Positions 1-64,000 of a stretch of 64,000 bases of DNA are shown in pieces; position 1 is the first letter of the stretch, and every line of letters starts with the position of its first letter. Source of the DNA: Lichina pygmaea (taxonomy: Eukaryota; Ascomycota; Lichinomycetes; Lichinales; Lichinaceae); the NCBI GenBank assembly GCA_963422465.1, contig OY730172.1, positions 1,364,001 to 1,428,000 of the forward strand, written 5' to 3'. A program made the translations under genes and the position numbers. The notes below the pieces were generated by a model. It did not search any database, was not told where the DNA came from, and saw only the letters and a list, made by a program, of their open reading frames with translations.

Positions 1-745
1 AGCTTCGCAGATTACAGTAGAGAAGGAGAGGAATCTAATAAGCATATCACTTTCCAATTTAGTTGTTGTGTTGTGGAGTTGTAGACATATTACAGTACGT
101 TGGCATGGTTGTCATGTCGGCATGGTGGACACCCTTGCGAAGAAAGGGTGGGCCGACTGGGAGCGGGTGGTACGTATGTACGTACGAAGGTACCTTCTCG
201 GCACGGGTAATTAAAAGATCAGAAAAACTGTTTAAAGCTTCGGTTACAGCCATTTCATTTCTCCCCTCTCGTTCCTCGTTTGTCAGCATCGTCTATCACA
301 AGCTGTTGGTACGGAAATACGTACTGCGCCTCGGTCCTCAACTCAGCCCGCCGCTTCCGGGAGCAAGTACGTAACCGTTGCCGTCGCAGTACTACGTATG
401 TATACTGCATCATCGTCACCAACGCTACTAGCGAACACCGCGACCCATCTACCGGTGTCAGCCTCTTGGACGCTTCCTTGGGACGCTCGTCCGCCCACGA
501 CTCAACTGCCGTACCCCCCACACACACCCCCCTCCATCGTACGGCTCCGAACTCACAACGGTCATCTCGCGGCGAGACTGGGTCACGACGATCGTGACAC
601 ACGACAGTCGCCCGCTGGCGATCCCCGCCCCCCCCGAATCGGGACCTCGTCCGTCTCGGCGGTTCCGTGAGCGGGCTGGGAGTGGGAGGGGGGGAAAAGA
701 GAGGAATCTCTACCGGCAGAGGCGGACTGGGAGATTTCCACAAGG
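1..745. other. Intergenic, upstream of AUR1
   Basis: No convincing gene is visible. Open frames here overlap on both strands, have no recognisable family signature and are composition-driven. The right part is the promoter and 5' leader of the sphingolipid synthase gene that starts at 746; scattered GTAC/ACGT palindromes occur around 170-185 and 320-400. Confidence 0.6.
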
Positions 746-2367
746 ATGAAGCACAAGATCTTCCCGACCCAAGGCGACTTGACCTCGCTGTCCTTCAGCG
801 GAGGTCGCATATCCTTCTCGTGGCCCACCATACCGCTCGTCGTCCCGCGCCGCCTGCGATGGAAGGTGCGCTCGAGGCTGCGCAACAGGCTGTCGCCGGC
901 CTCGTCGCTCGCCGTGCTCCAGACGTCCTTCTCGCCGACGCTCACGCTGCGCTCGCTGCGCGCCCATCGGTGGTCCTACTACGACGGCCAGTACCTGCTG
1001 CTCGCCGTCGTCGGCGTCTTTGCGCTCTGCATCATCGAGTCGCCCGGTCCGTTGGTCAAGACCGTCGTTGCGACTGCCCTCCTCACCTCCCTCACCGTCC
1101 CCGTCACGCGACAGTTCTTCCTGCCCTTCCTCCCCATCGCAAGCTGGCTCGTCCTCTTCTACGCTTGCCGGTGAGTCGTATCCGTCGTCGTTGTCGTCGT
1201 CGTCGTCGTCGTCGCCGCCCTTGCCCCCCCCCCCCCTGCTCACCGTGCTCCCGTTCAGGTTCGTGCCGAGCGAGTTTCGTCCGCCCATCTGGGTCCGGGT
1301 CCTGCCGGCGCTCGAGAACATCTTCTACGGCGCGAACCTCAGTAACATCCTGTCGGCCCATCAGCATGTCTTCCTCGACGTGCTCGCCTGGCTCCCCTAC
1401 GGCATCATGCACTTTGGCGCGCCCGTTGTCTGTTCGATCATCATCTTCGTCGTCGCGCCGCCCGGAACGCTTCCGGTCTTTGCCCGCAGTTTTGGTTACA
1501 TGAACCTGGCCGGCGTCGTCATTCAGCTGCTCCTTCCCTGCTCTCCTCCTTGTGCGTCCATCTGGGCAGCGTCTTCTCTCTCCGTCCTTGGAGTCGCCTC
1601 GGCCGTGCTAAGACTTTTGTGCAAGGGTACGAGAACAAGTACGGCCTCGCGCCGGCCAACTACTCCATGTCCGGCTCGCCGGCCGGCCTGGCCCGGCTGG
1701 ACCAGCTGTTTGGCGTCGACCTCTACACGTCCGGCTTCACGGCGTCGCCTGTGGTCTTTGGCGCCTTTCCGTCGTTGCATGCCGGGTGCGCCACCATCGA
1801 AGCCCTGTTCATGAGCCACGTCTTTCCTTCTCTGCGGCCGCTCTTCATCGCCTATACTCTTTGGATATGGTGGGCGACGATGTATCTGTCGCATCACTAC
1901 GCTGTGGATCTCGTCGGTGGGAGTCTACGTAAGTCATCCTGCCCCTCTCGACGTCCAAAGTCCCGAACCTCCTTCACTACCGCTCGTGCAAGCCCGCGCT
2001 GACCGGGGCGTGCGCGCAACCCACAGTCGCCGGACTCGTCTTCTACGTCGTCAAAGGCAGCTTTCTGCCGCGGTTGCAGGCCGACAAGGATCTCCGGTGG
2101 GACTACGACTACGTCGAAGTCGGCGACGCGTCGACGGGGCACGACTACGGGCTCGCCGACTTTGAGTCGGGCCTGGGCCCTCACCCGCACCACCACGCCC
2201 ACCACGGCCAGCGGTCTTCGTTGACCGGGGACGAGTGGACCGTCGGATCGTCGTCGTGCGTCTCGTCGGGCTCGCTCAGTCCCGTCGACGAGAGCCAGTC
2301 GCTCTGGGAAGGCGAGACGTTGGCGTCGCATTCGGACAACGATGTCTTTGACGGTGGCAGACGATGA
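746..2367 (+). CDS. AUR1: Inositol phosphorylceramide synthase (IPC synthase)
   Basis: Exons 746-1170, 1259-1551, 1626-1928 and 2027-2367 join in frame to a 453-residue protein (yeast Aur1 is about 400). Aur1 is the Golgi multi-pass enzyme that moves phosphoinositol from phosphatidylinositol onto ceramide, and is the target of aureobasidin A. What is seen: several hydrophobic segments; the family block around the second junction (CSPPWYENKYGLAPANYSM) with the tryptophan codon split by the intron; a PAP2-type catalytic pair, PSLHAGC in exon 3 and HHYAVDLVGG just before the last intron, supplying the two catalytic histidines and the aspartate. The C-terminal tail after the last membrane segment is hydrophilic and rich in His, Ser and Asp. 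Introns are 88, 74 and 98 bp with GT..AG ends. The ATG at 746 begins a family-like N-terminus, and no upstream in-frame ATG competes. Identity is very secure. Confidence 0.96.
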
Positions 2368-4348
2368 CCTCGACTCGACCGAATCGATTCGCGAAAGAGC
2401 CATGCGTGTCTCTTCATCGGTCTGGTCTCTTCGCCCAAGTTTCCTTTCACCCACGTCCTCTTTCGCCCACATCCTCCTTTTTCTTCTCGTTTTATCATAG
2501 GGAGGGGCCGTGACATTGTTTTTTCCCAGTCTCGCTCGCAGACAACACACTCTGTTCTGTTCTGTTCTGCTCTATTTTATTCTATGTCCATTCGTTCATT
2601 CGTTTCTCTTCTTCTCCATATTAGATCCATTCGTTCGTTTGTTCATTCGTTCATTCGTTCAAAAGTCCCACGACCACAACCCCATCTATGGTTCGGTCCC
2701 CCTCCAGTCCTCTCCCCCTTCCACTCCGTACTGCGCCTCGGGGTAGAAGGAGTGAGGAGAGGGGAGGATGGACTGTCATCCTCCTTCGGCTCCGGCCCTG
2801 AAGAAACCCCTTTCATAATCAGCGTCCTCCTCTTCTTTCAAAGGTACTCTTGAAAACGTGTCCCACGAAGTCTCTCCATCCACGAGTTCTTTCCATCCAG
2901 CAGTTCTCCCCACTCTCCATCAGGGCGTCGACTTTTGTTAATATGGCGCTTTTGAGGGCGGTCCGTTCTGACGTGCTCTTTTCTTGCGTGGCCCTTTTGA
3001 CGTGGCTCTTCCTTGGGGTGGCCTTTTTTAGAGTGCCTTCTTTTGGGAGGGGTGGCCATTGTCAGGGTGGCTCCTTTCCGGTTCACATTCTCTCGTTTCA
3101 TCCCCCTTTTTGAGCGCGGCATTCGTTGAAAGCGTTCATGGTCGTTGCAGTCTGGCCTGGTGTTGCTCAGCATGTTGCGGTATCGCATCGTATCGCATGA
3201 GGGGTCATGGTATCGCTTGAAAGAGCATGGGAGGGCATGAGAGGGACACTATGGGGGGGGGAAGAAGGAGAGGAGGAGGAGGGAGAGAATGAGTATAACA
3301 GGGAAGCACCAGAGGGAAAAGGCGGAAAGATGGAGAAAGGAATCATCTGAGAGGCGTGCACAAGTGCCTGAGAGCTTGACATCTCAACAGCGGACATTAT
3401 TCATTTTCCTCATCCTCGTCCTCGTTCTCCTTGTTCTTCTCCCTTATTCATCTGTATCTATCGATTCGCCACCACCAAGCTATACAACCATCCTCGGCCC
3501 CTCCCTCTACCCCTCCCCCCCCCCCCCCCCCCCCCCCTTTTCAATTTTCCTCAGGCGTGCGACTCTTCTTCTCCTTCTCTCAAAGTCTCGGGGCACGGCC
3601 ACAACACTTCCATTTCCAGCTCCGGCATCACTTTTCGAGCTTTTCAGCTCCAGCATCCGCTCTAGCCACCGGCCCGACCAAGCCTCGATACCAAGGCGCC
3701 CCCCTTTGTTCCAAGCTCTCAACTCGACCTCTACCTCCACTTTCACCTCCAACAAACCCCCCCCCAATCAACACAAGGCCTACATCCAGTCTCTTCTCTT
3801 CCCAGCAAGAAGCCACAATCTTCTTCTTCTCGCCTCTCGCTCATCTGTCATCTGTCGAATGACTACTTCCTGCCTGCCTCACACCGATGAGTCTTTGCAA
3901 CGACTATTCGGAGTTGTTCCAGGACGTGTGTTACTTGTCTGCTTGTATGTGCTGTCTGTGCTTGTCTGTGCTTGTCTGTATTGTACTGGCCTACATTACA
4001 CTGGCCTGTACCCTACAGTACAGTACCTACCTTTCATCTATGTGCTGTGATGTACAGCCATCTCACGTCGTGTCTTACGAGTAGACCCGTACAGCAAGAG
4101 CGGGAATTGAGGCTTTCTTCCCCTCCTTTGTTCCGAAGAATGGAAGTAGGGATCATGCAAGAATACACGCCTTCCCAAAACAACTACAAGCTCCCCTTGA
4201 CTATTTACATGGCTGCAGCGTCAAGAGCCGTCCAGCTCCCTTGCTTTTCCCCATTGGAGTGACGAAGTCAAGGATGAGGGGGCCTCCCTCAGAGACTCGC
4301 ATAAGAGGGGCTCTGCATGATACAACGGATGTGAAAGGTCCCTTTGCA
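2368..4348. other. Intergenic, CT-rich, with degenerate tandem repeats
   Basis: Between the convergent ends of AUR1 and the prefoldin gene. It holds pyrimidine-rich DNA, short TTCATTCG-type repeats near 2585-2660, a degenerate 15-17 bp repeat (CTTTT..GG.GTGG) around 2950-3080, and a 23 bp poly(C) run at 3515-3537. A 253-residue open frame across 3289-4050 is explained by the CT-rich composition. I see no supported gene. Confidence 0.55.
3515..3537. repeat. Poly(C) tract, 23 bp
   Basis: Uninterrupted run of C in intergenic CT-rich DNA. It is one of a family of long G/C homopolymers found throughout the non-coding part of the window. Confidence 0.9.
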
Positions 4349-5550
4349 TCACCTCTCGCCTTTGCTAGCGCCTCCTGTTTGTGCGTCGCCGTCACCGCCG
4401 CTGCTGGTAGCGGTCAGTCTGCCTTTGCCGGCGCCGCTGACGCTTGCTGTCTTGTCGTGCTCTGCGCCTTTCCGCTTCTGGGCCACGTCCCAGTTGTAGA
4501 CTCTTGCCATGGCGACTTCGAGGGTCTAGACGGGACGGGAAACTCTCCCGCGATCACCACCGCGGGAGGAGAAGGGGATGGTCAGCAGTCGATTGGCGTG
4601 ACTGGTAAGCGGAGTTGACAGCGGAGAAAGGATTAGAAGAGAGACGAGCGGGCAAGAATCTGGTCCAAAGGCTTGAACCTGGAAAGGCAATGCACTCCAA
4701 ATCACGTACGGTAATCTGGCCCCTCAAGTAATCCAAGTCTTCCTCACACGCCGCAAGCGTGTTGGTGGCCGCTTCAAGCTTCGACTGTAGCATCGACTCG
4801 GCCTCGTCAAGCGGGTAGGCGAGCATGACGTTGGCGCCCAGCCACAGATACACTTCCTCCGTCGGCGGCACGAGACCCTTGGCGTAGAGCGTGTCGTTCA
4901 GGGCAAACGCCGTTTCAATGGGCTTGGAGGCTTTCTGTTTCCATTGTGACCAGTCGCGATGGTCAGCCAGATCTCGTGGCTGCAGACCGTCCCGATTGTG
5001 CTCCTGTGGATAGAGGCGCAGATATCACGTGCGAAACATAGAGGTAGTCGAGACACAGGATGGATGAGCAGCAGCGACAGCGGCAACGAGAGGCTAGATA
5101 GATACCGAAGTCGTCCTCAGGAACTGAACCGTCTCGAGAGACTTTTGCATCTCCGGCGCTTTCTCTTTGAGCCCCGTCGCTCTTCGTTGCGTGTTGAGTT
5201 CCATGAATTGGTATTTTCTTTTCCCTTGTCATCAAGGCCGCCTCGATTTCTCCAGTCAGACAACGACACGCGTCTCTCTTCATCTCAGTCGTGTAAGAGA
5301 CAGGCAGGGGATGGAGGTCTTTTGTAGCATTAGATGCCGCGAGGACGAAGGAGGCGCGTGGAGGGCATGCCGACGAGAAAGGTACAAAGAGACGGAGAAC
5401 ACACGAGATCATCTCTTGAAAGTTCCTCAGCGTGTCCTCGACCTGATCTCTCGACGAGATGACGTCTTCGACTCGGTCGATGAACGGCGCCTCGGGGATG
5501 CCCCGCGGATTGGTCGCCTTGCTCGGGGCATTTCCCGGGGTGCTAGACAT
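4349..5550 (-). CDS. PAC10: Prefoldin subunit 3 (Pac10/VBP1 family)
   Basis: On the minus strand, exons 5405-5550, 5106-5217, 4710-5003 and 4349-4525 join in frame to 242 residues (human VBP1 is about 197). Prefoldin is the cytosolic hexameric chaperone that hands unfolded actin and tubulin to the CCT chaperonin; this is an alpha-type subunit. What is seen: the N-terminal TNPRGIPEAPFI block, a first coiled-coil arm (FQEMISKYQFMELN), the central beta-hairpin block (LNDTLYAKG, VYLWLGANVMLAYPLDEA) and the second coiled coil followed by ARVYNWDVAQKRK. Introns are 187, 102 and 184 bp. The last junction uses the acceptor ending at 4526, because it restores the conserved ITTLEV..ARVYNWD sequence; a closer AG would break it. 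The C-terminal 40 residues are a Gly/Ser/Thr-rich extension. Confidence 0.93.
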
Positions 5551-7678
5551 ACGTTAGCAGGGCGATGTCTTTTAGCCAAGTTGATCGAGCCATCAAGACG
5601 AGATGGGAACCAGTGTTCGATGCGAACTGACCTTGACGTCGTCTCCGCCATTGCGATTTTGGAACGATTGATGTGCGATTCAGCCAGCCCTGGACATGGC
5701 GACAGCTAACGAGTTCATGTCGTGCCGCCCGTCACAGGGCTGAAGCTAAAAGTTCGGGCGTCGGATCAACCTCGGCTCCGGCGGCCGTTTGTGGCGTTGC
5801 CAGCCGCTACGTACCTAGCGTGGGTTCTAGTGCCAACAGTACGAGGGTACACGGGCACGAGGAGCATTTGTCCATATCAAAAACTCCCTGAACAACAGGT
5901 AGAATCCAAGTTGATATATACTGATACAAGATGCAATGCATTCTAGAATGATCACTTGATAGGGAGAATATGTACATCTGCTGTGGAAGGCTTTGTGGTC
6001 CGGCTGGAGAGAGGATAGGTCTTCACATCTCACGCCTCAAATACTGCTGAGACTTGTAGGAACGGCCGGACTCTTGGAGGTTTCCATTCCATGCCAGCTG
6101 ACTGGATACTGTACTCAGAGTACGCCGCTGCTCTAGATTGGCAAGTGTAATAGTAAAGTCTGGACCCGTGGTGTAGATACTATCCTCGACTCTTCAACCC
6201 CGAGCTCCGTTGGTGCAAGGTATACAGGTGGAGGATAGCTGTCCCGCGTAGACGCCTGTTCCATCGCAGTCTTGCCATTCTTCTGTTGCTGACCCGACGC
6301 TGCTGTCAGCATGTGCTCAGAGGCACTGGACATTTGGTGGCAAACTGCAGCGACTGTCAGCGCGTGAAGAATATTTGTATCGAAGATGGAAGACTGACAG
6401 ACGTCATGTGATACTTGGGCCACTCGCTGCTCGGCCGGCAAGTTCCCCATCCGACAGTAGGAAACCCCATGTTCCTGTATATATTCTCCAATTGCACTCC
6501 CCTTCGTGCGCGGGAGTTTGTACCGTGGCCGAGTGGTTTACCACACGACTATGAGGAAAGCACCATAAAGCCCGTTCTCCCCGTTCAACACCGGGAGCAG
6601 TGCCGCCGAGTGCCGTCCAACTGTTGATCTCGGTCCGGTTGGAGTCAGGCCAAACCCATGATGCAAATTTGGCGGATCCTCTTCGGAGGGGACAGTTCCC
6701 GGGTTGATACACTGGCGGGCGCCTATATGCGTGGATTGGGTTTCGCAGGTGGTAGACCTCTCCGGACGTCCCTTGAAGCTTGTACTTTTTGGATTTTTTG
6801 GGTATGATTGTCGGTTCGAATTGCAGAGACATCTGTCGCCCCCTTTTTTTTTATCTGCACGGTAGCGTCGTCTCCTTGAAGTCTTCTGCGGGTACTGTAG
6901 TTGCCGCATCGACAGCAAATCTTCCAGGCCTCTCCAAGTCGCTTGAAGCCTGGGGACGACGTAGATGGCGGTAGCCGGAATGTATTATGGGACCATCAAG
7001 TCATTCGCTGCAAGGGCCACCCGGGTCGCTTCTTGAGTAGTTGTCCAATCTATCATGTCCAGCCACAGGTACGGGGATTCGACGTCCACCGCAGTCTTGA
7101 TCCCCTCCACGTCGTATAGAGCGAGACTCTTGGGACACAGCTCCTGTGAAAAGAGATGGAACAGAAGCTCGATAGCCGGTCCCATTCGAGTCGAGACGTT
7201 GGAACCAGTAATTACCATAGCTTACAGAGCTGATTGTGCAATTCAACCTGAGCTCCTCTATATGAATCACCAACTAGGCGGACCGAGTCGACTTGACGGG
7301 CGTATCAGAACGTTGTACGAAGTACAGTGAATGCAGTGAAGCAGTGCGAAAGAGAGCCGGTCTACCAGTGGTAGAGCAGTAAGTATCCATCCTACGGAAG
7401 CAGTCGCGGAGGTCTAGCAGTCCAGTCCCCAACAGGGTAATGGTATATCAAGATGAAAGGCTAACTAGTGCGCTCTGGATGGGGCACAGCGAGGTGAAGT
7501 CGGATCTCGGCCAAAAAAGAAGCCGAAGCCCCCGACGAAGCTTACGCCGCATGACGCATAATTACCGTACCGTACGGTACCGGTACGGTACGGTACACTG
7601 CAGATCATCAGCAGCATAACATTTTCATATTTTCCTCTCGAAAGCGGCGTCGGGCTTACTACGAACGTGCGTCGCATC
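5551..7678. other. Intergenic between divergent prefoldin and LETM1-like genes
   Basis: About 2.1 kb with no supported gene. Open frames on the minus strand across 6404-6918 match no family I recognise and overlap each other in different frames. A TGGCCGAGTGG box at 6525-6535 resembles a tRNA A-box but the rest does not fold as a tRNA. A near-perfect palindromic cluster of CCGTAC/GGTACC units lies at 7563-7598, just upstream of the LETM1-like gene. Confidence 0.5.
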
Positions 7679-9201
7679 ATGAACTCCACGACGGGCGTTC
7701 TTCGAAGCGCCAAAGGCACACCGTCGTCGCTCCCCATCTCCATTCTCTTCTCTCAGAACAATGGCAGTCGGGGCTCGGTCGTGGTCGGGCGAGCTTCCAA
7801 GCCGGTCCTCTGCCGCAGATGGCAACAGACCGCGGCGGCAGTCGTCGGGGCCAAGGGCCAGGACAGGATCAATGCTCCTGAGACGACGAGGCCGTCTCCG
7901 CTGGTCATCCCGACGACGGATCCCAACGCGAACATGGTCTGGAAGCTGATTAACCGCGGTCGAGGGTGTAAGTTGCTGGTACCATCTCGGATACCGGCGT
8001 GGATCTAAGATCGAATCCCGAACGCTGACTGCTCTCTCTCACGCGCGTCTTTGCGATGCTCGCAGACATGACCTTCTACAGAACCGGCCTCAAGAACGTC
8101 TGGGTCAACTACCGCGCGGCGCGACGCATCCGAGCTCGAATCAAGGACGAGGCGCCCGCCAGCACGTCTCTGTGGAAGCTTCCCCCTTCGATGCTCTCGC
8201 GCGCGGACTTTATCCTCATGCGACGATCCGAGGTGGACATCAAGAAGATCCCGGTCTTCTCGCTGGTCTTGCTCGTCTGCGGCGAGTTCACGCCGCTCGT
8301 CGTGCCGTTTCTGGGCGCCATCGTGCCCCTTACCTGCCGCCTGCCAGGCCAAGTCACGTCGGATCTGAAGCAGCGCGAAGAACGCCGTCGATACTCGTTT
8401 CGCAACTTTGACGGGCCGCAGCCACCCGACGGCGTACCCGAAGGAGCGGCAACGTCCCGCGGCGAGACGTACCTGCAGTCGTTGGCGCGCGAGCATCTGT
8501 TGCACATCAGTCGCTCGCTGAACCTGCACTGGCGAAGATTGCCCGAGACGGCGTCGTCTCTGATCAGCCTCCCGCCGACGACTCTGCTGCGCGCACGCAT
8601 CCGTGGCTGGCAGCGATACATCGAGACGGACGACAACCTCATCCGACGGGACGGCGGCGTCGACAGGCTCATCCCGGCCGAAGTCCGCATCGCCTGCGCC
8701 GAGCGAGGCATCGACACCGTCCGATACACGGACGAACAGCTGCGCGACACGCTCAGGTCGTGGCTCCGACACACGCAGGGCAAGGATGGATGGGGAATGC
8801 TTCCGTTGCTGTTGAAGCGGTCAGCTGTGCCTTTCTCTTTATTTGGTTCTCCATCGCCATCTTCACCATTGCCGCTTCATTTTTTCAGCCCTTGGCGTCG
8901 CTACTCACTCCCCGCCATATCCCCGCGTCCCTTCCCCATCAAGTTCCTCCGTCCGTCCGTCCGTCCGTCCGCCCGTCAATCGACCAACCAAGCCATGCCA
9001 ACAGTACCGTACTAACCTCATATATTTTCGTCTCACAGACCATCCGCATGGCCTTCGCCCTCCTCCCGCGTCCCCTACTCGACCGCTTCATCTCCCTCTT
9101 CTCCCTCTTCTCCTCCTCTCCCTCCTCTCCATCATCATCGTCATCATCCTCCCAAAGACGACCTATCATCCTCCCAAAAGGCAGCGACGGCGACAGCTTA
9201 A
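7679..9201 (+). CDS. LETM1-like (ribosome-binding domain) mitochondrial protein
   Basis: Exons 7679-7967, 8066-8819 and 9039-9201 join in frame to 401 residues. The N-terminus is Ser/Arg-rich and lacks acidic residues over about 45 positions, as expected for a mitochondrial presequence. Exon 2 carries the LETM1-type core: FYRTGLKNVWVNYRAARRIR, then the SRADFILMRRSEVDIKKIP block running into a hydrophobic segment (VFSLVLLVCGEF) that should cross the inner membrane, and later a helical ribosome-binding-like region ending in RYTDEQLRDTLRSWL. Family members act at the inner membrane in K+/H+ balance and coupling to mitochondrial ribosomes; this gene's exact role is inferred only. The last intron (8820-9038, 219 bp) contains a perfect TACTAAC branch box at 9009 close to its acceptor. 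The tail after it is short, Ser/Pro/His-rich and less certain. An upstream in-frame GTG at 7667 is not used here. Confidence 0.78.
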
Positions 9202-10522
9202 CCACCTAGACCTCAGAATACCTATCTTGACGGCACATGTCATCTTTTTTCGTAGACGGTAATGGCGTGAACGAAAGGTCGGGTGTGGATGTGGTTATGG
9301 GTGCGAGTGTGATTGTATATTTGGGTATGAGTGAGTGCGGGTGCGGATGTGGATGTGCACATGATGGCGCATAGCTGGAGGATGACGATGATATAGACTC
9401 ATCATGTCAGACATTACCTTACCACTCTTCTACTCTACCTTACCAGTCCTCTACTCTACTCTACTCTATCCCACCTCATTCGACTCTACTCCAATTACTC
9501 TATTCCAGAACTTGTTCCATCCTTCCTTCCCCCTCCCCTCCTCTCCCCATCAGGAGTATAATCCACTCATGTACAGTACTCTACTCATGTCCTCCACTCA
9601 CGATATCTACCTCATCTGTCCCTAAGTCATGTGTTCATCTCTTCGCCTATCCATCTACTCATCTCTTCATGTATTCATGTATGCATCTATGCATCTACTC
9701 ATATCTTCATCTATCCATCTGCTCATCTGTTCATTCATTCATGTCTTCTTCCAGACATGCACATACACCATACACATTTACACATGTAGAAATGCCTTTT
9801 TGAGAGGGAGAGAGAGAGACACGGGGGGGAGCGGCCACAATACCATCGTCCGTGAAAATCTGTCTCTGTCCTTTGCTGAATCACGATCAGCGCAAGTCCC
9901 CGATATGAGTGTAGTAGATATTGTTTGTGTAGCCGTCGGCTGAAAACATGACGTTCATCAAAGCATTCCGCTTCTCCTGTGACGCAAGAGGTATCAAAGC
10001 TATGTACACGAAGCCCAGAGATAGGTACCAAGACACGCGACAAGTACTCCGACAGCCCGTAAACCCCATGACAGAACGCCTAGCTACACGGCACCGGCTC
10101 CCTACGCCACTTCCATCTTTATGCAAGCTTTTCGACGCAAAATGTGGCCAGAGCAAAGCGGAGAGACGATGAGTGAAAAGGGGGTTGAGGGCTGGGAGAG
10201 CTACGCTGAGATAACACATGCCCCAAGGAATCGAAGGAAAAGAACAACCACCACGTGAAGCGGGAGCATCACGACCGGAGGACGAAGAGTCCGTTAACAC
10301 CTGAGGAGCGAGGTGTCAGTGAAGAAGGAGACAAGCAAAGTAGAGCTAGAGCGAGGGGTAGGCTGAGTGCTGAAGCCAGCGGGTTCGTGGGATCTCGAGA
10401 GTAACCTGAGGACAATCTGGACGAGGAGGTGGCGGTCGGGAACAAGGGCGAGAGGGGAGTGAAGGGAGGCGAGAGTTCCCGTGCTGGGCTGGATCCCTGG
10501 GTACTCGCAGCCGATGGTCGCG
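9202..10522. other. Intergenic with simple repeats
   Basis: Tail-to-tail spacer between the LETM1-like gene and the Nab3-like gene. It holds alternating purine stretches with GTG/GGGTG units (9270-9370), TCTAC repeats (9410-9500) and a long ATCT/CATC-type microsatellite region (9640-9750). I see no supported gene. Confidence 0.6.
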
Positions 10523-13500
10523 TCATTGCTTCCACTTGGCCAGTTGCGCCACGATGTTCTGCATGTTAGGCGTCGCCATGGTGGCCGCAGCTGGGTCGTG
10601 GTAGGCCTGCGGCTGGGCTTGATGGCCTGGTAGCTGAGACTGATGATGATGGTGGTGGTGGCCGTTGGTAGCCGCGACGGCGCCGCCGTTCGTCAGGAGC
10701 GAGGCGAGCGCAGGATTTGGAGCGAGCATAGCCGGGTTCGCGGCCAGAGCAGCGTAGAGATTGGCTTGCGGCGTCTGCACCTGCTGCCTCTGCGGGTACG
10801 CCATCGGTTGCTGGAGTTGCGACGCTACGCCTGCACCGGCGAGCAGGCTGGCCAGGTCGGCTGGCAGGGCGGAACCGGGCGCCGCTGGACGCTGGGAGAC
10901 CTGCGGTTGCTGAGGCGTCTGGTGGGGCTGCTGTTGCGGCTGCGGCAAGCTCCCCAGAAGCCGCTGGAGCGTCTGTGCATCCAGAGAAGCGAGCAGGTTC
11001 CCAAAGTTGGGCGTCCCTGCGCCGAACCCGGGCACGGCGGCGGCGGTCTGCTGCTGCGTATGTTGCACGGGAGGCGAGAACATGGCTCCGAGCTGGGCCG
11101 GGTGGAAGGCCTGAGCGGCGTACGGGTTTTGGGCCACGGCCGCGACGACGGCATGCTTCGCGCGAGCCACGAGCTCCACCGCCACCTTCGGATCCATGGG
11201 ATCGTACTCTGTTCGGGACGCCACGGTCAGGACCTCTTTCGAGCGGACCGTCACGCGAGCATCGAGACTTACCCTCGAACCGTACGCTGGCCTGTCCACG
11301 ACTCCGGTCGAAGATCTGCAGCGGGATCTTGACGCCCAGCTGCGCGATTCTCGCCACTGTCGACACCGCCAACACGCCTTCGGAGACGTGCCGGCCGACG
11401 ACAGCGCCGACGGGAATGCGAGGGTTGAGGACCGTGGCGTCGGTCCTCAGGCCCCTTTCCCGAAAGATCTTCTCCAGGTAGGAGATGAAGTTCCTAGCCT
11501 CGTCCGTCAGCATCATCGTCACGCCACGTACACGACGGCGAATGACGCAGACGCACCTGTCCACGTCGTCGTGGACGATCAACTGCAGGTCAGGAACATC
11601 TGCGGGGGCTCTCTTCGGCAACATCGGCTCGGCCTCCTCTGCAGCCCAGCGCGGGGGCGGGGTGCGGCTTCGATGCCGGTCTCCCCGCCGGTACGGGGAC
11701 CGAGACCGGAGTCGCCTGCCGCCCCCGTCGTAGCGGTCGTGACTGCGGTCACGCCCACGGCGGTGGTTGTTGTTGTCGTCGTCGCCACGGCGATGTCCAC
11801 GCGGAGAGGGCGAGCGCCCGGGACGGTAGTCATCTCGGCCACGCCTTTCACCATGCGCGCGATCACGTCTCCCTGAACGGTTGTCGATACCACGATCGAC
11901 CCGGTCTCGGTCTCGGTCTCGGTCTCGGCCTCCGCTGGAGGACTGGCCCTTTGGGGAGCCGGCTTTCCCGCCGCGAGAATGGTCCGGAGAGCGAGACCGG
12001 CGGCTGCCGCCGGACTTACCGACACCCTGATCGGCGTTTCGAGCGTTCCTCTGCGGTTTCGAGATTTCAAGGTCTGTCTCGGGGTCGCCGCATCAGCAAG
12101 CCGTGCGCTCGACTTCCGACAGGTGCCCCACTCACGCATCTTCCGGCTACGGAGGGGCTTCCCCTGTTCGGTCTCCAGGGCTCGGCGACAGACGTCGGCG
12201 TCCAGGAACTGCACGAAGCCGTACACCTGCTTGAGGGAGATCTGCGCAAGCGGGCCATACTTGTGGAAGACGCGGAAGAGGTCACGCTTGGAGACTCTCT
12301 CGGTGGGCAGGTTGCCTGAGGAATCGACGTGTCAGACTCCGAAGCCGCCGGAGGGGCCCCAAGGACGGAGCCGCGAGGCACCGTCGGTGGCTACTCGTGG
12401 GCGTCGCTCACCGATGAACAAGCGCGACTGCGCCGGGAATCTGTTCCATTGCCCATCGGCAACATGGTTCTTCTCCTCTTCGAGAAAGTCGTCGTACAGC
12501 TTCTCAAGCTCGGCCGGCCACGGGGCGTCGTCGTCGTTGGCGCCCGCCGAGTCCCTTCGACGGGCAGTTGCATCGGGCTTCTTTGCCTTCTGGGGGGTGG
12601 TCGGGACCGAGGCGCCTTGCTCCCGATGGGGTTGGGCCGTCTGCAACGTCGGCGGCGGCGGCGGCGGCGGCGGCGGAGGAAGGCCCGTCGCCGGCTGCGG
12701 CGTGGTTCCGGGCGCACCTGGGGCCGCTACACCGGGGGCGAGCGTCTGGGGCTGGACGAAGGCGGTCGCCTGGTCTGGACTAAACGCAGCAGCGGCAGCA
12801 TGAGCGGCGACTGATCCTGGTGCCACATCGTGCACCTGACGCGTCACGTCTCCGGGGCCTGGCTCGAGACTCGGAACGGCCAGTTCCTGCCTGGATGGGT
12901 TCGGGTCGGGGGTGGATCGAGACGGCAGTCCCGACGGGGCCGAGGTCGCCTCGGTCGATTCCAGGGCATCGGGGGAAGCGACGACCGAAACGTCGTTCGT
13001 GGCCGCGGTGAGACCTTGGGCTGGCGGCGCCGTCGCCGTCGGAGGCGACAGGTTATCGAGGAGCGCCTGGATGTTGACCTCTTCGCAGATGGCACTCCCG
13101 GATTCTCCACGGGCTATCTGGACGTGGCCGGTCCAGGCATCTTCGCCGGAGGCAACGGCGAGGGGGGCAGCCACGTCGACGGCAGCGAAGTCGGGCACCG
13201 GCGCCGGTGCGAGAGTCTCGAGAGCAGCGCCGATGACCGCCGCCTGAGACGGAGGCGGCGGCTCCATGGACGTGACGGGCAGACTATGAGCTTCAGCGGC
13301 GAGCGGGCGGGGATCATTAGCAGCAGCAGCAGAGGTCACGGCGGCGCTACCGGCGGCGGCATCGTCAGGATCCCAAGTGTCATCGTCGTCGAGAGACATG
13401 GCATTGTCGTCGTTCGCCTCCGCGTCGGTCTGGTTGACCTCTGGCTCGAAATCACGACCGAGGTACATGCCATTCTCGGCCGCGGCGGTGAAAAAGGCCG

Positions 13501-13759
13501 ACGGCGACGTCTCCAGCAGGGTGGCGCTGAGATCCCAGTTGTTTTCCGAGCTACTGGCCATCGGCGGCGAGAGCTTGTCGGGCTCGAGGTGCGCCGACGT
13601 CTCGTTGAAGGCCGGATCGATCTGCTTCTCGAGCACGGGGATGTTGGACGGCTCCGAGACGTGGACAGGCCGCGGCGAGACGGGCGTCAGGGTCTTGCCA
13701 CGGTACTCAGGCACATCACCGGGAGCTGGGGCGGCCATGTCCTCAGGGGAGGCCGACAT
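10523..13759 (-). CDS. NAB3: Nab3-like RRM RNA-binding protein
   Basis: Minus-strand exons 12412-13759, 12136-12315, 11557-12073, 11273-11493 and 10523-11208 join in frame to 983 residues. The order is: a long acidic, Ala/Pro-rich N-terminus (about 450 residues); one RRM (RNP2 RLFIGNLPTE and RNP1-like YGFVQFLDA, about 440-510); an RNP-flanking motif KPQRNARN; an Arg/Asp/Ser-rich tract with RDRDRDRD; a conserved folded region (LQLIVHDDVDRNFISYLEK through IPLQIFDR) typical of fungal Nab3-type proteins; and a Gln/Pro-rich tail with a His6 run. In yeast, Nab3 works with Nrd1 to terminate short non-coding Pol II transcripts and feed them to the exosome; transferring that role here is inference. 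Introns are 96, 62, 63 and 64 bp. The start was set at the ATG at 13759; the longer frame upstream begins with GTG. Confidence 0.82.
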
Positions 13760-14776
13760 CTCGGCGCACGACGACGGTGTGGTCACCGTCGCCGCCTGAT
13801 GTCGTGGACGGACGAACGGACGGATGGATGGATGGCCGAAGAGAAGTTTGTATCAACGAATCTCAACTCCAAGGCCTTTCCGGGTTGAGTTTACGTGCGG
13901 GTGGCAACTCGAGAGACGAGACGAGATGAGACGGATTCAAAGCCGAGGAGCACCAGACGAATGGTGATGGTTGGCGGCCGAATGCTCCGGTGGGTGGAGA
14001 ATTGAACTGGCCAGATGGATGGATGGACGAGAGATAGAAGTTGGAAGATGTGGGAGGTTGGGGGATGGCCTCTTATAGTGGTAGCAGCAGCAGTAGCAGC
14101 AGCAGCGGCGGCGGTGGTGGCAGCGGCGGGCAGACGGCGTTTGTCCTGGCAGTACTTTCAGACGCGTCTATCACGCTGGAAATCTCGGATCAATCAATCG
14201 ATGGATCATGCGCTCGGTCAGATCAGGAACGACAGCAGCAGCAGCAGCAGCAGCGAGTATGATTGGAAGCACGAGGCAACGGATTCGATAGCTCTTTCAC
14301 TTGAGAACAACTTGTACGTAGACTTGCACAATACTACAGCATTGTGGAAGGGTCCTTGCCCCCGGAAACATCGTCAGGAGGAGAGACAGTCCCGCCCAGA
14401 GGCCGGCGGGAATAAGTTCGACGAAGATTTTTTGTGTCCCGATGACGACGGTGATCCAGGAGGGAATTGACTCCACGTATAACCCGGGTAAAAGATGTTC
14501 CGCTCCGAACACTACGTCACGTGCGAGCTGGTGTGAGAGACACCGCTTACTAAGTGATGAGGTAATGAGTGCAGTCACGGCTCCGACACAGATGTACTTA
14601 CGGTACTCCGTACATACGTACCTGCTGGTGCTGCGTACAAGTCCTCGTGATACTTGTAGCTCGCTGGCGTGGTTACCACCACCAGTACGTAACGTAGGTA
14701 TCAGCACGACCGAGGCGACCGAGGCTGCCTACGAGAACTCGTAGAAAGCATCGCGTACTGTACCGGTAGTCGAGGA
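13760..14776. promoter_or_regulatory. Divergent intergenic region, NAB3-like / release-factor-like gene
   Basis: About 1 kb between two divergently transcribed genes, so it should hold both promoters. It contains GGATGGATGG repeats near 13815-14030, an AGC/CAG trinucleotide run at 14080-14125 that opens a poly-Ser/Gly frame, a second CAG run near 14230-14255, and GTAC/ACGT palindromes near 14590-14640. I see no supported gene. Confidence 0.5.
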
Positions 14777-15513
14777 ATGCTGGCTTTCCTGCGGGTCGGA
14801 GCTCGGCGTCCAGCGGTCCCCCTTATCGATACACAAGCCCTCTTGAGCTGCTGCAGAAAGAGCCTCTCAGGCCAAGCCGATGCCCTTCCCCCGGACGAGC
14901 GCGCTCTGCGTGCTGCTCGGGAGTGGCTCACCTCCTTCAAGCTCGAGTCCATTCCCCGGAACGAGTGCATCGTCACCTACAGCAGATCGTCTGGACCGGG
15001 CGGGCAGAACGTGAACAAGTGAGGAGGCACAGACGGCACCCTTGATCGTTCGTGCTGTCGTTCTCTCTGACTCAAGAGACCACAGGGTCAACTCCAAGGC
15101 GACTCTCCGCCTGCCGTGCCCTCTCCTGTTCTCGTTCATTCCCGAACTGCTGCAGGCGAGAGTGCGAGGATCACGCTTCTATGCTGCCAAGTCCCATAGC
15201 GTCGTCGTCCAGTCTGACGGGTCAAGAAGCCAACGTGACAACGTCGAGGAGTGCATGAGGAAGCTCTACGACATGATCGTCGAGGCCGGAAGGGCGGCTA
15301 TCCCGGGAGTCGCGTCACAGGGCCAGAAGAAGCGCGTAGAGGAGCTGTACGTCGACCCCGAGAACACCCCGTAAGGCCATCTTGCTGATCGTCGCGGTCT
15401 CGTGCTTTGAGCTGTGCAGCCGGCGGAGGGATACGGAGAGTCGATTGAGGGCAAAGAGAGAGCAGAGCAAGAAGAAGGCTAGCCGGAGAAGCCGGTCGAG
15501 TTCGGGCTACTAG
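14777..15513 (+). CDS. Class I release-factor-like peptidyl-tRNA hydrolase (ICT1/Pth4 type)
   Basis: Exons 14777-15018, 15086-15370 and 15420-15513 join in frame to 206 residues. It carries only the catalytic domain of class I peptide-chain release factors. The GGQ loop lies in SSGPGGQNVNK, with the last Lys codon split by the first intron, followed by VNSKATLRL and the basic C-terminal tail RRRDTESRLRAKREQSKKK that binds the ribosome. It lacks the codon-recognition domains of true RF1/RF2, as do mitochondrial ICT1 (MRPL58) and yeast Pth4, which rescue stalled mitochondrial ribosomes by hydrolysing peptidyl-tRNA. The Arg-rich, acid-free first 12 residues fit a mitochondrial presequence. ICT1 is the closest match by the block CRSSGPGGQNVNKVNSK-like sequence; C12orf65-type is the alternative. 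It is tail-to-tail with UTP6, only 73 bp apart. Confidence 0.9.
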
Positions 15514-15586
15514 CTGGCCATCGCCTGACCTCAACGGCTACATGGCAGCGGCTGGACGCTCGAGCTCTGCCCGGACGGCCAAGTTG

Positions 15587-16969
15587 CTATCGAGGAACAG
15601 CCTCGACCCGCAACAGTCCCGCCTCCTCGGAATATCCTGCGTTTAGGATGCTTCCGCGAATCTGCTCCACGTCCTTTGCGTCGAGCGTGCCGCTCTCTGC
15701 TAGCGCTTCGTTCAGCCGGTCACAGGTTTTCCGCAGCATGAGAACAAGGGCGCCCTCGACGGCCGGGTCGAGCTCCTCGGCGGTCAGGGTCGACAGCAGC
15801 CACCAGATCGCTACCTTGCAGAGACGGGCCGTATCGGACGTCTGGTCCATGAAGGCCTTTAGCCTTTCGAACGACGTCCTCAGTGCCGACGGGAAGACTG
15901 CCGAGTTCACGTCGACGCCCAGCACCGGCTGTCGGAAGTAGCAACTGCCGTAAGTCACGCTTGTGGGTGCGATCGCCCGCACGTGCTCGAGGGCGTGCTC
16001 GAGCAGGCTTCGAGCGCATGTCAGGCCGACGAAGTCTTCGAACAGGTCGAAGAACCTCCTTGCGAGCGCCTCATCGCCTGGGAACTCCTTCATCGCCGCG
16101 TCCAATATCGCGCGCGGCACAGCGCCGGCAAGCGCTGGCGAGGTCTTCAGGTTCCTCGAGACGGTTATCTCGCCGGTACCTTTCTGCGCGGGGCTCGGGA
16201 TGAGTTCCCCGTCCGTGACGGTCGGCAGAGCAATCACGTCCGCATCAGGGTCGTCTTCGGTGGGGGCTGCTTGCCGCGTCGGTCCGTCGTCGACGCCGAG
16301 GATGCGGCGACGTCCTTCGATCTTCCCGATGTAGATCAACTCCAGCTTGGCATACTCAAGCCACATGTCTTTCGACCCCTTGCAGAACCTCAACCCCCGC
16401 TGTAGATATGTCCTGGCGCCGATCATGTCGGCCTGCACGTCCACCGCATACTGGGCCGCGTAGACCCAAAGATCGGGCTTCGTCGGGTGCAGCCTCAGGA
16501 GGTCCGTCAGGACGAGTAGGAACTTCCGATTCGACTTCTGCGTCCGCGCGTACTCGGCGTACTGCATCCACAGGCCGATGTCGCCGTTGAACCTTCTCGT
16601 CGCTCGGTCCAAGATGGCGAAGATGCGACGGCTGCCGACGTACGTCTTGACCCTGACGCCCAGCCGCCCGACGCGCTTGCGCCGTAGAGACTCCAGGTTC
16701 ATCTCGTACTCGGCGTACTGGGCATAGTCCGACGGACGGCATCCCCGGGCACTGAGCCTGTGCTCGAAGTCGGCCCGTTTCTTGACTATCGCCGAGACTT
16801 CGTCCTGTTCAAAGAGTCAACATGGCAGGTGCCGGTACGGTGGGCACACACCCACAGACGTCGATGAACCGTCGCTGACCTTGGTGAAGATGCCCTTGCG
16901 TTCGAGCTCGTGTAGCTCCGGCACGGACTGCTCGAGGTAGAAGCGTGCTCTGTCGCTTGCCCCCGCCAT
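15587..16969 (-). CDS. UTP6: U3 snoRNP component Utp6 (HAT repeat protein)
   Basis: Minus-strand exons 16880-16969 and 15587-16804 join in frame to 435 residues, essentially the length of yeast Utp6 (440). Utp6 is part of the UTP-B module of the small-subunit processome, which assembles on the nascent pre-rRNA in the nucleolus for 18S maturation. What is seen: the family N-terminus ARFYLEQSVPELHELERKG before the intron, the block VKKRADFEHRLSARG and YAEYEMNLESLRRKR after it, then half-a-TPR (HAT) repeats marked by W..YAEYAR, LWVYAAQYAV and MWLEYAKLEL, and an alpha-helical C-terminal half. The single intron is 75 bp. It starts 290 bp from CWH43 on the opposite strand. Confidence 0.94.
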
Positions 16970-17259
16970 GGCTCGCTCGCCGTCGTCCCCGTCAATCCGT
17001 CCCCACCAAAAGAACGACTGCGGATGGTGGCAGTAGGCGCGAAGTCGAAGCGGGATCGGAAGATAGATGATGCGTTCTCCGAGCGGAGACTTTGGTTTTT
17101 CCGCTTTCCGACCCCGACCCGAGACCTCTACGCGGCAGGCAGGAAACGCGAGAACGGAACGCAGACCGGCCGTCGACGTGGAAAGGAAAGGAAAGGATTT
17201 TCGAGCCTTGTCAACGTCTTGTGTCGAGGCCCCCTCCTGACCTCCAGCTCTCTAACGAT
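16970..17259. promoter_or_regulatory. Shared divergent promoter UTP6 / CWH43
   Basis: Only 290 bp separate the start codons of UTP6 (minus) and CWH43 (plus), so both core promoters must lie here or overlap the 5' leaders. No TATA-like box or specific operator could be assigned by eye. Confidence 0.6.
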
Positions 17260-20200
17260 ATGGCGCCAAAGCACAAGGATGGCGATGTGATCGTCTCGGT
17301 GAGTTTGTTGTTCTGCCCCGGTGGGATTGATTGGCAACGCGGCGCTAATGAGCCCTGCAGTTCTCTGGCAAATGGGTCGCGTGGGCCCATACCGTCGTGG
17401 CTTACTGTGCGTCTCCGAGCGAGTCTTGCTCTCCGAAGTCGGTGCTGACGACTGCTAGCTGCCTTTCTCGGAGCGCTCTTTGTTGGGGTGTAGGAAACCC
17501 ACATGGACAGCAGGCTCGAGTCAGACGCTCACGGGTTCCAGGAAGCTGCACTACTATAAGATTGTCGAGAACGAGCACTATGTGAGCGAAGAGCATTGGA
17601 CATGTCTGCATATACTACCGACTGACAGTACATGTTGAAGGGCTACCCTCAAGAGTGGTTCCCCTCGGTGTCCGCGACCATCGGTGACCGGTACCCCGAG
17701 CGATCGGTGTTCCAGCTCTTCATCGCCATCACGTCCGGTAGGCTCAGAGCTTCGCATCTGGACCATGCCCTCGGAAATACTTACCGGTCGCAGGTCCGAG
17801 GTTCGCTCTGGTATTCTTCTATTACCTTCTGACAAGACGCCCAAACTCGCTACTTCCGCAGCTCGTTGCTGGCACGGGCCTCTTCCGGAGCCTCACTTGC
17901 GGAGGCTGGACCTACGTGACTTCAACGGACGACCATGGCTGGCACGACATCTTCATGGTCTCGTACCTTGCGGCCACCCTTCCGTGGATGCTGGGTTGCT
18001 TCGCCCTGAGCCCTCCGCACCCCCGCGCCATCAAGTACCGAAAGGTCCTCGCTGGGCTCTTTGTTGGCACGCTGGTTCCCTTGATGTACTTTTTCATCCA
18101 GCACAAAGTGCATAAAGTGGCTGGCGGTATTTATCCCTGGACGGGGCGATGTATCGACGATGCAATTCCGCTAACAATCGACCAGCCTACACCATCTATG
18201 CCTTCTTTGAGTGGGCCCTCATCCTGTTCGACGTTGGGTTCGACGCCGTCACAGCTCTGGATTTCGAAGGGCTTGAGCTGGTCGTCAAAGACATCAAAGG
18301 CACCAGTCGCCGGTACGTGCAATGGCTTCCGAGATGACAGGTGAATCTTCGCCGTTGTGCGTTTCGTCGGGCAAGCAGTTGCTGAGACTGGGCATGTGTG
18401 CGACAGCGAGGCGCTGGCTATCGATCGCGTGCTTGACAAGGAGTAGGTGGTTAGCTTCCTTGCCTTCCCCAGAACATGGCGCTGAGGCTGCAGCAGGAAG
18501 GACAAGGCGCTGGGCCGGACGTTTGGACGGGACTTCTCGTGGGACGAGGCCGTAGACTCGGCCGCGGATGTGTACAACGGTGTGAGTGCAGACTGTGCCA
18601 TCTCTGCCGAGGTAGACTCGCTGAACGGGCACGCAGTACGTTTTTTGGTCCATCTTGACTTCGCTCGGTCTAAGCGTCTGGTGTAAGGAAATTCAACCTT
18701 TGGGGTCGCGTCTCTTACTGATGCGCGCTAGATTTCCCCCTTTGGAACATGGGTTTATCTGGCTACGAAGTGTTGATCATGAGCTCGATTTCGCCGTTCT
18801 TTCTTCAGATTTCCGAGGTGCGCTCTTTGGCCGTCAAGAATCAGCGAGCGGTGTATCTCCTCTCGTTGACGGGCTTTCTTGCGTATTTGATTCCTTCCCC
18901 CTCGCTCCGCTTGTTCACCGTTGGCTTTGCCGTGTTCATGTCCTGCATCTCCTGGGTGTCCACGTGGCATGCCGACCAAGCCGAACCGGCCCAGCTCGAG
19001 GCGAGGATATGCGCTTGGAGCGTCGGCTTGATACTCTCGAGCATCTCCAAGTTTGCGTTCTGGACCAACAACCCCGTGTGGCCGATCATGCACAGCGCCA
19101 ACGGCGGATGGAACAAGCTCGGCTTCGTCTTGGCTGTTCTTGCGGTCGTCCGCACGACGAGAAGGAAGCGACAGGGCGTTCCGAGCGCATCGGCTGATCG
19201 GAAGCACGCATCGCCTGGGCTTGCCGCCATGGGCCTTGGAGGCCTGTTCTTCGGTCTGCACTCTCTGCTGTCCGATTCGAGCACGATGATTCTGTGGACA
19301 TGGGAAGGCTACCCCGTCCGAGGCCCCCTGGCAGCTCCGCATGGTGCGTATACCATCATCAGCATGGCCGTTGGCCTCGCTGCCGGCCTGTTCTATCCAG
19401 ATCTTGCGGGCTCTTGGACGTCTTACGGCGGGGCCTGCGTCGGCGCCGCCATACTCACGACCAAGGCGAACTGGCTCGGATACTACGGCGGTGCCGTTCT
19501 CGCAGCGTACCTCATGGCGATCACCCCTACCTTGATCGGCGGAGCTGTTCGTCACGGAGGACCGTGGGTGTTCGGAGTCGGCTTTCTCGTCTACAACATC
19601 ATGGTCCTGGCTCACGTGTGGGTCGTGGCGTATGCCTTTGTGCCGGGTGGGCCCCTCATGCGAGAGCACACGGACTGGGTCATGGCGGCCATGATGCTGC
19701 TCGTTGGAGCTGGGGTATTCTCCGCCTCGAGCTTGTCGGCCCCGTCGTCAAAACCGCGCTCGAAGAAGGCCTTTGCCCCCAAGCGCAAGTACAGGTCCTA
19801 CTACCTCTACGTCTTGGCGTCGCTTCAGCTGCTCGCCGCATCCATCGCATACTTGCGATTCCCCGCTTACAACTACAAGCCGTACCATCCGGATGAGAAG
19901 CTGTTCACCGTCGGCATCTGGACCGTTCACTTCTCCCTGGACAACGATATGTGGTCGTCTGAGCGACGGATGCGTGATGTCATCAAGGAGCTCGAGATCG
20001 ACGTCATGGGTCTCCTCGAGTCGGACCTGCAACGGATCATCATGGGCATGCGTGACACGACGCAGTTCTTGGCCGAGGACCTGGGCATGTACGTCGACTA
20101 CGGTCCCGGGCCGAACAAGCATACGTGGGGTGCTGCGCTGCTGTCGAAGTTCCCCATCCTCAATTCAACCCATCACCTGCTCCCTTCACCGGTCGGCGAG

Positions 20201-20812
20201 CTCGCTCCAGCGATTCACGCCACCCTCGATGTCTACGGCGAGGAGGTCGACGTGGTGGTCTTCCACTCCGGCCAGGAGGAAGATCCCGAAGATCGACGCC
20301 TGCAGAGCGAGTATCTCGCGAAGCTGATGCGCGCGTCCCCTCGACCGTTGGTTCTGCTGAGCTACCTCGTCACGAAGCCGAAGGAAGGCAACTACAACAC
20401 GTACGTGGGCGAGAAGAGCGGCATGCGGGACATCGACCCCAGCGACTGGGACCGGTGGTGCCAGTACATCCTGTACAAGGGGCTCAGGCGAGCTGGCTAT
20501 GCCCGAGTCAGCCGGTCGACCATCACGGACACTGAAATTCAGGTGAGCTGTGGCGAAGGGGGGACGTGGTGGTACAGCCTGCTGATATACGTTGTGAATC
20601 CCAGGTGGGCAAGTTCATCGTCGGTCAGCCTGCAGGCTCGGACGAGATCATCAAGGAAGACCAAGTTCCGGCCGGGCAACGCTTCCCGGAGCTGTTCAAA
20701 GGCCTGGGGATTCGCGGTCATCAATACCATGTGTTCAACGAACCACGGTGAATACTTCTCCAACCCTTGAAGTAGATGGGCACTAATGCAGATCTTCAGA
20801 TACTATGCATGA
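17260..20812 (+). CDS. CWH43: Cwh43, GPI-lipid remodelling protein (ceramide exchange)
   Basis: Thirteen exons: 17260-17298, 17361-17406, 17459-17487, 17546-17581, 17629-17737, 17794-18126, 18186-18312, 18407-18442, 18497-18581, 18637-18682, 18732-20542, 20605-20747 and 20800-20812. They join in frame to 950 residues; yeast Cwh43 has 953. Cwh43 is a multi-pass ER membrane protein that replaces diacylglycerol on GPI anchors with ceramide. The N-terminal third is the PGAP2/FRAG1-like membrane domain ([39 protein letters not shown]). The middle is a second multi-pass block beginning [10 protein letters not shown]. The C-terminal part is an endonuclease/phosphatase-fold-like lumenal domain ([23 protein letters not shown]) ending in NEPRYYA. 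Exons 4 and 8 are 36 bp and exon 13 only 13 bp; each was kept because it restores family sequence. This intron density is high for an ascomycete. Confidence 0.95.
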
Positions 20813-21254
20813 CCGTCTTCTCGCGGTGCCATTGCTGTTGTGGATGGGGGGGGGGGGGGGGGGGGGCAGGTCTGGTATCGCGGGTTCCAAAGCAGTATAT
20901 CTATGTACAATACAATATCCACAGGTCTCCTGCAGTTCTGTAGCATGCTTCCCTGCTGGTCTGGTCTCCTGGGACCGCAACGGCACCACGTTGCTGATGT
21001 TATCATCGTGACCTCTCGTGCCGCTACAGGATCAAAGTTTCATGCGTACGGTACGGGTGGCCATTGCTCGCCAAATTTAGGGCCAAACCCCCATCAAGCT
21101 TTATCGTACCCCACAGTGCCCACCACGCCCACTTCGTCAGTCCAAACTCGGCGGGCGTTCGATCCTTGAAGAGTCGGACCCCAATCCTATCCATCCATTT
21201 TGCACAATCCGGCGGGTAGACATACATCTCCTAAGCGCATCTCCTCTCCTCAAG
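20813..21254. other. Spacer CWH43-SEC14 with poly(G) run
   Basis: This 442 bp holds a 21 bp poly(G) tract (20846-20866) right after the CWH43 stop and presumably the SEC14 promoter. I see no gene here. Confidence 0.6.
20846..20866. repeat. Poly(G) tract, 21 bp
   Basis: Uninterrupted run of G about 35 bp after the CWH43 stop codon, in its 3' untranslated region. Confidence 0.9.
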
Positions 21255-22514
21255 ATGGTGACGACGGAGAACCCTAAAGCGGAGAAGGCAGCCATAGAAC
21301 TCCATCCGAAGTACGATCATTACGACTACCCCATAACCAGCCCGGAAAAGAAGAGCGGCCATGCCGGCCACACGACGAAGGAGCAGGATGCGCAGGTGCA
21401 CCAGCTGCGGGTCGTGCTCGAGCAGCTGGACTACAAAGACCGGCTGGACACGTTGACGCTGGTGCGTGGCTCGGAAGGCAGCGCTCCTCCAGGAGAAGCC
21501 AACGACGCTGGAGATCAATTCCAGGATGAAGCTGACGGGCCGGCTTAGTTGCGGTTCTTGAGGGCACGCAAGTTCAATGTCGAGCTGGCCAAGCAGATGT
21601 GAGGAGCGCGATCGGTGTCGTGTCCATACGGGTTCATACGCTGACGCTGGCACGCTCCAGGTACGTCGACTGCGAGAAATGGCGAAAGGAGTTTGGAGTG
21701 GACTATCTCGTCCGGAACTTCAGCTACGAGGAGAAGCCACTGGTCTCTCACTACTACCCTCAGTACTACCACAAGACGGACAAGGTGAGCTGTCTCTGTG
21801 GGTGCCAGGCACGCAAGGCCGAGGACTGATGTCAACCGCTTCGTACAGCTAGGACGGCCGGTCTACATCGAGCAGCTCGGCAAGATAGACCTGGCAGCCA
21901 TGTACAAGATCACCACGGCCGAGAAGATGCTCCAGAACCTCGTGGTCGAGTACGAGCGGTTCGCGGATCCACGTCTACCGGCCTGTTCGCGCAAGGCCGG
22001 ACGGCTGCTCGAGACGTCGTGCACGATCATGGACCTGAAAGGCGTCGGGCTCTCGAACATGAACTCGGTGTACGGATACGTCAAGCAGGCATCGGTCATA
22101 TCGCAGAACTACTATCCGGAGCGGTTGGGCAAGCTGTACCTGATCAACGCGCCGTGGGGGTTCTCGTCCATCTTCTCGATCGTCAAGGGCTTCCTGGACC
22201 CGGTGACGGTCGAGAAGATCAGCATCCTCGGATCGGGCTACCAGACGGAGCTCCTCAAGCAGATTCCGTCGGAGAATCTGCCCAAGCAGTTTGGCGGCGT
22301 GTGCGAATGCAAGGGCGGCTGCGGCATGACCGATCCCGGTCCGTGGCAGGATCCGGAGTGGGCAAGGCCACCGAGGTGGGCCGAGAAGAAGGAAGCCACA
22401 AAGACCACGGACGGCGCGGCCGGCAAGGAGTCCGGACAGGGGAACAAGGCGCGACAACCGACGCAGACCACGCCAGCCGACCCCAAGCCATCAACCGCGC
22501 CCACCGCTACGACA

Positions 22515-22548
<34 letters not shown>

Positions 22549-22685
22549 CAGGTGTAGGAAGGACAACTGTATCGATCGACGGCGGCGCGTCGGGCGACGC
22601 ATCCGATCTCGCGACGCAGAGCACGAACAAGGACGCACCGCCGGCTCCGCAACCGGGTGCAACACCGGCCCCAGCGACGGCGTGA
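21255..22685 (+). CDS. SEC14: Sec14 phosphatidylinositol/phosphatidylcholine transfer protein
   Basis: Exons 21255-21461, 21549-21598, 21661-21784 and 21849-22685 join in frame to 405 residues. Sec14 exchanges PI and PC between membranes and keeps the Golgi lipid balance needed for secretory vesicle formation. What is seen: the CRAL-TRIO N-domain ([17 protein letters not shown]), then the lipid-binding domain with [69 protein letters not shown] and the end block [13 protein letters not shown]. Introns are 87, 62 and 64 bp. The conserved core ends near residue 300. It is followed by a roughly 100-residue low-complexity tail, rich in Thr, Ala, Pro and Lys, with a ten-threonine run from an (ACG)n repeat. 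That tail is absent from yeast Sec14 and is probably disordered. Confidence 0.96.
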
Positions 22686-22779
22686 CGGGGCGGGGCCGCG
22701 AACGAGGCACGACAAGGTAGTAGACAAGGCATCAAATGAGATTTGCTTCACGGGTGCGACGTTGATGGGTTCGCTCTCG

Positions 22780-23345
22780 AGCCTGTACTCCACGCAGTCT
22801 GTACCCATGTCCTGCGGAGCCTGTACTCTCCGTGGTCTGTACCGTACTCTAATCTTCCACGTAATCTGTACCGTACTCCCCGAGTCCATATTCTATCCTA
22901 CGTGGTCTATACTCTACGCATTTCATCCTCTACCCAGTTCACACTCTGCAGTCTATCCTTTTGCAGGTCCATATACTGCCGAGTTTGATACTTGTCTGAA
23001 TCTACTACGCTGGTCTGTAGTTACGGTCCTCTACGCAGTGAAACACTCTACTACGTCTGCGCGCGGATACTTTGTACTCTGCAGTCCCATCCTCTACGAT
23101 ACTCTACGTGATTGGTCCCATGTTCTCCGATCCTCTCCGTCATTGGTCCATGCTCTCCGAGTACGTAATGTACGCCATGGAGCCTGGACGAGTACTCTGG
23201 AAATCCCACATTCTGGAAGTTCATACTCTACACAGGGCCCACCCTCTGCAACTCTGTCTTCAACGCAGTCTACCTTTTTTATTCACTCTATATTCTGCTC
23301 TACGGTACCGTACTACACAGCTTTGCCCTCTACGCAATTTCATTC
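22780..23345. repeat. Degenerate TCCTCTACGCAGT-type tandem repeat
   Basis: Roughly 16-17 bp units built on (T/C)(A/C)CTCTAC followed by G(C/T)A(G/T)T recur about thirty times with many substitutions (for example near 22914, 22932, 23030, 23090, 23270, 23328). It is best read as an old minisatellite in the SEC14 3' flank. The unit length is an eyeball estimate. Confidence 0.55.
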
Positions 23346-23364
23346 TCCATGTACTCCATGAACA

Positions 23365-23392
23365 CCCCCCCCCCCCCCCCCCCCCCCCCCCC
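23365..23392. repeat. Poly(C) tract, 28 bp
   Basis: Uninterrupted run of C at the right end of the degenerate minisatellite downstream of SEC14. Confidence 0.9.
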
Positions 23393-24266
23393 AAATAAGT
23401 CCATCTGCAGCTAAAAAGAGCAGAACAGAGCAGAACAAGATCTATGCAAGACGCCAGAGGATCAAATTGGGATGGAACAGCACTGCGATGAGAAAAGCCA
23501 GTAGATAGAATACCACGTACGAGAAGCGGAAGGAGACACTACCACATATTGTACAAGTGCATAGATACAGATGGTTCTCCTTCCCTTTGTTCCTGTCTCA
23601 GAGAGCTCTTTTTTTTTGAACCACCATGATATATCTTCATAAGGAACCTCCATGGCAAACCTCCATGATGATAAAACCAATGGACAAGATCCTGCCGTCT
23701 CAGCTTCTTTTTCTTGCTTCTTACACAATCTTCAGGTACGGTATGTGTCGGGCCTCCAGCAAACAGCTGACCTCCATGAAGTTGTTGACCTCCATGGAAC
23801 AAGTGGTTGACAGGTGCTTTTCACACTTTGTCCGCGCTCAGGAACAAGATTGCTGCTTGCCTGCCTGGCTTTTGGTGCTGACTTTGTTTACTGCCATACA
23901 CGCTTTGTTGCTGAGGTTTGTCGTGGTGCAGGTCTGTGTGTTGCCACGGCTGGCAGGGGGTTTTGGTGGGATGGCGTGTATCTGGCGGTCGCCAAGAGGA
24001 GGGGAATGGCGTATTGGTGTGTTGGCGTGTCCGCATGTTGGCTGGCCAGCCGGGGGAAGAACGTCGAGAGGATGGAACACCTCTTGCAAGGCTTGGCATG
24101 TTCATCCATCCCCCCTCCCGCCCAACTCTTGGAGCGGTGATTGGCGATAGTTCTCTGTGCGGCCAGGAATCTGCATTATCGGCAGGGCATGTGATTCATC
24201 ATACGGGCAGTGTGCTGTGAATCGCAGAACTTGATGGTTGTTTGCGCGGCCAGCTTGTGTTCAGCT

Positions 24267-25204
24267 TTAGCCGGTTGACGGTTCTCGAGATTCGAGGTAC
24301 TCGACTGCGGCCTTTGCTCTTTCTAGCTTGGCCGTGGTTGAGGGGAGCGTCTGTGGTCGAAATGTGATTAGCTGCCAGGGATACAGAGACCAAGTGGGAT
24401 GGATGGCGGCGTAAAAATACACAGTTGGCAGAAACGCATTCAGGTGGAAATGATCGGTAAGAGATGGTAGGGTCGGTCCTCACCACTTTGAGCCTACTGA
24501 GCTCGTCGAGAGCGGCCTGCCAGTTCCGCGCCATCTCGACCCTGCGCTCGGGGGGCACCTCTTCGAGGCCGGTCTTCAGTGTGCTCCCCTCACGATCGTG
24601 CCGCAGAACCTTGCCATCAAGCGCGATGTCATCGCCCTCGTCCTTGATCAGTGCCGCGTCACCGCCAACTCCATACTCCTGGTCGAGTTGCGCTCGCAGC
24701 AGATGAGCCGCCTGAACGGGGGCGTGTCTGCGCAGCTCTGCGACGGCCAGCGTCTCCGATTCCAGCGCCGCGTAGAGGCTCTGCAGCTTCGACGCGAGCT
24801 GCGTATCGTACGCTTCATATTCGTCCTCGTCCTCGTCCTTCGGCTTCGTTTTCTGTTTCTGCTGCGGTGCGGACGAGAGCTGAGGAGGCAGAGCGTCGTA
24901 CTCGAGCCCGTTGACGATCAGATTAGGAGCTGCCGAGTCGAACGTCTTGTCTATGAACTGTCAATGGCGTCAGTATCTGTCCAAATCCCGTCTCGAGTCG
25001 CGACCAAGAGGGGCGGCCTACCGTCTTGACGATCGCGTCGAGCTCCTCGATATCCTTCTTCTTCAGCTGCCTTTGGCCACGCGCTCCAGACGTCTCCTCT
25101 GCCGAGACGATTCTCTCCTTGGCCGCTTGGTTGACATTGTCAATGAGGTGCTTTAGGTCGTCTAACGACTGCAGCTCGATTTTGCGGTGAACAGGGTCCA
25201 TCAT
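24267..25204 (-). CDS. NSL1: Kinetochore MIND/Mis12 complex subunit Nsl1 (Mis14)
   Basis: Minus-strand exons 25022-25204, 24484-24957 and 24267-24350 join in frame to 246 residues (yeast Nsl1 is 216). Nsl1/Mis14 is one of four subunits of the MIND complex that links inner centromere proteins to the Ndc80 microtubule-binding complex. What is seen: the family N-terminus HRKIELQSLDDLKHLIDNV, the central FIDKTFDSAAPNLIVNGLEY block at the start of exon 2, a helical C-terminal half with ARNWQAALDELSRLK, and the end helix TTAKLERAKAAVEYLESRE. Introns are 64 and 133 bp. Two adjacent ATGs (25204 and 25201) could start it. An LTR retroelement sits only 167 bp upstream of the start, in the promoter or 5' leader, so expression may depend on DNA brought by the element. 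Confidence 0.88.
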
Positions 25205-25375
25205 GCCTATGGTCTGAGAGGCATCGAAACACACGCGGACCTACGAGTACTATGGCGTCACCAGATGGCTTACTAATCACCAATTGTCTGTACGAGTACC
25301 CAGGCGCCGGCAGGCACTGGCAGGCACGATGCAGTAATTAAAGGGGAAGGTCTGGACACCGATGCTTGGTCCAGC

Positions 25376-25540
25376 TGTTAGGATTGCAACACTGCCAAGG
25401 TCCAATCTCGGGAAGGACACGGCGGGCTGCAGAATAGAGGCTGAATAGGGAACTGAGCAGGGGTTGAATTCGTGTATATAGCGAGTGCTTTTTCCCTAAA
25501 GAAATTGATAACGGCTCTTCCCTGCCTCCCAGCTCCAACA
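25376..25540 (+). repeat. 5' LTR
   Basis: 165 bp, TGTTAGGATT at the left and GCTCCAACA at the right. Identical base for base, as read by eye, to the 3' copy at 26712-26876. Confidence 0.95.
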
Positions 25541-25554
25541 GGTTATGAGCCCGG
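25541..25554 (+). other. Primer-binding site (initiator tRNA anticodon region)
   Basis: GGTTATGAGCCCGG, immediately after the 5' LTR. Its complement contains GGGCTCATAACC, the anticodon stem-loop sequence (anticodon CAT) of eukaryotic initiator tRNA-Met. This is the half-tRNA priming mode known for copia and Ty5-like elements, not the usual 3'-end priming. Confidence 0.75.
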
Positions 25555-25613
25555 AATCTGCGCAAGTTGAAGCCGTCCGCCTACCAGCTGCGATAAGCCA
25601 GGTCGTCTGCCAG

Positions 25614-25730
25614 CTACGAGAAGTCTGAGTCGTTCACCAGCTACGAGAAGTCTGAGTCGTTCACCAGCTACGAGAAGTCTGAGTCGTTCACTAGCTACGA
25701 GAAGTCTGAGTCGTTCACTAGCTACGAGAA
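25614..25730 (+). repeat. 27 bp tandem repeat in the retroelement leader
   Basis: Four and a third copies of a 27 bp unit beginning CTACGAGAAGTCTGAGTCGT, nearly identical, differing at one C/T position in CAC(C/T)AG. The last copy is truncated after CTACGAGAAG. It lies between the primer site and the gag start. Confidence 0.93.
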
Positions 25731-25798
25731 GCTAAGTCGGTTTCTGCAGCGAGAAGCAGTCAGTCGGTCAACGAGCAATCCCACCTGCGATCACCGCG

Positions 25799-26686
25799 AT
25801 GTCGGCGTCCACCAGCAAGCTGTCGGTCAGGATTGACCAGCTCACGGCGTACAACTACGACACATGGAAGACGAAGATGGAGATGCTGTTGATCCGGGAG
25901 CGCCTCTGGGCAGTCGTCTCAGAGAAGAAGACGAGGCCTAAGGCGAAAGGAAAAGAAAAGGAGGACTCGGACGAGCCAACGGACACCCAGCTGGCATTTG
26001 ATGAGGAGGCTGAACGAGCAACAGCCACAATCTTTCTCTACCTCAGCGACAGCGTCGGCAGGAACGTACGAGGCATCCGTGATCCAGTCCAACTTTGGAA
26101 GAAGCTACACGACCTGTACGGCCAAACCGGTTTCTCGACTCGCCACTGGCTGTGGCAGCGGCTGTTCAAGGCCGAGCTACGGGGCTACAAGTCGGCGATT
26201 GAGTACACGGAGGAGATACGGTCAATAGCGGAGCAGTTGAAGGACGCAGGCTTTGAGGTCCACGATGAGATCTTGGCCACGGCACTACTGTAAGGATTGG
26301 ATGGGAGCTACAAGGCTTTCGTCTCCTTCACGACCCAGGTTTACCGTACGGACGAAACAATCAGCTTTGATAAGCTGGTTGCCAACATCATTGATGAAAG
26401 TCGGCGGATGGGGTCGGAAGAACAGGAGCTAGAGCGGGCTCTACGAGCTACAGACTCAGCAAAAGGAAAAGGACGATGTGGACACTGTCGGAAGATAGGG
26501 CACCGGAGCAAGAACTGCTGGACGAAACACCCGGAACTTCGACCGAACGACGACTCGGCCTCGGACTCAGATTCGAAGGACGAAACGGACCATCGGAGCA
26601 AGAAGAAAGGGGAAAAGAAGAGACAGCAGCGGAAGCACACAGCCCATCTAGCAGTCACTTCATCATCGTCGGATTTGGTATTCTGA
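25799..26686 (+). pseudogene. Copia-type Gag with one in-frame stop
   Basis: A 295-codon reading frame runs from the ATG at 25799 to a stop at 26684-26686, broken once by TAA at 26291-26293 (after residue 164). The first part has the Gag signature of copia elements (LTAYNYDTWKTKMEMLL, a PVQLWKKLHDLYG block). The second continues in the same frame with GLDGSYKAFVSF and ends with a CX2CX4HX4C zinc knuckle (CGHCRKIGHRSKNC) followed by a Lys/Asp-rich tail. One base change explains the stop. Either this copy is dead for Gag, or the stop is read through; the sequence alone does not decide. Confidence 0.88.
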
Positions 26687-26711
26687 CAACCCTGCCAGTG
26701 TTGAGGGGGGG

Positions 26712-26876
26712 TGTTAGGATTGCAACACTGCCAAGGTCCAATCTCGGGAAGGACACGGCGGGCTGCAGAATAGAGGCTGAATAGGGAACTGAGCAGGGGT
26801 TGAATTCGTGTATATAGCGAGTGCTTTTTCCCTAAAGAAATTGATAACGGCTCTTCCCTGCCTCCCAGCTCCAACA
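26712..26876 (+). repeat. 3' LTR
   Basis: 165 bp, identical by eye to the 5' LTR, preceded by the polypurine tract TTGAGGGGGGG at 26701-26711. Confidence 0.95.
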
Positions 26877-26881
26877 CCAGC

Positions 26882-27268
26882 TCATAATCTCATTTCTCAC
26901 ATGATCCTTGATACAAAGCAACCTCAAATAAGGAACAGACTACCCCCAGTCTAAACGTGTAGGTAGAGTCAACTGAAGGACACAAGTGGGGATTTGAGGT
27001 ACGGAAGTGGAGATTAAAGTACTCAAGCGGAGATATGTGAATTAAGGATTCTGGCATCACCACCACCACCATTACCCAACCAACTCTAGATCTTGGCCCC
27101 CAAAGCCCTGTCTCCCCCCCCCCCCCCCCCCCCAGCAAGCTTTTGCCCTACATGGCATGGGGAATGGATAGGGTATTGATGGTGTATTGGAATGAACGTC
27201 TCTTCCACATCTCTCCCGCTACCCTCGATCCCATCTCGTCAATCCTATATGGTGGATTGACCCCCTCC
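26882..27268. other. Spacer between retroelement and transcription-factor gene
   Basis: 3' flank of the Zn2Cys6 gene: CACCAC repeats near 27058-27075 and a 20 bp poly(C) run at 27114-27133. I see no gene. Confidence 0.6.
27114..27133. repeat. Poly(C) tract, 20 bp
   Basis: Uninterrupted run of C about 135 bp beyond the stop codon of the Zn2Cys6 gene. Confidence 0.9.
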
Positions 27269-30200
27269 TCACCCTCCTCCTCCTCCGCCGGATGCACGAG
27301 CGGAGCCGGTGATAGAACCAGCCCCAGCCCCGGATACAAAATCGGGAGTCGAACCGAGACCGGAATCAGCACTGGCACGAGCACCGGGACTAGGACCACC
27401 GGCAGCAGAAGCGCTTGGCCAGTCGATATCGCCGACAGAAACGGCCATGGCAGCTTCAACATTTGCGCTGGTGGTGCCGGTACTAGCACCAGCGCTGGCA
27501 CCGACGCCAACGCCAGCAGCGTTCAAAGAGAGGTCAAACGCCGCGGGACCCGAGACGGAAGTGAAGGCGGCCGTGGCAGATGCCGGACTGGCGCCGACAA
27601 ACTGATCGGGCAGGGCGGCGAGGTCCGGCTCGATGGACTGGTCCCAGAGCACCCAGTCAAAGTCAAACGGCCCCTGGCCGCCGCCGAGCAGGTTCTGATC
27701 CTCCGCGCTGAAGAGGAACGGGGGTAGGCCTCCCGACGAGGCGGCGCTGCTGGCCAGCTCGTACTCGGCCCGGTGGGCGGCCCCCTGAGAGGTCGACGAG
27801 GACGACGGGGGACTGTGACTCCTCTGCGGTCGGGATACTTGTGGCGCTTGCTGGTGGGGTGGCGCGTGCGAGAGCCACGGATCCGATGACGGCGAGGGTT
27901 GTGCGACGCTGGCGCTTCGGTCTGGAATCGGGACCGGCGACGGGCCTGGTCCTTGCAGCTGATCTGGTGATGGTGTCGGTAGCCGATAGAGCGGCAGGGA
28001 CGGACCATGCGCCTGAGATGACGATTGGGCATGCTGCAGCTGCAGCTGCTGCTGCTGAAGCGGACGTAAAAAGTCTAGATTCACCTGTTCGTCCGAGACG
28101 AGCTCCGACGACGATTGTCGGGTCTCAGGGGCGGGTCTGGTCCCGCGCTTGCGTTTACCGGTGAGGCTTCTGTCCGGGTACGGTCCGTGCTCGCCCAGCA
28201 GGGTCTCGGCGATGCGAACAAAGGCGCTGGCGACGCGCGCCAGTCGATCGGCGCCGGCGTGTCTCTCCTTCATCCGCTCGAGATGGTTCCGGATGAAGCG
28301 GATCAGCTCCAGGTCGCTCTTCGTCGTCGGACTCTGCGGATTGCGCACGATGTGGGTGAAGAGGGTGAAGAAAGGAGTAAAGGGGTAGTAGAGATACAGC
28401 CTGGAGCGTCTCAGTTAGCCCGAAGGACGACAACACGAACGATGTCGGATCGGACGGAGGAGGGGTCGGCTGACCACAGGAGCAATCCACTCTCGGCCAG
28501 GTCCGAGTCCTCTGCGACGGTCAGCTGAATCGCGCCAATGGCGCTACGCGCCGAGTCCAGACAGATGTCCTCGCTCTGGGTGCCGCTGCCGTGGTCGACG
28601 CGATGGATCAACAGCAGGCTGAGGTGGTACGTGAACCGCAGCTCGACGTCGAGGTACTTCTCCCCCATGACGTTCGGTGGCCAGTCGGCTCTCAGCTTCG
28701 CGTTGTCGGCCGACCAGCGTCGGAGCTGGCCGTCGAGCTCGACTACGGCGGCCCGGCGCTCGTCGGGACCGGTCGCGTTCGCCGTGGCCGAGTACAGGCG
28801 CTCGTACGTGCGGCTCTGGATCTTGGCCAACGATATCCAGGCCACGAACATGGACCAGCAGATCTCATCCGACTTCTTGGGCAGCTCCACGTCGATGTCA
28901 TAATCGGGTATGCAGGCGCTCCGACCGAACGTCAAGGAGAGCGTCTTGTCCATGACGTAGAGATTCCAGAACGCCCATTTGCGCTCCTCGTAGTCGCCCT
29001 CGTCGCGAAACTGGGACGTGTCGCTGCGTCGATGCAGTCCGACGGCCTGTGCGAGCCGACAGGCCTGGCAGACGAGCGTCCAGCAAAGACCGGGTCGGGA
29101 ACTCTCCTGGGCAACGACAGCCTAAAAGGGCGCAGAGAATCGAACTGAGTGGGCCGGACTCCCAACGGAAAAAAAAAAAAAAAAAAAAAAAAAAAGCCCA
29201 GGCGTAGACGATAATCAGCGACGTACCGACATCATGAGAGCCTGGACGTTGATCAGTCTCGGGGTCAGAAACAATTTGGTGTCGGTCAGCGCCATCCACG
29301 TGTTCCCGACCAGGCGCTTGACGAGTTGCTCGCACTCCTCGAGGTGGGCCTTGGTAGCCGCATACAGACCGAACAGGAGGACGTTGTTGAAGCCGGTCAG
29401 CCATCCGATATCCAGCGTGCGGCCGGGATGATCGTACATGTCATGCAGCCTCTGCATGTACGACTGTCGCCGGAAGATGGGGTAGATTGCATTCGCGCGG
29501 TTGAAGTACTCTGTAGTGGCGTGAGTTTCCACGGGGACGGACAGACCGGTGGCACGCCATCGTAGGGAGGAACAGACCATGAGAGATCAGGACGGCGACG
29601 TCTCGGTCGGGGAACCACCACCGGCCGGCGCCGACGTCGATCCCTTCCCACTCGTAGTCCGGAACGACGGACGAGGCATCGACCTTCAGTCCGCTCAGCC
29701 GGCGCAAGACGTTGGAGGCCTCGGTCCTGCTTCGGCCGGAGAGGGTGGATAGTTTGCGCCGGATCCTCTGCTGCGCGACCGACTCCGCTTCGGACGTGAT
29801 CGACGGAAGCGAGTTGGCGCCGAGGAAGTGCAGCTCGCCGTGCTTGTCGGCGATGAAGGCACCGGGCTTCGTCTGCGACGACCTCTGCAACGTCGGGGTC
29901 TCGTCGATGCCTCGGGCGAGGCAGCGGCCCGACGGCGGCGGCGACGCCGATCTCGTCTGGGGGAGAGTCGACGACGCCGCATCCTGGGCGGTAACGCGCT
30001 CGACGGCCGTGGTCAGACGGTAGAAAGCACTCTCGATCCTCTCCAATCGGTCATGCACCTCCTCGAACCTCTGGGCGCTGCATGCACAGACGGACGGGGA
30101 CGCATCAGTCGACCGGGCCCAGCTTCGCAGGTAGCTTCGCGACAGCGGCCGGGAGCTCGAGGTTGGATGGCACCTACAGCCTCGACTGGTCATTCTCCCG

Positions 30201-30461
30201 CTTCAGGCGTTCCGAGTACGTGCACGGCGTCTTCCACAGCTTGCAGTTCTCGCACTCGGGCTTCTCGCGCCCACAGCGTACCTGGAGCAGCCCTGGTCCG
30301 TGAGCATCCGACCATGACAATCGTGACGCGAGCTCCGGGACGGGGTAGACCCGGCGACGGACCTTTTTCTCCCGACAGGCATCACAAGCCGGGTTCTTGG
30401 CGTTGGATTGCTCAGCAGCTTGCTGCGTCTGTGAGCTTCCAGACGCCTTACGCGCGGACAT
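27269..30461 (-). CDS. Zn2Cys6 fungal transcription factor with MHR domain
   Basis: Minus-strand exons 30363-30461, 30178-30281, 29578-30077, 29227-29510, 28475-29121 and 27269-28400 join in frame to 921 residues. The N-terminus has a Zn2Cys6 cluster with cysteines at 26, 29, 36, 43, 46 and 53 (CDACREKKVRCGREKPEC then CENCKLWKTPC). An intron splits it after KK, and the CX6C spacing fixes the junction although the donor is GTCCGT. A coiled coil follows (VHDRLERIESAFYRLTTAVE), then the fungal-specific middle homology region (about 225-600: EYFNRANAIYPIFRRQSYM, ACRLAQAVGLHR, KWAFWNLYVMDK, LYLYYPFTPFF). The C-terminal 300 residues are Gln-, Pro- and Ala/Gly-rich, as in activation domains. Target genes are unknown. 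The intron at 29122-29226 contains a 27 bp A/T homopolymer. The start was set at the ATG at 30461; the longer frame starts with GTG. Confidence 0.9.
29169..29195. repeat. Poly(A)/poly(T) tract, 27 bp, inside an intron
   Basis: A on the plus strand, so T27 in the transcript of the Zn2Cys6 gene, within its fourth intron. It may serve as an extreme polypyrimidine tract or may simply be slippage. Confidence 0.9.
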
Positions 30462-33400
30462 CTCGATGACTGACACTAGCCGTACAGAGGCCTTGATCGG
30501 ACATGACGACGAGAGGCCGACTGCGGGATCGCAGGGCGTTTTCCTCTTATCCCAAGCGTTGTTCCAGTTTCCAGCGCCGCCTTTCGCTCTGGGAAACGTA
30601 TCGCGCGGACGCGGCGTTCAACATGCCAATTCACGCGCCGTTCGGGCCATGCATCTTCTTGCCGTCAGCGATGAGTCGAAGCCTCGACGGGCCCGTCAGT
30701 ACGACGACGTAAGCTGAACCGGCTGCAGGTCACTTACTGTACTAGTGGTATGGCGGCATCGTGCAGAACCCAGTGCCGCGTCACGTCGAGGCCGAGACGG
30801 ACCTTGACCAAAAGCTGCGATCTGCCCTGCCTTCTCGGTCCCGTCCATGCTCCCCTCGTTCCGTCGCAGCTCCCAGCCGGACCTTTGTCGCGTACGTACG
30901 TACGTAACGTATGCGGCTCGTCGGGCTGTTCTGGAAGAAGACTCTCTCTCCAAAATACGTATCGTACAGGGGCGCCGTCGGTCGGTTGGCCCGTTCCAAT
31001 GCCAAATCGGGTTGGATCAGGGTAGCTCGACGGTACGATAGTACGTGCGTACGTACTACCCTACTGACGCTGCAACGGCTGCCTGCGCCACGTTGCCGGA
31101 ACAGCGTAATCTCTGATCGTCTCGTGGGCGCGTTGAGCCCTCCAGCCCTCGGGCGCTCCGGCGATGCGGCGGCCGACATACCGAAGATGACTACATACGT
31201 ACCTCCGTACTCGCACTAGCCATGCCACGCTAGCTTCGCGTCCACCCTTCAGCCGAGCGGCTGCCGCGCAAACTGATACGCGTATCCATATCCACGCAGA
31301 TGATAGGGCCCTACCAGTGCCTACATCCGTGCTTCCGTACATGCCACAGAACCGAGTGACGCATGAGTACGTATGTGGTGGGGGCCAGTCCTGGGAAGAC
31401 GACCAGCAGCTAGGATATCTAAAGAAAGACTCCAAAGACTCAGCTCTGTGCTTGGACAATTCGTCGATTCTCCGAGATTCTCTCGTCGCAGTAGCTATAC
31501 TCCGTACATACCAGTAGGGCCCGTGAGGGGGTGAATTGTGCTGGAACTGCTGACTAAGAGTGCATGAATTGTCCCGTGTGGGCGTCGACGGTGGGGCACG
31601 AGGGGTGGAGAGAGGACCAGAGCCGAGGTACGTAAACATGAAACAGGTCATGAGGTACGTACATTAGATGCCCAGCTAGCGACGCAGACGATCAAGAGAC
31701 CTCCCGTCAACGGGGTCTCTTCCGTACGACAACGACGACACTGCACGCCGATCGGCCGCCTGACCATCTGACAGTGGGGTGAACCGAACACCTAGGCGCC
31801 CATGGTGGGAGCATCTACGAAACGGTACGTACGGTAAGACGCAGATCTGTACCCCTGTAGACGTGTTGTGAGTGGGCATGGTGGGATGCTTAGACTGGAC
31901 GTTGCGCTGGTGCGATGGGCGAGAGAGACACATGGCCTACCAGGTGGATGTCTACGAGGCGGACTCTACCGGCAAGGACGTGCGTGCGGAGCACAGTGCA
32001 TCTAGAGAAAGAACTATGTGGGGCTATGTACATACGTATATGTGGCCATGTCAGCGTGCCTCATCGCCACGATGAGTGTGATGATGCGTCTCTTCAGTTG
32101 ACCTTCATCGTCATCGTTGGCGGAGATTCTCTTTCAGCCGCATCATTGTCCTACACCAGATCCTAGATTAGAGCCTAGATTAGATCCGCAGACTAGATCC
32201 GCAGACTAGATCCGCAGACTACACGACGTTATCTTATCATTGGATCTCCCTACGTGCAGTCTCTATACACAGAGCATCTATCTATAGAGTAGCCAGTCAC
32301 TGCCAGCCAATCTGCCAGTCAGACACATTTTGCTGACAACATGGGGGAAGCCGAGCTGTGAAAGAGCAATAGGTTGGGCAGGCCCCACTCGGATGAGATA
32401 ATCTACTGTACAGATGACATCGTGTCATGGACCTCGACGACGACAGCGACTGACTGACACCACACGCCAGTCGCGGGGTTGTGAGGGAGAGTAGGAGAGG
32501 TGAGGAGAAGGAGGGAGGGAGGAATCAACAGTGAGCCCACACATAAAGAAAAGCACAAGTGCACTTGGGGGATTATCTGATGAGAGAGAAAGAGAAGATG
32601 GGAAAGGTGGAGGGTATATAAAGTGTTAAAGACAGGCAAGAAGAACGAGAAGAAGAACGAGAAGAAGAAGAAGAAGAAGAAGAAGAAGGGGAGAGCAAAG
32701 GTGGCTTTGGTCTTCTCTCGACCGCATATGCTCGCAAGGCAGCATCCTAGCAGGTATCACTCTCGCAGATATTATTCTCCCCAAGGTAGCATTTCTACCA
32801 AGGCAGCACGAGAGATGATCACTCCATAGGACACAAACAGTATAGCTTACGACGAGAGGGTACGGTGACAAGAAGGAACAGTGACGAGAAGGTAATTGGG
32901 AGACGATAAGACGATGCAGAAGAGCAAGAAGAAAAAGTGGAGATTACCTTGCCCAGAACACTCGCTTACCCTGTCCATGAAAGAGAGCAAGCAAGGTGAA
33001 GACCCGACAGGAATCGCCCGTCAAAGACAGGAACCACCGTCAAAGACAGAAAAGTCGCTTTCACAGACGGACAGAAACCACCAGCAAAAGGCAGAAATGT
33101 CGGTGTAAAGGACAGAGACATCACCACGGGTGATCAAGGGTTCAAGGGAGCCAAAGGGTGTAGAGGGAGCAAATGGGAGCAAAGGTCCTTCCGTACAGTA
33201 AAGGTCACACACGCCATCAAGTTCATACATCACCATTGGAAGGAAAGCAGTGAAGGAAAAAAGACTGCATCATTAAAAAGGGGGAAAAGAGGGGGGAGGG
33301 GGGCAACAAATATAGTGCATCGATGTGGTAATGACGAAAGGACATAAGAGATGAAAACTGGTGGGAATACAAGAACGCCGACCAACTGCATGGACGTGTG

Positions 33401-33742
33401 CGTGGGTGAACAGGGCTCCCGTGGCTCGCTCGCATACAAAGACGATGAGTCCTTGATACGTACGCGCCCGCCCATGTGATGTAGAAGAGAAGAGAGAAGA
33501 ATAAAGAAAGAAAAAAAGCTCCCATGATCCGATCCGATCCGACCCTTCCAGACCTGACCTGAACCGACCTGACCCTTCCCTTCACCGAACACGCCGCCGA
33601 GAGCTCGAAGAAAGAGTATTTTTTGGCCACCAGCGATGCGCCCTATATCTGAAGCCTGTGTGGCCCGCCCCGGTCCGCGCACTACCCTGGAGATGCAGAT
33701 TGGAAAATCCGCCGCCATGTTGCCATTCACCACATCACCACA
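30462..33742. other. Intergenic, 3.3 kb, ACGT-palindrome rich
   Basis: Between the head of the Zn2Cys6 gene and the tail of gap1. It contains dense GTACGTAC-type palindromes (30890-30910, 31040-31055, 31195-31205), a 3 x 13 bp tandem repeat, a GAAGAA purine microsatellite (32640-32690), AGGCAGCA-type repeats, and GATCC/GACCT repeats near 33520-33580. Only short, unrelated open frames; no gene supported. Confidence 0.55.
32182..32220. repeat. 3 x 13 bp tandem repeat
   Basis: Three exact head-to-tail copies of AGATCCGCAGACT, preceded by two CTAGATTAGA-like copies. Confidence 0.9.
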
Positions 33743-35381
33743 TCACCAACCCTTCTTCCTGGCGAAGCGGCGGTTGAGGAGCGTAAGCACCTTGGGCACG
33801 TTGAACTGCACGTACTCGAGGTCGAGATCTTCCTGGCTGTCCTTCTGCATCTCGAGCAGGTCGTCCAGTTTGAGATCGAGCTCGAGTAGACTGCGGGGGC
33901 GGCCTGAACGGAGCGACTCTGATCAGCCATCAGAATGTAGGACGAACAGAGCAGAGCAGTGAGGATCGTGGAGGGAAGGGAGAAAAGATGAAATGATAAA
34001 GGAAGAAAACCCACCCCTGTAGTGAAGTGAGATGATAAAGTTGCCCGGAGACTGAGAGGAAAAGTTAAAGTAGATGTTGCCCCGACGGTTCTCCGGTACG
34101 TTGCTGCGCTGGATGATGCCGTCCTTCTCGAGCTGCTGGTGCGTAAACTTGTACGGTCCGAGCACCTGGTGACGCTGCTGCTTGCGCTGCTTGCCCTCGG
34201 ACTGGCTACGGACGTTGTGGAGGTACGACTTGTACGTCTCGAGCTGGCCGACGAGGTAGCCGTTGTGGTCTCTGATGGTGCGGTAGACCTCGTCGAGCTT
34301 GCCCCTCTCTTCGTCGACCTTCTCGAGGAGGGAGCCGAGGTGGTGGAGCTCCTGCTCGATCTCGTCGCGGAGCTGCGTGAGCTGATCCGACGCGAGGTTG
34401 ACGTTGAGGTCTTGCAGCTGGCTCAAGAGCTCCATCGCCCGGATGCCCTTGCGCACCATGACGCCGTCGCCGCGCAGCGTCGCGGCCGCATCGGCCACCT
34501 TTTCGAGTTTCAGCGGCCGCTTGGCCACGACGGGATGGGCCGGCATGGACCGGACGATCTGCACCAGGATGGCCTTGGCCTCCATGTAGCAGACGTCCTC
34601 GGGCGTGAGATCCAACGTCGCCGTGAGGTCGTCGACGGCGGTCTCCCATTTGCTGAAGAGGGGAAGCGTGATGGCTCGGTTGTCCTTGCGAGGCAGCTGG
34701 GCCGGAGCCTGGCCCAGCTCCTGGAGCAGGACCGCGAGTCGCGAGCCTTCGTCGTTGGCCTATGATCGATCGATCGACCGATCCGTCGGTCAGCCTCGTC
34801 CCTCCCCCAGTGCCGTCCTCGAAAGCATGCGTCGTGGTCGAGGGTCCGTCAACGCGAGAAACCTACCAGCTCGGTGACGTGCTTCTCGAGCAGATCGTGC
34901 ATCGCGTACACCTCGTTCAGCGTGATGTTGAGCTCGATGTCGCGCTTCGAGAGGGCGATGTAGTTGTCGACCTCCAAGCTCTCGTAAAAGTCTGAGACCT
35001 CGCAAAGGTCGAGCATGAACTTGTTGGCCCGCTCCTTGTTGTCGTGTATGAAAGGTTGCAGCTCTGCCATGTATGGCTCCTTTGAGTACGAGGGCTTGTT
35101 GGCCAGATTCTGGAGCATCTTGGCAATCTGGCGTCGGAACGTCAGCACTCCGACGAAGACACGACGACGGAGGGACAGGCCGCTTCGCGTACCAAGGTCA
35201 GGGTTCGGCGTGGATGCTCGGCCGGCATGCCGTCGACGAGCATGTACGACCTCGGCGTGACGACGGCCGGGTTGATGAATCGCAAGAAGAAGAAGCCGCC
35301 GATCAGGGTACAGATGACCTGGTCCTGGGCGTCGGGGTACTTGCGCTGTGGGTCAGGATAGAGGGACACGTCAGCATCATA

Positions 35382-35424
<43 letters not shown>

Positions 35425-36894
35425 CGACGACGCACCCTGGAGAGGCTTCGGATCTGCTTGCAGATCCAGCGGATGCCGTACGGCGTCTCCTCGAGACCGT
35501 CGATGATCGTGTTGAGGAAGGACGTCGCGATCTCGGTCAAAATCTTCAGTCGCGGCTCGATGATGGCCTGGACCTGTGCGTTCGCGGCCGCCTGTTCGGC
35601 CGTGACGCCCTTGGGCAGCGACGCCGGCAGGCGTTCGGTGTCCTCCTCGATCTTGGCGATCATGCGCTCGTACACCTTGAGCGGGTTGATCTCGAGGTCG
35701 AGGTCCTGCAGCTCGATCAAGGAGTTGATGCGCTGGGCCAGCACCTGCTTGAGGTAGCTCTGTCCCGGACCGCGGCGCGTGTAGGTCGTCATCATCCTCG
35801 AGACGGGCGTGTTGGCCCGGAGCAAGGACGAGTATTCTGGAGTGTGGTCGAACTGGTATGTCAAGACCGACTGCGACGTGCCCCAACTCACCAGTCAGCA
35901 CGATTTCGATACCAGACACCGGTCGTGAACGCGGCCTTGGAAACGAGGGCCGGACACGACGTCGAGCACGTGACGCTCGACAACTCACCTGGAACATGGT
36001 CAGGAGAAGATGCTCCTCACGGCTCTCGTACTGATTGCCGTAGATGGTGAACATGACGGTCTGGAGCAACGAGTCGATCTCCGACATGCTGACGAGCCGG
36101 CAGAGATGTGCTATGTGCCTTGGCTCTGACTGCAACAAGAAGAAAAGGTTGCCATAACGCTGGGTCCGGTCGTCGTTGGGGAAGACGCCCTCTTGGATGT
36201 CGGTGGCATCGTCGAGGTGGCTCGCCATCTCGTTTTGCTGCGGCGCGGCGACAGGCGGTCGGTCAGTCGGACATGCCCGAGCAAGCGCCACGGATCCGGG
36301 TGGCCGAGGGGGGACCGGTATCGCTTACCTCCTCGAGCGCCATGCGGTTCTGGATGAGCAGGGCGATGCGGGAGTCCAGATAGCGGACGTCCTTCTCGAG
36401 GACAAAGTTCTTCTTGGACTGCGACGAGATCCTGGTTTTGATGTCTCGAAGCATCTTCTGGGCTGGACCCAAGGGGGATCAGCTTCAGCCCCGGCGGCCG
36501 CACGCGGTCGAGAGGAAGGGGAGGCGTGAAGGGCACGTTAAGGGATGTGCGTGTGAGGACGAGTGAGGACGGGTGGACGAGCGAGGAGCGACTCAGAAGG
36601 GGAGAGGTGAGAGCGTGGAGGACTGAGATGGTGGAGCGGTCAAGTGCGGAAGTGGATCGATCGTAGGGTAGACCGAATCACGAGCTTACCTTTGGCCAGG
36701 TCGTCGTCGATCTCGGTGTCCTTCTCGTTCGCGGACATGGACATGTAGAGCGCGGTGACGGAATAGCGCTTGGACTGCCGCACCGAGCGGCCATCGTGGG
36801 ACGACATCGTGTTCTGTCGTGAGTTTGGCCCCAACGAGGAGGTCGAGGAGGTCGAGGTGCGAGACGGAGTCTGGAGCAGGGTCGCCACAGACAT
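33743..36894 (-). CDS. gap1: Ras GTPase-activating protein (gap1/sar1, IQGAP-type RasGAP)
   Basis: Minus-strand exons 36690-36894, 36329-36462, 35989-36237, 35436-35870, 35193-35345, 34867-35127, 34015-34759 and 33743-33903 join in frame to 780 residues (S. pombe Gap1/Sar1 is 766). It should accelerate GTP hydrolysis on Ras and so switch Ras signalling off. What is seen: an N-terminal helix block ([32 protein letters not shown]); the RasGAP domain with [16 protein letters not shown], the arginine-finger region [12 protein letters not shown] and the signature [12 protein letters not shown]; then the IQGAP-like RasGAP C-terminal domain ([15 protein letters not shown] at the end). Unlike true IQGAPs it has no calponin-homology or IQ region. 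Intron 4 (35346-35435) carries a (CA)20 repeat. An extra 5' non-coding exon is possible. Confidence 0.94.
35383..35422. repeat. (CA)20 microsatellite in a gap1 intron
   Basis: A 40 bp uninterrupted CA run (TG in the transcript) occupying almost half of the 90 bp fourth intron of the RasGAP gene. Confidence 0.95.
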
Positions 36895-37029
36895 GTTTGA
36901 CACGTGCGGATGGTCTAGAGCTTGCGCAGCGGCAACGACAGCGACAACGACAGCACCAGCGCCAGCACGAGTCGCGAGCGGATCTGTTCAGGCGCAACGG
37001 TTCAGCGGCCCGACGAGCCTGTCGGCGGC

Positions 37030-37050
37030 GGGGGGGGGGGGGGGGGGGGG
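37030..37050. repeat. Poly(G) tract, 21 bp
   Basis: Uninterrupted run of G about 140 bp upstream of the gap1 start codon, in its promoter or 5' leader. Confidence 0.9.
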
Positions 37051-37884
37051 CGGACACGACGACGAGGACCAAGGAGCGCCTTCCCGCCTCGGCTTCCTCG
37101 CTCTCGTCACGACCGACCTGGCCGACGCCTGGACGACCGAATATCGGAAAAGGGCCTCGGTCTGGCTCCGGACGAGGTTCTCGACCTTGCCAGAGCGACG
37201 ATCTCGGGCTCGACCTGGATTGCTTCCGCACGCCGGTCCAAAAGCTGACGGGTGGCCGACGGAAGATCCCCTCTTATCGATGCTTTCTCTCTCGGAACCG
37301 AGATTTCGTTCCGCTCAAAGCAACGGTCCTTGCCGTTCTGCTCTCCACTGTCGCTCGACCGCGACACGTACCCAAAGACGACTCGATTCGGCGACGGTGG
37401 CGTCGAGGCGTTCGTGGAGGACAAAGAGAAGCGAGCGGACAGGCCTTCGGACGAAACCGCACAGACTCGGCAGGCGGGGGCGCGGAGATTTCGGAGGGTG
37501 GTCGACTTCCCCCCCCCCCCACCTGTCACCGGCGCTGCTTCTCGTTCGTCTTTCGCGCGGCTCGGCGTGGGAGCGGGTCAAGCGAATACGGCCGACAAGG
37601 CGATCGCAACGTACGAGTCGACGTCGCAATGTGCCCGGTCGAGGCCCGCCCGGCGCGTGAGGCGGTGGGCACCAGAACGCCGATTGTGCGGCGAGGACGG
37701 CGAGTTCTTTGTGCTTCGGGCGCCTTATGCGACCGGTCGACGTGCTTCCAGCCAGGCGGAATGCAGCGTTCGAGGAGGGCCACACGGCTGTGATGTTGCC
37801 GGCCGCGCGAACCGAGCCTCTCCGGACGACGGTGGATCCACGTCTGCCGGAAGATTGGAGGCTGACCGACTCTCGGGCGATGCG

Positions 37885-37927
<43 letters not shown>

Positions 37928-38334
37928 CTGCGATGGGAAGCTCGAAAGGCGCGAGGACGGTCGAGGCCCGACACCGGTGGCCCTGAGGACGACGAGGCTG
38001 ATCAAAGGGAGCTGGAGCAACACCAACGACAGCGGCGGCCGGAGGAGAGGCTTGCTCAATGGTAGCGCAGGCCGAAGGTGGAATGGTTGACGAAGGAACG
38101 GAGCGGCCGGACGGCTGACGGAGGCGGGGAAAAGGAGGCACAACTTCTGGCGGCACCACTCGTACCTCCCTACGGCAGCCGCGGCAGTAAAAAACTTACA
38201 GCGCCGTACCGGTGGGGACCGCTATTAGTTAGAGGGAAGCTCCAGCGGGTCGAGATCGGACAGACGACCGGACCGAGGGAGATGTCAGCAGCAAAGGCAT
38301 TGTCACTCTGATTGTCATTATCATCGCTGTGGCG

Positions 38335-38401
38335 AGCAGCCAGCAGCCAGCAGCCAGCAGCCAGCAGCCAGCAGCCAGCAGCCAGCAGCCAGCAGCCAGC
38401 C
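38335..38401. repeat. AGCAGCC heptamer satellite
   Basis: About nine and a half exact head-to-tail copies of a 7 bp unit (AGCAGCC). Confidence 0.95.
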
Positions 38402-41139
38402 GCCTCGTCTCTCTCGGTCGAACAACGTACTTCGTACCTATACGTACAGGACGTGACTCGACCACCTGACAGACGCAGACGGAAGGACGGCCGGAGAGCC
38501 AGGCACCGCTTTCGATTTGATTTGATCGGATATGGCTGGGCCCCATGGCTGGTTACACGAGTCCCGACTCCGGATATCAAACGACCGTTGCGTGTCCAAG
38601 CGTGCCAATTGTGGGCCGACGGGCCTCATCAGCCTGATCTCGGATCTGGTCCACCTCCGATGTCCGACGTTCGAACGACGTCGCCTTCCTACAGCACCTG
38701 ATTGTCGCTGGGAGCCTGGGCACGGTGGGGAAGCCACTGTGCCGCGACCCGTACAATGTCACGACAGAAGTCTGTGTAAAGCCCCATACAACTCTGACTC
38801 TGGGTAAGTCCATCTAGTTGTTAGTGGTGCGACAACATGGCGCGAGAAGAGTGTTGATCCTGTCGCATTACATATGACCATTGCGACCCGTAGCATGTAG
38901 GTGTGTACGTAAAGTACACAGACTTTTGTCGTGACCCTGTACGGCAAAAGCCGAGAGCCACGGCGGACGAAGCCAAGAAAGCGGTGGCAGTTTCGCGTCT
39001 CTCGACACACGCACGACACGCAAGGCACGGGCACAGGCACAGGCACCGGCACCGGCACCAGACACCAACAACCCTTCTTTCGGCGGGGTGTGCCTGCAGC
39101 GTAGGGGTGTGTGTACCGGCCGTCTAGGCTAGAGCGGCCTAGTCAGCCTAATCTGGGTAGCCTATCGTGGGTCTAACGGCATCGGGCATTGTGCCGCCAT
39201 GCGAGCCAGTCAGCTTGCGGCGCGCGCTTGTTCGCTTGGCTGCCTTTATTGCCTGCCGTGCCTGCCTACCCGTGATTGCTTGCGTCGAGCTCGGCCTCAC
39301 GCCACGATGGCGACGCTCGGAATATTCTTCGAAGCCGCGAGAAAGATGGTGGATCTTTGATCTTGTCGTTGTTTTGGGAGTGGTGAAGCTGAGATACGTA
39401 TCCACGTACGGAAGTACGCACTTGGCGAGAGGAGAAGATCTCGAGTCCAAGATGAGAGTGCAGAGTTTCGACCGAGATGGTACTTCTTCTCTCTATATCA
39501 AAACAAGAAAGACTCGAAAACCAGACGTCCAGGTGTTCTTCGAGCCAGCAACTTTAAAAGTCGCTGACATCAAGATGGGGGAAAAAAGAGGAACTGTCGA
39601 CTGAATTGATGACCAGCGAGCCAGGCACGCTCCAGCATACTCGTACAACAAGCCCACGACTACTCCGTCCTACTGTACTCCCGTACGTAACGTACCCCTG
39701 TACGGGACCGCCGAGGCAGAGATCGACATCATCAATTTCTTCTCTCTGGCGCTCGCCACCTCATCTTCTGCGATGAAATCAGAGTTGAGACCTCTCGGAC
39801 AACCTCAGGCTGACTAATCATTCTCCATCATGGTTAGCGATGCACCCACGCACCAGGCTCTTCTCGTCTTCTTGGTACTTCCGTACGCCCGTGCAAGGTA
39901 CAGTACTTATGTATCTCGTACTCACTCGCATCAGTCTGCCAGCTGTGTACTCGTACGGAAGTACTGTGCTGTACAGTACAGAGCCCACTTACCAGTACTC
40001 CGTACTCTATACTGTAATCCGTAAGACGTCAAGATTTCTGACCATAATGGAGCGACACGCACGTAGACACCTTCATCGCTTTTGCAGCCTCACCACAGTA
40101 TACAGTAATATTCAAAAGTTACTCAACGCCGTCAAGCATCGGTACTTCCGCTGATGTCGTACTGATATTGGTACTGTAATCTGAGAACTTCGTACTGGTA
40201 AGATTGCCCATACTTCCGTACTCGTACACTACTCAAAACACCTATCATGACACAGACGAGGAACAAACTTCGCTTGAGAGCCCAAGGGTCAGTCAGTTAC
40301 AGACAGAGACTCTGTCTGCAGCGGTGCATACTGTGCAAGTGCGGTAATATTATGTATCAGCATCAAGATGATACGAGTTCCCAGGAGAGGCCTGGGGAGA
40401 CTACAAGTACTTCTGCACTGGTACATAGTACATAGTACGTATGTACGTACCTCACACTGGTAGGCATGCAAGTACTTTGTTTCCGCTAGGCCTAATCTGG
40501 GAGAATACTGTCAAAGCTAAGCCCAATCTAACCAGGAATCGCGATAAGTCAGTTAGTCAGGCACCAGCCCGAAGAAGTCAAAAACTTCAAAAGTCATGCT
40601 AGATCGGTGTGCGACTGAAAGTAGACAGAATATCCTGGGACTTTTGATAGACACAGCTATCACCTCTACACGTCCTGAGTCAGCAGCCTACGCTGTAAAC
40701 CACCACGACCACAGCCCCCCCCCCCCGAGACTTCGGAAGGCCGAAGTTCCGCAGCAAGACTACAAAACCATGTAGCGTGGAGCAGAGCCAGTGAAATACA
40801 TAAACCTTCGCAGTATGCAAGCACGGCAACTACTCTTCTCCGGTCGGGGGATGACCGCTGCTCATACATACGTCCAGTACGGTACCGGTACCGTACAGGA
40901 GTACCATTCTCAAAGTTCATGATGAGGATGGCATATCCAAACCGGCTTCCAGCTGATCTTTACCATGGCTCTATCGGTGAAGCAAACCTGGACAGAACAG
41001 ACTAGCTCTCGTGTTCTCACTACTTCCCCAGAGTCAAGAGACGAGAATCGAAAGTACTCAGAGTATTGTTTTCGCACAGCTGCTTGGCAACTGCAGAGAA
41101 AGCACGCAAGTCGTAAAGTATGACGGTCTTGAAACCACA

Positions 41140-41490
41140 GTCGGTGGTTTCTTTGAATCATCTCAGTACTTGTATGCTAATCAAGTCTCTAGAGCTCCCC
41201 CCCCCCCCCCCCCCCCTGCATATAGCGTCAACAGAAAGACTGGGGGAAAGATCTACCGATCGACTCCACATCACTAGAATAAAAACATCACCACAGACCT
41301 TGAAGGTGGTCTGGAAGGTAGGATGAAAATGCATGTTCGTCTGGCTTCAGCAGGCTAATAAGTGTCCAGAGCTCCCCCACATGCCTTTACTGTCAACTCC
41401 AAAACCGGGGAAAGGTCCGGAGATCCTGACCACATCACCACACAACTTGGCGGTGGTTCAGGAGGTCAGACGAAGGTACATGTGTACCTG
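41140..41490 (+). repeat. Decayed tandem duplication (two ~160-200 bp units)
   Basis: Unit A (about 41175-41335) and unit B (about 41352-41490) share GCTAAT.AAG, AGAGCTCCCCC, GTCAAC..AAA.C.GGGGAAAG, the ATCACCACA block and a final TG..TACCTGG-like block. Unit A has been disrupted by a 20 bp poly(C) expansion. Unit B lies in a 132-residue open frame that I do not recognise. Confidence 0.5.
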
Positions 41491-42786
41491 GATGGTGAAG
41501 ATGAGACCACTTCTTCAATCCATGATTACATGAAGGTGTCTGGCGCAGCTGTCGTGATCAGGACAAGAAGTGGGAGAAGACGTGGTTACGTCTTCAGCGA
41601 GACGCTAAGCCGGGGAGACTATTTAATCTGGCTTTCAAACTTCACTATTCACACTCCAACATCTAGAAGCTCTTTCTACCAGACACTACAAGATTTTCTT
41701 TTGCTACACTTTCTAGTCACCTCCCTGTCTTCAGTTTTTATCCCTTTAAAGGTTTTCTGAAGAAGTTCACTATTAGCTGGAAGATCTGCATGGCTGTAAA
41801 GCTACTATCAGTGTAAGAATCAAATAAGATAAAATAAAAGGCCGGGGAGACTACAGTATGGCAAGGGATTCAGAGGTGTCTGCGAGAGCGGTGATCTCTG
41901 CACCACCAATAGCTGGAGAACCTGGGGCCCAAGGTGAAACTTGCACGGCTGTAACATCACTAGCTGGTCGACACTCCAAAGTACAAAGTCTGGCTATGGT
42001 AGCTCAAAAGGAAAAGTATTTCTACTATAGCTACTTTTGTGATTACTGGACCAACCGGTTTGCATGGATCTGATGGCCGAGGTCTCGGGGATTGTGATGG
42101 CCGTGAGGTGTCTGATGGGATGAACTCTTACGGTAGCTGAGATGCTTACGGTGATGGGTATCGTGATGCATACGGTGATCCACGTGGACATCGACTGACG
42201 TATCATCATACAGCACCGGTGCGGTTGGCCTGTCACCTGTTCGAGCCCGTGTAGCCTACTCGCATGCCGTCGTGGTCGTCCCCATCGAGAGACGACGCCC
42301 CGTGCGGTTGAGGCTGGCCGTGTGCTCGTGCAGGGCAGAGCTGGAGAGCTCGGACCACGCCGGCCACGTGTTCGTCGCTCCTTCCGGAACCCCGTGCATA
42401 CGTACGACCCAGTACTCGTAGTGGTGGGTGTTGCGTTGGTCGCTTGATCGGCGTATCCCTGTCGGTTTCAACGGCAATGGGTCGCGCGGCAGGGCCGATG
42501 AAACTTGGGCCCGTAAGCTGCATTGCAGACCTGTTGTACGACTGCCGCATCCGGGATGGAATGACAGGGCGAAGGGAACGACCAAGCGTCGGTCGACCCC
42601 CTTGGGCCGAGGTCCTGCTTCGCGATGTGCCCCTCAGCCGCACGACCCCCACCTTCTCCGTCGGCGCGATCGTCCGGACGACCACGTCCATCCCTTTCAC
42701 GCCGCAAGGGTGCACGATCGATGGACCGGCCGCGTCCCACAGGCTTTGGCAGAGCACCGTCCAAAGGAGACGTACGAGTGGCCCCG

Positions 42787-45469
42787 TCAACCCTTGAAGG
42801 TCATTGTTTTGCCGGGCCGATCCTTTCGAACCCGGCGCGCTCCGTGTGGCGCGTCCGCGGCCTTGCCGTAGGGGTCGAAACCGCGCACCGGCCGAGGCCG
42901 GTTCTGAAACTGATCCGGCTCGGCGCTTTCGGCCTGCAACGCTGCCGCCGCCGCGGCGTAGTCGAGCGCGGGCGCGACACCAGCCTCGTCGGCGTCGTCG
43001 GCCTTCGGACGACCCTCGCTGCCCTCCGGGCCGTTTCTGATCTCGAGCGGCCGTCGTTCTTTCGCCCGCTGCCTCTGCTGTCTACGCCGCTCTCTGCGCT
43101 GCTGTTGCTTCTTCTCCGTCCTTGCCGACGCTCGTTCTCGATCTTCCGCGTCCGAGCCTTCCGGGTTGGTTGTGTTGCCGTCGGCCACCTCCGTGCCTCG
43201 TGAGGGTGTGGCCTCTCCCTTGTCGAGTCCCGGTAGCTGAGCCGAGCCCGTCACCTTTCGCTTACGGCCGCCGCCCAGCTGCTTGATGGTGAAGACGGTG
43301 CTGTCGTCGGCGTCCTCCGTCCTCGGACGATCCCTGGTGAAGGCGTGCTCGGCGCGCGATCCCGGTTCCCCGGCAGGGCCTTGCCGTGGCTCGGTCGCGC
43401 TGGCACCGCTGTCCTCGAAGATCTCGGCCGTCAGCGGGGGCAGCGGGAGGGCAAGCCGAATCTGCTGACGCTCGCCGCCGGGGCCGACTCCTGGCTCTGG
43501 GCCAACCCGAGAACTGCTGGCAAAAGTGCGACCCCAGAACTGCGAGACTCCACTACGTATGGACGATTCTGTTGTGTGAGGCTGCGGCCTAGGAGTAGGG
43601 TCGTCGGCTGCCTTGTCCGCTGACCCACCATCACAGCGCCCGAGACTGATGGTACCCCTTTCCGGTGCCGGCCGCGTGCCGTTCGACTGCAGAACTTGCG
43701 AGATTTCCGGGCCCGTAGCACCGGCGATCTTGGCTTGACGAATGACCCCTAGCAGCTCCTCGGACCGCTTCCGGACCTGCGGAGACAGGGGCTGGCAGAT
43801 GTCTAGCAAGGACGACGTGTCCATTGGCAAGGCGCGGGCGACCGCGAACAGCACATGCTTCTGCATGATGAAGTTCACCCCCTCATCCTCGGCCCGGCCA
43901 ACCGAGTCTCGCCAATGGTGCACGGCTTTGAAGACGGCAAACTGCTCGCGCGACAGGTAGACGGCACTTTTCTTCAACAGGCCGAACCAGCCAGCGGCTC
44001 CCATGCCGCTGTCTTCGTCGTACGCCAATCCCTGATAGCAGAGCAGAGCCGTTGACCGTGAGTTCCTGAGGACTTCGGCCAGCGGGCTGGCTTCCACTTC
44101 GGCCTCGCCAGAACGGCGGAGGAGCTCGTTTCGCAGATGATCGTAGATGTTGAGCAGAAAGTGCGTATCGGACCGCGCGTACTTCAGCATTTCCGCAGGG
44201 AGCGGTCTGTTTCATCGTGTCAGTCGACCGCAGGCCTCTACCGGAACGTCCATATCGCACCGTATCCGCCAGTCTGCCAGCTGGTACCGCTTGTCGGCGT
44301 CGAAGCCAACAAAGCGGGAGAGTAGAGACGCGAGACTGGCCTGCGGGAAGCCCAACGCGCGTGCGGCGTGGTAGGTATCGAACATCGAAACGACGTATAG
44401 GCCAAAATCACGCTGGAGCCAGGACACGTCCATGTAGGCGCCATGGAAGACCTTGAGGATCTCCGGGTTGGTAAAGACTTGGTTGAGAAGCTGCAGCCCC
44501 GCCCGCCAGGGCTTCAACGTGTCGACGATCCAGTCTTTCTCTCGCGTGCTGATCTGCATCAGGCAGACAAGCCCGACGTAGGATCGCAGCTCGTGATGTT
44601 CCAGGTCGATGGCGATCTCCTTGGCCTTCTGAAGCTCCGCTAGCATGGCTTGAAGGCCTTCGGGGGTATCGACGTATGTTGCGGTAGTCCCGTCGAAGGA
44701 CTGAAACGGTATCGGATCAGCAGAGACGTGAACCGCTCCCGGAAACTTAGACGTAATGATCTCGGTCTCGTAGGGATTCCTGTATCTTCAGACATGATGC
44801 CGGAAGATTAGCATCGCCCTGACCAGAGAGTTCGTCCTGAAAAGCCCAAGGTCATACTGTGTCTGCCCGACGTGATCTGTATACGAAAAAATGCTCTGTT
44901 GAAGAGGGAGCACGGCATTTGGCTTGCTCGTGAGCAACGGCTTAAAAGGGCCTGTTCCATCGTAGCGCCCCGCGTCGGCGAACTGGAGCTGCGGCTTGAC
45001 AATGTTGCTGTATCGAAGACTCTTATCGAGACGGCCCTTTACAGGCAGAGGTGCTTTGATCTGGATCTATCAGCAGTTGGCCTCTTCACGCGAACGTGGG
45101 ACTGCTGACCTGTTCCGCATGCTCCGGATTCGAGCGCTTGACTCGGCCTGTGTGGACATCTAAACAGGTATCTGCTCTTTCAAGCAGTGAGTCCACGACG
45201 TCCACGACGCTTGACCAGCTGTTGTCGACATCTTCTTGTTCTCTTAATCGGGGCGCGTCCACATCAGATCCGTCCACGGCCCTCTCGAGTAGCGTCTGTG
45301 CTAGTTGGAGCAACCGCGCGCCGTGGTTGTCAAGCGCCGCTGAAACGTCTGGATCAACGGATCGCTGGAAAGGGATATCTTCTTGGCATATCTGGCCTAC
45401 CACCCTGGTGGTCTCAACGAGGGCTGACGATAACCCGTCCTGGAAACCCTTCAGCGTCTGAGAGTCCAT
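42787..45469 (-). CDS. RRP6: Nuclear exosome 3'-5' exoribonuclease Rrp6
   Basis: Minus-strand exons 45110-45469, 44858-45060, 44261-44779 and 42787-44206 join in frame to 833 residues (yeast Rrp6 is 733). Rrp6 is the nuclear exosome's distributive exonuclease, which trims rRNA/snoRNA precursors and degrades non-coding transcripts. The PMC2NT domain, which pairs with Rrp47, fills exon 1. The DEDD-Y exonuclease has Exo I AIDLEHHE (Asp246, Glu248), Exo [15 protein letters not shown] (Asp305) and Exo [13 protein letters not shown] (Tyr370, Asp374). The HRDC domain follows ([24 protein letters not shown]). The C-terminal 300 residues are charged, with Lys/Arg tracts, likely nuclear localisation. 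The second junction was fixed by the conserved GQTQ-NPYETEI sequence. It is divergent from MDM35. Confidence 0.95.
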
Positions 45470-45926
45470 TTCGACTGTTTTGTGCCCCTGCGGTACTCAA
45501 AGCAACGGGCATGTGGTTAGAATGACGATCAGGAATGACTCCGCGGGAAGACCACAGTGCTAACCTCCTTCACTCCTGTCGATCTACCAGGCTGTGCTAC
45601 CAGTATAGTGGGATGGGACCAAGAGTAAGATCCTTTTCGATGTCGCCGAGCTTGTTGAAGTTGGAGCGGGTCTTGAAACTCTGATTGAAGTCACCTCCAT
45701 CGCTCCTGCCTTACGGTATATGCAGAGACCCAGACTGAAATTGAATGGAACGATATATCTTAGCTGACCGCAGCGCTGAAGCTCTGTTTACATACGACCG
45801 CCGTTGCTCGCGGATAAGTAATCAACGTTCGCGGCTCAAAAAGAAGCTTTTGGGGCTCGGTGGACTCCGCTGCCTAATTCAGCAGTCGCGACAGTCAGTG
45901 TCGTCGGTCATCACTACGTCTTGGCG
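45470..45926. promoter_or_regulatory. Divergent promoter RRP6 / MDM35
   Basis: A 457 bp gap between the two opposite start codons. No specific element could be assigned; an open frame beginning at 45745 on the plus strand runs into MDM35 out of frame and is not believed. Confidence 0.5.
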
Positions 45927-46390
45927 ATGTCGGCTTCACTGGCACCTGCGTGCAATGAAGTCAAAGAGTAAGTGTATCGAGAGCTTATTCGACCATCGTG
46001 ATCACGAAGGCTCATCTATCCAGACGGTACGATACCTGCTTCCTCAAATGGTACAGCGAGAGTAAGTTCTCGTACGACGAGACTGTTGGTTGGCTTTTCA
46101 GGTTGACCTTCCAGGATTCCTGAGGGGAGACGATTCTACGGACGATTGCGCACCTCTCTTCAAGGAATATAAGATATGTCTAAATGTAGGTCCCTTGTAG
46201 CTTGCGGCGTCAGTCAGATCTGACACTGGCCTAGAAAGCGTTGCGGGAAAAGGGCATCGATTCCATGATTGAAGAAGCAAGGAAGGACAACATCGAAGAC
46301 GACATGAAAATTTTCAAGCGCGGTGGTGAGTCGGCCACTCCGTCTGTAGAAAGCTGCGCTGGTTAATGCATGACAGCGGAGTCGAAATGA
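45927..46390 (+). CDS. MDM35: Mdm35 (TRIAP1-like twin CX9C intermembrane-space protein)
   Basis: Five short exons, 45927-45967, 46024-46061, 46115-46185, 46235-46325 and 46377-46390, join in frame to 84 residues, the usual length for the family. No single exon gives a long open frame, so it is easily missed. Mdm35 is imported by Mia40 into the mitochondrial intermembrane space and partners Ups1/Ups2 to shuttle phosphatidic acid and phosphatidylserine between membranes. What is seen: the start MSASLAPACNEVK, the two CX9C helices (CNEVKERYDTC and CAPLFKEYKIC), the linker WYSERFLRGDDSTDDC and the acidic-basic tail ending IFKRGAESK. Introns are 56, 53, 49 and 51 bp, all GT..AG. Confidence 0.95.
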
Positions 46391-47481
46391 GGTGGTCGGA
46401 GCCAACATCATCCCTCGACTATAGTGTGAGCATCAAGGGACCTGGCGGTGAAGTTGTGTCTGGCATATGTTTGAGCTAGTCTACTACAGGTTTGCGCACA
46501 ATCCACAACTGTTTTCTAGATATCTTGGAGCTTTCAGCGGCAGAGTGGGCAGTTTAGTGTGCTGGGACATCATGATCTATACGAAGGTACCATTCCTCAA
46601 ATATTTGCAACGGCGGCCTGCGGCGATGGTGGATGGCGGAGGCGTAGCTGGTGAGCGTCCAGCACCGGCAGCTTAGATAACCTGGAAAAGGGGCAAGTAC
46701 AGTAAATCCTTGTCGTGACCCACGATTTTACCCATCCACAGAGAGGCTGGACCACTGTGACCTAGGGAGTACTAGAACCTACTTGTAAGCTTCGACCGGC
46801 CTAGATAAGCCTAGACCGCTGTCCTATGGGGAGCCACGGGGCGCTTCGTGAAATGACGTACGGTACTGACTAGCCGCAATAGGCGCCAATCGTCACTAGT
46901 TTACGTAGCTTCATTCGCATCACCGAAAAAAGCATCTTCAGGATCTGCGACTCTCACGGCGCTACCGGCATCGAGAGGGCCAGTTTGCCGGCAATCGAGG
47001 CCGGCCCCCTCCGACATACATCTAGGCATGATTACACGATAGCAGCTCGATTGAATGCACCCCTTCTCGGTCCTGACCCTGGGCATCTTCGTCGCCGGGT
47101 ACATCACAGCGCGTTGGGACCTCGTCACACGTCTCTATGAGCTCGCGATCTTTGCCTGGGATCACGGCGTCGTGGTAAGGATCGATGCGAGCAGCAGACG
47201 TGGACGGCTGGCTGATGAAGCACGTCTCGGTCAGGCTCGTGCCACCAAGGGATTTCTCGTCCTGTCCCTCTTCTTCTTCCTGTTTCTCCTCCCGATCGAG
47301 CGCGTCGCATCGCGAGAAACGGCCTTGGTCGGTGTTGTGCGCTCCGAAGCTCCCTCTACGGACCGATCCTCTAACTGTGTACACAGCATCCTCGCTCGTC
47401 GGCCGTGGGGATTTCAGCTCGAGAACAGTTGAGGCGTCGCGGATCTTTCTAGGCGACCGTCATCCAGGCAGAAGCGCGACG
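46391..47481. other. Intergenic, MDM35-GPI1
   Basis: Between MDM35 and GPI1 on the same strand. An open frame from 47055 (hydrophobic start, MHPFSVLTLGIF) ends before GPI1 and could be an upstream ORF or chance. A TAGCCTAGAC..GGCCTAG-type repeat remnant lies near 46790-46815. No supported gene. Confidence 0.45.
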
Positions 47482-50074
47482 ATGCTGCTCGAACACTGCC
47501 CGATGCGAGTCTTTTGGCCGTCGACCTTGCCTCGGCATACGCTGCCAGGAGTGGTCGTGGGATGGCAGAATTCACCCCTGGAATACTTTGTGCTGACCAT
47601 TCTGGAGGCGGTCGAGGTGGGTGCATGCCCTTGGTCTGCATTGCACGATGCATCTCGTATCTGATGCTAGGCAAGCCAAGGAACGTGGAGTATGCTTTGC
47701 GGACCGGAGTCTTGTACCGGAACAATCAACATCCCGTCTCGCAGCTTTTCGAGCTTTGCTGTATATCGTCGCTGTACGTGCTTGGGTGGAGCAATCCGGT
47801 CGAGCCACCGACTGTAATGGATCCGTCTCGATTCTGCGCATATACCAGCTCGAGCTCCCGCTTCCCCCGAATATACTCGCCGGTGGCCTGCAAGCATGCC
47901 CTGCAGATCGTCCTGTATGAACCGCCATATCCGACCCGGATGCAGTACACGTCGCTCAATCCGATCCCGCTGGCCCTAGGAGATAACGTTGGGAGGCCGA
48001 ACGCAGATCTGTCGACGGGCCTTGGTATCGATGACGCCGACGAGGATCGAGAACGACAGCGCAAGGCGCGACTGGTGTCGAAGCTGGAGTTGCACAGTGT
48101 TGTTCCTAGCCCCGCGTCGAACGCCGACTCGTCCCTGCTCGTGGTGCTGAAGCAGATCAACTGCGCGTGTGAGATGAGCTCGCTCGTCCAATCCAACATC
48201 GGCCTGATCGGGATGCGACCCAAGCGCAGCCTGAGCGTGTCCGAGCGAGTGGTCGAGTCTGCCTCTACGATACGGAACTACGTCGTCGCCAGCTTCTGGG
48301 ACTTTGCGACGGTATGGCTGCTACCGGGTCTCCGCCGAAGCTTCGTCGGGGGGCTGCTGTCGCATCGAGTCTTGGCCGAGCTGATCTTGCGGGTCCTGGA
48401 GTGGAGACTTCGACCGGATCACGCGGCGCTGAGGGACATCTCGGCCACGGCGCAGCAGATCGACATTCGACTGCAGCAGTTCTGTTACTGGCCGTTCCAG
48501 TACTTCACCCTGCGGAAACGAAAGGACGTATGGGAGAGCGTGACGCACAACCACCCGGACTACATCCGCTTCTACAACAGCCTCTGGCTCGTGGCGAACG
48601 ACGTCATCATGGGCATTGCCCTCGGGCTCTACATCATCGATCATGCCGACTGGGTCGCGGACCAGATTAACCTGGCCCTGAACACTTATACCGTCGACGG
48701 CCTGCGGCGCGTGATATCGTGGCTCATGGACTGGCCGGCCGGACTGAAACTCAACAACGAGCTGGCCGCCTTCCTGGGCGACCTGTTTCTCTGGGTCATT
48801 GATTATTGGGCTGGTGAGTTGGAACACCTCAGGGATCACCGTGATCCCAGCTCTCCCTTGCCTAGCTGTTCTCTGCTTGGCTCCAACCTCCCTGACTGGC
48901 TCGAGCAGGTTGTGTCGAGAGCCTCGGCCCGCTGCTACCGCACATGATATCCTTTGTCGGCGCGTCCGGCTTTGCCGGGGCAACGATGCCGATCTCGCTC
49001 TGCTCCGATCTCGTCTCGATCTTGACGGTCCACATCTACTGCTTCTACACCGCCTCTGCACGGATATATAACTGGCAGTTGATGACCATCATCTCGTTGT
49101 TCCATCTGTTTCGGGGCAAGAAGCGGAACGTGCTCCGCAATCGCATCGACTCTTGCGACTACGATCTCGACCAGCTACTCCTCGGGACCATTCTTTTCAC
49201 GCTGCTCTTCTTTCTGTTGCCTACCGTCGCGGTCTTCTACCTCACCTTTGCTTCGGCCCGCATGGCGATCATCTCGCTGAAAGCAACCCTTGACGCTCTG
49301 CTTGCGTGTCTCAACCACTTTCCCCTGTTCGCTCTCATGTTGCGGTTCAAGGATTGCAGACGTTTACCGGGTGAGCATTCCTCTTTTCTTCGCCATCTCT
49401 ACCTGCAGCATCGCCGAGAGCAAATCCTTACCGACCTGCGCCATCATGAATCCTCGACAAGCCACTAGACGCACTAATGAGTGGATCCGAAAGGTGGCAT
49501 TCGTTTCGAACTGGACCCTTCCCCTTCATCGCCCGCCGTCAATCCGTCGCAGACGCATACCTCATCACCGGAGAGGCATCCGAACGAGCCGACGACATCG
49601 AAGATCTATCTGCACTCGGTGCCTCTATCGTTCCGACTGATCTTCCAGCCATACTTCCAACTCGGCCACCGGCTACGAAAGCACTACATCTCGCCGAGCG
49701 TGATACTGTGTCTGGCGACCGGTCGGTTCGTGCCGCCGATCCACCGCAAGAACCTGTACTCGTTGCAGTACAGCATGCTGCCCCTGCAAAGAGCCGGCGT
49801 CGGCGACATGTGGGATCTGCTCGTCGGCGACAGTGCAGCCAGCCAGGACGCGAGACGGGGCCCTGGCGGGGATAAAGCCGTTCTTGGTGCGCAAGGAGGC
49901 GGCCAGGACGCCGGCTTCGTGGCGTTTCGGACCAGAGGCGGCTCGAGACGAGCGACGCCCGTGCCCATGTCCTCGTCGTCCTCATCCTCGTGTGCCTCTC
50001 CAACCACCACAGCACCAGCAGTGACGACGAAGAAAAGGGGCGTCGTCGCGAACGGTAGGCATCCGCACAAGTAG
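47482..50074 (+). CDS. GPI1: Gpi1 (PIG-Q), GPI-GlcNAc transferase subunit
   Basis: Exons 47482-47616, 47676-48813, 48909-49370 and 49494-50074 join in frame to 771 residues. Gpi1 is the membrane subunit that stabilises the ER complex adding GlcNAc to phosphatidylinositol, the first step of GPI-anchor synthesis. What is seen: the fungal N-terminal block MRVFWPS..LPGVVVGWQNS, then EPRNVEYALRTG across the first intron, and a large membrane region with LQQFCYWPFQYFTL, HPDYIRFYNSLWLVANDVIMG and FASARMAIISLK. It ends with LFQPYFQLGHRL-like and FVPPIHRKNLYSLQYSMLP blocks. The first acceptor is the AAG at 47675, because it restores the VE-PRNVEYALRTG sequence. The C-terminal 100 residues are Ser/Thr-rich and variable. 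A second in-frame ATG at 47503 may be the true start. Convergent with MSH2. Confidence 0.93.
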
Positions 50075-50360
50075 TAGCCGTGCGAGAATAGGAGCAGCAG
50101 CTTGCAATCCAAAACGGGCTTGTCATTCTCCATCGAGATGTACGCCATCAAGATGTACCATCAAGATTATCATATCGTAAGCAATCATCAGAGCCATCAC
50201 AAACACAAAGAGCCCCCTCTTCTTTCTTCTCTCTCCCCCTCTCCCCCTGGCTACTCCTCGCTCCGCTAAAACTCTTCCATCATCATCATCATCATCATCA
50301 TCACACCAAAACCTCCCATTCATTCATTCATTCATTCTTTCTTTCTTTCTTTCACATAGT

Positions 50361-50410
50361 GTTGCGGCCGCAGGCAGGGCCAGGGCTCGGCCAGCCTTGG
50401 TCAGCTTAGC
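50361..50410 (+). repeat. Dispersed repeat, copy 1
   Basis: GTTGCGG(C/T)C.CAGGCAGGGCCAGGGCT.GGCC..AGC.T.GTCA..TTAGC matches, in inverted orientation, the DNA at 59577-59627 at roughly 80% over 50 bp. Probably the edge of an old transposon. Confidence 0.65.
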
Positions 50411-50531
50411 TAGACAGGCTTACCGTATAGCCCGAGAGCCCGAGAGGGCCTCGATCAAGCAAGCTTCTTCTCCGCCTCTCTGAGCAGGCCGATGCCTTTG
50501 TAGCTCCAGCACATGGCCAATCATGACAGAG

Positions 50532-50564
<33 letters not shown>

Positions 50565-50664
50565 AGCCCCCATAGTGCTCTTCAGTCTCAAAGTACATAT
50601 AACGTAGCTTCACCGCGAAACAGAAGAAAGCAAAAGAAGGGGGGGGGGGGGGGGGGGGGGGGGG
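50532..50664. repeat. C31 ... G26 inverted homopolymers (potential hairpin)
   Basis: A 31 bp run of C (50532-50562) is followed 76 bp later by a 26 bp run of G (50639-50664). In single strands they could pair as an uninterrupted G:C stem of about 26 bp. They lie between the 3' ends of GPI1 and MSH2. Confidence 0.85.
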
Positions 50665-51021
50665 AGAGGGATGGAGGGGAGGGATGGAGGGTTGAAGTGG
50701 AGTTGCTTGCCAAGATGAGATGGTTGCGCTGCAGTAGTAAATGATTTACTGGGAGTATTACCTTGTGATTCGTGTTTGGAAGTACGAGGAGCAGCTGACA
50801 GGAGCAGTTGACAGGAGCAGTTGAAAGGAGCAGCTGACGGGGGCATATTGTACTGTAGTCCACTGCACTAACATACTCGTAGCTGTGAAATTTTTTTTTT
50901 GTAGAATCTGCAGGGCACCACTCACAGTAAAAGATCCGCAGATCCAACCCCACTAAAGCACGACCTACAACGACAATCTTCATTCCACAGTAACAACAAT
51001 CGTATACGTACAGCTCCATCG

Positions 51022-51057
<36 letters not shown>
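51022..51057 (-). repeat. (TGA)12 microsatellite starting at the MSH2 stop codon
   Basis: Twelve TCA units on the plus strand read as twelve consecutive in-frame TGA codons after the last sense codon of MSH2; the first of them is the gene's stop. Confidence 0.95.
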
Positions 51058-54000
51058 CAGCCGCTGCAGTTCTCTGAAAAAGGGGTTGCCACACAGCTCC
51101 TTGTTGTCCAACACGAGCGCTCGCAGTGAGTCCATCTTGGTTTTGACCAGTTCTGCATCGTCCGCGTGATGACCGTCGCTGCTGAGCGTGGCTGCCACGC
51201 CCGCCTTCCATTGCTTCAGCAGGTCGCGCAGTAGACTCGCGCCTTTTTGCAGTTCTTCTTCGGCGGCGTCGTTGGTGATGTCGTCGATGTTGGTCATGAC
51301 CGCGTCGTCGCCGTCGCCGCCAGAACCGTTGGTCGCTTTGTGGCTCTGCGTCTCGGCGTGATGGCCGGTGGCGGCGCTGCTAAAGTCCTCTAGCTCGTCC
51401 GCCTTGCGCTTGGCCATCTTGATGACCTTCTCCGGGAAGCGCACGAGCTCGGCCACGTGGATGCCGAACGACTGGTCGCAGATGCCCGGCTGGACCCTGT
51501 ACAGAAGCGTGACCTCCCGCGCCTCTCTCGCGTTTCTGTTGTGGCTGCTGCCGCCGCTGCTGCCGCCGTCGCTGTTGTCCTTCCCTCGGCCGCTAGCCTC
51601 GGCCGCGCCGCTGCCGCCGCCGATGTGGGCGACGACATGCAGATTTCGGACGTTCGGATACGTGTCCGCCAGCGCCGTGAGCTCGTGGAAATGCGTCGCG
51701 AACAGGGCAAAGCAACGGATCTCCTTGACGATGTGTTCCGAGATCGCCCACGCGAGGCCAAAGCCGTCGTACGTGCTCGTGCCGCGCCCGAGCTCGTCGA
51801 TGATGATGAGCGACTCGGCCGTCGCCGACCGCAGGATCGTCGCCGTCTCCAGCATCTCGGCCATGAAGGTCGACACGCCCTTGAGCTGCGAATCGCTGGC
51901 GCCGACCCGCGCGAGAATGCAGTCGAACAGGCACAGCTCCGCCTCCGAACACGGCACGAAGCAACCCGTCTGGGCCAACAACGCGATGACGCCAATCTGT
52001 CGGATGTACGTCGACTTGCCGCCCATGTTCGGGCCCGTGATGATCAGGAACTCGGAACTCCCCCGTCGGAGCTCGACGTCGTTGGTGATGAACTGGATGT
52101 CGTCCTGCATCTCCATGCAAGGATGCCGCGCCTCCTTCAGGATCGTGTCTCCTTCTCCGCGCGCGTGCATCTTGGGCCGGACATACGCCGCTGGCGCGTG
52201 GACCGAGACGTGGGCGAAGCTGACGATGACGTCGAGATGCGCGAGCACACCTGCGAGCTGTTCGAGGACGGGGCAGTAGGATGCTGCGTGCAGAGTCAGC
52301 GGTGGGACGAGGGCAGTCAACCGCACCGGAAACCTACCGGCGACGCTGACAACCTCGTTGACCAGCCCAGTCTGCGTGCGATTGTAGTTCTCCGACAGCT
52401 GGTCAAACTCCCTTCGCATGGTCTGCATCGTCTGGGTAGTGAAGTAGACGCCGTTCTTCTGCGTCGAGCACTCTTGATACTCCTTTTTGTTTCGGATGCA
52501 GCTGGCCTCCTACACCACCGTCAGGCCCCGGCGACCGTGGCGCTCGAAGTCCGGGGGAGAGAGAAACGACCTACGTTGCGGGTCAAACGAAAACACCAGC
52601 CATGCACCCGATGATTCTCCAGAAACAGCTTCTTTTCCATGTCCTGGTTGAGATCCTGTCCCACCCTTCGGTGCTCGACCTCCATGTCGTACTTCAGCCG
52701 ATCGAGTCTCTTCCGGATCGTTTCGAGACCGTCGTCGAACTCCGGTTTGATGATGAACTCGTGGCCCTCGAGCGCTTCGAGGTCGACGGTGGTCTCGACC
52801 ATCTCCTGTAGCTTGGCCGTGCTGTCCGAATATTCCTGTAGCCACGGTCAGCAAGACGAAAGAGAGACCGTCGGACCGCAGAGCGATCCGGTCACTGACC
52901 CTTAGCTTCGACGTGTATTCTGCGTCCAACGGATCCCGGTACTGCTCGTCCATGACCCCTTCCAAGGTACCTATGAACGACGGCAGTCGGATGACGACCT
53001 GGTACGCGCGCACGACGTCTTCCAGACCGGCCATCTTGCGCTGGAAGCGTTTGGCAAGCCGATACAGATCCGGGATCGATCGCAGATGGTCTTCCTGCAG
53101 AGTCTGACGCAGGTCCGTGTCGGTGACGAACGCTTCCACGAGCTGCTGTCTGCGTTCGATCTCCCCGAGGTTCATCAGCGGCTGCTTGAGCCACTGCGCC
53201 AGCAGCCGGCTGCCGACAGGGGTTTTGCAGCGGTTCAGCAGACCGAAGAGGCTCATGTTCTTGGCCCCGTCGCGCGGCCCCGGCATCAGATTGAGCGCTT
53301 TCAGGGCCGACGCGTCCAGTTTCATGTACTGCGAGAGGTCGTGCTGGTAGAGCTGGTACTGCCCGAAGTTGGACGCGTCGGTCAGAACACCGAGATACTT
53401 GATGAGCGCCGCCGCAGCGCCCATCGCCAGCTTCAGCTCCGTCTGCGGGAGCGTCCTCACGGACCGCTCGTCGCGCAGCAGCCTCTCGAGATCTTGGTCG
53501 ATGTCCTTGATGCCAAAGTCGGCGCCGGGCCGCTCGGTGTACGCGACCCCGCAGCTGTCGAGAATCTTCTTGAGCTTGCCCAGCTCGACATCCTTCTTGG
53601 ACGCATCGAGCTGGAGCAGACACTCTCTGACACCTAGCTGGATCAACAGCGACTCGAAGTTCGAGTAGACGTCGTTGTCCAGGAACTCGCTGACGCCAAG
53701 CTCGCGGACACTGGCGTCGGCGAAGCACACCCCGACGTTCCTTGCCTCGGACGCTCTTGCCCTGATCTTGATGGAAAGGATCACAGGTGCCGCATCGATG
53801 TGTCCGCCGAGCTCGTCCTCAATGTCTTGAAGGTTTCCCGGTGAGGCCTGCACATCTCTAAGCAATCAACGCTGGAAGAAGAAGCACGATTCGATGGGCT
53901 GACCTGCTTTGCGAGCTTCCAGTTCATACGTCCACCGCTCGACTCCCATATCTCGACGCGCTTTCCAAGCTTGAAAAGAATCTCTCGAAGCAAGTTCCTG

Positions 54001-54362
54001 TACACGGTGATACTCAGGGTCACCGAGGCGAGGCCAGAGCTATCGCTCCGGCCCAGCTGTTTGAGGACGGAAGTGGTCTTGTACACCTGGTGAGCAGCGC
54101 ATCAGCGATCGACGTCGATCCCGAGGAACGACCTCCCTGGACCCACCGTTCGCGCAACGAACACGGCATCTTCTCCGTGTGCAGTGTACCAGTCGCCACG
54201 ATCGAATACTCGGAGGGTATCTGCCTCTTTGGCAGGCAGACTCCGGAAGAAGCGGATGAAGCCACCTTCATCGTCGATCTACCAGCACGAGTTTCAGCAC
54301 GTGCACTCCAGAGGCGAAACAGCCGGTAATGCAGATACCTTGAGCTCCGGTCGAGACGCCAT
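51055..54362 (-). CDS. MSH2: DNA mismatch repair protein Msh2
   Basis: Minus-strand exons 54339-54362, 54147-54278, 53904-54086, 52900-53847, 52575-52835, 52338-52509 and 51055-52283 join in frame to 982 residues (about 940-960 is usual). Msh2 pairs with Msh6 or Msh3 to recognise mismatches and small loops. What is seen: the 8-residue first exon MASRPELK, the MutS I mismatch domain ([20 protein letters not shown]), connector and lever domains, the clamp, and the ATPase with Walker [10 protein letters not shown], the signature [11 protein letters not shown], Walker [14 protein letters not shown] and ATHFHEL. An insertion rich in Gly, Ser and Asp (about residues 800-830) interrupts the ATPase domain between the HVVAH strand and [10 protein letters not shown] and accounts for part of the extra length. 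Introns are 54-65 bp. Confidence 0.97.
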
Positions 54363-55276
54363 TCCTCCACCGATTGCTTTACCCTCTACGGTATCGCGTC
54401 TCTGTTGCGATTCTCTTGACCAGATCGGCCACGGCCGAAGACAGGGTAAATGATGAGATATCGGTCACCGGTGACGGTAGAGCTATCTACTGCTGCTGGG
54501 ACATTGAAAGCCCGGCGCGTATAACGATATCGCGTTTGGTCCGGCCTCGACGCGTAAATTGCGTTGTTACGAGACCGAGGTACGTACTACGTGACGTACT
54601 GCACGTAACGTACCGTAGGCGTGCGTTAGGGTACGAGTAAGGGTTACAGTACTCCGTACGTTACGTACAGTAGCTCGGCTTAGCGATGTTTAAGCTCCCG
54701 CGGTAGGGCTGACGGCGGCTCTGCACTACCGCGTATACCGCTAATCGTGGACGAGCAACGCCAAACACAGCCCAGCTGACGTAAACGCCACTCGGGAGCC
54801 ACCGTCATGACAACGGCGACGATACGCCCTGCCATCAAACACCGGACGGTGTCAGTACATAGCCAGTCGGCTCACCATAAGATGCAAGTGGTGCACTACA
54901 ACAGTGCATGACACCCTCCGGATTGCAAGATGCGCAATGCTATCCTATCTGACCGTCTGTCAATTCGGCGGAAGGGGCGTCGTTCATACATCGCAAGTCC
55001 CGATGCTGATATGTGGGAGGTGAGCACAGTAGATGAGAGGAGAGAGAGAGAGGAGGAGGGGGGGGACGAGAAGAAGCGGCTTGTTTCAAGATCTCGGGTG
55101 GTGGGTGTCTGAGAGAGTATGGCAAGGGGGATAGATGGCGATAGGGGGGGTTTGTAGGTGAGACTGAGAAATGCACAGGGCTGCATCGGTCAAGGAGAAG
55201 AAGCTCCGTAGACGAGACGTGGAGGACTGTCGATTATCCTTTCGTCCATCGCCCCCCCCCCCCCCCCAAAGGCCGT
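54363..55276. other. Intergenic MSH2 / FCP1
   Basis: Promoter of MSH2 on the left and 3' flank of FCP1 on the right. ACGTAC-type palindromes cluster at 54580-54665, and a 16 bp poly(C) run lies at 55252-55267, ten bases from the FCP1 stop. No gene seen. Confidence 0.6.
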
Positions 55277-58602
<3,326 letters not shown>

Positions 58603-60438
58603 GCTGGGCGCAAGCCCCTTGCGCCGGGGAGAGGGGTCTTCCTTCGTTCGTCTAACAGGCCCGTGTGCTTCTCTCGTCCAATCGGCCGGTGTCAACAAGC
58701 GCGTCGACGCATGGAACACTGCGCTGTTCGGGACGGCAGAAGGCAGGTGGACGAGGGAAAAGGGCGACTTGGTGGAGCTCGCCGGATGAGGCGCACAAGT
58801 ACGTCGAAGGGGAGTCGGAGAGGTGGATGATGCTCCGTGGCGGAATATGGGAAGACCGTTCGGCCTAGCTTGACGACAGCAGGTGGAAGCTTGACTGCAG
58901 TGCAGCTCGCAGCGACAAATCAGAGCTAGTCTCGATCGAGAGGATGGGCAGCAGCGGTAGTTCGCAGGTGATGGGAACTGGCCGGCGCCTCACTTATATA
59001 GCGAGAGGGGATGCCATTCACCGGCGGTTGAGTAAACAGAAACACGTGACCTATCGCTAAATGCAGCGACTCCGCTTGCGGCAAACTCCGCTGTCACACA
59101 CACATGCCAAGTCATGACTTTTGACGATTGATCTTTCACCATCAACGCCGTGATCGGGGGAGTTTGCTGTACGAAGAGCGTATGGGTAGGTCGCGGTTCG
59201 GACGAAACCATGCAGTGCCGCGAAGTCTGATAAGATCTCCGTTGGAACCCTTTTTAATGCTACGATTACCAGAGACAGCAAGCTTCTTCCTCTCCTGTGA
59301 TTTCACTACCGTACTCTTCCTCAGACACCCAAAGTTCTCAAAGAGCTCCCCTCTCTGGTTTATGTCTTTGAAAAGACTAGGCCAGTTAAACTTGGCACAT
59401 CAACTTCTTTCTGCAAGGACTACAGGTTTTTTATTCACAATTCCCTAAAACTCTACTTATTCCTTAAGATCTCTCCCCACTCTTATCCAAGTTGCTGGAG
59501 CTACAAGGCATCGGCCGGCTCAGAGTTCTCTCTGGCTCGGGGCCTACGAGTACTATATGGGCCCCGCTAAATGACTAAGCTAAATGACTAAGCTAGGCCC
59601 AGCCCTGGCCCTGCCTGTGACCGCAACAATTTTCAGCCCTTCAAAGGCTCTCCGGGAAAGCAAGCATGTACCTATTTAGAGGTTTTGCACAGCTCACCAG
59701 AGTGAGAATGGAATAAAGATATGCTACGTACGTACAGTACGATCCTCTGTGGAATATGTGACGATGGACAACCGACGTGGGAGGGATGCTCTTGCATTCA
59801 GACCTCGTCGGTGTCATACTCAAACCGTCAGCCGGTGAAGCTCTTAGGTACGGTACGGTAGATACTCGCAACAACTTGGGCCCCCCCACCAAGGACGCGA
59901 ATGCGTGACCCGGACCCTGGTGGTGGTGGAGACGGCCGGAAGCCCGACAAGATGCCGTATCGGTCGGCCCTCCGGCCGCACGCCGACTCGTCGAAGGCGC
60001 AAAGCAGTATCCCAACACAAGTCTGTACTGTATGGGCGAGATTGGCCTGGCAGCGTTCCTCTGCAGGCGACGGGTCCCCGCCTTCGCCACCGCGGCCTGC
60101 AGCTGCGGGGTCGGGGTGGGAGACAGCCAGGCACGTGGTTCTGCACTGCTCGCACCTTCTCCAGGCGCGGCGGAGCCTGTTCCTAGCAGCCTCCACCACT
60201 GACTACCAGGTGCTGATGTCACGACCGCGGCCCGGCCGTCGCCGCCCTTTCGGCGTGGATCCTTCGCCATGGCGTCCTTCCCCAGTTCCCCTGGGCTCAG
60301 GAGCAGCTAGAAGCTGGCTACGGTACTAGCCAGCCAAACCCCCCCGCGTTCTACAGCTGCTCGACAGGATAGCGCTGGCTAGTCGTTTGCGAAGGGGAGG
60401 ATTTTCTCACCCTACTCTACGGTTTTGCTTACCTGATA
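58603..60438. other. Intergenic, FCP1 upstream to foldback element
   Basis: Contains the FCP1 promoter, an AT-rich block (59050-59500) with no family match, and a dispersed repeat copy at 59577-59627. Overlapping frames on both strands at 59640-60330 are unrecognised and look compositional. No gene supported. Confidence 0.5.
59577..59627 (-). repeat. Dispersed repeat, copy 2
   Basis: Inverted, roughly 80% similar counterpart of 50361-50410, with an extra tandem GCTAAATGACTAA duplication at its inner edge. Confidence 0.65.
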
Positions 60439-61196
60439 CCGTACCCGATCACATGACGGTCGATGTCAGATAGCGAGCAGTTGAGGGGCCCCCTTGATGA
60501 AATTTTGTATAAGTCCACTATCCTTGGTTGGAATCATCTCAAATTTTTATATTGGGTAGAGAATCATATAGAGAATCATATAGAGAAGAGATATCGAGCA
60601 ATAGAGCTCTAGTATACAAAGCGTGACTGCTTTCTCAGAACTCAACTTTATTACTTAGTCCTTGCGACCTCCTTGTCTTCCCACCGGTCATCTTCATCAT
60701 TGACATCAGCAGAAGACCCCAGGAAGTAAAGCTAGTGGAGTGTGTTGGTGCCCTTAGCATCCAAGAATAGTCTATGACTCCCCAGACTGTCTAGGATCTT
60801 GCAGAGCGTATTGTTGGGAAGTCTTGTTTCAAGTGCAGAACACAGCACCTTGTAGAAGCGGGCAGAGAGGGAGGAAAAAGATCAGAAGGCTGTAACAACT
60901 GCAAGAAAGACTCATTCACCAGTCAAAACAGTCTTCTTCTGATGTTGATGATGTAGATGACAGGTGGGAAGATTAGGAGGCCCCAGAACTAATTAACATG
61001 ACTGAGTCCTGAGAAAGCAATCACGCTTTGTATACTAGAGCTCTATTGCTCGATATCTCTTCTCTATATGATTCTCTACCCAATATAAAAATTTGAGATG
61101 ATTCCAACCAAGGATAGTGGACTTATACAAAATTTTATCAAGGGGGCCCCTTAACTGCTCGTTATCTGATATCGACCGTCATGTGATCGGGTACGG
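60439..61196. mobile_element. Foldback DNA element with long inverted arms and TA target duplication
   Basis: The 758 bp block begins CCGTACCCGATCACATGACG and ends with its complement, and is flanked by TA on both sides (60437-60438, 61197-61198), the Tc1/mariner-type target. The outer arms 60439-60644 and 61003-61196 are nearly identical; the left has a 12 bp tandem duplication (AGAATCATATAG). The similarity continues more weakly inward to about 60718 and from about 60926. No transposase frame is present, so it is non-autonomous. The arms' inner parts can both be read as a Ser/Asp-rich peptide ending DDRWED, and the 200 bp centre holds a short KRAEREEKDQKAV-like frame, perhaps remnants of a transposase C-terminus. 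Confidence 0.9.
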
Positions 61197-61682
61197 TAGC
61201 ATACTCTGGATCTCTAGTACTAGGGTGGAGTAGGAATACCAACACCGATACCAATACGTACAGTACAGTACAGTACGTTTGCCAACAATCTCGTGCTGTA
61301 GAGGGAACGCCCGGCGTGACGGCGTCGCGGCGGAGGAGAGGCGTGAGACGGATGGAGAGGCGTGGCACAGCTGGAATGCAACGTCCCATCATCAAATGTG
61401 AAGAAATGCTGCCGATCGAAGCCCCCCCTGAGGACTCGAGGCCCACGAACGTACAGGCTGAGCTGTCTGACCGAGCTACCTGATTGAACATCGCGAAGGG
61501 ATGCTTCTTAGGATAGACGACAACGAATGGAGCCACATGCCACAAGCTCTTCGACCTCGTCTTCCAGAAGAGTACGAACTTGGAGAGATTGAGAATAGAT
61601 AACGAGAAACGGTATGATATCTTTCGAGGTGGAAGCTAGAGCCATCGGGACGAGAGACGGTGTAGGAGATGTCGTGATCGAT
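61197..61682. other. Spacer between foldback element and ATG26
   Basis: 486 bp 3' flank of ATG26; includes a CAGTACAGTACAGTACG run at 61260-61276. No gene seen. Confidence 0.6.
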
Positions 61683-64000
61683 CTATGAAGCCATGATCTT
61701 GTTGGGAGAAGATTCACGCCCCTTCTGACTGCCCGTCCGCGACGTTTCACCTTGTGCGCCGCGGCTTTTCGACCGAGACCGAGCTGGTTCGGCGTCCCTC
61801 ATTCGGTGGACGAGTTCTGCGTCGCTGTCGTCGCCGATGAAGGTCCAGCTCTCCTCGGTGTCTTCGTCGTCGTCGTCGTCGTCGTCGTCGTCGGCGTCGT
61901 CCTGGTCGGCACCGCGTTTCTTGATCAACGACCGGGCGTACTCCAGATCGCGGTAGATGGACTGGATGGCTTTGCCTACGCCGTCCTCCTGCGTGTGGAT
62001 CTGTCAGCACATGGCGGCTTGGACAGGGTTGATGGGGTAAAGAAGGTTACCTTGCGTATCTGCTCGCCCAGAGCCTTGGCTTTGATGATGATACGCTGAC
62101 TCTGCGTCACGAGCCACAGGGCCTGCGAGAAGACGCTGACGTTCAGCCGCTTGATGCAGATCCCCACGCCTAGATCCTCCACCCGTGATCCGAAGAAGAA
62201 CTGATCTCCAAAGAATGGCTTGATGATGGTGGGAAGCCCTGCGCGGAGACTGGCCCCTGTGGTCCCGGCCCCGCCGTGGTGCGCGGCGGCATCGATCCGG
62301 GCGAAGAGCCAGTCGTGCGGAGCCGATTTGATCTGGAAGATCTCGCTCGGTAGAGGCGTCTCCGGTTTCGAAGCGTCTTGGCCGCCCAGCCGGTCGGACC
62401 AGCCTTTGGACAGGATGCACCGCACGTCCGCCTTCTGGACGGATTCGATGATCGTTCGCGTGAGCGCCGCCGGATCGGACACGACGATCGAGCCGAATCC
62501 GACGTAGACGATACGCTTCTCGTCCCGTCGAGCCTTTTGTATGAAGGCCACGAGCTCCTCCGGCGGGGACCAATCCGAGGCCTCGTTGAGGAACCAATAT
62601 CCCGTCACCCGGATCCAGTCGCTGTAGTCGAGCGGCGGGACGACCACCGACGGGCTGAAGTTGTACAGGAACGGCACCTTGTTGGGCTGCAGCTTGTCCA
62701 GGCTCGTTCTTCCGAGACTCAACTCGTTCTTCCTCCACCGGTTCACCTGGCCCGCGATGGCCTTCCAGAAGACGTTGTCGAACATGACGTAGGTGAAGTA
62801 GTTGTACGCACCGCCCATCTTGTGGTCCGGCACGGCGAAGGCGTGCGGATACGCTCGGGTCCGGGTCCATGGCATGGTGAAGGCGCGGAAGTAAGGGATG
62901 CCAAGCGCCTCTGCGATATGGATGCCTGCCATGGCGCTGGGACTTTCGATGAGGACGTCTGTGTCTTGGCACGCCTTCCACGCCGAGCTTAACAGGTCGT
63001 CGATCCAGCCCCGGAACTGGGACGCCTCCGTCAGCCCGGCGTCTCCTGCCGCCACGAAGCCCTACGGGGATGACTTACCTTCGACGAAGCCTCTCTCATG
63101 AACGAGTATGTGAACATACCGTTCTCGACGCAGATTCTCATCAGCTCGGCCGGGTCTCCCTCCACCGGAGCAAACTCGATTCCGTGACCCCGCACCCAGT
63201 CACCAAACTCGGCGTGAGTAGCGATCTTCGGCCGGTGGCCCTCCGCCAAGAGGCCTTTGCAGAGCGCGATGTAAGGCTGCACATCGCCCCGCGACCCTAT
63301 GGTCAGACACGTGATTCTCAACGGGGTCGTGGGCGTGAAGTTGATGATCGAAGCGCGGGGGTCGTCAAAGAGGACCGTTGGCTCGCTCGGCGTATCTGGA
63401 GGCTGTCAGCCGGCGGAAGAAGACCAGATCGGGCGGGGTTCACGTACATGCAGTCTCGATCTCCGTCGACACGCTTGCGGCATGATCGCCTTGACCGTCC
63501 TGTCGAGCTTCCAACAGGGAGCGGTGTTCGGCCTTGGCGGCCTCGGCGCTCTCCCGCTCCTCTTGGCTCAAGACTCCCGACTCCTGTAGGTGCCGAACGG
63601 TGTCGAGGCTGCGGAGGATTGTAACATCGAAGTCGTCTCGGGTCTCGGCCTGGCCGAACTCGAAGAAGAGTTCTTCGTGTGCACGGACAACGATGACCAG
63701 GCCCGAGTAGCCGAAGCAGAAGCCTTTCTCCCTTTCGACGTTCTCGACGTTCTTGAGGGGCAGAATCATCTACCAAATTCATTCAGCCCCGCTCGTCTTG
63801 ACCAACCCGAAGCAGAGAGAGGGGGGGGGGGGGGGGGGGGGGGGCGTGGCTTACCTTGGTGCGTGTTCCGGGCAGCAGGCTTCGGAAGCAAATCGATCGA
63901 TTGCTCACGTAGATCTTGCCGTACAGAGGGAGCACTCGGTGCAGGTAACCGAAGAATGTCGCCTGCAGCTTCTCGGCCGGAGGGAGGGCGAAGTGGGCTC
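61683..64000 (-). CDS. ATG26: Sterol 3-beta-glucosyltransferase Atg26 (3' part; 5' end outside window)
   Basis: Minus-strand exons 63855-64000 (partial), 63448-63769, 63079-63395, 62051-63016 and 61683-62000 join in frame to the last 688 residues. The upstream PH/first GRAM region lies beyond the right edge. The enzyme moves glucose from UDP-glucose to ergosterol; in some yeasts it is needed for pexophagy. What is seen: the second GRAM domain ([51 protein letters not shown]); the glycosyltransferase N-domain starting [20 protein letters not shown] and including [19 protein letters not shown]; the UDP-binding C-domain with [19 protein letters not shown] and [10 protein letters not shown]; and an acidic tail with nine Asp. 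The intron at 63017-63078 was set by the [12 protein letters not shown] join; a nearer AG would give a 17 bp intron. Intron 63770-63854 contains poly(G)24. Confidence 0.95.
63821..63844. repeat. Poly(G) tract, 24 bp, inside an ATG26 intron
   Basis: Uninterrupted G on the plus strand, therefore C24 in the transcript, ten bases inside the donor end of an 85 bp intron. Confidence 0.9.

Follow-up and report, generated by a model that had tools for sequence, protein, structure and literature searches.

The genome of Lichina pygmaea contains a family of copia-type LTR elements that encode Gag and no pol, and we hold almost without reservation that this is a genuine gag-only family. We propose, with moderate confidence, that it is a half-tRNA-primed copia family of the TR-GAG type, with at least 14 complete copies, and that its mobilisation takes place in trans, with a different copia family (family A below) as the most likely helper. 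The genome comprises 32.5 Mb in eight contigs (referred to as C1, C2 and so on). One copy lies in the window, i.e. the whole 64,000-nt stretch that was analysed (C4:1364001-1428000).

The initial annotation had placed this copy at 25371-26881, and these boundaries proved to be exact. The identical LTRs that it had read by eye, the perfect target duplication, the primer site and the purine tract were all recovered by computation (Table 1). The element body runs from 25376 to 26876. The interior (25541-26711), put at 1.17 kb before, measures 1,171 bp and is made up of a leader with repeats, followed by a single gag frame; a copia-type Gag was the sole recognised protein, without pol, as annotated. 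The element had also been called structurally intact. This is true of the LTRs, the duplication, the primer site and the purine tract, but not of gag, in which a nonsense codon after 164 codons splits the frame. In Pfam, the first piece of gag matched Retrotran_gag_2 (E 4e-21) as well as DUF4219 (E 5e-7). For the second, no Pfam match exceeded the cut-off (the sub-threshold matches were CTU2, E 0.0089, and zf-CCHC_6), and neither piece matched a pol domain in Pfam. With no differences between its LTRs, the window copy is a recent insertion, as had been suggested. The arrangement is far beyond chance: the 165-nt repeat is identical, and the complete unit recurs at 13 further places, of which 12 show a perfect 5-bp duplication of their own. 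Next to the element, the intergenic DNA contains a run of 20 C (27114-27133).

Table 1. Features of the gag-only element in the window (positions are those of the window).
Feature	Position	Strand	Remarks
Target-site duplication CCAGC, left copy	25371-25375		5 bp, perfect
5′ LTR	25376-25540	+	165 bp, TGTT...AACA, 100% identical to 26712-26876
Primer-binding site GGTTATGAGCCCGG	25541-25554	+	complements last 14 nt of the 39-nt 5′ half of initiator tRNA-Met
Leader tandem repeats, ~27 bp	25602-25736	+	6 motifs in the window copy
gag frame, 295 codons	25799-26686	+	broken in the window copy by in-frame TAA, 26291-26293
CX2CX4HX4C zinc knuckle (CGHCRKIGHRSKNC)	26477-26518	+	sequence reading; Pfam zf-CCHC_6 E 0.094, below cut-off
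Polypurine tract GAGGGGGGG	26703-26711	+	abuts 3′ LTR; 13-mer GAGGGGGGGTGTT common to copia family A
3′ LTR	26712-26876	+	165 bp
Target-site duplication CCAGC, right copy	26877-26881		5 bp, perfect

In the whole-element search of the genome, 40 of 62 candidates were scored, and the copy numbers are lower bounds. Among the 22 matched places that we read (L001-L022, the window copy being L001), 14 had two complete LTRs (L001-L010 and L012-L015). The other eight copies (L011, L016-L022) were partial or interrupted and were left out of the 14-copy counts. All 14 complete copies were 1,410-1,502 bp long, and 13 were flanked by perfect 5-bp duplications, all mutually different. Thus, other gag-only copies with differing target duplications, for which the initial annotation had advised a search, do exist, its view of a non-autonomous gag-only element was borne out, and the element is one of a multi-copy family; the outcome that it had named as contrary, with all the other copies full length and carrying pol, was not observed. 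Solo LTRs were also present. Perfect 5-bp duplications were seen at 12 of the 16 solo LTRs read, from at least 17 listed (C1:4866567 was excluded from the 16). The number of substitutions between the two LTRs was zero in five copies (L001-L005) and ranged from 2 to 8 in the other nine; L002, L003 and L004 were identical along the element. The leader repeats numbered 3 to 6 motifs across the 14 copies, and the difference in their number makes the window copy 54 bp longer than L002. We considered the repeats as an RNA packaging structure, but this was unsupported, since the leader of the window copy folds less stably than its own shuffles (z +3.26).

Of the 14 complete copies, 8 have an open gag frame of 292-296 codons. 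The window copy and L008 stop at one and the same codon, and L010 and L013 share a stop at another codon; in L009 a different frame continues beyond the normal end, and L014 has three stops. Across the 14 copies we counted 158 variants in gag, 130 of which were of the C-to-T type (on either strand), and 102 of these 130 were in CpG. Such an excess is as expected from decaying methylated cytosines, a methylation that the variants would predict. The synonymous share at CpG was equal between observed variants (37/102) and possible changes (46/132), and synonymous changes were not enriched in shared variants (30/84) relative to singletons (29/74). Therefore, purifying selection on gag was not demonstrated within the 14-copy family by either comparison. 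The NG86 dN/dS values were 0.19-0.79 in the differing pairs of intact copies, except for L005-L007 (2.61 on 10 differences); they are weak evidence either way because of the CpG mutation bias.

These results bear on whether gag matters at all. It is conceivable, if rather unlikely, that gag is carried as a dead passenger, the RNA being enclosed by family-A Gag, so that only the primer site, the purine tract and the LTRs count. The window copy, newly inserted and with gag disrupted, would fit this reading, as would the second copy that stops at the same codon and the lack of detectable purifying selection within the family. The stop shared with L008 is only suggestive that a copy with a broken gag has moved, since recurrent mutation is possible. 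In addition, the stop of the window copy may postdate its insertion, and the eight open frames and the dN/dS values below one, the L005-L007 pair excepted, also argue against a dead passenger.

The initial annotation had expected an autonomous partner sharing both the LTR and the primer site. We searched for such a partner (40 of 79 candidates scored), without finding one, and surveyed the places in the genome that match RVT_2, the copia reverse transcriptase; all 16 candidates of the latter search were scored, and several of them may be parts of one element. Within 1.5-kb flanks, none of the 16 RVT_2 places had the LTR of the gag-only family as its own. The primer-site part of the expectation held, for two copia families that we call A and B, and the LTR part did not. 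By their DNA, the RVT_2 places were divided into seven of family A (L059-L062, L065-L067), four of family B (L063, L064, L068, L070) and five diverged relics (L069, L071-L074). The relics had about 30-37% protein identity to family A and belong to one or more other copia lineages. The gag-only LTR was found in the flanks of a single RVT_2 place, L065. It was rejected as a partner: the LTR there is a solo LTR in reverse orientation, located within a family-A LTR and flanked by its own duplication GGGTT. The coordinates of this nested solo LTR are C1:3259000-3259164.

The Gag of the gag-only family was about 24% identical to that of family A and 26% to that of family B, and the genome search for gag found no pol-linked gag nearer than 29%. 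A closer Gag match (46%), a candidate for an older gag-only relative, was found at L084, a decayed relic without recognisable LTRs; its 2.8 kb contained no match to the pol of A or B. Another place, L085 (C3:4016173-4016592), has a 288-aa frame; its Gag and that of family B are 41.5% identical, and no LTR pair was recognised in 3 kb. It is possibly a stranded or adopted gag.

The gag-only lineage is distinct from those of A and B, from which we infer that an autonomous ancestor must have existed. The family could thus have arisen by deletion from an autonomous cognate, a copia element bearing this LTR, that would be present in other strains, unassembled or lately lost. In copia polyproteins the gag part runs on into protease, and the gag frame of our family ends where this passage would lie. 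The five diverged reverse transcriptase relics, which come from some lineage other than A and B, also agree with a lost cognate. However, its LTR was not seen as the own LTR of any RVT_2 place, and no pol-linked gag passed the 29% mark. We regard this explanation as rather unlikely.

Family A shares several short features with the gag-only family. A 17-mer made up of the LTR end and the primer site (CAACAGGTTATGAGCCC) occurred exactly 36 times in the genome, i.e. 12 times in the gag-only family and 23 times at A-type places, with one left over; allowing up to two mismatches there were 48 occurrences, compared with 3 in the reversed control. The 13-mer at the junction of the purine tract and the LTR occurred 34 times, compared with 2 in the reversed control, and was divided among the gag-only family (11), A-type places (18) and five left over. 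A place was counted as A-type if A-type matches (LTR, gag, rve or RT) lay near it. The LTRs of family A also have the ends TGTT...AACA, and the two A elements that we read have 5-bp duplications (GTCAT and GGCTA). The LTR body is unrelated. The gag-only elements are thus not members of family A, with which they share neither the LTR nor the Gag lineage; what they have in common is limited to the primer site, the purine-tract junction and the LTR ends.

One element of family A (C2:736703-741627) combines RVT_2 and rve in a 1,436-aa frame that is uninterrupted and includes position C2:737737. Over 3.3 kb, this element and a copy on C5 are 99.8% identical in DNA; the C5 copy has a split frame and LTRs that are 99.5% identical. 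The near identity of the two copies, the intact frame on C2 and the similar LTRs on C5 indicate that family A has moved recently. A shorter form of family A was also found. The searches for family-A LTRs (40 of 92 candidates scored) and for rve (150 of 923) give lower bounds. At least 13 places lack an RVT_2 match but have rve in one open frame of 937-952 aa, preceded by an exact copy of the 17-mer; both family-A LTRs are present at at least 10 of these 13 places, 3,260-3,291 bp apart from start to start. In L088 (part of C7:3081026-3084509), the one of these places that was read in part, about 1.4 kb is missing, corresponding to the RT and most of the RNase H, and 6 bp are common at the junction. 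Judging from frame length and position, all 13 places are probably Gag-PR-IN forms. A different arrangement was observed at C4:959400-963000 (L080/L061), where a family-A element has an 814-aa frame joining Gag to RT/RNase H; the integrase stretch of A is missing and about 0.5 kb of DNA separates the two parts of its 3′ LTR. We also considered a second gag-only family within A. At the one place read, L082, this was rejected, as the frame comes from the protease-integrase side of A; further A-type places contain an integrase frame.

The primer site of the gag-only family is complementary to nucleotides 26-39 (our count) of the initiator tRNA-Met gene on C5, as is characteristic of hemiviruses. 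In hemiviruses such as copia and Ty5, half-tRNA priming begins within the anticodon stem-loop, at nucleotide 40, according to the available text of PMC1181622; the tRNA half of our family ends at nucleotide 39 by count, next to that position. As the primer site matches the anticodon arm of the initiator tRNA-Met, priming by the 5′ half of this tRNA would be expected. The primer site is thus the same as in hemivirus-type copia elements (Drosophila copia, Ty5; PMC1181622), whereas the gag-only family lacks the pol genes by which a copia-type element is recognised. Because pol is absent, the family could be classified by its Gag and cis sites only.

We found two initiator tRNA-Met genes, at C5:2089016-2089177 on the forward strand (L089, L091) and at C7:2656559-2656720 on the reverse strand (L090, L092). 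Both appear to be interrupted by a putative intron-like insert of 90 nt in the T loop, with the ends GTGAGT...AG (the spliceosomal GT-AG type). With the insert removed, ARAGORN folded both genes into complete tRNA-Met(CAT) cloverleaves; with the insert kept, it found neither gene in the whole-gene stretches, even when introns in the anticodon loop were allowed. The T stem shows a paired change across the insert between the two genes (CTCCG/CGGAG and CTTCG/CGAAG). As a counter-result, the Rfam tRNA model matched the 5′ part of the C5 gene, in a stretch cut before the 3′ exon, with 32.5 bits (gathering 29). This match pairs the acceptor stem with bases within the insert, with mismatches. The C7 stretch, also cut before the 3′ exon, scored 24.3, below gathering. 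A genome pattern search for the uninterrupted initiator 3′ half gave one match with 3 mismatches, compared with 3 in the reversed control. The pattern of the 5′ half, with up to 3 mismatches, matched these two genes only, and no uninterrupted copy was found. Nuclear tRNA introns are mostly located one nucleotide 3′ to the anticodon (PMC4090602, available part), and our literature search revealed nothing on point about T-loop inserts of this sort, including in the available text of PMC6108506. The interrupted initiator tRNA genes are possibly worth a study of their own.

For the mobilisation that we favour, driven by family A, the steps would be as follows. Movement in trans is suggested by the recent copies that lack pol. 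The gag-only RNA probably enters particles, for which the family's own Gag may provide the protein. Reverse transcription would be primed by the initiator tRNA half at the primer site, and the RNA would be copied in trans by the RT of family A. The integrase of family A might then insert the cDNA, which would produce 5-bp duplications as in A. The common primer site, purine-tract junction, LTR ends and duplication length count for this proposal. The unrelated LTR body, the low Gag identity, the presence of the same primer site in family B and the lack of detectable purifying selection on gag count against it.

A more far-reaching version seems quite unlikely to us. The family may be an orphan, long-lived one that forms its own particle and, by way of two conserved cis sites, recruits the RT and integrase of another copia lineage, the setting being a genome in which the RT-less form of A is commoner than the full-length form. 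If this were true, mobility would be split among partial elements, and one or a few full-length copies would supply the RT.

Family B is a very improbable supplier of the enzymes. It has the same 14-nt primer site (its 17-mer differs by one mismatch; C4:738090) and a Gag slightly nearer to ours than that of A. However, its purine-tract junction is AAGTGGGAGTGTT, unlike that of the gag-only family, and we saw no gag-pol frame free of interruptions: at its four RVT_2 places the frames reach at most 564 aa, some with stops, and the one element read through its coding part has split frames of 601, 220 and 564 aa. Finally, we found nothing to support a single deletion event inside a full-length element, and 14 similar-sized copies with two complete LTRs, 13 of them with perfect and differing duplications, effectively rule it out.

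Other kinds of non-autonomous LTR elements resemble the gag-only family in part. TRIM and LARD elements are small or non-coding non-autonomous LTR elements that have a primer site and a purine tract and are not known to carry gag; the two sites are found in both, whereas gag is a feature of the gag-only family. BARE-2 is described as having pol but no functional gag. If our proposal is right, the gag-only family is likewise a non-autonomous LTR element that relies on the proteins of another element. However, it is the reverse of BARE-2, with gag kept and pol absent, and its presumed donor is from a distant lineage. The parasitism between BARE-1 and BARE-2 is named in the available text of PMC8704663.

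The closest counterpart is TR-GAG, the terminal-repeat retrotransposons with a GAG domain of plants, for example AT5TE33540 of ATCOPIA63 in Arabidopsis, the movement of which was shown in ddm1 (PMC8704663, available text). The anatomy of our family is that of the TR-GAG description, and it is therefore a known kind of element. It has the two LTRs, the primer site, the purine tract and the target duplication. A single Gag-encoding frame is present in 8 of the 14 complete copies, the window copy having an in-frame stop, and pol is lacking throughout the family, as judged from the narrow length range of the 14 copies and the 16 RVT_2 places, none with such an LTR of its own. In Arabidopsis, too, two LTRs and a single Gag frame without pol make up an element that is mobile despite lacking most proteins (PMC8704663). 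The differences are that the genome is fungal here, that Gag has 295 codons compared with 562 in AT5TE33540, and that AT5TE33540 has a potentially autonomous relative of high similarity (PMC8704663), whereas none with the gag-only LTR was found here. By their titles, the TR-GAG papers found in our literature search all concern plants. Our literature search, mostly without subscription journals, found no gag-only family in fungi, and fungal cases may be reported. Non-autonomous LTR elements of fungi are mentioned in general in the available part of PMC3248453, and no mobilisation of clearly non-autonomous copies is reported for Cryptococcus neoformans in that of PMC12810828.

What is distinctive in L. 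pygmaea is that no partner with the same LTR was found and that the cis sites are common to a distant lineage. A small, lately active, multi-copy gag-only family thus occurs in a compact fungal genome together with one uninterrupted full-length candidate for the donor. This makes a general question testable, namely what a non-autonomous LTR element must share with its helper. It appears that the primer site and the purine-tract/LTR junction are needed in common, and neither the LTR body nor the Gag lineage.
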